Positions 1-48,441 of a stretch of 48,441 nt of DNA are shown here, in pieces. Origin of the DNA: Vulcanococcus limneticus LL (lineage in GTDB: Bacteria > Cyanobacteriota > Cyanobacteriia > PCC-6307 > Cyanobiaceae); the NCBI RefSeq assembly GCF_002252705.1, contig NZ_NQLA01000023.1:1-48441 (forward strand), given 5' to 3'. Numbering within the stretch: the stretch's first letter is position 1; each line of letters starts with the position of its first letter. The notes under the pieces were generated by a model. That model was given only the letters and a program-made list of their open reading frames with translations, had not been told where the DNA came from and made no database searches. Made by a program: the position numbers and the translations under genes.

Positions 1-165
1 TCCGAGAAACCGAGCTGCTTGCCGCCCATCAACCCAGTCCTTGCCTGTGATCACTGAGCCATTGTCGCGCGGATGGCCTGGGTTTTCCAGGGTCTCCTTA
101 GTTAGATCAGCCCTGAAGTTGCCCTTTCCCTGGGTTTCGCCTCCACCACCTTCGCTGGATTCTCC
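1..165. other. Left-edge segment upstream of the devA-like gene
   Basis: No confident gene is visible. Two plus-strand frames run in from the left edge and stop within the first 60 bases (TGA near 48 and near 55), so one of them may be the last few codons of an upstream gene. A partial DevC-type permease would be expected here from the usual devBCA order, but nothing in these residues proves it. AT-richer hexamers at 99-107 could be a -10 element for the downstream ATPase gene. Confidence 0.3.
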
Positions 166-846
166 ATGCTGCAGCTGCGCGCGATCACCAAGTCCCACCA
201 GCTCGGCGAGGTGGCCGTGCCGATCCTGCACGGCATCGAGCTCACGATCCTGCGCGGTGAGTTCACCGCCATCGTGGGCAGTTCCGGTTCAGGCAAGTCC
301 ACCCTGATGACGATCCTGGGCTGCCTGGAGCAGCCCACCAGCGGCCGCTACTACTACGACGCCTGTGATGTGACCGCCCTCGACGATGACGCCCGCACAC
401 GGCTGCGCAATCGCCAGATCGGCTTTGTGTTCCAGCAGTTCAATCTGCTGTCGCGGCTAACGGCCCTGGAGAACGTGATGCTGCCGATGGTCTATGCGGG
501 CATCCCGCGGCCGCAGCGGCGCGAGCGGGCCGAGGCGCTGCTGCTGCGGGTGGGCCTGGCCGATCGGATGGCCAACCGCCCCAGCCAGCTCTCGGGCGGC
601 CAGCAGCAGCGGGTCGCCATCGCCCGGGCCCTGGTGAACGGGCCGGAGCTGCTGCTGGCCGATGAGCCCACCGGCGCCCTCGACACCCACACCGGCCAGG
701 AGGTGCTGGAGCTGCTCGCGGCCCTGCACGACCAGGGGCTCACGGTGGTGCTGGTCACCCACGACCTGTCGGTGGCGCGGGCCAGCCACCGGCTGGTGCG
801 TATCCAGGATGGGCGGATCACGGAGGATCGCCGGCCCCAGCCCTGA
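166..846 (+). CDS. devA: DevA/MacB-type ABC exporter ATP-binding protein
   Basis: This is the cytoplasmic ATPase of a MacAB/DevBCA-like tripartite exporter. The 226-residue protein has Walker A GSSGSGKS (38-45), Q-loop Gln90, signature LSGGQ (142-146), Walker B LLLADE (162-167) followed by PTGALD, and switch His199. The length, and the phrase FVFQQFNLL after the Q-loop, are typical of the LolD/MacB/DevA group. In cyanobacteria such ATPases pair with a HlyD-like adaptor (DevB) and an FtsX-type permease (DevC); if present they would lie left of the window. The ATG at 166 gives a normal N terminus. The gene converges with the anti-sigma gene 10 bases downstream. The substrate cannot be deduced. 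The symbol marks the family, not a proven orthologue. Confidence 0.85.
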   Translation: MLQLRAITKSHQLGEVAVPILHGIELTILRGEFTAIVGSSGSGKSTLMTILGCLEQPTSGRYYYDACDVTALDDDARTRLRNRQIGFVFQQFNLLSRLTALENVMLPMVYAGIPRPQRRERAEALLLRVGLADRMANRPSQLSGGQQQRVAIARALVNGPELLLADEPTGALDTHTGQEVLELLAALHDQGLTVVLVTHDLSVARASHRLVRIQDGRITEDRRPQP

Positions 847-856
847 GTGGCGGGCC

Positions 857-1594
857 TCAGATGGCGCCGCTGAGCAGCATCGGCCCCCGGGGCGCGCTGC
901 CGTCCGGCACGGTTTCGAGGCTGACGCTGACGCTGCTGGCCTGGCTGGTGGGGGAGGCGGGGATGGGCATCGCCACGTGGCCGTTGCGGTCTGGCGCGAA
1001 GGGCACGCAGCCCACCGCCCGGCCGTTCACCTGGGCCCAGAGCCGGTAGGTCTGGCCAGGGGGCAGGGGTGGCAGACCATCGAGCACCAGCAGGTTGTGG
1101 CTGGGGTTGCCGGTGACGAGCACCTCGCCGCTGGCCCGGCCGCTGGACTCCAGGGCCCGCAGCGGCAGCCTCCGGTTCAGCACCGGCAGGCCGCCGGCGC
1201 TCGGCCCCGGCGGCAGCTGCTGCTGCAGCTGGGCCACCTGCTGGCGGGTCTGCTGCAGCTGCACCCCCAGCACCAGCAGGGCGGCCCCCATCAGGCCCGG
1301 CACCAGCCAGCCGGCGGCCGCCGCCCTCCGCGCCTCCCGCGGCCGGGGCCCAGCCGCATCGGAGCGGCTCAGGAGGCGCTGCCTCAGCCGCGGCGGTGGC
1401 TTCACCGTGGCCGGCAGGGCCAGGGGCAGCAGCTCCAGGGTGGTGCGGAACTCCTCCAGCCGCTGGCGCAGGGCCGGGTCCTGCCGCAGCAGGGCCGCCA
1501 GCTGTTCACGCTCCGCCGAGTCCAGATCGCCGAGGGCGTGGCCGGCGAGCAGGGCGTCGATCTGGTCCTGGGGGAGGGGGGCGTCGGCGGTCAT
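857..1594 (-). CDS. RskA-like membrane anti-sigma factor
   Basis: The 245-residue protein probably holds the adjacent ECF sigma factor at the membrane. Its cytoplasmic N terminus (1-95) is an Asp/Glu/Leu-rich helical region as in anti-sigma domains, but it lacks the HxxxCxxC zinc motif of ZAS proteins. One membrane segment follows at about 101-120, then a coiled stretch rich in Gln. The extracytoplasmic part ends with features of the anti-sigma-K C-terminal domain: GQTYRLWA, PDRNGH, and the terminal SAPRGPMLLSG phrase. Its ATG lies inside the sigma stop codon (ATGA, 1591-1594), which indicates translational coupling in one operon. Release of sigma would normally follow regulated proteolysis. 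The signal sensed is unknown. Confidence 0.85.
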   Translation of the reverse strand: MTADAPLPQDQIDALLAGHALGDLDSAEREQLAALLRQDPALRQRLEEFRTTLELLPLALPATVKPPPRLRQRLLSRSDAAGPRPREARRAAAAGWLVPGLMGAALLVLGVQLQQTRQQVAQLQQQLPPGPSAGGLPVLNRRLPLRALESSGRASGEVLVTGNPSHNLLVLDGLPPLPPGQTYRLWAQVNGRAVGCVPFAPDRNGHVAMPIPASPTSQASSVSVSLETVPDGSAPRGPMLLSGAI

Positions 1595-2190
1595 GGCTCG
1601 CTCCGGAAGTCGATCAGCAGCGCCCGCAGGCGAATCAGGCCCTGGCGGGAGCGGGTCTTCACCGTGCCGAGCGGCAGTTGCAGCCGCGCCCCGATCGCCG
1701 ACTGGCTCAGGCCCTCGTAGTAGGCCAGCTCCAGCACCTGGCGCTGGTTGGCGGGGATGGCGACGAGGGCGGAGCGCACCCGGGTGGCCAGGTCGTCCTG
1801 TTCGGCGCTGGTGTGGGGACTGGCCACGGCCGTCGGAAACAGCTGCGCCGACCAGCGTTGCAGCAGCTGCCAGCGGTTGCGGCGCTGGTTGATCCGGTTG
1901 ATCGCCATCGAGCGGGTCAGCAGCAGCAGGTAGGCCAGCACCGGCCCCCGCGAGGGCTCATAGCGGCCCTGCTGCCAGTAGCGCAAGAACACGTCGTGGC
2001 AGAGGTCCTCGGCTTCCTGGCGGTCGCGGCACAGCCGCAGGGCCAGGCGGTACACCGGGCCGCCGCAGGCGTCGTAGAGGGCGCCCAGGTCGTCGAAGGG
2101 CTGCTGGGCAGTGGCCGGGTCCCGCTCTGCGGGATCAGGCTCGGCCGGGCTCCAGGGCGGGGCATCGGGGTCGGAGGGGGTCAGGCCCAC
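1591..2190 (-). CDS. ECF-type RNA polymerase sigma factor (SigK/RpoE-like)
   Basis: A 199-residue group 4 sigma factor. Region 2 spans about 34-105 (VYRLALRLCRDRQEAEDLCHD, with the DLCHDVF core) and region 4 about 135-195 (IPANQRQVLELAYYEG, then a helix-turn-helix SQSAIGARLQLPLGTVKTR). There is no region 1 or 3, as expected of the ECF class. The best start is GTG at 2190, without a clear Shine-Dalgarno sequence, so a different start is possible. The gene overlaps the anti-sigma gene by four bases. It is divergent from the secreted DM13 gene, and a GGAACC dyad lies between them, suggesting autoregulation and control of that neighbour. Confidence 0.9.
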   Translation of the reverse strand: MGLTPSDPDAPPWSPAEPDPAERDPATAQQPFDDLGALYDACGGPVYRLALRLCRDRQEAEDLCHDVFLRYWQQGRYEPSRGPVLAYLLLLTRSMAINRINQRRNRWQLLQRWSAQLFPTAVASPHTSAEQDDLATRVRSALVAIPANQRQVLELAYYEGLSQSAIGARLQLPLGTVKTRSRQGLIRLRALLIDFRSEP

Positions 2191-2336
2191 GGAGTGCTGC
2201 GGCGTGGCGCGGTCATGGGAGGTACAGGTGAGGGCCCGGATCGGATTCGCCCCGCTGCTGGCGGGCGGCTTGGTCTGGCCGCCTGGACGGCCCCTGCGGA
2301 CGGGGTGGCAATCCGATCGCTTGGTCCGTGGGTACA

Positions 2337-2369
2337 GGAACCACGCGCCGCCCGATCCGCAGCGGTTCC
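2337..2369. promoter_or_regulatory. Inverted GGAACC pair between the ECF sigma and DM13 genes
   Basis: GGAACC occurs on the plus strand at 2337-2342 and on the minus strand at 2369-2364, so the two face each other across 21 bases. GGAAC is the usual -35 core of ECF sigma promoters. On the minus strand a CGTG lies 18 bases beyond the hexamer (2345-2342), a fair -10 for such a promoter reading into the sigma operon. The plus-strand copy has no comparable -10 at the usual spacing. Function is inferred. Confidence 0.4.
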
Positions 2370-2407
2370 CAGCTGGTGCGCGCTACCCCCCCACACGATC
2401 CTTCCCC

Positions 2408-2905
2408 ATGACCGTTGTTTCGAAATCCCTGATTTCCGGCCTCACCCTGGCGATCCTCGCGGCCTCTGCCGTTGGCGTTCATGCCCAGGACAAGATGGCG
2501 CCCGGCGGCGCGATGAAGCCCCCTGGCGGCGCAATGATGGCTCCGGCAGCTGTTAGCTCTCAAGGCACCTTCCGGAAGGCGGAAGCGCCTGTTCGCGGTG
2601 GGTTTGTGATCAAGAACGAGGGCGGCAAGCAGGTGCTTGTGCTGAGCAGTGATTTCAAAACCAAGGCAGAAGCTCCCGACCTGAAGGTGGCGTTCAGCAC
2701 CTCAAGCACCCCCCTGGCGGCCAGCAAGCCTCCTGCCTATCCCCTCAAGCCCGGCAGCACCACGGTGCTGGCTCCCCTGAAGTCGCCATCGGGTTCCCAG
2801 AGCTACGTGATCCCCGCTTCCTTGAATCTGGCCAAGCAGGGATCGCTGCTGATCTGGTGTCAGCAGTTCAACGCCACCATGGCCTGGGCACCGCTCAAGG
2901 GCTGA
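2408..2905 (+). CDS. Secreted DM13-domain protein with Met-rich N terminus
   Basis: This 165-residue protein starts with a signal peptide (1-26, cleavage predicted after VHA). A short linker with Met30, Met36, Met43 and Met44 among Gly, Pro and Ala follows, then a DM13 domain (about 52-163). Domain landmarks are GTFRKAEAPVRGGF, LVLSSDFKTKAEAPDLKV, SQSYVIP and the terminal LLIWCQQFNATMAWAPL. Cys151 is the only cysteine of the mature protein. DM13 has been proposed to be a redox-active domain and is often linked with cytochrome b561-like partners. The gene is divergent from the ECF sigma gene and converges with a molybdopterin oxidoreductase and cytochrome b gene pair. It is probably a target of that sigma factor (inference). 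Confidence 0.8.
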   Translation: MTVVSKSLISGLTLAILAASAVGVHAQDKMAPGGAMKPPGGAMMAPAAVSSQGTFRKAEAPVRGGFVIKNEGGKQVLVLSSDFKTKAEAPDLKVAFSTSSTPLAASKPPAYPLKPGSTTVLAPLKSPSGSQSYVIPASLNLAKQGSLLIWCQQFNATMAWAPLKG

Positions 2906-2915
2906 CGCGGTCCGG

Positions 2916-2940
2916 CGCGGGCCCCCGTCCCGGGCCCGCG
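2916..2940. terminator. GC-rich hairpin between convergent genes
   Basis: A perfect 9-bp stem (CGCGGGCCC at 2916-2924 pairing with 2932-2940) has a 7-base loop. It sits in the 60 bases between the stops of the DM13 gene and the converging oxidoreductase gene. It may act as a bidirectional terminator, although there is no T tract on either side. Confidence 0.45.
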
Positions 2941-2965
2941 TCGCGGCCGCCGCCGCATCGGGGCT

Positions 2966-3673
2966 TCAGAGCCCGGCGAACCACTCGTAGCCCTGGTCTT
3001 CCCAGGTGCCGCGGCGCTCGCCCAGGCTGGCCACCACCTGGAGGCCCGTCACCCATTTGCTGAGCTTGTAGCCGAGCTTGATGGGCGAGGCGAGCCGCAC
3101 GGGGGCCCCGTGCGCCGCCGGCAGTGGGGCACCGTTCAGGTGGGTTGCCAGCAGGGTCTGGGGGTGCAGGGCGGAGGCCCGATCCCAGCTCTCGAGATAG
3201 CCGTCGGCCGAGCGGATGTACACATAGCTGCCCAGGGGGGAGGGGCCCGCCAGGGTCAGCACGTCCGCCAGGCGCACCCCCGACCAGGCCACGATCGCCG
3301 ACCAGCCCTCCACGCACACGTGGCGGATCACGATCTCGTGCTGGGGCAGGGCGGCCAGGGCCGCCAGCTCGAGCTGGAGGGGCCGGCGCACCAGGCCCTC
3401 CACCGCCAGCCGGTAGCGGCCGGGATCGATCTCGGGGGTGCCGTTGATGCTGTTGACCAGCAGTGCAGCGGGATCCACCTGGTCGCGGCGGAATTCGGGC
3501 ACCGGCCCCCGGCCCTGCAGCAGGGCCTCGACCCTCTCGTTGAGGGGTTCGCTGGCCTGCCCCACGGCGGTGCTGAAGCCGTTGAGGGCACAGCCGCCCA
3601 GCACCAGCGAAGAGCCGCCACCCAGGCCGAGCCCCAGCAGCCGGCGGCGGGTCAGGCGGGAGGAGCACGTCAT
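2966..3673 (-). CDS. Tat-exported molybdopterin oxidoreductase (sulfite oxidase / MsrP fold)
   Basis: The 235-residue protein carries a twin-arginine signal (T8-R-R-R-L-L) running into a lipobox-like LGGC with Cys28. This implies an exported, possibly lipid-anchored enzyme. The sulfite-oxidase-fold core follows; RHVCVEGWS holds the presumed Mo-ligand Cys120, and later landmarks are GSYVYIRSADGY and HGAPVRLASPIKLGYK. In this family MsrP (YedY) repairs methionine sulfoxide in periplasmic proteins, and other members have unknown substrates. The protein is shorter than typical MsrP. The ATG at 3673 is used because the frame upstream has no signal-peptide character. A cytochrome b561-like gene lies 41 bases upstream on the same strand and would supply electrons. 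Confidence 0.85.
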   Translation of the reverse strand: MTCSSRLTRRRLLGLGLGGGSSLVLGGCALNGFSTAVGQASEPLNERVEALLQGRGPVPEFRRDQVDPAALLVNSINGTPEIDPGRYRLAVEGLVRRPLQLELAALAALPQHEIVIRHVCVEGWSAIVAWSGVRLADVLTLAGPSPLGSYVYIRSADGYLESWDRASALHPQTLLATHLNGAPLPAAHGAPVRLASPIKLGYKLSKWVTGLQVVASLGERRGTWEDQGYEWFAGL

Positions 3674-3714
3674 GGGCGGGTGGATGGGATGGGGAGGGGA
3701 ATGGGCGGCACGGT

Positions 3715-4356
3715 TCAGGCGACCATCGCCCGCAGCAGCCGCAGACCGCCGATCCGCCAGGCCAGCAGCACGTGGCCCACCAGCAGCAGGGCGATGGCGG
3801 GGATCGTGGCCAGATGGCAGATCCGCAGCGTCTGCCAACTGGTGCTGCCGAAGGTCTCCCCCACGGAGAACAGGGCGACCAACCACCAGAACTGGGCGGG
3901 CTTGTATAGCGCCAGGCCGCTGATCAGGCTGAAGCCCAGCAGCACCAGCATCAGGCTGTAGATCAGACGATGGGCCGAGAGGCGTCGCTTGGCGGGGTTC
4001 AAGCTGGCGCGCAGGGTGGTGAGGTCGCCGCCAACGGCCAGGCGCCGGCGCCGCTGCAGAAACAGCAGGGCAATCCACACGCCCAGATTCAGCGCATAGG
4101 GGCCCATGAAACCGAAGTGCCAGTCGCGCCCGCCAGCCAGCCAGCCGCCCAGGGTGAAGAGCTGCGGCACGGTGGCGCCGCCCCGACCGCCGAAGACGGG
4201 ATTGGCGTTGTAGATCTGCAGCCCGCTGGCGGCCATCACCAGCAGCACCAGCAGGTTGAAGCCGTGGAAGGCCCGCGTCCAGAGCGGTCCGAAACGGATC
4301 GGGGTCACGCTGGCCGTGGTGGCGGGGCTGGCCGTGGCGTCAGGGGCAGCTCGCAT
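3715..4356 (-). CDS. Cytochrome b561-like membrane protein, electron partner of the oxidoreductase
   Basis: A 213-residue integral membrane protein with four or five hydrophobic segments. Histidines lie where b-type hemes are held in the cytochrome b561/b6 family: TRAFHGFNLL, SAHRLIYSL, RICHLATI and LLVGHVLLAW. A loop with DWHFGFMGPYALNL separates the first segments. It most likely passes electrons from the quinone pool or another donor across the membrane to the Tat-exported molybdopterin enzyme encoded 41 bases downstream. The start is the ATG at 4356. This is not the MsrQ (YedZ) type of partner, which belongs to the ferric-reductase fold, so the pair differs from classical MsrPQ. Confidence 0.8.
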   Translation of the reverse strand: MRAAPDATASPATTASVTPIRFGPLWTRAFHGFNLLVLLVMAASGLQIYNANPVFGGRGGATVPQLFTLGGWLAGGRDWHFGFMGPYALNLGVWIALLFLQRRRRLAVGGDLTTLRASLNPAKRRLSAHRLIYSLMLVLLGFSLISGLALYKPAQFWWLVALFSVGETFGSTSWQTLRICHLATIPAIALLLVGHVLLAWRIGGLRLLRAMVA

Positions 4357-4419
4357 GCGGCCGGCAGGGGACGACGATTCAGGTACCGCTGGGTGGCCGA
4401 AATGGATTGGGCCACCGCC

Positions 4420-5061
4420 CTAGCCACCTGCGTGGGCCAGGATGGCGAAGCGCCCCTTGTCGCGGCCCGTGGTGGGCTGGTTGAGGAACGCGGCCCGCAC
4501 GATCCGGAAGCCGGCGGCCGTCAGCAGGGCCTGGGCGGTGTCAGGCGGATGGGAGTCGTAGAAGAAGGTGGCGCCGAACATGGTGTCGGTGAAGGCCGGG
4601 TTCTCCGAGCCGCCCACGGTGAGCAGCAGGGCGCCGCCCGGGGCCAGGGCCTGATGGAGGCGGGCCGCGATCGGGGCGAAGCTCTGCCGGGGCAGGTGGA
4701 ACAGCACGTCCCAGGCGATGGCCGCTCCGTGGCCGGGACCAGGCTCATAGTGCTCCAGCGGGGCTTCGATCCAGGTCGCCTGGGGGAAGCGGGCCCGCGC
4801 CAACTCCAGCATCGCCGCCGACTGGTCGATGCCGGTGACGGCGTGGCCCGCCGCCAGCACGGCTTCCGCCATGGGACGGCCGGTGCCGCAGCCCAGGTCC
4901 AGCACCCGCGAGCCGGGGGCCAGGCCCGCGAGGAGGGCGTCCAGGAAGGGGCGCTCGCAGGGGCTGGCGCTGTGGCGCACCTGATCCCACTGGCCGGCGA
5001 TGGCGTCGTAGCTGCGGCGGTTGAGGCTGGGGTCTGGAGCAACGGCCCACGGGGTGGTCAT
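4420..5061 (-). CDS. Class I SAM-dependent methyltransferase
   Basis: A 213-residue soluble methyltransferase. Motif I is VLDLGCGTGRP (about 53-63), with the acidic end of the second strand in GHAVTGIDQSA, the motif IV region IAWDVLFHLPR and the post-motif LAPGGALLLTVG. The fold resembles small-molecule methyltransferases of the Methyltransf_11/25 type; nothing identifies the substrate. The gene lies 9 bases downstream of a membrane-protein gene and 63 bases upstream of the cytochrome b gene, all on the minus strand, so it may share a transcript with the molybdopterin enzyme. Confidence 0.85.
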   Translation of the reverse strand: MTTPWAVAPDPSLNRRSYDAIAGQWDQVRHSASPCERPFLDALLAGLAPGSRVLDLGCGTGRPMAEAVLAAGHAVTGIDQSAAMLELARARFPQATWIEAPLEHYEPGPGHGAAIAWDVLFHLPRQSFAPIAARLHQALAPGGALLLTVGGSENPAFTDTMFGATFFYDSHPPDTAQALLTAAGFRIVRAAFLNQPTTGRDKGRFAILAHAGG

Positions 5062-5070
5062 GGCATCCCG

Positions 5071-5613
5071 TCACTCCTTGCCCATCCGTGCCTTGAGCTG
5101 CTCCAGCTCCCGCCGCAGCTCCTGCATGCCCTGGCGCGAATCCTCCGCATCCCGCTCGCGCAGCGCCCGCTCCTCGCGCTGATAGCCGCCCAGGGCCTTG
5201 AACATCAGGCCGCCGCCACCCGCCACCATCGCCACCATGGCCAGGAGGCTCCAGAGGCTGGTGGGCCGGAAGCTGAACAGCAGGCTCTGCAGAACCGCCA
5301 CTCCCAGCGCCGCCGCCGACGCCCACAGCAGAAACCAGCCCAGCCTCCGGTAGACGTCCGCCAGCAGCAGGGCCACGCCGATGCCGAAGGGCAGCATCAG
5401 CAGCCCGAAGCCCGGGCCGGCGCCACCGGAGAAGACACCCCCGAACCAGCCACCCAGCCCCCGACCGAAGCCGCCGCCATAGCCGCCCGCCAGGCCGAAG
5501 GCGCCGAGCCCCGTGCCCACCATCACCTGGTTGGTGAACAGGAAGATGCCGGCGGCGAACAGGGCCCCGCCGATCAGAAACAGCAGGAAATCCTGGGCCG
5601 GTTGGCGGGCCAT
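5071..5613 (-). CDS. Membrane protein of unknown function with C-terminal coiled coil
   Basis: I do not recognise a named family in this 180-residue protein. It has an N-terminal hydrophobic segment (about 8-28), a very glycine-rich stretch (GGYGGGFGRGLGGWFGG) and further hydrophobic segments (about 70-85, 90-110 and 118-140). A charged C-terminal helix (RERDAEDSRQGMQELRRELE) is likely to form a coiled coil facing the cytoplasm. The start ATG is at 5613. It precedes the methyltransferase gene by 9 bases, which suggests co-transcription. Confidence 0.65.
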   Translation of the reverse strand: MARQPAQDFLLFLIGGALFAAGIFLFTNQVMVGTGLGAFGLAGGYGGGFGRGLGGWFGGVFSGGAGPGFGLLMLPFGIGVALLLADVYRRLGWFLLWASAAALGVAVLQSLLFSFRPTSLWSLLAMVAMVAGGGGLMFKALGGYQREERALRERDAEDSRQGMQELRRELEQLKARMGKE

Positions 5614-5659
5614 CGGCGCTCCACTCCTGGGCGGATGCTGGGCAGGGCCGCCGCCCCTG

Positions 5660-5983
5660 TCAATCGCGCCCCCGCCACTCCCGCACCAGCACCCGGGCGG
5701 TGGCGAACAGCAGCAGCCCCAGGGCCACCGGCAGCACCCGCAGGCCCAGGTAGGCCTCGGGCCGGATCCGGCAGGGCACCGTCACGCCCAGCAGTGTCAC
5801 CACCCGCACCACGGTCTGCACCGTGAGGCAGAGGCCGTCCGTGGCGATCTCGGCCAGGTGCAGGCCCGTGGCCACCAGCGCGGCGATCACGCCCAGGGAA
5901 CCGACGATCCACAGCCCTGCCAGCAGCCACCGGGCCTGGCGGGGTGACACCAGGTCCGTGGGCAGCAGCAACGCCAGGCCCAC
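5660..5983 (-). CDS. Small hydrophobic protein, start uncertain
   Basis: The frame encodes hydrophobic segments separated by short charged loops and ends in VLVREWRGRD. It is followed 46 bases downstream by the gene at 5071-5613. The only conventional in-frame start near the beginning of the hydrophobic region is GTG at 5983. Starting there cuts into the first hydrophobic segment, whose upstream residues (TLLLGGLIL) are still in frame. No ATG, GTG or TTG lies just upstream. Either a rare start is used or the protein begins at 5983. Function unknown. Confidence 0.45.
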   Translation of the reverse strand: MGLALLLPTDLVSPRQARWLLAGLWIVGSLGVIAALVATGLHLAEIATDGLCLTVQTVVRVVTLLGVTVPCRIRPEAYLGLRVLPVALGLLLFATARVLVREWRGRD

Positions 5984-6127
5984 CAGGATCAGGCCCCCCA
6001 GCAGCAGTGTCTCCAGCGTCGACCCACGGCTGCGTCGATTCTGGGCGGCCCGGCATCCTGGCGCCGGCCTGGCGCCGCCGCTCCCGGCCCGTAGCCTCGC
6101 CGCATCCCCACCGCCCCGGCGCCGCCC

Positions 6128-8323
6128 ATGCCCGCCCTCAACCGCTGGTCGGATGCCGATGCCGCCGCCGCCATCGCCCACTACGGCGCCCAGGGCATCA
6201 GCGACGACCTGGCCCTGCGCACCTACTCGGCCCGCCTGCTGGGCGCCGACCCGGAGCTGGTGCTGCACGGCGGCGGCAACACCTCGGTGAAGACCACCGC
6301 GGTGGGCCTGCTGGGCGAGACGATCCCGGTGCTGTGCGTGAAGGGCTCCGGCTGGGACCTGGCCACGATCGAGCCGCCGGGCCACCCGGCCGTGCGGCTC
6401 GAACCGCTGCAGGCCCTGAGGGCCCTGCCGGCCCTGAGCGATGAGGCGATGGTGGCGGCCCAGCGCCAGAACCTGATCGATCCGGCGGCCCCCAACCCCT
6501 CGGTGGAGGCGCTGCTGCACGCCTTCCTGCCCCACAAGTTCGTCGACCACACCCACTCGATCGCCCTGCTGGCCCTGGCGGACCAGCCCGATGCCGAGGC
6601 CATCTGCCGCGCGGTGTATGGCGATCGGGTGGCGCTGGTGCCCTATGTGATGCCCGGTTTTGACCTGGCCCTGGCCGCCGCCCGCGCCTACGAGGAGGCC
6701 GAGGTCCGCGCCCGCGCCGCCGGTGTGGAGCTGGAGGGCATGGTGCTGCTGCAGCACGGCCTGTTCTCCTTCGGCGCCACGGCCAAGCAGAGCTACGGGC
6801 GGATGATCGCCCTGGTGCGGCAGGCCGAGGAGCGCATTGCCCGGGCGCGCAGCGCCCAGCCCCTGAGCCAGCCAGTGGCGGTGCCGGAGCCCAGCGCTGG
6901 GGCGGCGGCGGCTGTGCTCCCGATCCTGCGGGGGGCCCTGGCCCGGGCCGCCGATGCCGAGGGAGCCAAGGCCCGCTGGCTGCTGGCGCTGCGCGGCACC
7001 CCCCTGGCGCTCTCGGTCGTGAACGATCCGCGCTTGAGCGACTGGGCCCGCCGCGGCGTCGCCACCCCCGACCACGTGATCCGCACCAAGGCCTTCCCGC
7101 TGGTGCTGCCGCCGCCGCCGGCCGCCGCTGCCGTTGCTGCCGCCGGGCCGCAGGCTGCCGCTGATCCCAAGGCCGCCGCCGATCCCCAGGCCCTGGCCGG
7201 CTGGGCCGCCGCCGTGGAGCAGGCCCTGGCCGCCTACATCGGCGACTACAAGGCCTATTTCGCCCGCCAGAATGCCCGGGTGGACGGCATCAAGAAGCCC
7301 CTCGATCCGCTGCCGCGGCTGGTGGCGATCCCGGGGCTGGGCCTGGTGGGCCTCGGCAAGTCGGCCGCCGAGGCGGCGGTGGTGGCGGATGTGGCCGAGG
7401 CCTGGGCCCAGACCCTGCTGGCCGCCGAGGCCGTGGGCCGCTTCGCGCCGGTGAACGAGGCCGACACCTTTGCCATGGAGTACTGGAGCCTGGAGCAGGC
7501 CAAGCTCGGCAAGGCCGCCGAAAAGCCCCTGGCCCGCCAGGTGGTGCTGGTGACGGGCGGCGCCGGCGCCATCGGCGCCGCCACGGCCCGGGCCTTCGCC
7601 GCCCGGGGGGGCGAGGTGGCCGTGCTCGATCGCGATGCTGAAGCGGCCGCGACGGTGGCCGCCGGCTGCGGTCGGCATGCCCTGGGGCTGGCCTGCGATC
7701 TCACCGATCCGGCCGCCGTGCGGGCCGCCGTCGCCGCCGTCGCCGCCCACTTCGGCGGCCTCGACATCGTGGTGAGCAACGCCGGTGCCGCCTGGACCGG
7801 GGCCATCGCCGAGCTGCCCGATGCTGATCTGCGCGCCAGCTTCGAGCTCAACCTGTTCGCCCACCAGGCGGTGGCCCAGGCGGCCGTGGCCGTGTTCCGC
7901 GCCCAGGATTCCGGCAACCCCGCCGCAGCCGCTGCCCGGCCGCTGCTGGGCGGTCAGCTGCTGTTCAACGTGAGCAAGCAGGCCCTCAACCCCGGCCCCA
8001 ACTTCGGCGCCTACGGCATCGCCAAGGCGGCCCTGCTGGCCCTGATGCGCCAGTACGCCCTGGAGGGGGGCGGCGAGGCCATCCGCGCCAACGGGATCAA
8101 CGCCGATCGCATCCGCTCCGGCCTGCTCGACGACACCATGATCCGCGAGCGCTCCGCGGCCCGCGGCGTCAGCGAGGCGGTGTACATGGCCGGCAATCTG
8201 CTGGGCCAGGAGGTGCGCGCCAGCGATGTGGCCGAGGCGTTCGTGGCCCTGGCGCTGCTGGAGCGCAGCACCGGTGCCCTGCTCACCGTCGATGGCGGCA
8301 ACGTGGCCGGAATGGTGCGCTGA
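6128..8323 (+). CDS. Bifunctional class II aldolase / short-chain dehydrogenase
   Basis: A 731-residue two-domain enzyme. The N-terminal half is a class II aldolase/adducin domain with LHGGGNTSVK near 50 and a His-Thr-His metal motif (His141, His143). The C-terminal part is a Rossmann short-chain dehydrogenase with TGGAGAIG near 476-483, the NAG motif in VVSNAGAAW, and the catalytic pair in YGIAK (Tyr629, Lys633). An Ala/Pro-rich linker (about 320-360) joins them. Family members such as RhaD-type enzymes cleave rhamnulose 1-phosphate or a related sugar phosphate and oxidise the aldehyde product. The physiological sugar here is not known, and no sugar operon surrounds the gene. Confidence 0.88.
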   Translation: MPALNRWSDADAAAAIAHYGAQGISDDLALRTYSARLLGADPELVLHGGGNTSVKTTAVGLLGETIPVLCVKGSGWDLATIEPPGHPAVRLEPLQALRALPALSDEAMVAAQRQNLIDPAAPNPSVEALLHAFLPHKFVDHTHSIALLALADQPDAEAICRAVYGDRVALVPYVMPGFDLALAAARAYEEAEVRARAAGVELEGMVLLQHGLFSFGATAKQSYGRMIALVRQAEERIARARSAQPLSQPVAVPEPSAGAAAAVLPILRGALARAADAEGAKARWLLALRGTPLALSVVNDPRLSDWARRGVATPDHVIRTKAFPLVLPPPPAAAAVAAAGPQAAADPKAAADPQALAGWAAAVEQALAAYIGDYKAYFARQNARVDGIKKPLDPLPRLVAIPGLGLVGLGKSAAEAAVVADVAEAWAQTLLAAEAVGRFAPVNEADTFAMEYWSLEQAKLGKAAEKPLARQVVLVTGGAGAIGAATARAFAARGGEVAVLDRDAEAAATVAAGCGRHALGLACDLTDPAAVRAAVAAVAAHFGGLDIVVSNAGAAWTGAIAELPDADLRASFELNLFAHQAVAQAAVAVFRAQDSGNPAAAAARPLLGGQLLFNVSKQALNPGPNFGAYGIAKAALLALMRQYALEGGGEAIRANGINADRIRSGLLDDTMIRERSAARGVSEAVYMAGNLLGQEVRASDVAEAFVALALLERSTGALLTVDGGNVAGMVR

Positions 8324-8353
8324 GTTCCGCGTTCGGGCCGCCGCCCCCCTGGC

Positions 8354-9769
8354 TCAGCGGCGGCCCAGCCACAGCCCCAGGCCGATCCACAGCAGCACCA
8401 GCGCCAGGCAGAGGCCCGTCCAGGCCGGCAGGCCCCAGCCGTCCACCACCAGCGGCGCCACCACGGTGATCACCCCGCCGGCCAGCAGGGGCTGGAGCAG
8501 CAGCTGCTTGATCGAGAAGGCGGTGGTCGCCTCGCTCCGGTCGTCGGGGTCGGCCATGCGCAGCAGCAGCAGGCCGCTGGCCGCCACCCCCGTGGCCTGG
8601 CCGAATTCGAGGATCGCCCGCTCGAACCAGTCCGGCGGCAGGATCCGCGGCCCCAGCAGCAGCACCACCGCCAGGTTCCACAGCAGTCCGGCCACGGCCA
8701 GCACCGTCAGGGGCAGCCAGTCGGCGGCCAGCAGCCCCAGGTCCAGGCAGGCCGTGGCCGCCGTGATCAGCAGGTCGGCCGAGATCGTGCCGACCTGGCC
8801 CTGGATCGGGGTGGACACCCAGCGCGCCTGGCCGCTCTTCTCCAGCGCCAGCCGCACCAGCAGCGACCCCACCAGCGCCAGCGGGAACACGGGCAGGGTG
8901 TCGATCACGAGGGCGAAGCCACCGCCGCTGCGGTCGGCGACCCACCGCAGCGCCTCCAGCAGGCCGCAGCCGATCAGCACCGCCACCCCGGCCAGGGCCA
9001 GGTTCACGGCCCAATCGGCCGCCTGCCGCCACCGGGTCGGGATCTCCAGCGTGCCCTCCTCCAAGGGCGGGTCGGAGGGGATCGCCTCCAGGGGAGGGGT
9101 GGCCGCCACCACGGTCTCCATGGCCTCCTGCAGCGGGATCGCCCCGCCGTAGCTGAGCCAGCCCCGCCCGCGGGCAAGCACCACCACCAGGCCCCCCACC
9201 ACGGTGGAGGCCAGGAGCCCCACGGTGGCCATCGCCAGCCCGAGCGCCTGGCCGCCCTCCAGGCCCAGGCGCTCATAGGTGGGGCCCATCGCCGCCGCCG
9301 AGCCGTGGCCGCCCTCGTAGGCCACCTCGATCAACACCGCCAGCACCGGACTCATCCCCATCAACGGCTGCAGCACCAGCAGCACCACCAGGCCGCCCAC
9401 CAGGAACTGGCCGAAGGCGAGGGTGAGGGCCAGCAGCACCTGGGCCGAGAGGGGCCGCCATAGCCCCCCGAGCTTCGGCAGCGGCTTGCTCAGCAGCAGC
9501 GAGGCGAACACCAGGGTCAGCAGCGGCAAGGGCAGCTGGTCCCAGATGGCCATCACCGGCTCACCCAACAGCGGCAGCAGGCCCGCCGGAGCCAGCAGCA
9601 GCCCCAGGGAGCCGGCGAGCAGGGCCTCTGGAATCCCCCACTGCTTCAACCCCAGGATGCCGCCGAGCACGCGGCCCACCAGCACCAGCAGGGTGAGGGC
9701 CGTCAGGGCCAGCAGCAGGGTGGCGGCGGGTGCGGCCCAGGCTGGGATCGAGGCGAAGGGGGTGATCAC
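8354..9769 (-). CDS. Sodium/glutamate symporter (GltS) family transporter
   Basis: The 471-residue polytopic membrane protein is assigned to the ESS/GltS family by its repeated hydrophobic organisation and the conserved EVAYEGGHGSAAAMGPTYE phrase in the first half, which contains the YEGGHG signature. The central cytoplasmic loop is rich in Pro and Glu (about 205-235). It is longer than Escherichia coli GltS (401 residues), mainly in the middle loop and C terminus. The GTG start at 9769 overlaps the stop of the upstream peptidase gene by four bases, so the two are probably co-translated; together they could couple peptide breakdown with amino acid movement. The substrate is not proven. Confidence 0.8.
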   Translation of the reverse strand: MITPFASIPAWAAPAATLLLALTALTLLVLVGRVLGGILGLKQWGIPEALLAGSLGLLLAPAGLLPLLGEPVMAIWDQLPLPLLTLVFASLLLSKPLPKLGGLWRPLSAQVLLALTLAFGQFLVGGLVVLLVLQPLMGMSPVLAVLIEVAYEGGHGSAAAMGPTYERLGLEGGQALGLAMATVGLLASTVVGGLVVVLARGRGWLSYGGAIPLQEAMETVVAATPPLEAIPSDPPLEEGTLEIPTRWRQAADWAVNLALAGVAVLIGCGLLEALRWVADRSGGGFALVIDTLPVFPLALVGSLLVRLALEKSGQARWVSTPIQGQVGTISADLLITAATACLDLGLLAADWLPLTVLAVAGLLWNLAVVLLLGPRILPPDWFERAILEFGQATGVAASGLLLLRMADPDDRSEATTAFSIKQLLLQPLLAGGVITVVAPLVVDGWGLPAWTGLCLALVLLWIGLGLWLGRR

Positions 9770-11856
9770 AGCTGGAAATGCCTGCGGAAGAAGGCCTCGG
9801 TGGCCTCGAGCACCTGGATCTGGGTCGTGCTGCTGCGGAAGCCGTGGCCCTCCTCTGGAAACAGGTGCACCTCCACCGGCACCCCGTTGCGGCGCAGGGC
9901 CTCCGCCATGCGCTCGGTCTGCTCCGGCGGGACCACCGTGTCGTCAAGGCCCTGGAAGAAGATCACCGGCGCCTGAATACGCTCCGCATGCTGCAGGGGG
10001 GAACGCTCGGCATAGGTTGCCGCCGCCATGGGCCAGGGGCCCACCAGGCCGTCAAGGTAGCGGGCCTCGAAGCGGTGGTCGCCGTGCTGGGCCAGGGCCG
10101 CCAGGTCGGTGACGGCATAGCGGCAGCCCCCCGCCCGGAACACGTCGGTGAAGCAGAGCGCCGCCAACACAGTGAAGCCGGCGGCGCTGCCCCCCTCGAT
10201 CGCGATCCGCTCCGCCGCGGCACGGCCGCTGGCCACCAGGGCCCTGGCCGCGGCGGCGCAGTCGGCCACATCCACCACGCCCCACTGGCCGTCGAGCCGC
10301 TCGCGATAGGCGCGGCCGAAGCCGGTGGAGCCGCCGTAGTTCACATCCACCACGCCCCAGCCCCGGCTGGTCCAGAACTGGATCGCCGGGCTCAGGCCCG
10401 TGCGGGCCATGGCGGTGGGGCCGCTGTGGCCCTTCACCAGCAGCGGCGCCTGGGGGTGGGCGCCGCCGGCCGGCGGGTAAAACCAGGCGTGGGTGGGCCG
10501 GCCGCCGTGGCCCGCGAACCAGAGCGGCTGCGGCTGGCTGATGGCCTCTGGGGGCAACGGGGCGGCGGCGGCGGGGGTGTGGGTCCAGGCGCCCGTGGCC
10601 AGGTCCAGCTCCAGCAGGCCCGGGGGGCTGGTGGGGCCGCTGGCCACGCAGGCCAGCCGGCCGTTTTCCGCCGTCAGGTAGGCCAGATCGTCGAAGGGGA
10701 TCGGGATCGGCTGCCAGCGGGTCGGAAGCCTGTTCGGCTCTTCCAGGGCGACCCGGCCCAGCTGCCAGCGGCCCTCCTGGCAGGCGATGGCGAGCAGCTG
10801 CTGGCCGTCCCAGGCGTGGGTGGCCATGCCGAACACCCACTGGGGCATGGCGAATTCCGCCGGCATCGGCTGCAGCTGCCGCCAGTGGGGCTCCTGGAGG
10901 GCCCCGCCGGCTCCTGGGGCCTCGCTGGATGACCTGCCTGAGGAGTCCCAGGCCTCGGCTCCTGCCAGGCACTCCAGATTCCACCAGCCGCTGCGGTCAT
11001 TGGCCACGACCAGCGCGGCGTTGCCGTTCGCGTCGATCCAGAGGGGCTGAAACACCGAGAGTGCCTCGCCCTGGGCGCTGCCGGCGCCGGCCACCAGTTG
11101 GGGGCGCGCCAGGGCGCCGCTGGCCGTGAGCCGCGCCAGCCAGAGCTGGCTGCGCTGCCAGGGCATCCAGGGCTGCTGCCACTCCAGCCAGGTCAGCTGG
11201 GTGCCGCAGGGGCTCAGTGCTGGGTAGCCGCAGAAGTCGGCCGCGGCGTGCAGCGGCTCGGGTGGGCCCCCGGCCAGGGGCACCGCCACCAGCTGGTCGC
11301 GTCCCTCCTGTTCCAGCACGCCGATCCAGCGCCGGCGCGGTCCATCGATCAGGCCGCCGCCGAAGGCGCCAGCGTCCGTGCGGGGTTCGGTGAGGCGTCG
11401 GGGTTCGCGCGCCCCCCCATCCGGCGGCAGATCCAGGGCCCAGAGGCAGCGGTCGCCGTCGTGGACGAACACGGCGATCGCAGCTTCCGCCCCGCCCGCT
11501 CCTGCTTCGGGCCCCGCCGCCAGCCGGCCCAGGGCGCAGGCCCCGCCGCCGTAGCCGTGCACCCGGCTGCGCAGGTTCCAGTCGCCGGGGGTGAGTTCCT
11601 CGGCCGCGGCTGCCTGGGTGCCGGCCCGGCGCCGCAGCAGGGTGGTGCGGCCCTTCTCCTGGGGCCGTTGCTCCTGCCAGTAGAGGAAGCCTCCCAGCAG
11701 TCGGGGTTCCTTCAGGCTCGGGGTGCGGCCCACCACCGCGGCGGCCGGCAGCGGCGTGACCGTCCGGGGAGCCGCTGGTGGGGGCATGGCATCCGGCGTG
11801 GCATCTGGTATTGCATCCGGTGTGGCGGTGGGCGGAATCCCGTGGGCTTGGCTCAC
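9766..11856 (-). CDS. S9 family serine peptidase (prolyl-oligopeptidase type)
   Basis: A 696-residue peptidase with an N-terminal beta-propeller and a C-terminal alpha/beta-hydrolase domain. The nucleophile is Ser557 in EGGSAAGF, the acid Asp639 in GLDDTVVP and the base His671 in EEGHGF. The family (acylaminoacyl peptidase, dipeptidyl aminopeptidase) releases residues from short peptides. The GTG at 11856 is chosen because AGGAG (11866-11862 on the minus strand) lies five bases upstream. ATG at 11787 is an alternative without a ribosome site. The first 23 residues are a low-complexity Pro-Asp-Ala repeat. No signal peptide, so cytoplasmic. It is divergent from def and coupled to the downstream transporter gene. 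Confidence 0.88.
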   Translation of the reverse strand: MSQAHGIPPTATPDAIPDATPDAMPPPAAPRTVTPLPAAAVVGRTPSLKEPRLLGGFLYWQEQRPQEKGRTTLLRRRAGTQAAAAEELTPGDWNLRSRVHGYGGGACALGRLAAGPEAGAGGAEAAIAVFVHDGDRCLWALDLPPDGGAREPRRLTEPRTDAGAFGGGLIDGPRRRWIGVLEQEGRDQLVAVPLAGGPPEPLHAAADFCGYPALSPCGTQLTWLEWQQPWMPWQRSQLWLARLTASGALARPQLVAGAGSAQGEALSVFQPLWIDANGNAALVVANDRSGWWNLECLAGAEAWDSSGRSSSEAPGAGGALQEPHWRQLQPMPAEFAMPQWVFGMATHAWDGQQLLAIACQEGRWQLGRVALEEPNRLPTRWQPIPIPFDDLAYLTAENGRLACVASGPTSPPGLLELDLATGAWTHTPAAAAPLPPEAISQPQPLWFAGHGGRPTHAWFYPPAGGAHPQAPLLVKGHSGPTAMARTGLSPAIQFWTSRGWGVVDVNYGGSTGFGRAYRERLDGQWGVVDVADCAAAARALVASGRAAAERIAIEGGSAAGFTVLAALCFTDVFRAGGCRYAVTDLAALAQHGDHRFEARYLDGLVGPWPMAAATYAERSPLQHAERIQAPVIFFQGLDDTVVPPEQTERMAEALRRNGVPVEVHLFPEEGHGFRSSTTQIQVLEATEAFFRRHFQL

Positions 11857-11879
11857 CGACTCTCCTGGGGGGTGACTTC

Positions 11880-11910
11880 TAGAATCGCTTCACGCCTTAA
11901 CGAGGAAGGT
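11880..11910 (+). promoter_or_regulatory. -10 element and ribosome binding site for def
   Basis: TAGAAT at 11880-11885 matches the TANAAT form of the -10 hexamer, 28 bases before the def start. GAGGAAGG from 11902 is a good Shine-Dalgarno sequence and supports GTG at 11913 as the start codon. No clear -35 is visible. Confidence 0.5.
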
Positions 11911-11912
11911 CC

Positions 11913-12515
11913 GTGGCCAGCAGCTTCGCCAAGTTGGCGCGTTCCGCCGAGCTCTCGGGGCGCCTGCAGGTGTCGAAGGACCCGGTCGACAACCCTCCCT
12001 ACGACATCCACAAGCTGGGTGATGCGGTTCTGCGCACCCCTGCCAGGCGCATCGGCAAGGTGGATGAGGCCGTGCGCAGCCTCGCCCGCGACATGCTGGT
12101 GAGCATGTACGCCGCCCGTGGCATCGGCCTGGCCGCCCCCCAGATCGGCGTGCACCAGCAGCTGCTGGTGATCGACCTGGAGCTGGAGGACCCCGCCAGC
12201 CCGCCGCTGGTGCTGATCAACCCCGAGATCACCGGCGTGGGCGGCACGATCTGCACCTACGAGGAGGGCTGCCTCAGCATTCCTGGCGTCTACCTCGACG
12301 TGGTGCGCCCGAGCGTGGTGGAGGTGTCGTACCGCGATGAGATGGGGCGGCCCAAGCGCCTCAAGGCCGATGCCCTGCTGGCCCGCTGCATCCAGCACGA
12401 GATGGATCACCTCAACGGCGTGCTGTTCGTCGATCGCGTCACCGATGAGGAGAAGCTGCGCGAGGGTCTGAGCGACAAGGGCTTCGACCGCGCCGACGTC
12501 CGCCCCATCGCCTGA
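11913..12515 (+). CDS. def: Peptide deformylase
   Basis: A 200-residue metallohydrolase that removes the formyl group from the N-terminal methionine of new proteins. All three family motifs are intact: GIGLAAPQIG (70-79), EEGCLS (117-122, metal ligand Cys120) and QHEMDHL (161-167, ligands His162 and His166 with catalytic Glu163). The GTG start at 11913 is supported by GAGGAAGG a few bases upstream. The first 30 residues are an extension before the core, as in cyanobacterial homologues. The gene is followed 13 bases later by a small membrane-protein gene. Confidence 0.97.
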   Translation: MASSFAKLARSAELSGRLQVSKDPVDNPPYDIHKLGDAVLRTPARRIGKVDEAVRSLARDMLVSMYAARGIGLAAPQIGVHQQLLVIDLELEDPASPPLVLINPEITGVGGTICTYEEGCLSIPGVYLDVVRPSVVEVSYRDEMGRPKRLKADALLARCIQHEMDHLNGVLFVDRVTDEEKLREGLSDKGFDRADVRPIA

Positions 12516-12528
12516 GCCGGAGACCTCC

Positions 12529-12726
12529 ATGCCGATGAAACCCCTGGCGGGGCTGTTCCTCGCCCTGGCCTGCGTTCTGGGAATTGCCGCCACCGGTTCG
12601 GTGTTCGAGCTGGCCTACGGCAACCCCGAGCTGGGCCTCACCACCACCCGGCTGATCCTGGCGGCGGCCCTGCCCGGCACCGTGGTGAGCCTGCTGGTGG
12701 CGATCCGGATCAACAAGCCGGCCTGA
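12529..12726 (+). CDS. Small two-helix membrane protein
   Basis: A 65-residue protein with two hydrophobic segments (about 6-24 and 42-60) joined by a short loop with YGNPELG, and the terminal residues RINKPA. It has no recognisable domain. Its position 13 bases after def suggests one transcript. Conserved small proteins of this kind are common in picocyanobacterial genomes, but I cannot name a function. Confidence 0.65.
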   Translation: MPMKPLAGLFLALACVLGIAATGSVFELAYGNPELGLTTTRLILAAALPGTVVSLLVAIRINKPA

Positions 12727-12788
12727 GGTGCTGGCGTTCGCCAATCGCCCTGCATACGATCGCCCCACTCCCGCCGACCCCTGCTCCC

Positions 12789-13652
12789 ATGCTCCCGATT
12801 CCCCCCTTGGCTTCAGCCCGCGTCCTGGCGGGCTCAGCCCTGGCCGCCGCCTCCCTGTTGGTCGTGGCCCAGCCCGTGGGTGCCGCTGCCCTGTTCAACG
12901 CCGTGGACGTGGACCAGAGCAAGTTCGTGCTGGTGGCGGCACCGATCGGCGATGGCAGCCGCGCCCAGCTCAACATCTACGAGCAGCGCCGCGCCACCCG
13001 CCCCTGCTACGCCGTGCAGCCGGGCTCCCCCGCCGTGGTGAATCCGCTGCTCGCCACCTTCGACTTCACGGGCATCTGCAACCGCTTCATCGACACCAAC
13101 GGCTATTCGCTGCGGGTGGGGGGCACCGATCTGGCCACCGTGTATCGCCTGTCGGTGCTGCGCAGTGGCAATGACACGATCCTGCTGGCCACCCCTGGCA
13201 AGGCCGGTGCTGGCCCCGAGATGGTGGTGGCCCGCACGGGCGGCACCACGGCCGGCTTCCTGCAGCTGGTGCCGGAGCCCGGCTGGCGGCTGATGCGCCG
13301 CCACTTCGGCAACCGGGCCCTGGGCCACGTGTATCTCTACCGCGAGGCCTGGCCCGCCAGCACCCCGACCGCCACTGCCGCGCCAGCACCCACTGCTGCG
13401 CCCGCAACCACAGCTGCGCCCGCTCCCACCGCCGCGCCCGCAACCACTGCTGCGCCCGCAACCACTGCCGCGCCCGCTCGCGCACCCTCCTCCGCTCCAG
13501 TGCCCGCACGCGCACCCTCGTCGGCTCCAGTGCCAGCGCGCGCTTCAAGCCCGGCGCCAACGGCCGCCCCAGCTGCGGTCCTGCCGCCGCCGCCGGTGGG
13601 CAACCCGGGGCCGGCCAGCCCCGCCAAGCCCGGTAAGGCGACGGCGCTGTAG
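12789..13652 (+). CDS. Secreted DUF3747-type protein with Ala/Pro/Thr-rich tail
   Basis: The 287-residue protein begins with a signal peptide (about 1-31). A globular domain (about 32-190) then shows features I associate with the cyanobacterial DUF3747 family: ALFNAVDVDQSKFVLVAAPI, the paired cysteines in RPCYAV and TGICNRF, and GFLQLVPEPGWRLMRRHFGN. The last ~95 residues are a low-complexity run of APA, TTA and PTA units that is probably extended, like a wall-spanning or stalk region. A TACGAT hexamer at 12755-12760, 29 bases upstream of the ATG, may be a -10 element. Function unknown; location probably periplasmic or outer surface. Confidence 0.75.
   Translation: MLPIPPLASARVLAGSALAAASLLVVAQPVGAAALFNAVDVDQSKFVLVAAPIGDGSRAQLNIYEQRRATRPCYAVQPGSPAVVNPLLATFDFTGICNRFIDTNGYSLRVGGTDLATVYRLSVLRSGNDTILLATPGKAGAGPEMVVARTGGTTAGFLQLVPEPGWRLMRRHFGNRALGHVYLYREAWPASTPTATAAPAPTAAPATTAAPAPTAAPATTAAPATTAAPARAPSSAPVPARAPSSAPVPARASSPAPTAAPAAVLPPPPVGNPGPASPAKPGKATAL
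13377..13570 (+). repeat. Low-complexity coding repeat (Ala/Pro/Thr units)
   Basis: Degenerate short units such as GCGCCCGCAACCACTGCT recur in the 3' part of the DUF3747 gene, followed by two longer repeats encoding ARAPSSAPVP. All copies keep the reading frame. Such tracts are prone to length change by slippage. Confidence 0.7.
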
Positions 13653-13715
13653 GGGCGAGGAGGCCGGATCGGGCCCTTGCTACCATCAGCCATCTGCGAA
13701 ACCCATCAGCGGTCC

Positions 13716-13886
13716 ATGACCCAGGTCACCGTCGGCGAGAACGAAGGAATCGAATCGGCCCTGCGCCGCTTCAAGCGTCAAGTGTCCAAGGCAGGGATCT
13801 TCGCCGACCTCAAGCGCCTGCGTCACCACGAGACCCCCACCGAGAAGTACAAGCGCAAGGCCCAGCAGCGCCGCCGTCGCCGCTGA
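13716..13886 (+). CDS. rpsU: 30S ribosomal protein S21
   Basis: A 56-residue basic protein of the small ribosomal subunit. The sequence begins [20 protein letters not shown], contains the S21 core [17 protein letters not shown], and ends in a run of arginines (KAQQRRRRR). The ATG at 13716 fits the family N terminus. A TACCAT hexamer at 13681-13686 may be its -10 element. A strong intrinsic terminator lies 40 bases after the stop. Confidence 0.95.
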
Positions 13887-13925
13887 TCCCAGCGCGGCTG
13901 CCCAGATCTCGGGTCTCCTTCACGA

Positions 13926-13958
13926 GGGAATCGGTGTTTTCACCGGTTCCCTTTGTTG
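13926..13958 (+). terminator. Intrinsic terminator of rpsU
   Basis: An 11-bp stem (GGGAATCGGTG at 13926-13936 pairing with CACCGGTTCCC at 13941-13951, one G-U pair) closes a TTTT loop and is followed by TTTGTTG. This is the clearest rho-independent terminator in the window. Confidence 0.85.
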
Positions 13959-14002
13959 TGTCTGCTGCCAAGGATGGAAGCGTCCCCCTGTGGCAGGTTT
14001 CC

Positions 14003-14143
14003 ATGGCTTCGATGATGGCGTCCTTCGGCCGCTGGCTCGCGATCGGTGTGGGCCATGCCTTCGGCAATCCCCGCGAGGAGAAGCAGCTGCAGCCCCCCTG
14101 CGTCGGGGTGCAGCCGTACCGGGGTCAGCCCTACCGGGGCTGA
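14003..14143 (+). CDS. Small conserved-looking protein of unknown function
   Basis: A 46-codon frame starting MASMMASFGRWLAIGVGHAF, then basic and proline-rich residues, ending in a short repeat QPYRGQPYRG. ATG codons at 14012 and 14015 are alternative starts. There is no clear ribosome binding site. The amphipathic first helix and the position just after the rpsU terminator make it a plausible small gene, but evidence is limited to composition. Confidence 0.4.
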   Translation: MASMMASFGRWLAIGVGHAFGNPREEKQLQPPCVGVQPYRGQPYRG

Positions 14144-14197
14144 GGGCCGGCGGCGGGGGGCTCGCGCCGGGGCCCGCCGCTTCACGTTCGCTCCGCC

Positions 14198-15841
14198 TCA
14201 CGTTCGTTCCGCCTCGCTGTCGAAGCTGCGGTAGCTCAGGGCTTCGGCCACGGCGCCCCCATCCACCTGCTCCTGGCCGGCTAGGTCGGCGATGGTGCGG
14301 GCTACCCGCAGCACCCGCTCCGCGGCCCGGGCGCTGAGGCCGCGCCGGTCCATCGCCAGCCGCCACAGCTCCAGCGCCTGGGGGGCCGCCCGCAGGTGCT
14401 GGCGGAGGGTCCGGCCAGAGAGCTGGCCGTTGCCGCAGCCCGCGGGATTGCGGGCTGCCATGCGCCGGCGGGCCGCCGCCACCCGTTCGGCCACCACCGC
14501 GCTCGATTCCGGCGCGGCCGCACTGGCCCCGCTGTCGCCATGGCCATCCAGCTCGCCCGCCTCCAGCCGCCGAACCACCACCTGCAGGTCGAGGCGATCC
14601 AGAAGGGGACCCGCCAGGCGCCCCCAGTACTGGCCCCGCAGCCGCTCGCCGCAGCGGCAGGCCCGCACGGGATCGCCGAACCAGCCGCATGGGCAGGGGT
14701 TGGTGGCGGCCACGAGGGAGACCGTGCAGGGAAAGCGGACCCGCTGGCGGGCGCGGCTGATCCACACCTCCCCCTCCTCCAGGGGCTGGCGCAGCTGGTT
14801 GAGCACGTCGCGGCGGTACTCGGCGAGTTCATCGAGGAAGAGCACGCCCCGGTGGGCCAGGGCCAGTTCCCCGGGCCGCGGGATGCTGCCGCCCCCCACC
14901 AGGGCCGCGCTGGAACAGCTGTGGTGAGGCGCGCGGAAGGGGCGGCGTCGCAGCGGTTCCCCGCCGGGTCCCAGCAGGCCCGCCACCGAGTAGAGGCAGC
15001 TGAGCTCGAGAATCTCATCGTCCTCCAGGGGCGGCAGCAGGGCCGGCAGGCGCCGGGCCAGCATCGTCTTGCCGCTGCCAGGGGGACCCACCAGCAGCAG
15101 GTGATGGCCGCCGGCCGCCGCGATCTCCAGGGCGCGGCGGCCGTGCAGCTGGCCCTGCACGTCCGCCAGGTCCAGGTCGTTGGGTGCGGGGCCGGGGGGC
15201 GTGGCTGTAGCCGAGGGGGAGAGAGACGCCCGATGGGCCTGGGCGGCTGCCTCTGACCTGGGGCCCCGCTGGCCTGGATCCTGCCCCGGTTGCCGCCGGC
15301 CAGCCTGCCGCTCCTGTCCCTGCCCTGGATCCGGCTCCGCCAGGCGGTTCAGCACCTCCAGCAGGGTGCCGGCCGGCACCAGGGGCAGGCCGGCCACCAG
15401 GGAGGCCTCAGCCCGATTGGCCGCCGGCAGTACCAGGGCCCGGGCGCCGGCCTGGCGGGCCGCCATCGCCACGGCCATCGCCCCCCGCACAGGCCGCAGG
15501 CTGCCGTCCAGGCCCAGTTCGCCGGCGCACCAGATGCCAGTCAGCTGCTGCGGTTCCAGCTGGCCGCTGGCCACCAGTACCGCCAGGGCGATCGGCAGAT
15601 CAAAGGCAGGTCCCTCCTTGCGCAGGTCCGCCGGTGCCAGGTTCACGATCACCCGCGTGAGCGGCATGCGCAGGCCGCTGTTGCGCAGCGCCGCCCTCAC
15701 CCGCTCCCGCGACTCCTGCACCGCCGCATCGGCCAGGCCCACCATCAACAGCCCCGGCAGGCCCGGGGCGATGTCGACCTCGACGGCTACCTCCACCGCC
15801 TCCAGGCCCACGAGAGCCGCACCGCTGCAGCGTGCCAACAT
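14198..15841 (-). CDS. comM: YifB/ComM-type Mg-chelatase-like AAA+ ATPase
   Basis: A 547-residue protein. The N-terminal ChlI domain (about 15-175) contains GLADAAVQESRERVRAALRN; the AAA+ domain has Walker A GPPGSGKT near residue 250 and Walker B LFLDELAEY, followed by ATNPCPCGW. The C-terminal Mg-chelatase domain is near 455-547. In naturally transformable bacteria ComM is a helicase that promotes branch migration during uptake of DNA with heterology. The ATG at 15841 gives the standard MLARCSGAALVG beginning. The linker between the first two domains (about 175-235) is unusually long and rich in Gln, Pro and Ala. The gene is divergent from the HIT gene. Confidence 0.9.
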   Translation of the reverse strand: MLARCSGAALVGLEAVEVAVEVDIAPGLPGLLMVGLADAAVQESRERVRAALRNSGLRMPLTRVIVNLAPADLRKEGPAFDLPIALAVLVASGQLEPQQLTGIWCAGELGLDGSLRPVRGAMAVAMAARQAGARALVLPAANRAEASLVAGLPLVPAGTLLEVLNRLAEPDPGQGQERQAGRRQPGQDPGQRGPRSEAAAQAHRASLSPSATATPPGPAPNDLDLADVQGQLHGRRALEIAAAGGHHLLLVGPPGSGKTMLARRLPALLPPLEDDEILELSCLYSVAGLLGPGGEPLRRRPFRAPHHSCSSAALVGGGSIPRPGELALAHRGVLFLDELAEYRRDVLNQLRQPLEEGEVWISRARQRVRFPCTVSLVAATNPCPCGWFGDPVRACRCGERLRGQYWGRLAGPLLDRLDLQVVVRRLEAGELDGHGDSGASAAAPESSAVVAERVAAARRRMAARNPAGCGNGQLSGRTLRQHLRAAPQALELWRLAMDRRGLSARAAERVLRVARTIADLAGQEQVDGGAVAEALSYRSFDSEAERT

Positions 15842-15919
15842 CGGCCCATCCAGGGGGAACGGCTCACCAGTGCCACCCCCGTTCCAGATCCAGTCCCTCC
15901 GCCTCCTTGCCCGGCGACC

Positions 15920-16303
15920 ATGGCCGATTCCGCCGCACCCGCCCCCGCTCCAGACCCCGCGGAGGCGAACCCCACGATCTTCGGGCGCATCCTGCGGGGT
16001 GAGATCCCCTGCGATCAGGTCTATGCCGACGAGCGCTGCCTCGCCTTCCGCGACGTGCATCCCCAGGCGCCGGTACACATCCTGGTGATCCCCCGCGAGC
16101 ACCTGGTGAGCCTGGCCGAAGCCAGCCCCGAGCACGCCGCGTTGCTGGGGCATCTGCTGCTGGTGGCGGCCCAGGTGGCGCGCCAGGAAGGCCTGGAGGG
16201 GTTCCGCACCGTGATCAACAGCGGCGCCGAGGCCGGCCAGACCGTGTTCCACCTGCACGTGCACGTGCTCGGCGGTCGCCCCCTGGCCTGGCCGCCGGGC
16301 TGA
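15920..16303 (+). CDS. HIT family nucleotide-binding protein
   Basis: The 127-residue protein belongs to the Hint/PKCI branch of the histidine-triad superfamily, which hydrolyses nucleoside phosphoramidates. The triad is HLHVHV with His111, His113 and His115; His113 is the expected nucleophile. Upstream landmarks are IFGRILRGEIPCDQVY and VHILVIPREH. A 20-residue Ala/Pro-rich N-terminal extension precedes the core. The ATG at 15920 is the natural start. It is divergent from comM and precedes the ABC transporter gene by 88 bases. Confidence 0.93.
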   Translation: MADSAAPAPAPDPAEANPTIFGRILRGEIPCDQVYADERCLAFRDVHPQAPVHILVIPREHLVSLAEASPEHAALLGHLLLVAAQVARQEGLEGFRTVINSGAEAGQTVFHLHVHVLGGRPLAWPPG

Positions 16304-16391
16304 GCCCAGGGCGCCAGGGGGCCAGGGATCGCCGGCCGATACCCGCAGGAACTGCCCCGGCCGGTGAGAATGGCGCGATTCGCCTGCTCCC

Positions 16392-18401
16392 ATGAGCCCC
16401 CTTTCGGCCTTCCGCAGTCAGCTCGGCAAGCTGCAGCGCCTGGCCCAGCCCTACTTCCTGCCGATCGAGGAGACCAGCGCCTGGCAGTTCCTGCTGCTGA
16501 TCGTTGCCCTGCTCGCCGTGGTGGTGGGCTTCACGCTGCTGCTGCTCACCGGCACTGTGGCGCTGACCGGCGCCCTGATCCCCGAGCTGCAGGGCCGCTT
16601 CCTGCCCGGGGTGCCCCAGCAGGTGTCCGCCATCTGGAACAGCCCGATCGGGGCCGTCGTGATGGTGCTGTTTGTGGCGGGGGTGGCCGGTTTTGTGGCC
16701 CTGCGCAGCAAGTTGCGCCAAGGGCGCTGGCTGCCCTGGCTGCTGATGGGGGTGATCACGCTGCTGATCCTGGTGATCAACGGCATCAACGTGGGCATCA
16801 GCTACATCGCCCGCAACGTCGATAACACGTTGGTGGCCTACAAGGCCGACGAGTTCTGGCAGGTGGTGGCGATCTATGCCTTCTGCCTGGTGCTGGCCTT
16901 GCCGATCCGGGCCCTGCAGGGCTATCTGATCCCCAAGCTGGGCCTGCTCTGGCGGAAGTGGCTGAGCAGCAGGTTGCTGGGGCGCTACCTCACCAATCGG
17001 GCCTACTACGTTCTCAACCCCAACGACGAATCTGCCGAGGAGATCGACAACCCCGACCAGCGGATCTCCCAGGACACGGCCAGCTTCACCAGCACCAGCC
17101 TGAGCGTCACGGTGGAGATCGTGGCGGCCCTGCTCACTTTTGTGAGCTTCATCGTGGTGCTGTGGACAATCAGCTCCAAGCTGGCTCTGTGGCTCCTGGC
17201 CTATGCGGTGTTCGGCACCGCTCTGATCGTGTTTGCCAGCCGCAAGCTGGTGCAGCTGAACTACCTGCAGCTCAAGCTCGAGGCGGACTTCCGCTACGGC
17301 CTGGTGCACATCCGCGACAACGCAGAATCGATTGCCTTCTACGGGGGTGAACAGCAGGAATCGCGCGAGGCCGAACGGCGGCTGGGCGGGGCGATCCGCA
17401 ACTACGACCGCCTGATCGTGTGGCAGGCGCTGATCAGCGTGATCCAGCGCTCCTACGACTACTTCTCCCGCTTCCTGCCCTGGCTGGTGATCGCACCGAT
17501 CTACTTCGCCAAGGAGGTGGATTTCGGGGTGTTCGGCCAGGCCAGCATCGCCTTCAGCCAGGTGTTGTTCTCAGTGAGCTACATCGTCAACAACATCGAC
17601 CAGCTCGCCGCCTTCTCCGCCTCGATCAGCCGTCTGGAGGGCTTCCAGGGCAAGGTGGACACCATCAGCCAGCAGGTGGAGGGCCGTGAGCTCACCGCCG
17701 CTGCCCTCGCCCCCGCCGCCGACCGGGTTCTGGAGCGCAGTGGCGGCGCCATCCTGGTGCGCCACGTGGATCTGGTGCCCCCAGGCAGCGATCGCCGCCT
17801 GATCCACGACCTCAGCCTGGAGGTGGGCCCGAGCCAGCGGGTGCTGGTGGTCGGTCCGAGTGGCTGCGGCAAGACCTCCTTCCTGCGGCTGGTGAGCGGC
17901 CTGTGGGCGCCGGCCGCCGGCTTGGTGGAGCGCCCGCCGATCTCCGAGCTGCTGTTCATCCCCCAGAAGCCCTACATGATTCTGGGCAGCCTCAGGGAGC
18001 AGCTCTGCTATCCCCTCGATCCGGCTCGCTTCAGCGACGATCACCTGCGCAACGTGCTCGAGGCGGTGAAGCTGCCCGAGCTGGTGCACCGCTACCCCGA
18101 TCTGGACATCAAGCAGGACTGGCCTCGGCTGCTCTCGCTGGGGGAGCAGCAGCGCCTGGCCTTCGCGCGGCTGCTGCTCAACTCGCCCCGCTTCGTGGTG
18201 CTCGACGAGGCCACCAGCGCCCTGGACGTGGCCACCGAGCGGGACCTCTACGAGCTGCTGACCCAGCGGGAGATGGCCTTTGTGAGCGTCGGCCACCGAC
18301 CCACGCTCAAGGCCTTCCACGACACCGTGCTCCAGCTCGATGGCCTGGGCGGCTGGAAGCTGATCCCCTCCGCCAGCTATGACTTCAACTCCGGAGCCTG
18401 A
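16392..18401 (+). CDS. SbmA/BacA-like fused ABC transporter (ABC_membrane_2 type)
   Basis: The 669-residue protein fuses a membrane domain (five to six helices in residues 30-400) with a C-terminal ATPase. The family mark EEIDNPDQRISQD lies between helices, as in SbmA/BacA and peroxisomal ABCD proteins. The ATPase has GPSGCGKTS (Walker A), LSLGEQQRLAFAR (a variant signature) and VVLDEATSALD (Walker B). Relatives import vitamin B12, peptides or fatty acyl-CoA. A GAGAAT hexamer at 16366-16371 lies 21 bases before the ATG. The hli gene starts 7 bases after its stop, so the two are probably one operon; the substrate is unknown. Confidence 0.88.
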   Translation: MSPLSAFRSQLGKLQRLAQPYFLPIEETSAWQFLLLIVALLAVVVGFTLLLLTGTVALTGALIPELQGRFLPGVPQQVSAIWNSPIGAVVMVLFVAGVAGFVALRSKLRQGRWLPWLLMGVITLLILVINGINVGISYIARNVDNTLVAYKADEFWQVVAIYAFCLVLALPIRALQGYLIPKLGLLWRKWLSSRLLGRYLTNRAYYVLNPNDESAEEIDNPDQRISQDTASFTSTSLSVTVEIVAALLTFVSFIVVLWTISSKLALWLLAYAVFGTALIVFASRKLVQLNYLQLKLEADFRYGLVHIRDNAESIAFYGGEQQESREAERRLGGAIRNYDRLIVWQALISVIQRSYDYFSRFLPWLVIAPIYFAKEVDFGVFGQASIAFSQVLFSVSYIVNNIDQLAAFSASISRLEGFQGKVDTISQQVEGRELTAAALAPAADRVLERSGGAILVRHVDLVPPGSDRRLIHDLSLEVGPSQRVLVVGPSGCGKTSFLRLVSGLWAPAAGLVERPPISELLFIPQKPYMILGSLREQLCYPLDPARFSDDHLRNVLEAVKLPELVHRYPDLDIKQDWPRLLSLGEQQRLAFARLLLNSPRFVVLDEATSALDVATERDLYELLTQREMAFVSVGHRPTLKAFHDTVLQLDGLGGWKLIPSASYDFNSGA

Positions 18402-18408
18402 CCTGCCG

Positions 18409-18627
18409 ATGTCTACCAGTCCGAATCAGCCCCCGGCCAGCAGCGCCACCGGCGCCACCCCTACGCCCACCACGAGTGCCACCACCCGCGACGTGCCCGA
18501 CTTCGGCTGGAGTGCCTACGCCGAACGGGTCAACGGCCGCTTCGCCATGCTGGGCTTCGCCGCCGTGCTGGTGATCGAGGCCCTCAGCGGCGACAGCTTC
18601 CTGCACTGGGCGGGTCTGGTGCCCTGA
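18409..18627 (+). CDS. hli: High-light-inducible protein (HLIP/SCP)
   Basis: The 72-residue single-helix member of the light-harvesting-like family has the chlorophyll-binding motif E39-RVNGRFAMLGF in its membrane helix, preceded by a Ser/Thr/Pro-rich N terminus. HLIPs bind chlorophyll and carotenoid and protect photosystems or chlorophyll synthesis under excess light. The ATG at 18409 is preferred because GGAG lies 12 bases upstream. An earlier in-frame ATG at 18379 would overlap the ABC transporter gene by 23 bases. The tight spacing to that gene points to a shared transcript. Confidence 0.93.
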   Translation: MSTSPNQPPASSATGATPTPTTSATTRDVPDFGWSAYAERVNGRFAMLGFAAVLVIEALSGDSFLHWAGLVP

Positions 18628-18632
18628 GCCCT

Positions 18633-19139
18633 TCAGGGCAGCTCCATCAGGTCCACCTGCCAGCGGCCGTCGCGGCTCAGCTCCACCGCCAGTACGCGGC
18701 CATCGGCGCTGATCTGCACCTGGCGCGGCACCCCGGCCGGCTGCATCGCAATCGGCTGCAGCGCCTGTAGGGAGCGCCGGTAGAGCACCAGCTCGGTGCG
18801 CCCCTCCAGCTGGCGCACCACGGCCAGGTGCTCGCCGCGCTGATCCACGCTCACGCTGAGCGGCTGGGCGTCCGGGCGATTCAGGCCGGGCAGCGGCACA
18901 GGCGCGTTGCGCTCCAGGGCGATCAGCTCCACCCGGCCCCGCCCCTCGCCGCTGCGGATCAGTGCCAGCCAGGGGCCGGCCAGGGAGGGCGCACGCACCT
19001 CCCCGCGCTGCGCCAGCTGCAGGTTCAGCCCGATCAGGGGGCGCAGCCCGCCGCCGCAGCCGGCCAGGGCCAGAGCGCCCGCGAGCCCGCCGGCGACGCT
19101 GAAGCGCCGCAGGACTCTCCGCGCGGCTGGCCGCCTCAT
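18633..19139 (-). CDS. Small TolB-like lipoprotein (second of a pair)
   Basis: The 168-residue protein has a signal peptide ending in a lipobox (LAGC, Cys28), so it is probably lipid-anchored in the periplasm or thylakoid lumen. The mature part has repeats reminiscent of WD40/TolB propeller blades: LALIRSGEGRGRVELI, GEHLAVVRQLEGRTELVLY and GRVLAVELSRDGRWQVDLM. There are too few blades for a closed propeller, which suggests it works with its upstream neighbour. Its ATG overlaps the stop of that gene (19136-19139). Function unknown. Confidence 0.65.
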   Translation of the reverse strand: MRRPAARRVLRRFSVAGGLAGALALAGCGGGLRPLIGLNLQLAQRGEVRAPSLAGPWLALIRSGEGRGRVELIALERNAPVPLPGLNRPDAQPLSVSVDQRGEHLAVVRQLEGRTELVLYRRSLQALQPIAMQPAGVPRQVQISADGRVLAVELSRDGRWQVDLMELP

Positions 19140-19735
19140 CGCCACCTCTCCAGATGGCGCACGGCCGCCCCCCCGAGAATCACTCCGGGCGGAGCCGGGT
19201 TGCTGAGGGACTGGCCGGGGGGCAGATCCGGCTCCAACAGCCCCCTCAGGTCGTAGAGCTCCACCCGGGTCTGGCCGCCCTCCACCAGCTGCAGGGCCAG
19301 CTGGCGGGCATCGGGGGCCAGGCTCAGCCGCTCGGGTTCCCGGCCCCCTGGCAGCGGCAGCGGGTGGAGCTGGCCCGTGGCCCGGTCTTCCACCACCGCC
19401 AGGCGCTGCGGGCCCTGTTGCACCAGTAGAGCGAGATAGCGCCCGTTCCAGCTCAGCGAAGGGGAGCTGTGGGGCTGGCGGCCACGCAGGTGCCGCAACG
19501 GCAACACGGTGCCGCTGCGGCGCTCCTGCAGCAGCACGGTGTTGCGGCCCCCTCGCTCCACCACCGACGCCAGCAGCCGGCCATCGCCGCTGAGAGCTGG
19601 ATCCTGACGGCTCTCCTGACCCAGACCCAGGGGGGTGCTGGGCTGGCGCCGCAGGCCCCAGGGGGCCGCGCAGCTTGCAATGGCCAGCAGCAGGGGAAGC
19701 GCCCCCAGCAGGCGGAGGGGGCTGCGGCGCCGCAC
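19136..19735 (-). CDS. Small TolB-like lipoprotein (first of a pair)
   Basis: A 199-residue protein starting at GTG 19735, with a signal peptide and lipobox IASC (Cys22). The mature part has blade-like repeats GDGRLLASVVERGGRNTVLL, NGRYLALLVQQGPQRLAVVE and DARQLALQLVEGGQTRVELY, the same style as the protein encoded immediately downstream. The two genes overlap by four bases and lie 8 bases after ycf66, suggesting a ycf66-lipoprotein-lipoprotein transcript. No specific function can be assigned. Confidence 0.65.
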   Translation of the reverse strand: MRRRSPLRLLGALPLLLAIASCAAPWGLRRQPSTPLGLGQESRQDPALSGDGRLLASVVERGGRNTVLLQERRSGTVLPLRHLRGRQPHSSPSLSWNGRYLALLVQQGPQRLAVVEDRATGQLHPLPLPGGREPERLSLAPDARQLALQLVEGGQTRVELYDLRGLLEPDLPPGQSLSNPAPPGVILGGAAVRHLERWR

Positions 19736-19743
19736 CCGCGGGC

Positions 19744-20799
19744 TCAGTCGTCGAAGCGGGAGCTGTTGTCCCGCGGGGCACCCGGGGCCGCACCTCCTGG
19801 AGTGGCCGGGCTGCCGGTTGGGCCTTTGCTGGGGCCGCCGGGCCGGATCGGACTGAAGTCGGCATCGCTCACCCCTGGCTGGCTGGCCCGGCCGCCGGCG
19901 GCCGCTGAACCGCGCTCATTGGTGGGGCGGGCGCTGTAGGGCGAGCCCTGGGGAATCCCGGCCTGGCGACCCCGGGCTCCGGGGGCTGGGGACGCATCCG
20001 CGCCACCTGCTGAAGGACCGGTTGCCGTGGGTCGGCGGCTGGAGCGGGGGAGGTCATCGCTGGCGGCGACGGGCCGGCTGCCGCGGCGCTGCTCCTCGCG
20101 GCCCTGGCGGCGGGCGCCGAAGTCGCTGCTGGGAGCGCCGCTGGCGCCGCGGGGAGCACCGCCACCGGCGCTGTAACGGCTGGCCCGGGGGCTGAAGTCG
20201 TCAGCTTCGGAGCCGCGGGCTTCAGCTCCGCGGGGCTCCGGCGGAGCGCCGGGCTCGCGGTCGCTGCGATCCCAGAGATCGGCGGCGGGGCCGCGGCCGC
20301 TCCGGGAGGCGGCGCGCTCTGGGATGGCGGCCCTGGCCGGGCGCCGCGGCCGATAGAAATCATCCTCCTCGGAGGCGTCGTAGCCGGCCTCGTCGCGGGA
20401 GCGGATGCGACGGCGCAGCGGTTGCGGCTCGTCGAAGCGGTCCACGTCGTCGCCCCAGTCCCGGCCGCCGCCCATGCGGGGCCGGACCGGTGCCTCTTCA
20501 TCGTCGAAATAGGAGGAGCGGCGCGCCTGCTCGGTGGTCACCCCCCGCAGCCGCACGCTCTCGTAGGCGAAGAACACCGTGGTGCCCGCCAGCAGGAACT
20601 GGCCGAACTGCAGGATCGGGTCCAGGCGCCAGCCCTGGAAAAACAGAATGCCGCCGCAGAGCAGGCCCACGGCGGCGAAGAAGACGTCGTAATCCCTGGC
20701 GAGAGCCGGCTTGAAGCTCCTCATGAAGTAGAGGAACGCTCCACCCACCGCCAGCACGATGCCAACGATGCTGGCCCAGTTCAGACTGGCATTGACCAC
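19744..20799 (-). CDS. ycf66: Ycf66 family protein
   Basis: The 351-residue protein has a conserved N-terminal membrane part (about 1-90): NWASIVGIVLAVGGAFLYFM, then LARDYDVFFAAVGLLCGGIL and LDPILQFGQFLLAGTTVFFA. These are the family hallmarks. The remaining 250 residues are disordered, rich in Arg, Ser, Gly and Pro. Ycf66 is conserved in cyanobacteria and some plastids; its role is not established. GTG at 20799 gives the expected start. It lies downstream of psbX on the same strand, an arrangement I recall from other picocyanobacteria. Confidence 0.9.
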   Translation of the reverse strand: MVNASLNWASIVGIVLAVGGAFLYFMRSFKPALARDYDVFFAAVGLLCGGILFFQGWRLDPILQFGQFLLAGTTVFFAYESVRLRGVTTEQARRSSYFDDEEAPVRPRMGGGRDWGDDVDRFDEPQPLRRRIRSRDEAGYDASEEDDFYRPRRPARAAIPERAASRSGRGPAADLWDRSDREPGAPPEPRGAEARGSEADDFSPRASRYSAGGGAPRGASGAPSSDFGARRQGREEQRRGSRPVAASDDLPRSSRRPTATGPSAGGADASPAPGARGRQAGIPQGSPYSARPTNERGSAAAGGRASQPGVSDADFSPIRPGGPSKGPTGSPATPGGAAPGAPRDNSSRFDD

Positions 20800-20872
20800 G
20801 GTTCAAGTGCCCGGTGGGGCCACAGTGTCGCCGCCCCTGTGCCAGCACTCTAGGGATCGCCGTGGAAAAACC

Positions 20873-20995
20873 TCAGAGGCGGCGGTCCACCTGGTCGTTC
20901 TGGCTGATCAGAACCAGGGCGATGCTGATGGGGATCACCACGATCACGGCGCCCCACACGAGGCTGCTCAGGAAGTTGGAGAGAGAAGCGGTCAT
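20873..20995 (-). CDS. psbX: Photosystem II protein PsbX
   Basis: A 40-residue single-helix subunit of photosystem II. The sequence [20 protein letters not shown] followed by [15 protein letters not shown] and a basic tail matches the PsbX pattern of a short lumenal start, one hydrophobic helix and SQND at the stromal end. PsbX sits next to cytochrome b559 and affects QB-site function. Start ATG at 20995, stop TGA ending at 20873. A minus-strand TAGGAT hexamer (21023-21018) lies 23 bases upstream and may be its -10. It is divergent from the YggT-type gene. Confidence 0.9.
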
Positions 20996-21072
20996 GGCGG
21001 CTGCAGATCCGGCGGCGATCCTAGGCAGTGATGGCGGCTTCCTACGATCGGATTCCAGCCGCTTAGAGCTTT

Positions 21073-21393
21073 GTGACGGGACCTGCCGCCCTGCTGCCGA
21101 TCGCCCACCTGGTGCTGGGGCTGCTGTTGGCGGCCTGGACGCTGCTGTTCCTGTTTCGGATCGTGCTCACCTGGTATCCCCAGGTGGATCTGAGCCGGGG
21201 GGCGATGCGGCTGCTGGCTTTGCCCACCGAGCCTTTCCTGGCGGCCACCCGCCGGCTGATCCAGCCCATCGGCGGTGTGGACGTGACCCCGGTGATCTGG
21301 GTGGGCCTGGTGAGCCTGCTGCGGGAGCTGGTGGTGGGCCAGCAGGGCCTGCTGACCCAGGTGATGCTCCACGCCAGCGTGCGGCCGGCCTGA
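21073..21393 (+). CDS. YggT family membrane protein
   Basis: A 106-residue protein of the YggT/Ycf19 family, with a first hydrophobic helix (about 8-30) ending in the conserved FRIVLTWYP and the motif [20 protein letters not shown] before a second membrane segment. In cyanobacteria and plastids such proteins (CCB3/YlmG relatives) are linked to cytochrome maturation or nucleoid and thylakoid organisation. The start is GTG at 21073. It is divergent from psbX and converges with accC. Confidence 0.88.
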
Positions 21394-21444
21394 GCGGGCT
21401 GGCTGGGGTCAGGCCGAGGCCGGCCGCTGGCTTGGGCTGTGCCC

Positions 21445-22803
21445 CTACTTGCCGTTCTGGGGCAGCATCTCCTGCTCCACGAACTTGGTGTGCACATCGC
21501 CGCGCTGGAACTCGGGCCGATCCAGCAACTGCAGGTGGAATTCGATCGTGGTGGGGATGCCGGTCACGGCACACTCCGAGAGGGCGCGGCGCAGGCGGCG
21601 CAGGGCGTGGTCCCGGTCGGTGCCCCAGACAATCAGCTTGCCGATCAGCGAGTCGTAGAAGGGGGGGATCTCGTAGCCCGTGTAGACGTGGCTGTCGAAG
21701 CGCACGCCAGGGCCGCCAGGGGGGAGCCAGCCGGTGATCTTGCCGGGGGCGGGGCGGAAGTTCTGGCGGGGATCCTCGGCGTTGATGCGCACCTCGATGG
21801 CATGGCCGGTGAGTTTCACGTCCTCCTGGCGGAAGGAGATCGGCTCGCCGCCGGCGATGCGGAGCTGTTCGGCGATCAGGTCCACCCCGGTGACCATCTC
21901 GGTGACGGGATGCTCCACCTGGATGCGGGTGTTCATCTCCATGAAATAGAAGGCGCCGCTGCGGTCCACCAGGAACTCCACCGTGCCGGCACCCTCGTAG
22001 CCGATCGTGCGGGCCGCGGCCACGGCCGCATCACCCATCTGGCGGCGCAGGTCGGCGTTGATGGCCACGCTGGGGGCCTCTTCCAGCAGTTTCTGGTGGC
22101 GGCGCTGGATCGAGCAGTCGCGCTCGCCCAGGTGCACCACGTTGCCGTGGCGATCGGCCAGCACCTGCACCTCCACGTGCCGGGGCCGGTCGATGAACTT
22201 CTCCATGTAGAGGCCAGGGTTGCCGAAGGCGGCTTCCGCCTCGCCCTGGGCGGCCTTGAACAGGCTCTCCAGCTGGTCGGCACCGGGCACCAGGCGCATG
22301 CCCCGGCCGCCGCCGCCGGCCGTGGCCTTGATCATCACCGGGTAGCCCATGGCCTCGGCCAGGCTATGGGCCTCCTCGACGCTCTGCAGCAGGCCTTCGC
22401 TGCCGGGGATGGTGGGTACACCCACCCGCTGCATGGTGGCCTTGGCCGTGGATTTATCGCCCATCGAGCGGATCGCCTCGGGCGAGGGACCCACGAAGGT
22501 GAGGCCGTGCGCGGCGCAGATCTCGGCAAACTTGTCGTTCTCGGCCAGGAAGCCGTAGCCGGGGTGGATTGCGTCAGCCCCGCGTGACGTGGCGGCCGCC
22601 AGGATGTTGGGGATGTTCAGGTAGCTCTTGCTGCTGGGGGCATCGCCCACGCACACGGCCTCGTCGGCCAGCTGCACGTGCAGGGCGTTGCGGTCCACCG
22701 TGCTGTACACGGCGACGGTGGGAATCCCCAGTTCCCGGCAGCTGCGCAGGATTCGAAGAGCGATTTCGCCACGGTTGGCGATCAGCAGTTTGCCGATGGG
22801 CAT
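21445..22803 (-). CDS. accC: Acetyl-CoA carboxylase biotin carboxylase subunit
   Basis: A 452-residue ATP-grasp enzyme that carboxylates the biotin of BCCP, the first half-reaction of fatty acid synthesis. The N-terminal [10 protein letters not shown], the ATP-binding loop [11 protein letters not shown] (about 159-169), and the catalytic-site phrase [15 protein letters not shown] are all intact. The length is normal. The ATG at 22803 gives the standard start [14 protein letters not shown] minus-strand TACAGT (22841-22836) upstream may be its -10. It converges with the YggT gene. Confidence 0.97.
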
Positions 22804-23051
22804 CCGCGGGAGTCCGGCAGCGCAGGCCGCAGGGGACTGTATCAGCGCTCACTGGCCGGCACCGGCGGCAGACCCGGCCGTCGCTGGGCTGGGGCGCTGG
22901 CCGGGCGGGCGATGGGTATATTGCTCGGGCGGGACGCCCCTGGGCGGCTCCGATCCCTCACCTCGACCAGTGTTCGCCCACGGCTTTCGCCAATGGCTGC
23001 ACTGCTCAGGACCTCCCCCGATCCGACCTTCGGTCTGATCACTCAAACCAC
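22804..23051. other. 248-base divergent intergenic region (accC / tRNA-Leu)
   Basis: No protein gene is supported. Visible elements are a minus-strand TACAGT (22841-22836) likely belonging to accC, a plus-strand TATATT at 22917-22922, and a short hairpin GGGCG-GGA-CGCCC at 22927-22939. A second hairpin is centred on GACC-TTC-GGTC near 23030, just before the tRNA. The TATATT could start a tRNA precursor with a leader or a small RNA, which cannot be decided here. Confidence 0.35.
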
Positions 23052-23133
23052 GCGGATGTGGTGGAATTGGTAGACACGCACGTTTGAGGGGCGTGTGACT
23101 TCGGTCTTGCGAGTTCAAGTCTCGCCATCCGCA
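23052..23133 (+). tRNA. tRNA-Leu (GAG anticodon)
   Basis: The 82-base gene has acceptor arms GCGGATG (23052-23058) and CATCCGC (23126-23132) with discriminator A. The D region GTGGAATTGGTAGACACG is typical of tRNA-Leu. The anticodon stem CACGT/GCGTG holds loop TTGAGGG, so the anticodon GAG is at 23086-23088. A variable arm (ACTTCGGT) precedes the T arm GCGAG-TTCAAGT-CTCGC. CCA is not encoded. Confidence 0.95.
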
Positions 23134-23196
23134 TACTGAATCACCGGGCCGTCTGCTCTCAGGCCTCTCGCCTCCAAATTCGTTCGCCCTCAGCCC

Positions 23197-24489
23197 GTGA
23201 ACCAGCCGGCTCCGCCGCAGGCCGCCATCGTGCTGGTGTGCAACGGGCCCGGCGAACTGGCCACCTGGGTGCGACCCCTGGCCCAGCGCCTGCACCGCGA
23301 GCTCCCCCTGCGGCCCCTGGATCCCGCGGCCCCGTTCCGCCTGGAGCTGGTGCTGGTGCCCTGCCCCAATGCCACCGGCAACGAGCACCGGGTGGCGGAG
23401 GCCATGGGGCTGTTCACGCGGGTGCTGCCGGCACGGCGCTTCTGGGGTCTGCTGCTGCGTCCCCGCCGCCACGGCCCCTGGCCGCGCCAGGGGGTGGTGG
23501 TGTTCCTCGGGGGCGACCAGTTCTGGACGGTGCTGCTCTCGGCCCGGCTCGGCTACCGCCATCTCACCTACGCCGAGTGGGTGGCCCGCTGGCCCCGCTG
23601 GAACGACCGCATCGCCGCCATGGGACCGGCGGCCGCCGATCGGCTGGCCCCACGCTGGCGCCGGCGTTGCACGGTGGTGGGCGACCTGATGGCGGATCTG
23701 TCGGACTCGGCCCGCGGTGAGGCGCCCCTGCCCCCGGGCGAGTGGATCGCCCTGATGCCCGGCTCCAAGTGGGCCAAGCTGCAGGTTGGTGTGCCGTTTC
23801 TGCTCGACACCGCCGACCGCCTGGCGGCGCTGCGGCCCGGCTGCCGCTTCCTGCTGCCGGTGGCCCCCACCACCACGGTGGCCGAGCTGCTGGCCCATGC
23901 GGGCGAGCGCAATCCGATCGCTGCCCACTACGGCTCCGGCGCGCCGCGCCTGCTGCAGGGCGAGCAGGGCCAGGAGCTGGAGACTCCCGCCGGCACGCGC
24001 ATCCGGCTGGTGCTTGAGCAGCCGGCCCACGGACCCTTGAGCCAGTGCCGCCTGGCCCTCACCACCGTGGGCGCCAACACGGCCGAGCTGGGGGCCCTGG
24101 GGGTGCCCATGATCGTGTTGGTGCCCACCCAGCATCTGCATGTGATGCAGGCCTGGGATGGCTGGCTCGGCCTGGTGGCCCGCCTGCCGCTGCTGCGCTG
24201 GCTGCTGGGGGTGGCGCTCACGGCCTGGCGCATGCGCCAGCGGGGCTATCTGGCCTGGCCCAACATCTCCGCCGGTCGTGCGGTGGTGCCCGAGCGGGTG
24301 GGGGCGATCACCCCGGCGCAGATCGCCGCCGAGGCGGCGGACTGGCTAGCCCACCCCGAGCGCCTCGCCGGCCTCCAGGATGACCTGCGCAGCCTGCGGG
24401 GCCAGCCTGGGGCCGTGGCCTCCCTGGCGGACCTGGTGCGGGAGCTGCTGCCGCCCGCTGCGGCGCCGGTGCCGGTGGACCCTGCCTAG
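23197..24489 (+). CDS. LpxB-like (lipid-A-disaccharide synthase related) protein
   Basis: The 430-residue protein has the GT-B layout of lipid-A-disaccharide synthase relatives. The N-terminal [19 protein letters not shown] carries the CNGPGE version of the SxGE loop, and the C-terminal half has [20 protein letters not shown] patch near 335-350 ([18 protein letters not shown]) is hydrophobic and could touch the membrane. Classical LpxB transfers GlcNAc-derived sugar to lipid X; cyanobacterial relatives of this group are not characterised and the substrate may differ. The GTG at 23197 follows the tRNA-Leu gene by 63 bases. msrB starts 28 bases after the stop. Confidence 0.75.
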
Positions 24490-24517
24490 GTTGGCGTCCG
24501 ATCTGCGTTTCGCCCCG

Positions 24518-24994
24518 ATGGCCGCCGACCCGACGTCCGCCGACCTGACGCCCGCCGTGCCCCTCTCCTGCGACGCGCTGCCCGCGGCCAAGCCGTCGGC
24601 CGATCCGGACTACTGGCGCGAGCGGCTCACCCCCGAGCAGTTCACCGTGGCCCGCCTCGGTGGCACGGAGAGGGCCTTCACCGGCGTCTACTGGGATCAC
24701 AAGGCCGAGGGGATGTATCGCTGCGTGTGCTGCGGCGCCGAGCTGTTCGATTCGACCACGAAGTTCGAGTCGGGCACCGGCTGGCCCAGCTTCTGGGATG
24801 GGGCTAAGCCCGGCGCGATCACCACCCACGAAGACCGCAGTCACGGCATGGCTCGCACCGAGATCAAGTGTGCCCACTGCGATGCCCACCTGGGCCACGT
24901 GTTCCCGGATGGACCGACCCCCACGGGCCTGCGCTACTGCGTGAATTCGGCCTCTCTGAACTTCGAGCCCAAGGGCGACGAGGCCCAGGGCTGA
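24518..24994 (+). CDS. msrB: Peptide-methionine (R)-S-oxide reductase
   Basis: The 158-residue cytoplasmic enzyme reduces the R form of methionine sulfoxide. Two zinc-binding CxxC pairs are present (Cys69/Cys72 and Cys118/Cys121), and the catalytic Cys141 lies in [11 protein letters not shown]. The family phrases [11 protein letters not shown] and [10 protein letters not shown] are intact. A 25-residue Ala/Pro-rich extension precedes the core. The ATG at 24518 is preceded by a TAGGTT hexamer (24487-24492). It follows the LpxB-like gene closely and may be transcribed with it or from this hexamer. Confidence 0.96.
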
Positions 24995-25039
24995 GCAATC
25001 CAGTCCGGGAGGTCTATGGACGGCGCTGCGGCCCTGGTT

Positions 25040-26293
25040 TTACCAGGGGTCGCCGAGGTCGCGGCGCTCGGGGCTGGGGGGGACGTTGAGATCCACGGGC
25101 TCAACGTCCAGGGGGCCTTCATCGCGCAGGCTGCGTCGCAGGGGGGTGCGGGGCTCGTCGGCGGCCCGGGGAGCTGGCTCCTGCTGGCGGTAGGCCGGCG
25201 TGGGATCCCGATAGGCCGGCTCGCGGTAGGCGGGTTCCCTCCCTAGGGGCTCTGGCTGGCGAGACCCGTCGTCGCGATAGTCCGTGCTGCGATCGTCAGG
25301 GTCGCGTCGCTGCGGTTCGCGTCGCTGCGGTTCGCGGTAAGCCGGCTCCCGCGGCTCGGCTTCGAGGTAGGCCGGTTCGCGGCCGTAGGCCTCTGGTCTG
25401 TCATTGCGTTCAGGATCGCGGCCGTAGCTGGGCACCTCATCCCGCAGGCGGTCGCTGCCCCGCTCCTCTTCCTCGTCGAGGTAGCGGCGCTGGCGCAGGG
25501 GTTCGCGCTGGCGCCGTTCCTCCACCTCCACGTAGTCGTAGTCGGGTTCGAACTCCACGCGGCGGCTGGTGGCCGGCTGGATGCGGCGCTGCTGCTGGGG
25601 CTCGGCGGCCGGCTGGCCCGCCGCCAGCTGGTTCTCCACCGGCACCATGTTGAGCCGGTAGCGCTCGCGCTCCTCCTGCTCCCAGGAGGGGCCGCCGATG
25701 CCCAGCTTCTCGAGCAGGCCGGTGCCCAGCTGCTTGAGCTTTTCCTCGGCGCCCTCGTACACGATGATCCGATCGGGGCCGCTGCTCACGATCTCCTCCA
25801 CCGCCAGCTCCCAGGTGCTCAGCACCCCCTCACCCAGCAGCGGGATTCCCAGGGCTCCGAGCACCAGGGTGGTGAGTTCGCCGGTCTCGATGTCGAAGCT
25901 GAAGCCCAGCACCTTGCCCAGCTGCTCGCCCGCCTCGGTGATCACCTGGCAGTTGATCACCTTGGAATAGCGCTCGGGATTGAAGCCCTCAGCCAGGGAG
26001 TCGGCCGAGTCCACCAGGATCACATCGCCCACCTGGCGGATGCTCTCCAGCGGCATCCAGCGGGGCAGACCCGGCAGGAAGCGGGTCAGGGGGTTGTCGC
26101 GCAGGCCCAGGGCCACCACCTCGCGACGGTCGATGTCGACCACCACCTCGCCCACCACGCCCAGGCGCCGGCCCGTGTCGCGGGTGATCACCTGGGTGCC
26201 CATCAGCTCCGAGCGCAGCCAGAGGCGATCGCTGGGGGTGGCGGCCGGTGTGGCGGTCGGGTCGCTGCCGGGAGTCGTTGTCATGGAGGGCAT
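25040..26293 (-). CDS. PRC-barrel protein with long charged repetitive tail
   Basis: The 417-residue protein has two PRC-barrel-like units in its first half. The first (about 26-110) contains LWLRSELMGTQVITRDTGRR and GEVVVDIDRREVVALGL. The second (about 110-185) contains VINCQVITEAGEQLGKVLG and SFDIETGELTTLVL. The second half (about 230-417) is disordered and very rich in Arg, Glu, Pro, Asp and Tyr, with repeats of REPAYREP type. It lies 19 bases downstream of smc on the same strand and is probably co-transcribed. PRC barrels act as protein or RNA docking modules; the role here is unknown. ATG at 26284 is an alternative start. Confidence 0.75.
   Translation of the reverse strand: MPSMTTTPGSDPTATPAATPSDRLWLRSELMGTQVITRDTGRRLGVVGEVVVDIDRREVVALGLRDNPLTRFLPGLPRWMPLESIRQVGDVILVDSADSLAEGFNPERYSKVINCQVITEAGEQLGKVLGFSFDIETGELTTLVLGALGIPLLGEGVLSTWELAVEEIVSSGPDRIIVYEGAEEKLKQLGTGLLEKLGIGGPSWEQEERERYRLNMVPVENQLAAGQPAAEPQQQRRIQPATSRRVEFEPDYDYVEVEERRQREPLRQRRYLDEEEERGSDRLRDEVPSYGRDPERNDRPEAYGREPAYLEAEPREPAYREPQRREPQRRDPDDRSTDYRDDGSRQPEPLGREPAYREPAYRDPTPAYRQQEPAPRAADEPRTPLRRSLRDEGPLDVEPVDLNVPPSPERRDLGDPW
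25304..25333 (-). repeat. 15-bp tandem duplication inside the PRC-barrel gene
   Basis: Two identical copies of GCGTCGCTGCGGTTC (25304-25318 and 25319-25333) encode the repeated residues of REPQRREPQRRDP. It is the clearest example of repeat growth in the gene's disordered tail. Confidence 0.85.
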
Positions 26294-26312
26294 TGTGGCC
26301 GAGCGGGCGGGT

Positions 26313-29300
26313 CTATGCCGCCGGTGGTAACCCCACCACCTGGGTGTGGGCCCCGCGGGCCTGGGTCACCCCGATGGTGCGGGTCGCCGCCGCGATCATC
26401 GGGCGGCGGTGGCTCACCACCATGAACTGGGCCTCCTCTGCCTGGCGGGCGATCAGGGCGGCGAGCCGCTCCACGTTCACGCCATCGAGGAAGCTGTCCA
26501 CCTCATCGAGGGCGTAGAAGGGCGAGGGGCGGAAGCGCTGCAGGGCAAACAGGAAGCTCAGGGCCGTGAGCGACTTCTCGCCGCCGCTCATCGAGGCCAG
26601 CCGCCGCACCGCCTTGCCCTTGGGGTGGGCCACCAGGCTGAGGCCGCCATCGAGGGGCGAGTCCGGGTTCTCCAGCTGCAGGTAGCCCTCGCCGTCGGAG
26701 AGGCCGGCAAAGATCGTGCGGAAGTGGCCATCCACAGCGGTGAAGGCCTCCATGAAGGCCTCCTGGCGCAGGGTGGCCACGGTCTCGATGCGCAGCAGCA
26801 GCTCCTCGCGCTCCTTGCACAGCACATCGAGCCGGTCTTCCAGCTCGGCCAGCCGGGCCTCCAGCTGCTCCAGTTCCTCCAGGGCCAGCATGTTGACCGG
26901 CTCCAGGGCCTCCATGCGCTGCTGCAGGCTGCGCAGCTCCGCCTGCAGGGCCTCCAGGCCGTTCGCGCGCACCTCCTCGGGAATCTCCGGCAGTGGATCG
27001 GGCAACTGCTGCTCAAGCTGCTGCAGCCGCAGGCCGGCGCTGCGCTCCTGTTCGGCCAGGGCCAGCAGCTCCTCGCCCAGGCGCTGCAGTTCCCACTCCT
27101 GCTGCTGCAGGGCCTGTCGCCGGTTGGAGAGCTGCAGTTCCGCCTCGTCGCGGGCGCGGCGGCGCTCGCCGAACTGGGCCTGCAGCTGTTGCTGGCGCTC
27201 CTCCAGGGCCGTGCGCTGCTCCCGGTCGGCCTGCTGCTGGTCTTTCCAGCGGCTGCGCTCGGCCACCAGCGCCTGCACCGCCTGCACCAGCCGCTGTTCC
27301 TCGCCGGCGAGGGCCTGCAGTTGGCTGGCCAGCCGCTCGGCGGCCAGGCCCCGCTCGCGGCGGGCCGCCAGCTGGCCATCGCGGCGGCCACGGGCCTCGG
27401 CCAGGGCCCGATCGGCCGCCTCCAGCTCCTGCTGCAGCCCCTGCCAGCGGCCGCTGTCGCCCGAGGCCTGGGCGCCGGTTTCGGCGGTCTCCAGGGCGGC
27501 CAGCTGCTCCAGCAGCGGCGCCAGGGTTGCCACCAGGGCCTCCAGGCGCTGCTGGCCGCCGGTCAGGGCGGTCTCGGTCTGAGCGAGGCGGGCGCTGAGC
27601 TGCCGTTGGCGCTCGAGCAGGGGGGCATGGGCCCGCTGGGCGGCCTTGCGCTCGGCCTCCAGCGCCGCCTTGCGCTGCTCCTGGCGGGCCAGCAGCGGCC
27701 GCAGCTCCTCCAGCTGGCGGGCCAGCTCCGCCTCCTTGCGGCGGCTGGCGGCCAGGGTCTCGCCCAGCTCCAGCAACCGGCGGCGCAGCGGTTCGGCCTC
27801 GTCGCTGTCGCTGGCGGCGCCGAAGCTGAGCTGGTTGCCCCGCTGCTGGAAGCTGCCGCCGGTCATGGCGCCGCTCTTCTCCAGCAGCTCGCCATCGAGG
27901 GTCACGGCGCGGTTGCGGCCCAGCTCGCTGCGGGCGCTGGCCAGGTCGCGGAACACCAGGGTGTCGCCGAAGACATAGCGGAACACCTCGCCGTAGATGG
28001 GTTCGTGGCGCACCAGCTCCACGGCCCGGCCCACCAGCCCCTCGCCCCCGCTGCCCCGGCCTCCCCCCCGCTCGAAGGCCGCGCCCGATCCGCCGCCGCT
28101 TCCACCGCGGATCTTGTTGAGCGGCAGGAAGGTGAGCCGGCCGGCGCGGCGGGTCTTGAGCAGCTCGATGGCCCGGGCGGCGATGCGGTCGTCGTCCACC
28201 ACCACCTGGCCGAGGCGGGCACCGGCGGCCACCTCCAGGGCCAGGCGGTGTCGCTCCTCCACCTCCCCCAGCTGGGCCACGGGCCCATGGATGCCGTCGA
28301 GGCCCGCCTCCAGCAGCAGCCGCAGGGCGCCGGTGCCGCGGCTCTCCTGCAGCGTCTCCCGGCGCGATTCCAGCCGGGCGATCTCGCGCTCCAATGTGGC
28401 CTGCTCCTGCTCCAGCCGGCTGCGGGTGCGCTGCTGCAGGGCCAGGGCCTCCACCAGTTGCTGGGCCCGGGCCTGTTCGCCGGCCAGGTCGGCCAGCAGT
28501 CGGTCCCACTCGGCGTCCAGGGCCGTGAGGCCGGTCTGCACCCCCTGGCTGCTGGCGGCCTCCTGCTCCAGCTGTTGCCGCAGCTCCACCAGCCGCTCCT
28601 GCTCCTGGCGCAACCGCTCGCCCAGCTGCTGCTGCTCGGCCTGCAGCGGGCCGATCCGGCCCTGTAGCTCCTGGCGCCGGCGGCTGCGCTGCTGCTGTTC
28701 CTCCAGCCAGCTGCCGCTGCGGCCGGCCACTTCCCCCAGGCGGCGGCGGGAGAGCTCCACGGCGGCCTCGGCGGCGCGGCAGTCGGCCTCGCTGCGCTCC
28801 AGCTCCGCCCCGTCGTCGCCACTGGCCAGGCGCGCCTGCTCCTGGCGCAGCTCGCCCTGCTGGCGGGCCAGCTCCTGGCGCTGGCGCTGCAGGTCTTCGG
28901 CGCTCTGCTGGTGTTTCTCGGCCTGGCGGGCCAGTTCGCGGCCACTGGCCTCCAGCCCGGCCAGCTGGGCCTGCACCGCCAGCAGCTGGTCCTCGCCGAG
29001 GGCCTTCACCTCGGCCTGCAGGGTTTCCAGGGCCTTGGCGGCAAGATCCAGGGCGGCGCGGCCCTCGGCCACCGCGGCGCGGCCCTGATCCTGCTGGTGG
29101 CCGAGGGCCTGCTGGCGCTGCTGCAGCTGGTGCAGCTCCTGGCCGGCGGCCTCGAACACCAGCACCTGCTCCTGCAGTCGCCCGGTCTGCAGGCGTTCGC
29201 GCAGGCCCTGGTAGGTGCGGGCCTTGGCGCAGTCGCGCTCAAGCTTCTGGCGGCCCAGCAGCAGTTCCTGCTGCACGATCGCGCAGCGCTCCTCGCGCTC

Positions 29301-29918
29301 CTGCACCTCCTCGAGCTTGGAGCGGGTCTGCTCGATGCGGGAGTCGAACAGGGCCACCCCCGCCAGCTCGTCGATCAGGCCGCGGCGCTCCCGCGGGCCC
29401 ATCGAGACGATGCGGGTCACATCGCCCTGCATCACCACGTTGCTGCCGTCGGGGTCGATGCGCAGGCGCCGCAGCTGGGTCTGGAGCTGCTGCAGGTTGC
29501 AGGCCACGCCGTCGGCGCTGTAGCTGCTGCTGTACGTACCCCCCGGGGCCACCCGCAGGCGTCGGGTCACGCTCCAGCGGGTCTGGCCCGGCTGGATCCA
29601 GGGGCCCTCGGCCGGGGCCTCCAGGCCTGCCTCCGCCTCGTCGGGCCGCCAGTCGCCCAGGTCGAAGTGCACGGTGACGCTGGTCTCGGCGGCGCGGCCG
29701 CTCTTGAGGATCGCGCTGTTGACCAGATCCGGCAGCCGCTCGGCCCGCATGCCGCGGCTGTTGGCCAGGCCCAGGCAGAACAGCACCCCATCGAGGATGT
29801 TGCTCTTGCCGGAGCCGTTGGGGCCCGTGACCACGGTGAAGCCCTGCTCGAGCGGGATCGCCATCGATCCGCCGAACGACTTGAAGTGGGTGAGCTCGAC
29901 CTGATTGATGTGAACCAA
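26313..29918 (-). CDS. smc: Chromosome segregation protein SMC
   Basis: A 1201-residue SMC ATPase. The N-terminal head has MVHINQVELTHFKSFGG and Walker A GPNGSGKS (32-39). Two long coiled coils rich in Gln, Glu, Leu and Arg flank a hinge near 515-700. The C-terminal head has signature LSGGEKSLTALS and Walker B YALDEVDSFLDG. SMC compacts and separates chromosomes, normally with ScpA and ScpB. The start is taken as TTG at 29918, which restores the usual first residues; the frame stays open for 141 further codons upstream without SMC-like sequence. The hinge contains a Gly/Ser-rich insertion. A PRC-barrel gene follows directly. Confidence 0.96.
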   Translation of the reverse strand: MVHINQVELTHFKSFGGSMAIPLEQGFTVVTGPNGSGKSNILDGVLFCLGLANSRGMRAERLPDLVNSAILKSGRAAETSVTVHFDLGDWRPDEAEAGLEAPAEGPWIQPGQTRWSVTRRLRVAPGGTYSSSYSADGVACNLQQLQTQLRRLRIDPDGSNVVMQGDVTRIVSMGPRERRGLIDELAGVALFDSRIEQTRSKLEEVQEREERCAIVQQELLLGRQKLERDCAKARTYQGLRERLQTGRLQEQVLVFEAAGQELHQLQQRQQALGHQQDQGRAAVAEGRAALDLAAKALETLQAEVKALGEDQLLAVQAQLAGLEASGRELARQAEKHQQSAEDLQRQRQELARQQGELRQEQARLASGDDGAELERSEADCRAAEAAVELSRRRLGEVAGRSGSWLEEQQQRSRRRQELQGRIGPLQAEQQQLGERLRQEQERLVELRQQLEQEAASSQGVQTGLTALDAEWDRLLADLAGEQARAQQLVEALALQQRTRSRLEQEQATLEREIARLESRRETLQESRGTGALRLLLEAGLDGIHGPVAQLGEVEERHRLALEVAAGARLGQVVVDDDRIAARAIELLKTRRAGRLTFLPLNKIRGGSGGGSGAAFERGGGRGSGGEGLVGRAVELVRHEPIYGEVFRYVFGDTLVFRDLASARSELGRNRAVTLDGELLEKSGAMTGGSFQQRGNQLSFGAASDSDEAEPLRRRLLELGETLAASRRKEAELARQLEELRPLLARQEQRKAALEAERKAAQRAHAPLLERQRQLSARLAQTETALTGGQQRLEALVATLAPLLEQLAALETAETGAQASGDSGRWQGLQQELEAADRALAEARGRRDGQLAARRERGLAAERLASQLQALAGEEQRLVQAVQALVAERSRWKDQQQADREQRTALEERQQQLQAQFGERRRARDEAELQLSNRRQALQQQEWELQRLGEELLALAEQERSAGLRLQQLEQQLPDPLPEIPEEVRANGLEALQAELRSLQQRMEALEPVNMLALEELEQLEARLAELEDRLDVLCKEREELLLRIETVATLRQEAFMEAFTAVDGHFRTIFAGLSDGEGYLQLENPDSPLDGGLSLVAHPKGKAVRRLASMSGGEKSLTALSFLFALQRFRPSPFYALDEVDSFLDGVNVERLAALIARQAEEAQFMVVSHRRPMIAAATRTIGVTQARGAHTQVVGLPPAA

Positions 29919-30018
29919 CAGGCCCGATGCGCCGAGCCAACGCAAGGTAGCGGAGCTGCTGACGGCATCAAGGGGGCCCCTTAGCGTTGGGGCACGCGCT
30001 GCTGCCCCCTGCGGACCC

Positions 30019-30543
30019 ATGGATCTGGATGCCCCCAGCGATCCCGCCGGCAACGGCACGGCCTCGGACGCGGGCTCGCCACGCCCATCCCCGGCCGATG
30101 CGGCCAGCGATGAAGAGCGGGCCTTCGACGCCCGGCCTGAGCGTCCCTTGACGGCGACGCTGCTGCTGGATCGCTTTGAGGCGCTGCTGCCGGCGATCCA
30201 GCGGGAGTGGCCGGAGGTGGCGCGCCACACCCTGGAGGCCAGCCGCGGCAGCCTCGATCGGCTCGTGGAGGTGATCGCTCGCCAGACCGGCCGTACCAGC
30301 GAGGGGATCAAGGTCCAGCTGGTCGAGCTGATCCAGGCCACGGGCGATTCGGCCCATCAGGTGTCGGATTCGCTGCGGCCCCTGGAGCAGCAGCTCGAGC
30401 ACCTGCTCGATGAACTGCACACCACCCTGCGGCCCCGGATCGAGAAGCCGGTGCGGGAGCGGCCCCTGCTGGCCCTGGCGGTGGCCGCGGGGGTGGGCCT
30501 GCTCACGGGTCTGCTGCTCACGTCGGCCCGCCGTCGCCCATGA
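30019..30543 (+). CDS. YqjD/ElaB-like protein with C-terminal membrane anchor
   Basis: The 174-residue protein has a disordered acidic N terminus (1-45), an amphipathic helical middle (about 46-145) with LLLDRFEALLPAIQREWPEV and LRPLEQQLEHLLDELHTTLR, and a C-terminal hydrophobic helix (about 150-168) after RIEKPVRERPLLALAVAAG. This layout is that of the DUF883/YqjD group, inner-membrane proteins some of which bind ribosomes in stationary phase. The stop codon overlaps the ATG of the next gene (ATGA, 30540-30543), and that neighbour is a YqjE-like protein, which supports the assignment. Divergent from smc. Confidence 0.65.
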   Translation: MDLDAPSDPAGNGTASDAGSPRPSPADAASDEERAFDARPERPLTATLLLDRFEALLPAIQREWPEVARHTLEASRGSLDRLVEVIARQTGRTSEGIKVQLVELIQATGDSAHQVSDSLRPLEQQLEHLLDELHTTLRPRIEKPVRERPLLALAVAAGVGLLTGLLLTSARRRP

Positions 30544-31001
30544 CCAGCAGCAGCGACAGCCGCGCCGAGGACCGAGCAGACAGCCGCGCTGACAACCGCG
30601 CTGACAGCCGCCCTGACAACGGCCGGCGCGCCCGGGGCCTGCCGCTGCAGGCGGCCTCCAGGATCACGGGCCTGGTGGGCTCGGTGATGGACCTGCATGT
30701 GCGCATCGCCCTGCAGGAGGCCGACCGGGAGAAGCGCCGCCTGATCGGCGGGGCCGTGCTGCTGGCCATCGGTCTCACCACCTTGATGCTGGCCCTGATC
30801 AGCGCCCAGGTGGCCCTGGGGGTCTGGTTCCATCTACGGCTGGGCTGGGGCTGGCTGGAGGCGGCCCTGGCCCTGAGCGGCCTCAATCTGCTGCTGGCGG
30901 GGCTGCTGCTTCGCATCGGCGGTCGCCTCACCCGCGGCCCCTACCTGCCCGAAACCATGGCGGGCCTGAGCAAGACGACGCGGGCGGTGCTGGGGCGCTG
31001 A
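30540..31001 (+). CDS. Phage-holin-X / YqjE family membrane protein
   Basis: The 153-residue protein has a charged, repetitive N terminus (about 1-35), an amphipathic region with LVGSVMDLHVRIALQEADRE, and two hydrophobic helices (about 77-100 and 106-130) separated by the short turn WFHLRLGWGW. The pattern is that of the holin-X/YqjE family, which despite the name is mostly not phage-derived. It is translationally coupled to the YqjD-like gene by an ATGA overlap. Function is uncertain; a membrane-stress role is only inferred from the enterobacterial pair. Confidence 0.7.
   Translation: MTSSSDSRAEDRADSRADNRADSRPDNGRRARGLPLQAASRITGLVGSVMDLHVRIALQEADREKRRLIGGAVLLAIGLTTLMLALISAQVALGVWFHLRLGWGWLEAALALSGLNLLLAGLLLRIGGRLTRGPYLPETMAGLSKTTRAVLGR
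30579..30620 (+). repeat. 12-bp tandem units in the YqjE-like gene
   Basis: Three and a half near-identical 12-base units (GACAGCCGCGCT and variants) encode alternating Asp, Ser/Asn, Arg, Ala/Pro residues in the N-terminal tail. All differences keep the frame. Confidence 0.75.
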
Positions 31002-31054
31002 GGGTCGCCAGCTCCACGCACCGGTAGCCCCGCCGCCTCACGCCGAGCTCAGCC

Positions 31055-32272
31055 TCAGCGAATGTCGTAGCGGAGCCAGCGGCAGTCGATGCCGCCGTTG
31101 CTCACCGGCACCCGGCGGCTGGCCTTCATCCGCAGGGCCCCCGTGAGTTCGGGATTGCCGCTCAGCAGCCACAGGGTCCAGCCGCTGCAGCGCTGTTTGA
31201 GCATGGCGCCCAGATCGGCGTAGAGGGCCTCCAGCTCGTCGCGCTGGCCGATGCGCTCGCCGTAGGGCGGGTTGCACACCAGGATTCCGGGGCCTTCGGG
31301 GGGGATGAAGTCGCGGCAGTCGCCGCCGCGCAGTTCCAGCCAGGGGGCCACGCCGGCCGCCCCGGCGTTGGCGCGGGCCTGCTCCAGCACGGCCGCATCG
31401 GCCTCGTTGCCCACGATCGGGGCCAGGGGGTGGCCATCGGCCAGCGTGGTGCGGGCCTCAGCGGTGGCTGCCGCCACTTCCCGCTGCCACAGGGCGGCGT
31501 CGAAGTCGGGCCAGCGCTCGAAGGCGAAGGGGCGCGGCCGGGGCACGCCGCCGGCATCGCGCCACAGGCCCGGCGCCCGGCCCAGGGCCGCGCAGGCCGC
31601 CTCGATCAGCAGGGTGCCGGAGCCGCACAGGGGATCGGCCAGGGGCACGCGGCCGTCCCAGCCGCTGAGGGCGATCAGGCCGGCCGCCAGGTTTTCCTTC
31701 AGCGGCGCCAGGCCCTGGCGGGCCCGATAGCCGCGGCGATGCAGGCTCTCGCCGCCGCCATCGAGGCTGAGGGTGGCGGTCGGGCCGCTGCCGCCCGGCC
31801 CCGGCCGACCCGGGCTCAGGTGCAGGTGCAGGGCCAGGTCCGGATCCTCCAGGTTCACTGAGGAGCGGGCGCCCCAGGCCTGGCGCTGCCAGTCCACCAG
31901 GGCGTTCTTCACCTGCAGGGCGCTGTAGTGGCTGTGGTTGAGACCCGGCACACTGCCGCTCGCATCGACACGGAAGCTGAGGTCGGGCGGCAGCCAGCGG
32001 CTCCAGTCGGCGGCCTGCTGCACGCCCCAGTAGAGCTCGTCGCGGCCATGGCAGGGGAAGAGGGCCAGCTGGCGCAGCAGCCGGAACGGCAGCCGGGCCC
32101 GCAGGTGCAGGCGGTAGAAGCTGGCCAGATCGCAGCGGAAGCGCGCGGCCCGGCGCAGCGGCGCCGCCTCGCTGGCCCCGAGGGCCGTCAGCTCGGCGGC
32201 GCCGGCCTCCTCCAGCCCCGGCGGCAGCACGGCGATGCAGGTGAAGCTGCCCGTTCTGCCCTGTTCGGTCAT
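31055..32272 (-). CDS. THUMP-domain 23S rRNA (guanine-N2) methyltransferase, RlmL type
   Basis: The 405-residue enzyme has an N-terminal THUMP-containing RNA-binding region (about 1-160) and a Rossmann methyltransferase domain. Its marks are ADPLCGSGTLLIEAA (motif X/I region), GNEADAAVLEQARANAGAAG, and the catalytic ILVCNPPYGERIG, the NPPY type for N2-guanine methylation. This is the layout of the first domain of E. coli RlmL (G2445) without the fused RlmK part. ATG at 32272 is used; an ATG at 32308 would add 12 residues and overlap the tmRNA promoter region. It is divergent from ssrA. Confidence 0.85.
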   Translation of the reverse strand: MTEQGRTGSFTCIAVLPPGLEEAGAAELTALGASEAAPLRRAARFRCDLASFYRLHLRARLPFRLLRQLALFPCHGRDELYWGVQQAADWSRWLPPDLSFRVDASGSVPGLNHSHYSALQVKNALVDWQRQAWGARSSVNLEDPDLALHLHLSPGRPGPGGSGPTATLSLDGGGESLHRRGYRARQGLAPLKENLAAGLIALSGWDGRVPLADPLCGSGTLLIEAACAALGRAPGLWRDAGGVPRPRPFAFERWPDFDAALWQREVAAATAEARTTLADGHPLAPIVGNEADAAVLEQARANAGAAGVAPWLELRGGDCRDFIPPEGPGILVCNPPYGERIGQRDELEALYADLGAMLKQRCSGWTLWLLSGNPELTGALRMKASRRVPVSNGGIDCRWLRYDIR

Positions 32273-32310
32273 GCCCACCCCCGCCCGGGTCCGCTGCTGC
32301 TGCCACAATG

Positions 32311-32385
32311 AACGAGTCCGGTTTCGGCCGGACTAGGTGGCTCACACCGGTGTTTCGGACAGCGGTTCGATTCCGCTCAGCTCCA
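32311..32385 (+). ncRNA. ssrA: tmRNA acceptor piece (two-piece, permuted ssrA)
   Basis: The 3' half of tmRNA is encoded first. GTTTCGGAC is followed by a T arm (AGCGG-TTCGATT-CCGCT, 32361-32377) and the 3' acceptor strand CAGCTCC with discriminator A at 32385. That strand pairs with GGGGCTG at 32454-32460, the start of the coding piece, including one G-U pair. A 7-bp hairpin (32315-32321 with 32328-32334) precedes it. The exact 5' end is not determined. A CACAAT hexamer at 32304-32309 may be the -10. CCA is not encoded. Confidence 0.88.
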
Positions 32386-32453
32386 TGAACAGGCCAAGGC
32401 TTTTCGCCAAGGCTTCCCGCCCCTGCCTCCGGCAGATCCGGCGGGCCCCACCC

Positions 32454-32621
32454 GGGGCTGCCATGGTTTCGACGGGGCATAAGGAGAGTGACTGAAGCCT
32501 GCTCGGTAAGAGCAAACCCGTAACAGCGAACAACATCGTTCGTTTCTCCCGTCAAGCCGCCCCTGTGGCTGCCTGACCCTGTAAGGGAGATGGGGTGAGA
32601 TCAGCCTTATCACCCAAATGA
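32454..32621 (+). ncRNA. ssrA: tmRNA coding piece (two-piece, permuted ssrA)
   Basis: The piece begins GGGGCTGCCATGGTTTCGAC, the standard 5' acceptor strand and D-like region of tmRNA. The tag reading frame at 32526-32576 encodes ANNIVRFSRQAAPVAA and a TGA stop. Two hairpins follow: CCCT-GTA-AGGG near 32577, and GGGTGA/TCACCC near 32594-32615. Bases 32386-32453 between the two pieces are presumably removed by processing. The 3' end is approximate. tmRNA with SmpB frees stalled ribosomes and marks the incomplete protein for degradation. Confidence 0.92.
32526..32576 (+). other. tmRNA proteolysis tag reading frame
   Basis: Seventeen codons from the resume codon GCG to TGA give the 16-residue tag ANNIVRFSRQAAPVAA. 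The hydrophobic PVAA end is the expected ClpXP/ClpAP degron. The resume alanine matches the alanine charged on tmRNA convention of GCN resume codons. Confidence 0.93.
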
Positions 32622-32627
32622 TCCATG

Positions 32628-32643
32628 GGGGCTGGAAGGCCCC
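32628..32643 (+). terminator. Hairpin downstream of the tmRNA coding piece
   Basis: GGGGC (32628-32632) pairs with GCCCC (32639-32643) around a TGGAAG loop and is followed by TTCAAG. It may be a weak terminator or a 3' processing element of pre-tmRNA. It lies 32 bases before the glycosyltransferase start. Confidence 0.4.
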
Positions 32644-32674
32644 TTCAAGAACGCATCGCTCGGATGGCATCGGC

Positions 32675-33898
32675 ATGGGTCCGGCCAATGCCCTCGCCTG
32701 GGCCCTGATGGTGCTGGCCGCCGCCGCGGCCCTCGGACTGGTGATCCTGATCGGCGGCCTGGCCCGGGTGTTCACGCGGGCGCCCAGGCTGGCGGAGCTG
32801 CCGGAGCCGAAGCCAGATGGGCCGGCTCCCCTGGCGGCCGCGTCGCTCACGGTGGTGGTGCCCGCCTACAACGAAGCCGCCAACATCGCCGCCTGCCTCA
32901 CCAGCCTGCTCAGCAGCGAGGCGCCCTGCGGCGACTGGCGGGTGCTGCTCGTGGACGATGGCTCCACGGATGCCACGGCGGCGATCGCCCGGGAGGCGGC
33001 CGTGGCCTGCGGCGCCACGGAGCCCCGCTTCATGCTGCTCGATGCCGGACCTCGGCCGGCAGGGGAGCGCTGGGTGGGCAAGAACTGGGCCTGCAGCCGC
33101 GCCATGGAGCAGGTGGACAGCGACTGGGTGCTGTTCGTCGATGCCGATGTGCGCCTGCAAGCCGCCACGCTGCACCACGCCCTGGCCCAGGCGAGGGCCG
33201 ATGGGGCGGATCTGCTCAGCCTGGCGCCGCGGCTGAGCTGCGGCTGCCTGGCGGAATGGATGGTGCAGCCGATTATGGCCAGCTTGCTGGGGCTGGGCTT
33301 CCCGATCGAGGCCGCCAATGATCCGGCCAGTCCGGTGGCCTTTGCCGCCGGGCCGTTCATGCTGTTCCGCCGCAGCGCCTACATGGCCATCGGTGGCCAC
33401 AGGGCCCTGGCGGCGGAAGTGGTGGAAGACCTCGCCCTGGCGCGGCGCATCAAGGCCGCCGGCCATCGCCTCGAGTACCTGCTGGGTCTGGATGCGCTCG
33501 AGCTGCGCATGTATGCCGACTTCGCCGCGCTGTGGGAGGGCTGGACGAAGAACTGGCTCCTGGGCCTCGATGGCAGCGTGGCCAAGGCCCTGGGGGCGGC
33601 CGCGGTGGTGCTGCTGCTGTTCAGCGGCCCCTGGTTGTTGACGCCGGCCGCGGCGATCGCGGCCGCGCTGCTGCCCGCCCAGCGCCTGCTGCTGCTGGCC
33701 GCCCTGGCACTCGCCCTGGCGGGGATCGGCCTGCAGCTGGCCCTGCGCCTGTGGACCCGATGGCAGTTTCAGGTGCCGCTCACGCTCTGGTGGCTGATGG
33801 GCGTTGGCGGTCTGGTGGTGGCGGCAATCGGGCCGGTGTCGGTGTGGCGAACCCTCAGCGGCCGCGGCTGGACCTGGAAGGGGAGGTCGTTGGCCTGA
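32675..33898 (+). CDS. Membrane-anchored family 2 glycosyltransferase
   Basis: The 407-residue protein has an N-terminal membrane helix (about 8-32), a GT-A catalytic domain and two or three C-terminal helices (about 310-400). Catalytic landmarks are VVVPAYNEAANIAACL (about 60-75), LLVDDGSTDAT (91-101), LFVDADVRLQ (the DxD site) and VVEDLALARRIK, with GERWVGKNWACSRAM between. The layout resembles glycosyltransferases of carotenoid or hopanoid pathways (CruC-, CrtQ- and HpnB-like), but the acceptor cannot be read from sequence. ATG at 32675 starts just before the first helix; the frame is open upstream through the end of ssrA. Confidence 0.8.
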   Translation: MGPANALAWALMVLAAAAALGLVILIGGLARVFTRAPRLAELPEPKPDGPAPLAAASLTVVVPAYNEAANIAACLTSLLSSEAPCGDWRVLLVDDGSTDATAAIAREAAVACGATEPRFMLLDAGPRPAGERWVGKNWACSRAMEQVDSDWVLFVDADVRLQAATLHHALAQARADGADLLSLAPRLSCGCLAEWMVQPIMASLLGLGFPIEAANDPASPVAFAAGPFMLFRRSAYMAIGGHRALAAEVVEDLALARRIKAAGHRLEYLLGLDALELRMYADFAALWEGWTKNWLLGLDGSVAKALGAAAVVLLLFSGPWLLTPAAAIAAALLPAQRLLLLAALALALAGIGLQLALRLWTRWQFQVPLTLWWLMGVGGLVVAAIGPVSVWRTLSGRGWTWKGRSLA

Positions 33899-33912
33899 GG
33901 GCTGGTCGTTGT

Positions 33913-34422
33913 CTACCGGCTTGCGTTGGGGGTCTTGGGCACCTTGCCGGAGGGTTGGGCTGCCGGGCCGCCAGGGAAGCCCGACCACACCTTCAGCTCC
34001 TCCAGGCTCAGCACGCCCTCCCGGCGCTGGCCGTTGAGGTCCCAGCTGGGGAAGGCGCGGATGCCGGCGGCCTCGCAGCGCTGGCGGCCGGCGTCGTCCT
34101 TGGCGCACTCCACGTAGGGGAGCTTGCGGCCGGCTTCGGTGCCGAACAGGTTCTTCTGGGTGAAGCAGTGGGGGCACCACCAGGCGCCGTAGAAGATCGC
34201 TCCCTTGCTGCGCAGATGCTCCACCAGAGCCAGCTGCTCCGGCGTGGAGGGGCTCACGGCGTCGCCGAGCTGGCCGGCCACCAGCCTCTCGGCAGGGGGC
34301 TGGCTGGCGGAAAGGCCCGGCGTTCCTGCGCCCGCCAGCACCCCCAGCAGCAGGGCAGCGCTTCCCGCGAGCCAGGGCGCTCGCCACAGGCGGGTTCGGC
34401 GACGCACGGGGGTGGGATCCAT
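33913..34422 (-). CDS. Exported thioredoxin-like protein, LTO1/VKOR C-terminal type
   Basis: The 169-residue protein has an N-terminal hydrophobic signal or anchor (about 12-40) followed by a thioredoxin-like domain. The redox pair is Cys83/Cys86 in YGAWWCPHC; a second pair, Cys106 (PYVECAK) and Cys116, follows. The phrases KNLFGTEA, GIRAFPSWDLNG and GVLSLEEL match the thioredoxin domain that in cyanobacteria and plants is fused behind the VKOR membrane domain (LTO1). Here it stands alone. It probably forms or shuffles disulfides in the thylakoid lumen or periplasm. ATG at 34422 is preferred to GTG at 34437. It converges with the glycosyltransferase gene. Confidence 0.78.
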   Translation of the reverse strand: MDPTPVRRRTRLWRAPWLAGSAALLLGVLAGAGTPGLSASQPPAERLVAGQLGDAVSPSTPEQLALVEHLRSKGAIFYGAWWCPHCFTQKNLFGTEAGRKLPYVECAKDDAGRQRCEAAGIRAFPSWDLNGQRREGVLSLEELKVWSGFPGGPAAQPSGKVPKTPNASR

Positions 34423-34566
34423 GGCGGGTGCGGGCACTGAGGTACGACGCTACGGCCATTCCCCGGCGCTGCGCCCGTTCGGCCTTCCGCCCTGTCGGCC
34501 CCTCGCGGGAGTCCGGTTCGAGCTGGGACACTGGAGATGCCGTTGACCATTCACACCAGCACTGCG

Positions 34567-35541
34567 ATGGGGGCCAACGGGTATCGCGACTACTTCAAGG
34601 TTCTGGGCCTCGATCGGGGCGCCGATGCCGACGCGGTCAAGCGCTCCTTCCGCAAGCTCGCCCGCCAGTACCACCCGGATGTGAACCCCGGCGACAACGC
34701 CGCTGAGGCGAAGTTCAAGGAGATCAGCGAGGCCTATGAGGTGCTTTCCGATCCCGACAAGCGCCGCCGCTATGAGCAGTTCGGCCAGTACTGGAACCAG
34801 GCCGGCGGCGCGGCGGGCGGCGTGGATGTGGATTTCGGCCGCTACGGCAACTTCGACGACTTCATCAACGACCTGCTCGGCCGCTTCGGCGGGCCCGGGG
34901 CCGGTGGCGGCTTTGGTGGCTTCGCCTCCGGCTTCCCGGGGGGCTTTCCCGGCGCGGCCGGCTTCGGTGGGCCGGGTGCGGGTGGCCGCGGCACGGCGCC
35001 CCTGAACCTCGATGCCGAGGCCACGATCAGCCTCAGCTACTCGGAGGCCTTCCACGGCTGTGAGCGCACCCTGGCCGTGAACGACGAGCGGGTGCAGGTG
35101 CGCGTGCCCGCCGGCGTCAGGAGCGGCAGCCGCCTGCGGCTCAAGGGCAAGGGCAACCTCCAGCCCGGCACCGGTCGCCGCGGCGACCTCTACCTCAACC
35201 TGCAGTTGCAGGACCACCCGATCTGGAGCCTGGAGGGGGATCAGCTCAAGGCGGAGCTGCCCCTCAGTTTCGATGAACTGGCCCTGGGCGGCGAGGTGCG
35301 CGTGGCGACCCCGGACGGCGAAGCCACGGTGCAGGTGCCGCCCGGCATGGCCGTGGGCCGCAGTCTGCGGCTCAAGGGCAAGGGCTGGCCCGGCCAGGCC
35401 GGCCGCGGCGATCTGCTGCTCAGCCTCAGCCTCCGCCAGCCCAGCAGCTACAGCGAGCAGGAGCGCCAGCTGCTGGAGCAGCTGCGGGCCGCCCGCAGCT
35501 TTGATCCCCGCCAGGACTGGATCGGCGCCGCCCGGCTCTGA
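34567..35541 (+). CDS. DnaJ-type co-chaperone without zinc finger (class B / CbpA-like)
   Basis: The 324-residue protein has a J domain at the N terminus (about 7-72) with HPD at 36-38, a Gly/Phe-rich segment (about 85-145) and two C-terminal peptide-binding units (RVQVRVPAGVRSGSRLRLKG and EATVQVPPGMAVGRSLRLKG). The CxxCxGxG zinc repeats of DnaJ are absent, placing it with CbpA/class B proteins that stimulate DnaK ATPase and deliver clients. ATG at 34567 fits the family; ATG at 34537 would add ten residues. hemB follows after 40 bases. Confidence 0.9.
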   Translation: MGANGYRDYFKVLGLDRGADADAVKRSFRKLARQYHPDVNPGDNAAEAKFKEISEAYEVLSDPDKRRRYEQFGQYWNQAGGAAGGVDVDFGRYGNFDDFINDLLGRFGGPGAGGGFGGFASGFPGGFPGAAGFGGPGAGGRGTAPLNLDAEATISLSYSEAFHGCERTLAVNDERVQVRVPAGVRSGSRLRLKGKGNLQPGTGRRGDLYLNLQLQDHPIWSLEGDQLKAELPLSFDELALGGEVRVATPDGEATVQVPPGMAVGRSLRLKGKGWPGQAGRGDLLLSLSLRQPSSYSEQERQLLEQLRAARSFDPRQDWIGAARL

Positions 35542-35581
35542 ATCAGTCAATCCGTAGGATCCGGCCAGCATTGCGGCCCCC

Positions 35582-36583
35582 ATGGAGCTCACCTACCGCC
35601 CGCGCCGGCTGCGCCGTACGCCTGCCCTGCGGGCCCTGGTGCGGGAGCACCATCTGAGCCCCGCCGACTTCATCTATCCCCTGTTCGTGCACGAGGGCGT
35701 CACGAACGAGCCGATCGGTGCCATGCCGGGCTGCCAGCGCTGGAGCCTGGAGGGGCTGGTGCAGGAGGTGGGTCGCGCCTGGGATCTGGGTATCCGCTGC
35801 GTGGTGCTGTTCCCCAAGGTGGCCGATGGCCTCAAGACCGAGGACGGCGCCGAGTGCTTCAACGAGGGCGGCCTGATCCCCCGCGCCATCCGGCGCCTCA
35901 AGGAGGTGCACCCCGGCATGGCGATCATGACCGACGTGGCCCTGGATCCCTACTCCTGTGACGGCCACGACGGCATCGTCAGCGAGCAGGGCGTGGTGCT
36001 CAACGACGAGACCGTGGCGATCCTGTGCAAGCAGGCCGTGGCCCAGGCCCGTGCCGGCGCCGATCTGATCGGCCCCAGCGACATGATGGACGGCCGCGTG
36101 GGAGCGATTCGCGAGGCCCTCGACGAGGAGGGCTTCGAGCACGTGGGGATCATCAGCTACACGGCCAAGTACGCCTCCGCCTACTACGGCCCCTTCCGCG
36201 AAGCCCTCGATTCGGCTCCGCGCACGGTCGGCGGCAAGCCGATCCCCAAGGACAAGAGCACTTACCAGATGGATGCGGCCAACAGCCGCGAGGCCATCAC
36301 CGAGGCCCAGCTCGATGAGCAGGAGGGTGCCGACATCCTGATGGTGAAACCCGGCCTGGCCTACCTCGATATCATCCACCGCCTGCGCCAGGAGAGCGAA
36401 CTGCCGATCGCGGCCTACAACGTCAGCGGCGAGTACGCGATGGTGAAGGCCGCCGCCGAGCGGGGCTGGATCGACGAGCGGGCCGTGGTGCTCGAAACCC
36501 TGCTCTGCTTCAAGCGGGCCGGCGCCGATCTGATCCTCACCTACCACGCCTGCGACGCCGCCGAGTGGCTGCGCCAGGGCTGA
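35582..36583 (+). CDS. hemB: Delta-aminolevulinic acid dehydratase (porphobilinogen synthase)
   Basis: The 333-residue enzyme condenses two 5-aminolevulinate molecules to porphobilinogen, an early step toward chlorophyll, heme and bilins. Active-site lysines are Lys196 (SYTAKYASAYYGPF) and Lys256 (ILMVKPGLAYLD). The metal region reads DVALDPYSCDGHDG, the plant-like aspartate-rich type, so Mg rather than Zn is expected. Length is normal. A TAGGAT hexamer at 35555-35560, 22 bases before the ATG at 35582, may be its -10 element, separating it from the DnaJ-like gene. Confidence 0.97.
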   Translation: MELTYRPRRLRRTPALRALVREHHLSPADFIYPLFVHEGVTNEPIGAMPGCQRWSLEGLVQEVGRAWDLGIRCVVLFPKVADGLKTEDGAECFNEGGLIPRAIRRLKEVHPGMAIMTDVALDPYSCDGHDGIVSEQGVVLNDETVAILCKQAVAQARAGADLIGPSDMMDGRVGAIREALDEEGFEHVGIISYTAKYASAYYGPFREALDSAPRTVGGKPIPKDKSTYQMDAANSREAITEAQLDEQEGADILMVKPGLAYLDIIHRLRQESELPIAAYNVSGEYAMVKAAAERGWIDERAVVLETLLCFKRAGADLILTYHACDAAEWLRQG

Positions 36584-36676
36584 TCTGAGCCGTTGCGACT
36601 GCCCCGCCACCACCACCGCGCCCCCGCCACCGGGCCCGGCGGCCGCTTGAATGGGGGCAGCGTTTTCAGCGGGGCC

Positions 36677-37087
36677 ATGGCTCTCCACCGCCTGGGGCAT
36701 GTCGCCCTGCGGGTCCAGGACATGGGCCGGGCCAAGGCCTTCTACCAGGCCCTGGGCCTGCGGCTTACCTGGGATGCCGACGATTGGGCCTATCTGCAGT
36801 CGCCCGTCACCGGGGATGGCGTTGCCCTGCTGAGCCCGCAGTACACCGTCGCCGGGCCCCACTTCGCCCTGCATACGGCCGACCGGGCCGAGGTGGATCA
36901 TGTGCGCGAGCAGCTGGTGGCCGCCGGCCACAGCTGCGGCCCGGTGCATGACCACCGCGACGGCACGGCGTCGTTCTACATGCAGGATCCCGAAGGCAAC
37001 TGGCTGGAGCTGCTCTACGAGCCCGCCGAGGGCCTGCCCTCCAACATCGGCGCCGCGCCGATCCCGGCGCGGGCCCCGCAGGCTTGA
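36677..37087 (+). CDS. VOC (glyoxalase/bleomycin-resistance) superfamily protein
   Basis: The 136-residue single-domain protein has two betaalphabetabetabeta units. HVALRVQDMGRAKAFYQALG begins the first and HFALHTADRAEVDHVREQL the second, with the terminal YMQDPEGNWLELLYEP providing the last metal-ligand glutamate. First-unit His8 and the C-terminal Glu are possible metal ligands. The family includes lactoylglutathione lyases and dioxygenases; the substrate here is unknown. Its stop overlaps the likely TTG start of mutS2, so the two may be co-translated. Confidence 0.82.
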   Translation: MALHRLGHVALRVQDMGRAKAFYQALGLRLTWDADDWAYLQSPVTGDGVALLSPQYTVAGPHFALHTADRAEVDHVREQLVAAGHSCGPVHDHRDGTASFYMQDPEGNWLELLYEPAEGLPSNIGAAPIPARAPQA

Positions 37088-39567
37088 GGGGGACGATTCT
37101 GGCTGCCGCGATTCAATCTGGACCGAACCGGCCTGAGGTGATCCAGTCCGAGGCCATTCAGGCCGAGGCGCTGGAGCTGCTGGAGTGGCCGCGGCTGGGG
37201 GAGCAGGTGGCGGGGTTTGCGGGCACCACGGCTGGCCGCGCCCTGGCCGCCGGCCTGCCCCTGGCCCCGGATCTGGCGATGAGCTCGCGCCTGCTGGCGG
37301 AAACCACCGAACTGCTGGCCCTCGATGGCCTCACGGAGGGCGGCCTCAGCTTCCAGGGGGTGGCCGATCTCAGCCGCACCCTGCCGCTCTGCGCCAAGGG
37401 CGGGATCGCCTCCGCCGACGACCTGCTGGCGGTGGCCACCACCCTGGCAGCGGCCCGGCGGCTGCGGCGCCAGATCGATGACCCCCAGCTGCGACCCGTG
37501 ACCACCGCCCTGGTGGAGCAGCTGCGCACCCTGCCGGAACTGGAGCAGCGCCTGCGCTTCTGTATCGAGGAGGGCGGCCGCGTGGCGGATCGGGCCAGCC
37601 CCGCCCTGGCGGAGCTGCGCCGCCAGCTGGCCGCCGCCCGCGCCGATCGCCGCGATCGCCTCAACGGGCTGCTGCGCCGCTTCGCGCCGCTGCTGCAGGA
37701 CGCGGTGATCGCCGAGCGCAACGGCCGGCCGGTGCTGGCGGTGAAGGCCGGCGCCGCCAGCCAGGTGCCGGGCCTGGTGCACGACAGCTCCGCTTCCGGC
37801 AGCACCGTGTTCATCGAACCCCAGGCGGTGCTTCCCCTGGGCAACCGCATCCGCCAGCTCGAGGGCGAGGAGCGGGAGGCCGAGCTGGCGGTGCTGCAGG
37901 AGCTCAGCGGCCTGGTGGGCGAGGAGGCCGACACCCTGGAGCAGCTCCAGCGGATCCTCACCGCCCTCGACTACGGCGTGGCCCGGGCCCGCTACGGCGC
38001 CTGGCTGGGTGCGGTGCGCCCCGAGCTGGAGGCCGAGCCCACCGCGCCGCTGCTGCTGGAGGAGTTGCGCCATCCGCTGCTGCTCTGGCAGCACAGGCAC
38101 CAGGGCGGCCAGCCCGTGGTGCCCGTGAGTGTGCGGGTGGGTCCGGAGCTGCGCGTGGTGGCGATCACCGGCCCCAACACCGGCGGCAAGACAGTGACCC
38201 TCAAGAGCGTGGGGCTGGCGGCGCTGATGGCCCGCGCCGGCCTGTTCCTGCCCTGCAGCGGCACGCCGCGGCTGCCCTGGTGCTCCCAGGTGCTCGCCGA
38301 CATCGGCGATGAGCAGTCGCTGCAGCAGAACCTCTCCACCTTCAGCGGCCACATCCGGCGGATCGCGCGGATCCTGGCGGCCCTGCCCCTGGGGGGCGTC
38401 GATCCCCGCGGCGCCTCCCTGGTGCTGCTCGACGAGGTGGGGGCCGGCACCGATCCCGCCGAGGGGACGGCCCTGGCCATTGCCCTGCTGCGCCAGCTGG
38501 CCGAGCGGGCCCGGCTCACCATCGCCACCACCCACTTCGGTGAGCTCAAGGCCCTCAAGTACGCCGATCCGCGTTTCGAAAACGCCTCGGTGGCCTTCGA
38601 TGTGGACACCCTCTCGCCCACCTACCACCTGCAGTGGGGCATTCCGGGGCGCAGCAACGCCCTGGCGATCGCCGCGCGGCTGGGGCTCGAGTCGGGCGTG
38701 CTGGAGCGGGCCCAGGAGCTGTTGGCCCCCCGGGGTGAAGGGGAGGTGAACCACGTGATCGCCGGCCTGGAGAACCAGCGCCAGCGTCAGCAGGAGGCCG
38801 CCGAGGAGGCCGCCGCCCTGCTGGCCCGCACCGAGTTGCTGCACGAGGAGCTGCTGCAGCGCTGGCAGCAGCAGAAGGAGCAGAGCGCCGAGCTGCAGGA
38901 GCAGCGCCGTCAGCAGCTGGAGCGCTCGATCCGCGACGGGCAGCAGGAGGTGCGCCGCATCATCCGCCGCCTGCGCCAGGGCCGCGCCGTCGACACCACG
39001 GCCCTGGGCGAGACGGCCCGCCGGGCCGGCCAGCGGCTCAAGAGTCTGGAGCAGGAGCATCGGCCTACGCCGGAGCGGCGCGAGCACCGCGGCTGGCGCC
39101 CCGCCGTGGGCGATCGGGTGCGGGTTCTCTCGCTCGGCAAGGCCGGCGAGGTGCTGGCCCTCAGCCCCGACGGCCGCGAGCTGAGCGTGCGCTGCGGCGT
39201 GATGCGTCTCAACCTGGAGCTCGCCGCCATCGAGGGGCTCAACGGCGAGAAGCCCGCGCCGCCGGAGCCAGCCAAAGCCCAGGTGCAGATCCGCAGCCGC
39301 CGCAACCCCGCCAGCCGCGGGCCCCAGGTGCGCACCGAGCGCAACACCGTGGACGTGCGCGGCATGCGTGTGCACGAGGCCGAGGCGGCGGTGGAGGAGC
39401 AGCTGCGGGCGGCCAACGGGCCGCTCTGGGTGATCCACGGCATCGGCACCGGCAAGCTCAAGCGCGGCCTGCGCGAGTGGCTGGCCACGGTGCCCTACGT
39501 GGAGCGGGTCAGCGATGCCGAGCAGGGCGATGGCGGCCCGGGCTGCAGTGTGATCTGGCCGAAGTGA
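37084..39567 (+). CDS. mutS2: MutS2 family ATPase/endonuclease
   Basis: The 827-residue protein has MutS core and ATPase domains without the mismatch-recognition domain. The Walker A is GPNTGGKT (363-370) and Walker B is VLLDEVGAGTDP; a long Gln/Glu/Arg-rich coiled coil (about 555-640) precedes a KOW-like segment and a C-terminal Smr domain (about 755-827, VDVRGMRVHEAE and HGIGTGKLKRGL). MutS2 binds branched DNA and in some bacteria acts on stalled or collided ribosomes. The start is uncertain: TTG at 37084 overlaps the VOC stop, while GTG at 37138 would begin at the more conserved region. Confidence 0.92.
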   Translation: MRGTILAAAIQSGPNRPEVIQSEAIQAEALELLEWPRLGEQVAGFAGTTAGRALAAGLPLAPDLAMSSRLLAETTELLALDGLTEGGLSFQGVADLSRTLPLCAKGGIASADDLLAVATTLAAARRLRRQIDDPQLRPVTTALVEQLRTLPELEQRLRFCIEEGGRVADRASPALAELRRQLAAARADRRDRLNGLLRRFAPLLQDAVIAERNGRPVLAVKAGAASQVPGLVHDSSASGSTVFIEPQAVLPLGNRIRQLEGEEREAELAVLQELSGLVGEEADTLEQLQRILTALDYGVARARYGAWLGAVRPELEAEPTAPLLLEELRHPLLLWQHRHQGGQPVVPVSVRVGPELRVVAITGPNTGGKTVTLKSVGLAALMARAGLFLPCSGTPRLPWCSQVLADIGDEQSLQQNLSTFSGHIRRIARILAALPLGGVDPRGASLVLLDEVGAGTDPAEGTALAIALLRQLAERARLTIATTHFGELKALKYADPRFENASVAFDVDTLSPTYHLQWGIPGRSNALAIAARLGLESGVLERAQELLAPRGEGEVNHVIAGLENQRQRQQEAAEEAAALLARTELLHEELLQRWQQQKEQSAELQEQRRQQLERSIRDGQQEVRRIIRRLRQGRAVDTTALGETARRAGQRLKSLEQEHRPTPERREHRGWRPAVGDRVRVLSLGKAGEVLALSPDGRELSVRCGVMRLNLELAAIEGLNGEKPAPPEPAKAQVQIRSRRNPASRGPQVRTERNTVDVRGMRVHEAEAAVEEQLRAANGPLWVIHGIGTGKLKRGLREWLATVPYVERVSDAEQGDGGPGCSVIWPK

Positions 39568-39641
39568 TCCGGGCCCCCTGGGGCGGGGTGGAACTGTCCG
39601 CAGCGTGAGGTCCGCGGCGTTTCGCCGGCAGACTTCTGCTC

Positions 39642-40895
<1,254 letters not shown>

Positions 40896-40916
40896 ATCAG
40901 GCCTTCAGACGGGCAG

Positions 40917-40926
40917 ATCCTAGGGT
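40917..40926. promoter_or_regulatory. Overlapping -10-like hexamers between divergent MalK-type and obg genes
   Basis: The 38-base gap between the two start codons holds ATCCTAGGGT. On the minus strand it reads TAGGAT (40922-40917), 22 bases upstream of the MalK-type start. On the plus strand TAGGGT (40921-40926) precedes the obg ATG by 8 bases, which would leave almost no leader. The two could not be used at once. Confidence 0.35.
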
Positions 40927-40933
40927 TGGCCAA

Positions 40934-41923
40934 ATGCAGTTCATCGATCAAGCCCGCATCGGCGTGCGCGCCGGCCGCGGCGGCGACGGCATCGTGGCCT
41001 TCCGCCGTGAGAAGTACGTGCCTGCGGGCGGGCCCTCCGGCGGGGATGGCGGCCGCGGCGGCGACGTGTGGCTCGAGGCCGACCCCAACCTCCAGACCCT
41101 GCTCGACTTCAAGTACAAGCGCCTGTTCGAGGCCCAGGAGGGCAAGCGCGGCGGGCCCAACCGCAGCAGCGGCGCCAGCGGCAACCACCTCACGATCAAG
41201 GTGCCCTGCGGCACGGAGGTGCGCGACCGCCGCACCAACATCCTGCTGGGGGATCTCACCGAGAAGGGCCAGCGGCTGCTGGTGGCGGCGGGCGGCCGCG
41301 GCGGCCTCGGCAACGCCCACTACCTGAGCAACCGCAACCGGGCGCCGGAGAAGTTCACCGAGGGCCGCGACGGCGAGGAGTGGCACCTGCAGCTGGAGCT
41401 CAAGCTGCTGGCCGAAGTGGGCATCATCGGCCTGCCCAACGCCGGCAAGAGCACCCTGATCTCCGTGCTCTCGGCGGCGCGGCCCAAGATCGCCGACTAC
41501 CCCTTCACCACCCTGGTGCCGAACCTGGGGGTGGTACGCCGCCCCACCGGCGATGGCACCGTCTTCGCCGACATCCCTGGCCTGATCGCCGGCGCCGCCC
41601 AGGGGGCGGGCCTGGGCCACGACTTCCTGCGCCACATCCAGCGCACACGCCTGCTGATCCACCTGGTGGATGCCAGCGCGGAGGATGTGGTGCGGGACCT
41701 GGCGGTGGTGGAGCAGGAGCTCACCGCCTATGGCCACGGCCTCGATGAGCGGCCCCGGATTGTGGCGCTCAACAAGATCGAGCTGCTGCTGGAGGAGGAG
41801 CTGGCGGAGAAGCTGCAGCAGGCCAGCGACCACTGCGGCCGGCCGGTGCTGGCGATCTCAGCCGCCACCTCCAAGGGATTGGATCAGCTCCTGGCCGCCA
41901 CGTGGAAGGAGCTGGGGATCTGA
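40934..41923 (+). CDS. obg: GTPase Obg/CgtA
   Basis: A 329-residue GTPase involved in maturation of the large ribosomal subunit and stress control. The glycine-rich Obg fold covers about 1-158 ([20 protein letters not shown] and [10 protein letters not shown]). The G domain starts with GLPNAGKS (166-173), followed by switch I with [30 protein letters not shown] (G3), LNKIE (G4) and a SAAT G5 motif. The C-terminal OCT domain of some homologues is absent, as usual in cyanobacteria. The gene is divergent from the MalK-type ATPase gene and converges with the CP12-type gene. Confidence 0.97.
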
Positions 41924-41958
41924 GCCGGGCCGCAGCGGCATTGCCGCTGCGAGTCGGT

Positions 41959-42012
41959 CAGTCGCTGCAAAAGGACCAGTGGCTGCAAATGGATCAGTCG
42001 CCGCGAATCGAT
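41959..42012 (+). repeat. Three 18-bp imperfect tandem repeats after obg
   Basis: Units at 41959-41976, 41977-41994 and 41995-42012 (CAGTCGCTGCAAAAGGAC, CAGTGGCTGCAAATGGAT, CAGTCGCCGCGAATCGAT) follow each other without spacers. They lie between the obg stop and the CP12 stop and are not part of a supported gene. Confidence 0.75.
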
Positions 42013-42033
42013 CCGCTGCCTGGTCTGGGGAAG

Positions 42034-42082
42034 CCGGTGGAGCGATGGCCTACCCAGCATGGGCGGGCCTCCGCTCCACCGG
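42034..42082. repeat. Long inverted repeat between convergent obg and CP12 genes
   Basis: CCGGTGGAGCG (42034-42044) is perfectly complementary to 42072-42082, and inner GGCC segments (42046-42049 and 42066-42069) can extend the stem. The whole forms a strong hairpin. It may terminate both converging transcripts, although no T run follows, or it could be a small mobile or structural repeat. Confidence 0.6.
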
Positions 42083-42119
42083 TACAACGGTTCAGATCCC
42101 GTTGCTCAGGCCGCGTTGC

Positions 42120-42338
42120 TCAGTCGTCGTAGACGCGGCACTCGGGGGCTTCGGGGTTGAGGTCGCAGTAAACCTCGAGGGAGTTGGGATCCCGCTGCTC
42201 ATCGGGGTGGTGGGCCTTGTACTCCTCGAGGCTCTTGAGCTCCTCTTCCAGGTGGCGGACCTTGGCCTCGTCGCCAGCCGCCCTGGCTGCTTCGATCTCA
42301 GACTGGTCCTTGGCGATGTGCTCGTCGATGCTGTTCAT
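42120..42338 (-). CDS. cp12: CP12-type protein with only the C-terminal cysteine pair
   Basis: The 72-residue protein ends in the CP12 signature YCDLNPEAPECRVYDD, with Cys58 and Cys67 in the normal spacing. CP12 bridges GAPDH and phosphoribulokinase in an inactive complex and so switches off the Calvin cycle in the dark. Here there is no N-terminal cysteine pair, and the AWDxVEEL core of canonical CP12 is replaced by RHLEEELKSLEEY. The C-terminal pair, which inserts into GAPDH, is kept, so GAPDH binding is likely; phosphoribulokinase docking is less certain. Similar short forms are known from marine picocyanobacteria and their phages. A minus-strand TATGGT (42384-42379) lies upstream. Confidence 0.85.
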   Translation of the reverse strand: MNSIDEHIAKDQSEIEAARAAGDEAKVRHLEEELKSLEEYKAHHPDEQRDPNSLEVYCDLNPEAPECRVYDD

Positions 42339-42480
42339 GAATCAGACCTGAGCTGCCAGGCCGTTCGACATCGCCCACACCATACGGGTCGTGGGTGTCG
42401 CCTGGCGCCGAATGTGGCCGGCTTCTGATGCCGCCCGGCCCCTGCTCTGGCCCCCTGCCGCGGGCCGTCCTCTGGCGGTC

Positions 42481-44480
<2,000 letters not shown>

Positions 44481-44484
<4 letters not shown>

Positions 44485-45155
44485 GCGTTGGAGGGCTGCC
44501 GTTGCGCCTCCAGATAAGCAAACACGCTCTTGTCGCCCACATCGGCGGCCGCCGGCATCGGGAACTTGCGCAGCGTGAGCACCAGCAGCAGGGCGGCCTC
44601 CAGCGCCAGCAGGGTGCCGGTGGCGCTGGCATCGAGCAGGCCGGTGAGGTGCCCCAGCAGGGCAACCGGCAGCAGCAGGGTCACGCCGATGGCCTCGGCC
44701 CGGCGGAAACAGAAGAATTCCTTGAAGCCAATCCCCGCCAGGGCGGCGAAGAAGGGGCCCACCGCCCAGATCCAGCGGCCATCGCTGGCCAGGGTGCTGG
44801 CCATGGCGCCGGTGCCGGCCGCCACCGCCAGGGCCACGAAGCCCGCGCTGCCCAGCAGCCAGAACAGCTGCAGGGCCCGGTGCAGCGGCCGCAGGTAGAT
44901 GTGGATCCAGCGCAGGGCCAGGCCTAGGCCCGCCGCCATCGGCAGCAGCCAGGGCCAGAGCCAGGCCGTGCCGAACCAGTGCCACTGGGTCAGCAGCGCC
45001 GCCTGGGCAATGGCGACGGTGAACAGGGCCAGTCGGTAGCCCAGAACCTCGCGCCGGTCGGTGGCCGTGATCGTGAAGGGGCCGTAGACCCCCTCGAACA
45101 CCGGATCAGGGCTGGACTCGGGGCCTGGGGAGGCGGTGGCGCTGGCACTGGTCAT
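44481..45155 (-). CDS. DUF2301-type membrane protein
   Basis: The 224-residue protein starts with a short Ser/Pro-rich stretch, then PVFEGVYGPFTITATDRREV, which I associate with the cyanobacterial DUF2301 family, followed by about six hydrophobic segments. The amphipathic piece GFKEFFCFRRAEA lies between them and the C terminus FPMPAAADVGDKSVFAYLEA is cytoplasmic-looking. No function is established. The gene overlaps both neighbours by four bases (44481-44484 and 45152-45155), so GST-like, DUF2301 and ABC-F genes form one translationally coupled operon. Confidence 0.8.
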
Positions 45156-46141
45156 GGCGGGGAGGGGGCCTGGGGACCGCCGACGGGAAGGGCTCCCACC
45201 AGTGTGGCCAGCTCCGGGCCGGCTGGAACGATGCCAGAGGGATGCAGGGGAAACAGGGCGCCGAAGTAGTCGGCGCGCCAGGCCTCCGGGAAGCAGCTGG
45301 CCGCCACGCCGGGCAGGCCGTAGAAGCGCCGACGCCAGGCCCAGAGGGAAGGGAACTGCCACAGCGGTTTCCGGCTGACGCCAAACAGGGGCGCGTAGAC
45401 CAGCTCCAGCCGGATCAGGGTGGGGAACAGCTGCACATCGGCCAGGCTGGGGGCCTCGCCGCAGAGCCAGGGCCCGGCCCCCGGGGCCCCCAGGGCCGCC
45501 TCCGCTTGCTCCAGGGCCGCGAACAGCGCGGCCTCGGCCCGGTCGTAGGCGGCCTGGCTGCGGGCGAACCCGCAGCGGTACACCCCGTCGTTGACCGCCT
45601 CCTGAAAGCTGGAGCGCCAGCGCCCGATGGCCGGCCTGAGCGCCTCCGGCTCCAGATCCGGTGCGCCATCGGAAGCGGGCCAGTGATTCAGCAGCTCGAT
45701 CAGCCGCGCGCTCTCCCCCAGGACGATCCGTCCGCTGCCCCGGCTGAACAGCACCGGCACCGTGGCCCGCTGGCGCGGATCGGCCCCGGCGCGGCGGTAG
45801 AGCTCCGCCAGGGTTGAGGCCCCCTCGAAGGGCTCGGCGAAGCGCCAGCGGCCCGCCCGGGGATCGGGCTCGGCCACCAGCAGCCGGATGCTGTTGTGCA
45901 GCCCCCGCAGGGCCCAGGTGAGCCAGGCCCGGTGGGCCCAGGGGCAGCTGCGGCCCACGATCAGCACGTGGCCATCCGGGCTGGCGGCATCGGCGGGCAG
46001 GGCCGGCACGGCCGCGAAGGGGCTGGCCGGTCGGCAGTAGTTCCCCTCCGCATCGGCCGGCCCCAGGCCGCCCATCAGCTGACGCCACTGCCAGCGCCAG
46101 CCGGCCCGCGCGGCGGCCACCACCAGAGGGGGGATCGACAT
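45152..46141 (-). CDS. Glutathionyl-hydroquinone reductase-like GST
   Basis: The 329-residue protein has a thioredoxin-like N-terminal domain with catalytic Cys66 in GRSCPWAHRAW, the CPWA type of Xi-class glutathione transferases (YqjG/ECM4). These reduce glutathionyl-hydroquinones rather than conjugating glutathione. The C-terminal helical domain includes GPWLCGEAPSLADVQLFPTL and QFPSLWAWRRRFYGLPGVA. ATG at 46141 gives the natural start. The protein is the first gene of a coupled operon with DUF2301 and ABC-F genes, and its start codon shares the CATG tetranucleotide with an alternative start of the divergent aspartoacylase gene. Confidence 0.82.
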   Translation of the reverse strand: MSIPPLVVAAARAGWRWQWRQLMGGLGPADAEGNYCRPASPFAAVPALPADAASPDGHVLIVGRSCPWAHRAWLTWALRGLHNSIRLLVAEPDPRAGRWRFAEPFEGASTLAELYRRAGADPRQRATVPVLFSRGSGRIVLGESARLIELLNHWPASDGAPDLEPEALRPAIGRWRSSFQEAVNDGVYRCGFARSQAAYDRAEAALFAALEQAEAALGAPGAGPWLCGEAPSLADVQLFPTLIRLELVYAPLFGVSRKPLWQFPSLWAWRRRFYGLPGVAASCFPEAWRADYFGALFPLHPSGIVPAGPELATLVGALPVGGPQAPSPP

Positions 46142-46199
46142 GGGCGCAGGCCGCGGCAACTCCTGCCAGGCTGGCCCAGCTGTGGCGGCGGGGCGAGCA

Positions 46200-47186
46200 A
46201 TGGGGGGGCGGAGTGCTGGGCCGGCGGCGCGGGTGCTGGTGGTGGCGGCCACCCATGGCAACGAGCGCAACGCCGCCTGGCTGCTGGAGCAGTGGAGCCG
46301 CCGTCCCGAGCTGCTGGCCAGCGCCGGCCTGCCCCTGGAGCTGGTGATCGGCAACCCGCCGGCCTATGCCCAGAACCGCCGCTACCTCGACCGCGATCTC
46401 AACCGCAGCTTCGAGCCGTCCCTGCTCGCCGATCCGACGCGCCAGGAGCGGGAGATCCAGCGGGCCCGCGAGCTGCTGGTGGCCCATGGTCCCCAGGGGC
46501 AGGCCCCCTGCGCGGTGGCCATTGACCTGCACAGCACCACCAGCGCCATGGGCAACTCCCTGGTGGTGTACGGGCGGCGGCCGGCGGATCTGGCCCTGGC
46601 CGCCGGTATCCAGGCCCGGCTCGGCCTGCCGGTGTATCTGCACGAGGCCGATGCCGCCCAGACGGGGTTTCTGGTGGAGCGCTGGCCCGCCGGCCTGGTG
46701 ATCGAGGTGGGGCCCGTGCCCCAGGGGCTGATCACGGCCCGTATCGCCCGCCAGAGCCAGCTGGCCCTGGAGGCCGCCTGCGCCACCCTGGCCGCCGCCC
46801 GCGACCGGTGCCTGCAGCTGCCCGCGGGCCTGACGCTGCACGTGCACCACGGCAGCCTCGACCTGCCCCGAGACGCGGCAGCAGGGCCGGGCGGGCACGG
46901 CCAGCGGCCGAGTTCCACCCTCCACCCCTTGCGCCAGGGTCGGGACTGGTGGCCCCTGGCCCCCGGCGATCCCCTGTTCTGGAGCCTGGACGGCGGCGTC
47001 CAGCTGTTTGACCCCGCGGCCGCGGCCGCGGTGGAGGCCCGGCCCGCTCCCGGAGCCCGCTGGCCCGTGTTCATCAACGAGGCCGCCTACGGCGAGAAGG
47101 GCATCGCCCTGAGCCTCACCCACCGGGAGCGGCTGGTCTGTGACCCCGGCTGGGGGGAGGCCCTCACGGCGCTGATGGCGGCCTGA
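46200..47186 (+). CDS. Aspartoacylase / succinylglutamate desuccinylase family zinc hydrolase
   Basis: The 328-residue metallo-carboxypeptidase-fold enzyme has zinc ligands His19 and Glu22 in THGNERN and His111 in DLHSTTS, substrate-binding RYLDRDLNRSF, and the catalytic glutamate in VIEVGPVPQG. The family hydrolyses N-acetyl-aspartate or similar N-acyl amino acids. ATG at 46200 is chosen because conserved residues begin soon after it; ATG at 46140 would add 20 residues and overlap the divergent gene. In picocyanobacteria I recall an aspartoacylase gene lying beside psbA, which would be just beyond the right edge here. Confidence 0.88.
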   Translation: MGGRSAGPAARVLVVAATHGNERNAAWLLEQWSRRPELLASAGLPLELVIGNPPAYAQNRRYLDRDLNRSFEPSLLADPTRQEREIQRARELLVAHGPQGQAPCAVAIDLHSTTSAMGNSLVVYGRRPADLALAAGIQARLGLPVYLHEADAAQTGFLVERWPAGLVIEVGPVPQGLITARIARQSQLALEAACATLAAARDRCLQLPAGLTLHVHHGSLDLPRDAAAGPGGHGQRPSSTLHPLRQGRDWWPLAPGDPLFWSLDGGVQLFDPAAAAAVEARPAPGARWPVFINEAAYGEKGIALSLTHRERLVCDPGWGEALTALMAA

Positions 47187-47205
47187 GGGCCGGGCGGTTC
47201 CCCGC

Positions 47206-47613
47206 TCAGCGCGGTTTGCCGTTGTAGATCACGCGCAGCACCGATCGGCCGTCGCGGCTCACCTGCAGTTCGGTCTCGGTGGTGGCGGGCAGGCCCAGCT
47301 GCTGCCAGCCCGGGGCGCCGCCCAGGAAGCGGAACAGGTAGCCCTCGGCGTCGCGCTGGAGCAGGCACTCGCCACCGGCGATGTCGGTGGCGAACATGCA
47401 GGCGGCGGGCCGGTACTTCGTCAGGCCGCCGTTGAGATTGATGGCGGCGTTGCGGGCGGTGTTCAGGGCGCGCACGCCGGAGAAGGGTTCCACGCCCTGG
47501 GTCTGGATCTGGGTCTGGGCCAGGGCCGGAGCGCCGGCCAGACCCAGGGCCGTCAGCGCGGGCAGGCTGGCCAGCAGGCCCAGGCGGGCGGGAGACAGGT
47601 GGTGAGCGATCAC
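47206..47613 (-). CDS. Small secreted protein of unknown function
   Basis: The 135-residue protein starts at GTG 47613 and has a signal peptide (1-32, cleavage predicted after ALA). The mature part has no recognised domain; it contains ALNTARNAAINLNGGLTKYR, two cysteines (RPAACMF and GGECLLQ) that could form a disulfide, and a beta-rich end ETELQVSRDGRSVLRVIYNG. It converges with the aspartoacylase gene. Periplasmic or lumenal location is inferred. Confidence 0.65.
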   Translation of the reverse strand: MIAHHLSPARLGLLASLPALTALGLAGAPALAQTQIQTQGVEPFSGVRALNTARNAAINLNGGLTKYRPAACMFATDIAGGECLLQRDAEGYLFRFLGGAPGWQQLGLPATTETELQVSRDGRSVLRVIYNGKPR

Positions 47614-47707
47614 GGCGGTGCCGGCGCGGGCCGGTGGGTGACGCTGCCGTTCTAGGCCTGGACCCCAGGGCCGCGGTAGCGGCCCTGGGACGCCGGCCGG
47701 ATCGGGC

Positions 47708-48031
47708 TCAGCCGCAGGCCCAGGTGGCCTGCTCCTTGGTGCACTCCAGGTCAGAGGAGCTGCCATCGGCCCAGTAGATGCGCAGCCGGTCGGAGTCCGT
47801 GCCGCTGCGGAAGGTGAGCGACTTGACCACGCCCGCCGGCGGCTTGCCGGCCCGGTCGGCCGTGTCGTTGGCGTGGGGTTGGGACTGGCGCTGTTCCAGC
47901 TGCTGCACCCGCAGTTCCAGCCGATCCAGGCGCTGGCGCTCGGCGCCAGGGTTCCAGTCGCAGCCCCCCAGGCCAAGGGCCAGCACGGCCAGGGAAATCA
48001 GGGCCCCGGAGGGGAGTGCGCGCAGCCGCAT
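47708..48031 (-). CDS. Small lipoprotein with coiled-coil segment
   Basis: The 107-residue protein has a signal peptide ending in lipobox LGGC (Cys24). A short coiled coil (RQRLDRLELRVQQLEQRQ) follows, then a small beta-rich domain (VKSLTFRSGTDSDRLRIYW) with cysteines in LECTKE and at the penultimate position. The structure of the last part recalls a single small barrel, but I cannot name a family. It lies 94 bases upstream of the secreted-protein gene on the same strand. Confidence 0.65.
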   Translation of the reverse strand: MRLRALPSGALISLAVLALGLGGCDWNPGAERQRLDRLELRVQQLEQRQSQPHANDTADRAGKPPAGVVKSLTFRSGTDSDRLRIYWADGSSSDLECTKEQATWACG

Positions 48032-48094
48032 CGGCCAGCACCAGCGAATGGATGGCGCTGAACTCCTAGCAGTGCCACCGGTGGGGCGCCAGCT

Positions 48095-48241
48095 TCAGGC
48101 CAGCCGCTCGCTCCAGTAGACAACCGCTCCCTCACGCTCCAGCTGTTCGCGCTGGGCCCGGGCCTCCTGGAGGGGGACGGTGATCTCGCCACGCTGCCCG
48201 TCCCTGTCCCACCGGATCAAGACCAAAGCACATCTCCGCAC
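48095..48241 (-). CDS. Small conserved-looking soluble protein (48 residues)
   Basis: A short frame that begins at GTG 48241 (or TTG 48226) and reads LVLIRWDRDGQRGEITVPLQ, then a charged helix EARAQREQLEREGAVVYW and SERLA. The clear strand-strand-helix pattern, absence of rare codons and clean stop suggest a real small gene. Function unknown. It is short enough to be missed by length cut-offs. Confidence 0.6.
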   Translation of the reverse strand: MRRCALVLIRWDRDGQRGEITVPLQEARAQREQLEREGAVVYWSERLA

Positions 48242-48351
48242 GATTCCAAGGAAAACCTTAAGCCCCTTGGTCGACTGCTGCTGGGCGGGTCCCCGGCGAC
48301 CCGGGCGCCCGTCTCAGGACTTCACGGTCAGGCGACGCTGCTCAATCCCTC

Positions 48352-48381
48352 TTCACAGAACGCGCAATCTTCCGTTACAGT
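48352..48381 (+). promoter_or_regulatory. Sigma-70-like promoter reading off the right edge
   Basis: TTCACA (48352-48357) and TACAGT (48376-48381) are separated by 18 bases, the best -35/-10 pair in the window. The transcript would have a 5' leader of at least 50 bases ending in TACCGCTCCTGG at the edge, where CTGG could lead into a ribosome binding site. The gene served lies outside; psbA is a likely candidate from the aspartoacylase neighbourhood (inference). Confidence 0.55.
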
Positions 48382-48441
48382 GCAGCAGGCGGTCGGCCCC
48401 GGGCTTCCGAGCCGGTTTCCCGCCCTACTTACCGCTCCTGG

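What the first reader, a model, noticed from the sequence alone, without database searches (positions are those of the whole stretch)
1591..4356. Sigma-controlled periplasmic redox module: ECF sigma, anti-sigma, Met-rich DM13 protein, Mo-oxidoreductase, cytochrome b561
An ECF sigma/anti-sigma pair stands back to back with a secreted protein that has a Met-rich linker and a DM13 domain, and that gene faces a Tat-exported sulfite-oxidase-fold enzyme with its own cytochrome b. The parts parallel the Azospira suillum reactive-chlorine system (sigF, nrsF, methionine-rich mrpX, yedY, yedZ), but every non-sigma part is a different family: DM13 instead of a bare Met-rich peptide, cytochrome b561 instead of YedZ. 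It could be an independently assembled oxidant-scavenging or methionine-repair circuit in cyanobacteria. Families are read from the sequence; the joint function is inference.
Basis: partly seen in the sequence, partly recalled or inferred. Interest (0 to 1): 0.65.

Follow-up and report, generated by a model that had tools for sequence, protein, structure and literature searches.

The report
Cyanobacterial envelope methionine-repair sigma regulon
A cyanobacterial stress switch (an ECF sigma factor and its membrane anchor) and three secreted or membrane redox genes beside it share one promoter signature, and relatives put the same signature in front of an enzyme that mends oxidised methionine outside the cytoplasm, so this is probably a light- or oxidant-triggered repair system, and it suggests a job for related switches whose purpose is unknown.

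Summary
In detail: ECF sigma, RskA-type anti-sigma, secreted Met-rich DM13 protein, Tat-signal Mo-oxidoreductase and cytochrome b561 lie at 857-4356. They look like one regulatory unit. A promoter motif, CAATCCGATC-N11-CGGTA, precedes the sigma, DM13 and b561-MoOx genes; these are the three best-scoring of 14 genome-wide pattern matches. In relatives it also precedes one exported MsrA paralogue (9 of 9 loci) but none of 21 cytosolic or 4 other exported MsrAs. Sigma and DM13 stay within 4 kb in 20 of 27 sigma-bearing genomes. Three distant cyanobacteria add Met-repeat lipoproteins, a CcdA/redoxin pair and b561-MoOx to sigma-RskA, with a spacing-specific motif variant. Best reading: a SigK/RskA-like regulon that scavenges and repairs methionine oxidation in the envelope, working like the Azospira/Brucella sigma-MrpX-YedYZ systems but built from other families. 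Against: no site leads to b561-MoOx in 9 of 17 genomes, the regulon also contains arsenosugar and glycosyltransferase genes, and nothing is tested biochemically.

The parts
857..1594 (-). Anti-sigma factor, RskA_C family, one TM (by eye); Cys196 in the RskA_C part conserved 23 of 23
1591..2190 (-). ECF sigma factor (SigK-like; best PDB match SigK 4nqw, E 1.6e-17)
2223..2248 (-). Promoter motif of the sigma gene (GAATCCGATC-N11-CTGTA), 30.5 bits, not in the training set, 33 nt before GTG
2309..2334 (+). Promoter motif of the DM13 gene (CAATCCGATC-N11-GGGTA), 28.8 bits (a training site), 74 nt before ATG
2408..2905 (+). Secreted DM13 protein with Met-rich linker
2966..3673 (-). Mo-oxidoreductase, YedY/MsrP-like (CVEGWS around the presumed Mo-ligand Cys120), Tat and lipobox signal by eye
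3715..4356 (-). Cytochrome b561-type membrane partner, five conserved His (17 of 17)
4384..4409 (-). Promoter motif of the b561-MoOx operon (CAATCCATTT-N11-CGGTA), 23.6 bits, not in the training set, 28 nt before ATG

Best explanation
A SigK/RskA-like ECF sigma regulon for oxidative damage in the cyanobacterial envelope. RskA holds sigma at the membrane; an extracytoplasmic oxidant signal (perhaps through its outer domain) releases it. Sigma then transcribes itself, the secreted Met-rich DM13 protein (a sacrificial or electron-handling protein) and the b561-MoOx operon, in which b561 passes quinol electrons to an exported YedY/MsrP-like enzyme that reduces methionine sulfoxide. In relatives the same sigma adds an exported MsrA; a DipZ-like CcdA-redoxin protein that could feed it thiols is encoded in the DM13 gene cluster of some. 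Shown by comparison: gene content, linkage, shared promoter motif. Inferred: sigma recognises that motif, release by RskA, methionine sulfoxide as substrate, direction of electron flow, nature of the signal.
For: Of 14 genome-wide pattern matches in the own genome (2 for the reversed pattern), the three best by matrix are the three promoters here. 61 sites of 13 bits or more in 661,310 bases against 2 in reversed sequence (33 were training sites). One exported MsrA paralogue 9 of 9 with the motif, cytosolic 0 of 21, a second exported MsrA 0 of 4. 44 named loci: DM13 motif 40 of 44, sigma motif 35 of 36. Distant cyanobacteria: ATCCA-N15-CGTA 15 hits (14 distinct; 13 before sigma, DM13, Met-repeat, redoxin-CcdA or b561 genes) against 0, 2, 2, 0 at spacings 13, 14, 16, 17 and 0 for a backwards control. 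One same-strand cluster sigma, RskA, MXKDX, DM13, redoxin, CcdA, b561, MoOx. MoOx closest to YedY/MsrP. Moco-synthesis genes beside DM13 in seven relatives.
Against: MoOx scores 78.6 bits against the MsrP cut-off of 207. No site leads to b561-MoOx in 9 of 17 genomes, window included in the 17, nor in 14 of 18 named loci. 27 of 30 distant DM13 loci and 8 of 8 distant MoOx loci examined lack the CGTA variant within about 1.5 kb. The pattern alone is not specific: four same-genus genomes without the sigma have 17 matches (reversed control 5), though the one locus seen from each scores under 13 bits. The window genome showed only cytosolic MsrA and the motif-less exported MsrA; I did not search it for DipZ. 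The regulon also holds arsenosugar, cellulose-synthase-like and DUF2282 genes. Met-rich segments are absent or poor in several DM13 orthologues. Four of four same-genus genomes lack all five genes. In M. kansasii light induced mpk83 and mpk70 but not dipZ, and a H. influenzae rpoE2 mutant was not more HOCl-sensitive.
Confidence: 0.62

Rival explanations
1. A metal or metalloid envelope-stress regulon: sigma answers copper, arsenic or similar; Met-rich DM13 and DUF2282 peptides bind metal, and ArsS, the TIGR04283 glycosyltransferase and an arsenate-reductase-like protein detoxify; methionine repair is secondary.
For: Motif before ArsS (24.9 and 22.6 bits; family 455 bits against cut-off 300), TIGR04283 (35.3; 260 against 182), an ArsC-like LMW phosphatase (24.0; 71.7 against cut-off 174.3, not met) and DUF2282-type genes (28.6, 21.1, 14.6); ArsS-like and VTT-pyr_redox genes follow anti-sigma directly in some loci, e.g. 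L080, L093; Caulobacter SigF answers chromium and cadmium and controls YedY and DUF2282 genes, with no msrA change seen (PMC3511200, passages).
Against: Each of these genes was seen with a site in only one to three of the genomes examined; the genes shared most widely are sigma, RskA and DM13, then b561-MoOx and the exported MsrA.
Confidence: 0.2
2. A sulfite response: MoOx is a sulfite dehydrogenase giving electrons to b561 and the quinone pool.
For: The Oxidored_molyb fold includes sulfite oxidases, which match more weakly; sulfite-induced ECF sigma factors are known in rhizobia (recalled).
Against: Closest solved relative is YedY with the CVE-WS motif; co-regulation with an exported MsrA in relatives; MXKDX-type peptide in a distant cluster.
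Confidence: 0.1
3. Neighbouring genes without common regulation, their linkage due to ancestry alone.
For: All genomes compared are cyanobacteria and many are near relatives; MoOx lies more than 10 kb from any DM13, or on another contig, in 9 of 17 genomes.
Against: Motif at unlinked copies (b561 of G023, G035, G069, G102; MsrA of G005, G069, G083, G090, G113); spacing-specific motif in distant families.
Confidence: 0.04

Closest known systems
SigK-RskA regulon of mycobacteria and others (mpt83-sigK-rskA cassette; mpb83-dipZ-mpb70)
   Same: SigK-like sigma, RskA anti-sigma, secreted protein gene beside them with a sigma site, DipZ-like CcdA-redoxin protein in relatives (PMC7509140, PMC10540498, passages)
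   Different: DM13 instead of FAS1 protein; b561-MoOx added, and in relatives an exported MsrA; sigma below the SigK cut-off and without Cys in its C-terminal half
SigF/NrsF-MrpX-YedYZ (Azospira; recalled, paper not held) and Brucella BcrS/AbcS-BcrXQP (PMC8315932, passages)
   Same: ECF sigma and anti-sigma, Met-rich secreted protein, YedY-like enzyme with membrane cytochrome, site before sigma and payload; MXKDX-type peptide in a distant cyanobacterial cluster
   Different: RskA instead of DUF1109 anti-sigma, b561 instead of YedZ, Met-rich segment carried on a DM13 protein; DipZ-like and MsrA partners in relatives
H. influenzae RpoE2-MsrAB (PMC7907618, passages)
   Same: ECF sigma controls a periplasmic Msr; a DMT-type transporter gene lies beside it, as an EamA gene does in some relatives here
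   Different: small cytoplasmic anti-sigma, fused MsrAB; no DM13 or b561-MoOx named in the passages read

Membership tests
SigK-RskA cassette | sigma over the curated SigK cut-off | tested here: not met
   107 bits against 226; best model PRK12519 184 against 222; SigK is still the best PDB match
SigK-RskA cassette | adjacent RskA-type anti-sigma | tested here: met
   RskA_C 45.4 against 29.4
SigK-RskA cassette | FAS1 (MPT83) protein beside sigma | tested here: not met
   the protein matches DM13 only
SigK-RskA cassette | DipZ-like protein in the regulon | tested here: inconclusive
   near DM13 in 14 of 44 named loci; PDB match to the DipZ ectodomain 3e-45 over its redoxin part and to CcdA 7e-10 over its membrane part; no motif directly upstream of it there; window genome not searched for it
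SigK-RskA cassette | paired SigK cysteines (133/183) | tested here: not met
   window sigma has Cys only at 42, 54, 64, which vary among 23 orthologues; PMC7509140 gives the pair in 94% of ECF18 and 56% of ECF19
SigF/NrsF-MrpX-YedYZ | DUF1109 (NrsF) anti-sigma | tested here: not met
   RskA_C instead
SigF/NrsF-MrpX-YedYZ | separate MXKDX Met-rich peptide | tested here: not met
   no separate gene among the five here; DM13 linker instead. In distant G301 TIGR02953 40.0 against 41
SigF/NrsF-MrpX-YedYZ | YedZ/MsrQ partner | tested here: not met
   Ni_hydr_CYTB
MsrP | curated MsrP cut-off | tested here: not met
   78.6 against 207
MsrP | Mo-ligand Cys in the CVE-WS motif | tested here: met
   alignment to 1xdq; C120 17 of 18; that this Cys is the ligand is recalled
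MsrP | methionine sulfoxide reductase activity | not testable with these tools
   needs a biochemical assay
DM13 (PF10517) | Pfam gathering score | tested here: met
   59.8 against 25

The most novel reading that the evidence does not exclude
SigK/RskA-type regulons are, at root, circuits that scavenge and repair methionine and thiol oxidation outside the cytoplasm, triggered by light-made or chlorine oxidants. The cyanobacterial branch shows this openly: taken over several genomes it pairs the sigma with exported MsrA, a DipZ-like thiol conduit, MXKDX-type peptides or Met-rich DM13 proteins, and a new b561-driven MsrP-type enzyme.
Probability: 0.35. Interest if true: 0.85.

Novelty: new variant of a known kind. 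Interest (0 to 1): 0.7.

Why it matters
It gives a bounded, promoter-defined regulon for an ECF sigma in picocyanobacteria and a testable function for DM13 proteins. It proposes a second kind of membrane partner (b561 instead of MsrQ) for MsrP-like enzymes. It also offers a testable answer to an open question: passages read here call the signal of SigK-RskA unknown or obscure (PMC7509140; PMC9861118), and in M. kansasii mpk83 and mpk70 (not dipZ) are induced by light. I found no paper holding DM13, cyanobacteria and sigma factor together or MsrP, methionine sulfoxide and cytochrome b561 together; that library is partial.

Tried and rejected
GGAAC-type ECF -35: present in some upstream regions but not at conserved positions. 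Single-sequence DM13 model useless (mean pLDDT 45.4). The model from 35 sequences (72.5; domain blocks 82-94 apart from residues 101-120) matches Cu,Zn superoxide dismutases in 48 of the 50 rows shown of the second-look alignment and B. subtilis SOD-like mutants in the other 2 (best Z 9.4, rmsd 3.0, 102 aligned); but Foldseek gave no E below 0.001, its best rows by E-value (0.13 and up) are Kir potassium-channel chains, and the DM13 domain has no His, so no SOD metal site is suggested; left as a fold lead. Conserved sigma cysteines as sensor: rejected, they vary. No sequence match of DM13 to solved structures beyond antibody-like noise. An exported but motif-less MsrA made me drop the simpler claim 'exported MsrA = sigma-controlled'. 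Named loci and G-handle genomes partly repeat the same assemblies (equal contig lengths), so counts from the two sets must not be added; the 44 loci are fewer than 44 genomes. Co-occurrence p-values are not corrected for phylogeny or genome size. Two of the 27 sigma genomes (G075, G101) hold only distant matches (43-46% identity).
Full report
OBSERVATION. The window is a whole contig (C143) of a 3.55 Mb cyanobacterial assembly. The five genes exist as described; the anti-sigma (857-1594) lies outside the quoted interval and overlaps the sigma stop. Order: anti-sigma and sigma leftwards, DM13 rightwards, MoOx and b561 leftwards, so DM13 and MoOx converge.

LINKAGE. In 121 same-family genomes DM13 is in 33, sigma (E 1e-20) 27, anti-sigma 27, b561 18, MoOx 17. 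Every sigma genome has the anti-sigma, every MoOx genome has the b561, and 16 of 17 MoOx genomes have sigma and DM13 (exception G044). Sigma and a DM13 are within 4 kb in 20 of 27 sigma genomes; MoOx is within 10 kb of a DM13 in 8 of 17, 35 kb or more away or on another contig in the other 9. In G005 the anti-sigma is beside DM13 while the sigma match lies on another contig. All four same-genus genomes in the sample lack all five genes. In 44 loci of named picocyanobacteria (Synechococcus, Cyanobium, Aphanothece and others; the patterns used find close relatives only) sigma is in the locus in 36, a MoOx match in 20 (a few partial), the exported MsrA in 8, DUF4079 in 18, the DipZ-like fusion in 14.

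PROMOTER. Upstream regions of sigma and DM13 share CAATCCGATC-N11-CGGTA. A matrix from 33 such sites found 61 sites of at least 13 bits in the window plus 40 loci (661,310 bases) and 2 in the reversed sequences. Sites not used for training include the window's sigma (30.5 bits) and b561-MoOx (23.6), b561 of five other genomes (15.4-22.4; four of them more than 40 kb from DM13 or on another contig), and msrA in G048, G051, G084 and G118. In G051 and G084 msrA, b561 and MoOx lie in tandem on one strand behind one site. In the own genome a loose pattern gave 14 matches (reversed control 2); scored by matrix, the best three are exactly the three promoters of this locus, the fourth is 16.9 bits. 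The matrix itself was not run over the whole genome. A pattern search of 30 genomes gave 188 matches against 58 for the reversed pattern; four same-genus genomes without the sigma gave 17 against 5, so the pattern alone has a background, but the single locus seen from each of those four scores under 13 bits (best 10.7).

BUILT-IN CONTROL. In the 24 genomes searched for MsrA three paralogues appear. Of the 30 matches scored, 9 are an exported type (AGGCFWG(V/M/I)E(A/G)) and all 9 have a site of 13.4-34.4 bits within 480 nt before the active-site codon; 21 are cytosolic (GCGCFWGAEK) and none does (best 2.8). Another exported type (GGCFWCLEHD) has none in 4 of 4, among them a copy of the window genome. 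G018 has a broken copy of the first type with a 12.2-bit site. The other MsrA matches were not scored. The window genome's two MsrA matches are both of the other types.

OTHER REGULON CANDIDATES. I fetched twenty stretches around sites picked by hand from the upper part of the ranking (the listing was cut, so the survey is incomplete). Directly behind a site lie: secreted thioredoxin, a second DM13, DUF4079, DUF2282-type peptides, cellulose-synthase-like and other family-2 glycosyltransferases (one TIGR04283), a 59-aa secreted peptide, ArsS, a VTT-pyridine-nucleotide oxidoreductase, an ArsC-like phosphatase and an FNR-like protein (Pfam was run on one representative of a type). Some sites had no convincing gene behind them. 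The thiol members fit envelope redox stress; the arsenosugar members do not fit neatly and feed the metal(loid) rival.

DISTANT CYANOBACTERIA. In 292 genomes of the phylum DM13 is in 43, MoOx (E 1e-20) in 46, sigma (1e-20) in 45. G301 has on one strand, in about 6 kb, sigma, RskA, a 136-aa lipoprotein of MXKDX-like repeats, DM13, redoxin, CcdA, b561 and MoOx. The repeat protein matches TIGR02953 at 40.0 bits, one bit under its cut-off. G247 and G305 have sigma-RskA, redoxin-CcdA, b561-MoOx and Met-repeat lipoproteins (nine MKSPDA repeats; MSKDK repeats; neither matches TIGR02953). The G301 DM13 has no Met-rich linker, while many picocyanobacterial DM13 proteins have Met-rich linkers or tails with MxKD-like motifs (9 against 0.5 expected by within-protein shuffling; related sequences, so not independent). 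A motif variant ATCCA-N15-CGTA occurs 15 times (14 distinct) in 240,131 bases of 20 distant loci, against 0, 2, 2 and 0 for spacings 13, 14, 16, 17 and 0 for a backwards control. Thirteen of the 14 lie before sigma, DM13, Met-repeat, redoxin-CcdA or b561 genes (in L291 one lies 301 nt before b561 and one inside the over-long sigma frame, before the likely start); one, in L283 opposite sigma, has no convincing gene. The variant was chosen after seeing these regions, so the spacing contrast, not the count, is the evidence. It is absent from 27 of 30 distant DM13 loci and 8 of 8 distant MoOx loci for which stretches were given, so most of those copies seem outside this control.

WHAT THE PARTS ARE. 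MoOx: best solved match E. coli YedY/MsrP (1xdq, 1.9e-15), CVEGWS against CVEAWS; sulfite oxidases weaker; NCBIfam MsrP is best but under cut-off. Sigma: best solved match M. tuberculosis SigK (species recalled). The picocyanobacterial CcdA-redoxin fusion: best solved match DipZ (3e-45, redoxin part). Anti-sigma: RskA_C with Cys196 kept in 23 of 23, a candidate sensor residue only.

COMPARISON (passages only of each paper). PMC8315932: Brucella BcrS directly activates a Met-rich MXKDX peptide plus MsrQP, induced by HOCl, with sites before bcrX and bcrS. PMC3511200: Caulobacter SigF controls YedY, DUF692, DUF2282 and DoxX genes under chromium; no msrA change was seen. PMC7907618: H. influenzae RpoE2 controls periplasmic MsrAB, with a DMT transporter gene beside it; its mutant was not HOCl-sensitive. 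An EamA (DMT-type) gene sits between sigma and DM13 in three relatives here, L056, L084, L092. PMC7509140: the mpt83-sigK-rskA cassette reaches Gram-negatives, signal unknown. PMC10540498: the regulon holds mpb83-dipZ-mpb70. PMC3078919: DipZ is two proteins, CcdA and TlpA-like, in most bacteria. PMC9861118: mpk83 and mpk70 are light-induced in M. kansasii, dipZ is not; stimuli obscure. That the SigK -35 element is CCATCC is recalled; no call showed it.

VERDICT. A common promoter code for sigma, DM13 and b561-MoOx in this genome is strongly supported (about 0.9). That the circuit scavenges and repairs envelope methionine oxidation is the best explanation (about 0.62). In logic it works like the Azospira/Brucella systems; it is a member of neither by the tests made, and is SigK/RskA-like without meeting the SigK cut-off. 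Results against: absent sites at many b561-MoOx copies (9 of 17; 14 of 18), the non-redox regulon members, and no experiment.

Noticed in passing
G000:C24:18926-18950 (L104, L171): Fourth-best of the 14 motif matches of the own genome (16.9 bits), just before a secreted Gly-rich reading frame cut off by the contig end.
   Followed up: partly
L178, L185, L190, L189: Sigma motif before arsenosugar genes (ArsS, TIGR04283) and an ArsC-like phosphatase: an ECF sigma that may control arsenosugar synthesis.
   Followed up: partly
L182, L186, L193: DUF2282 (bufferin-type) secreted peptide genes with the sigma motif; Pfam run on L182 only, the others by likeness.
   Followed up: partly
L181, L187, L188: Cellulose-synthase-like glycosyltransferase genes with the motif in three genomes; Pfam run on L181 only.
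   Followed up: no
L075, L091, L095: ChrR-type Cupin_7 gene beside the sigma or anti-sigma in three genomes (Pfam run on L091): a possible second sensor.
   Followed up: no
L080, L081, L084, L087, L088, L090, L093: Molybdenum-cofactor genes (MoaC, MoeA, MoaE and others) clustered beside DM13, also where MoOx lies elsewhere.
   Followed up: partly
L084, L090, L083, L095: Inward-rectifier potassium channel (IRK_C) gene in the same clusters; Pfam run on L084 and L095.
   Followed up: no
L086 11610-11720; L077 10452-10913: Partial match to MoOx (residues 188-224) near DM13 where a full copy lies elsewhere (G069); broken exported msrA beside anti-sigma (G018).
   Followed up: partly
window 2570-2896: Predicted DM13 fold resembles the Cu,Zn superoxide dismutase barrel (second-look Z 9.4) without His ligands; Foldseek alone gave no significant match.
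   Followed up: partly
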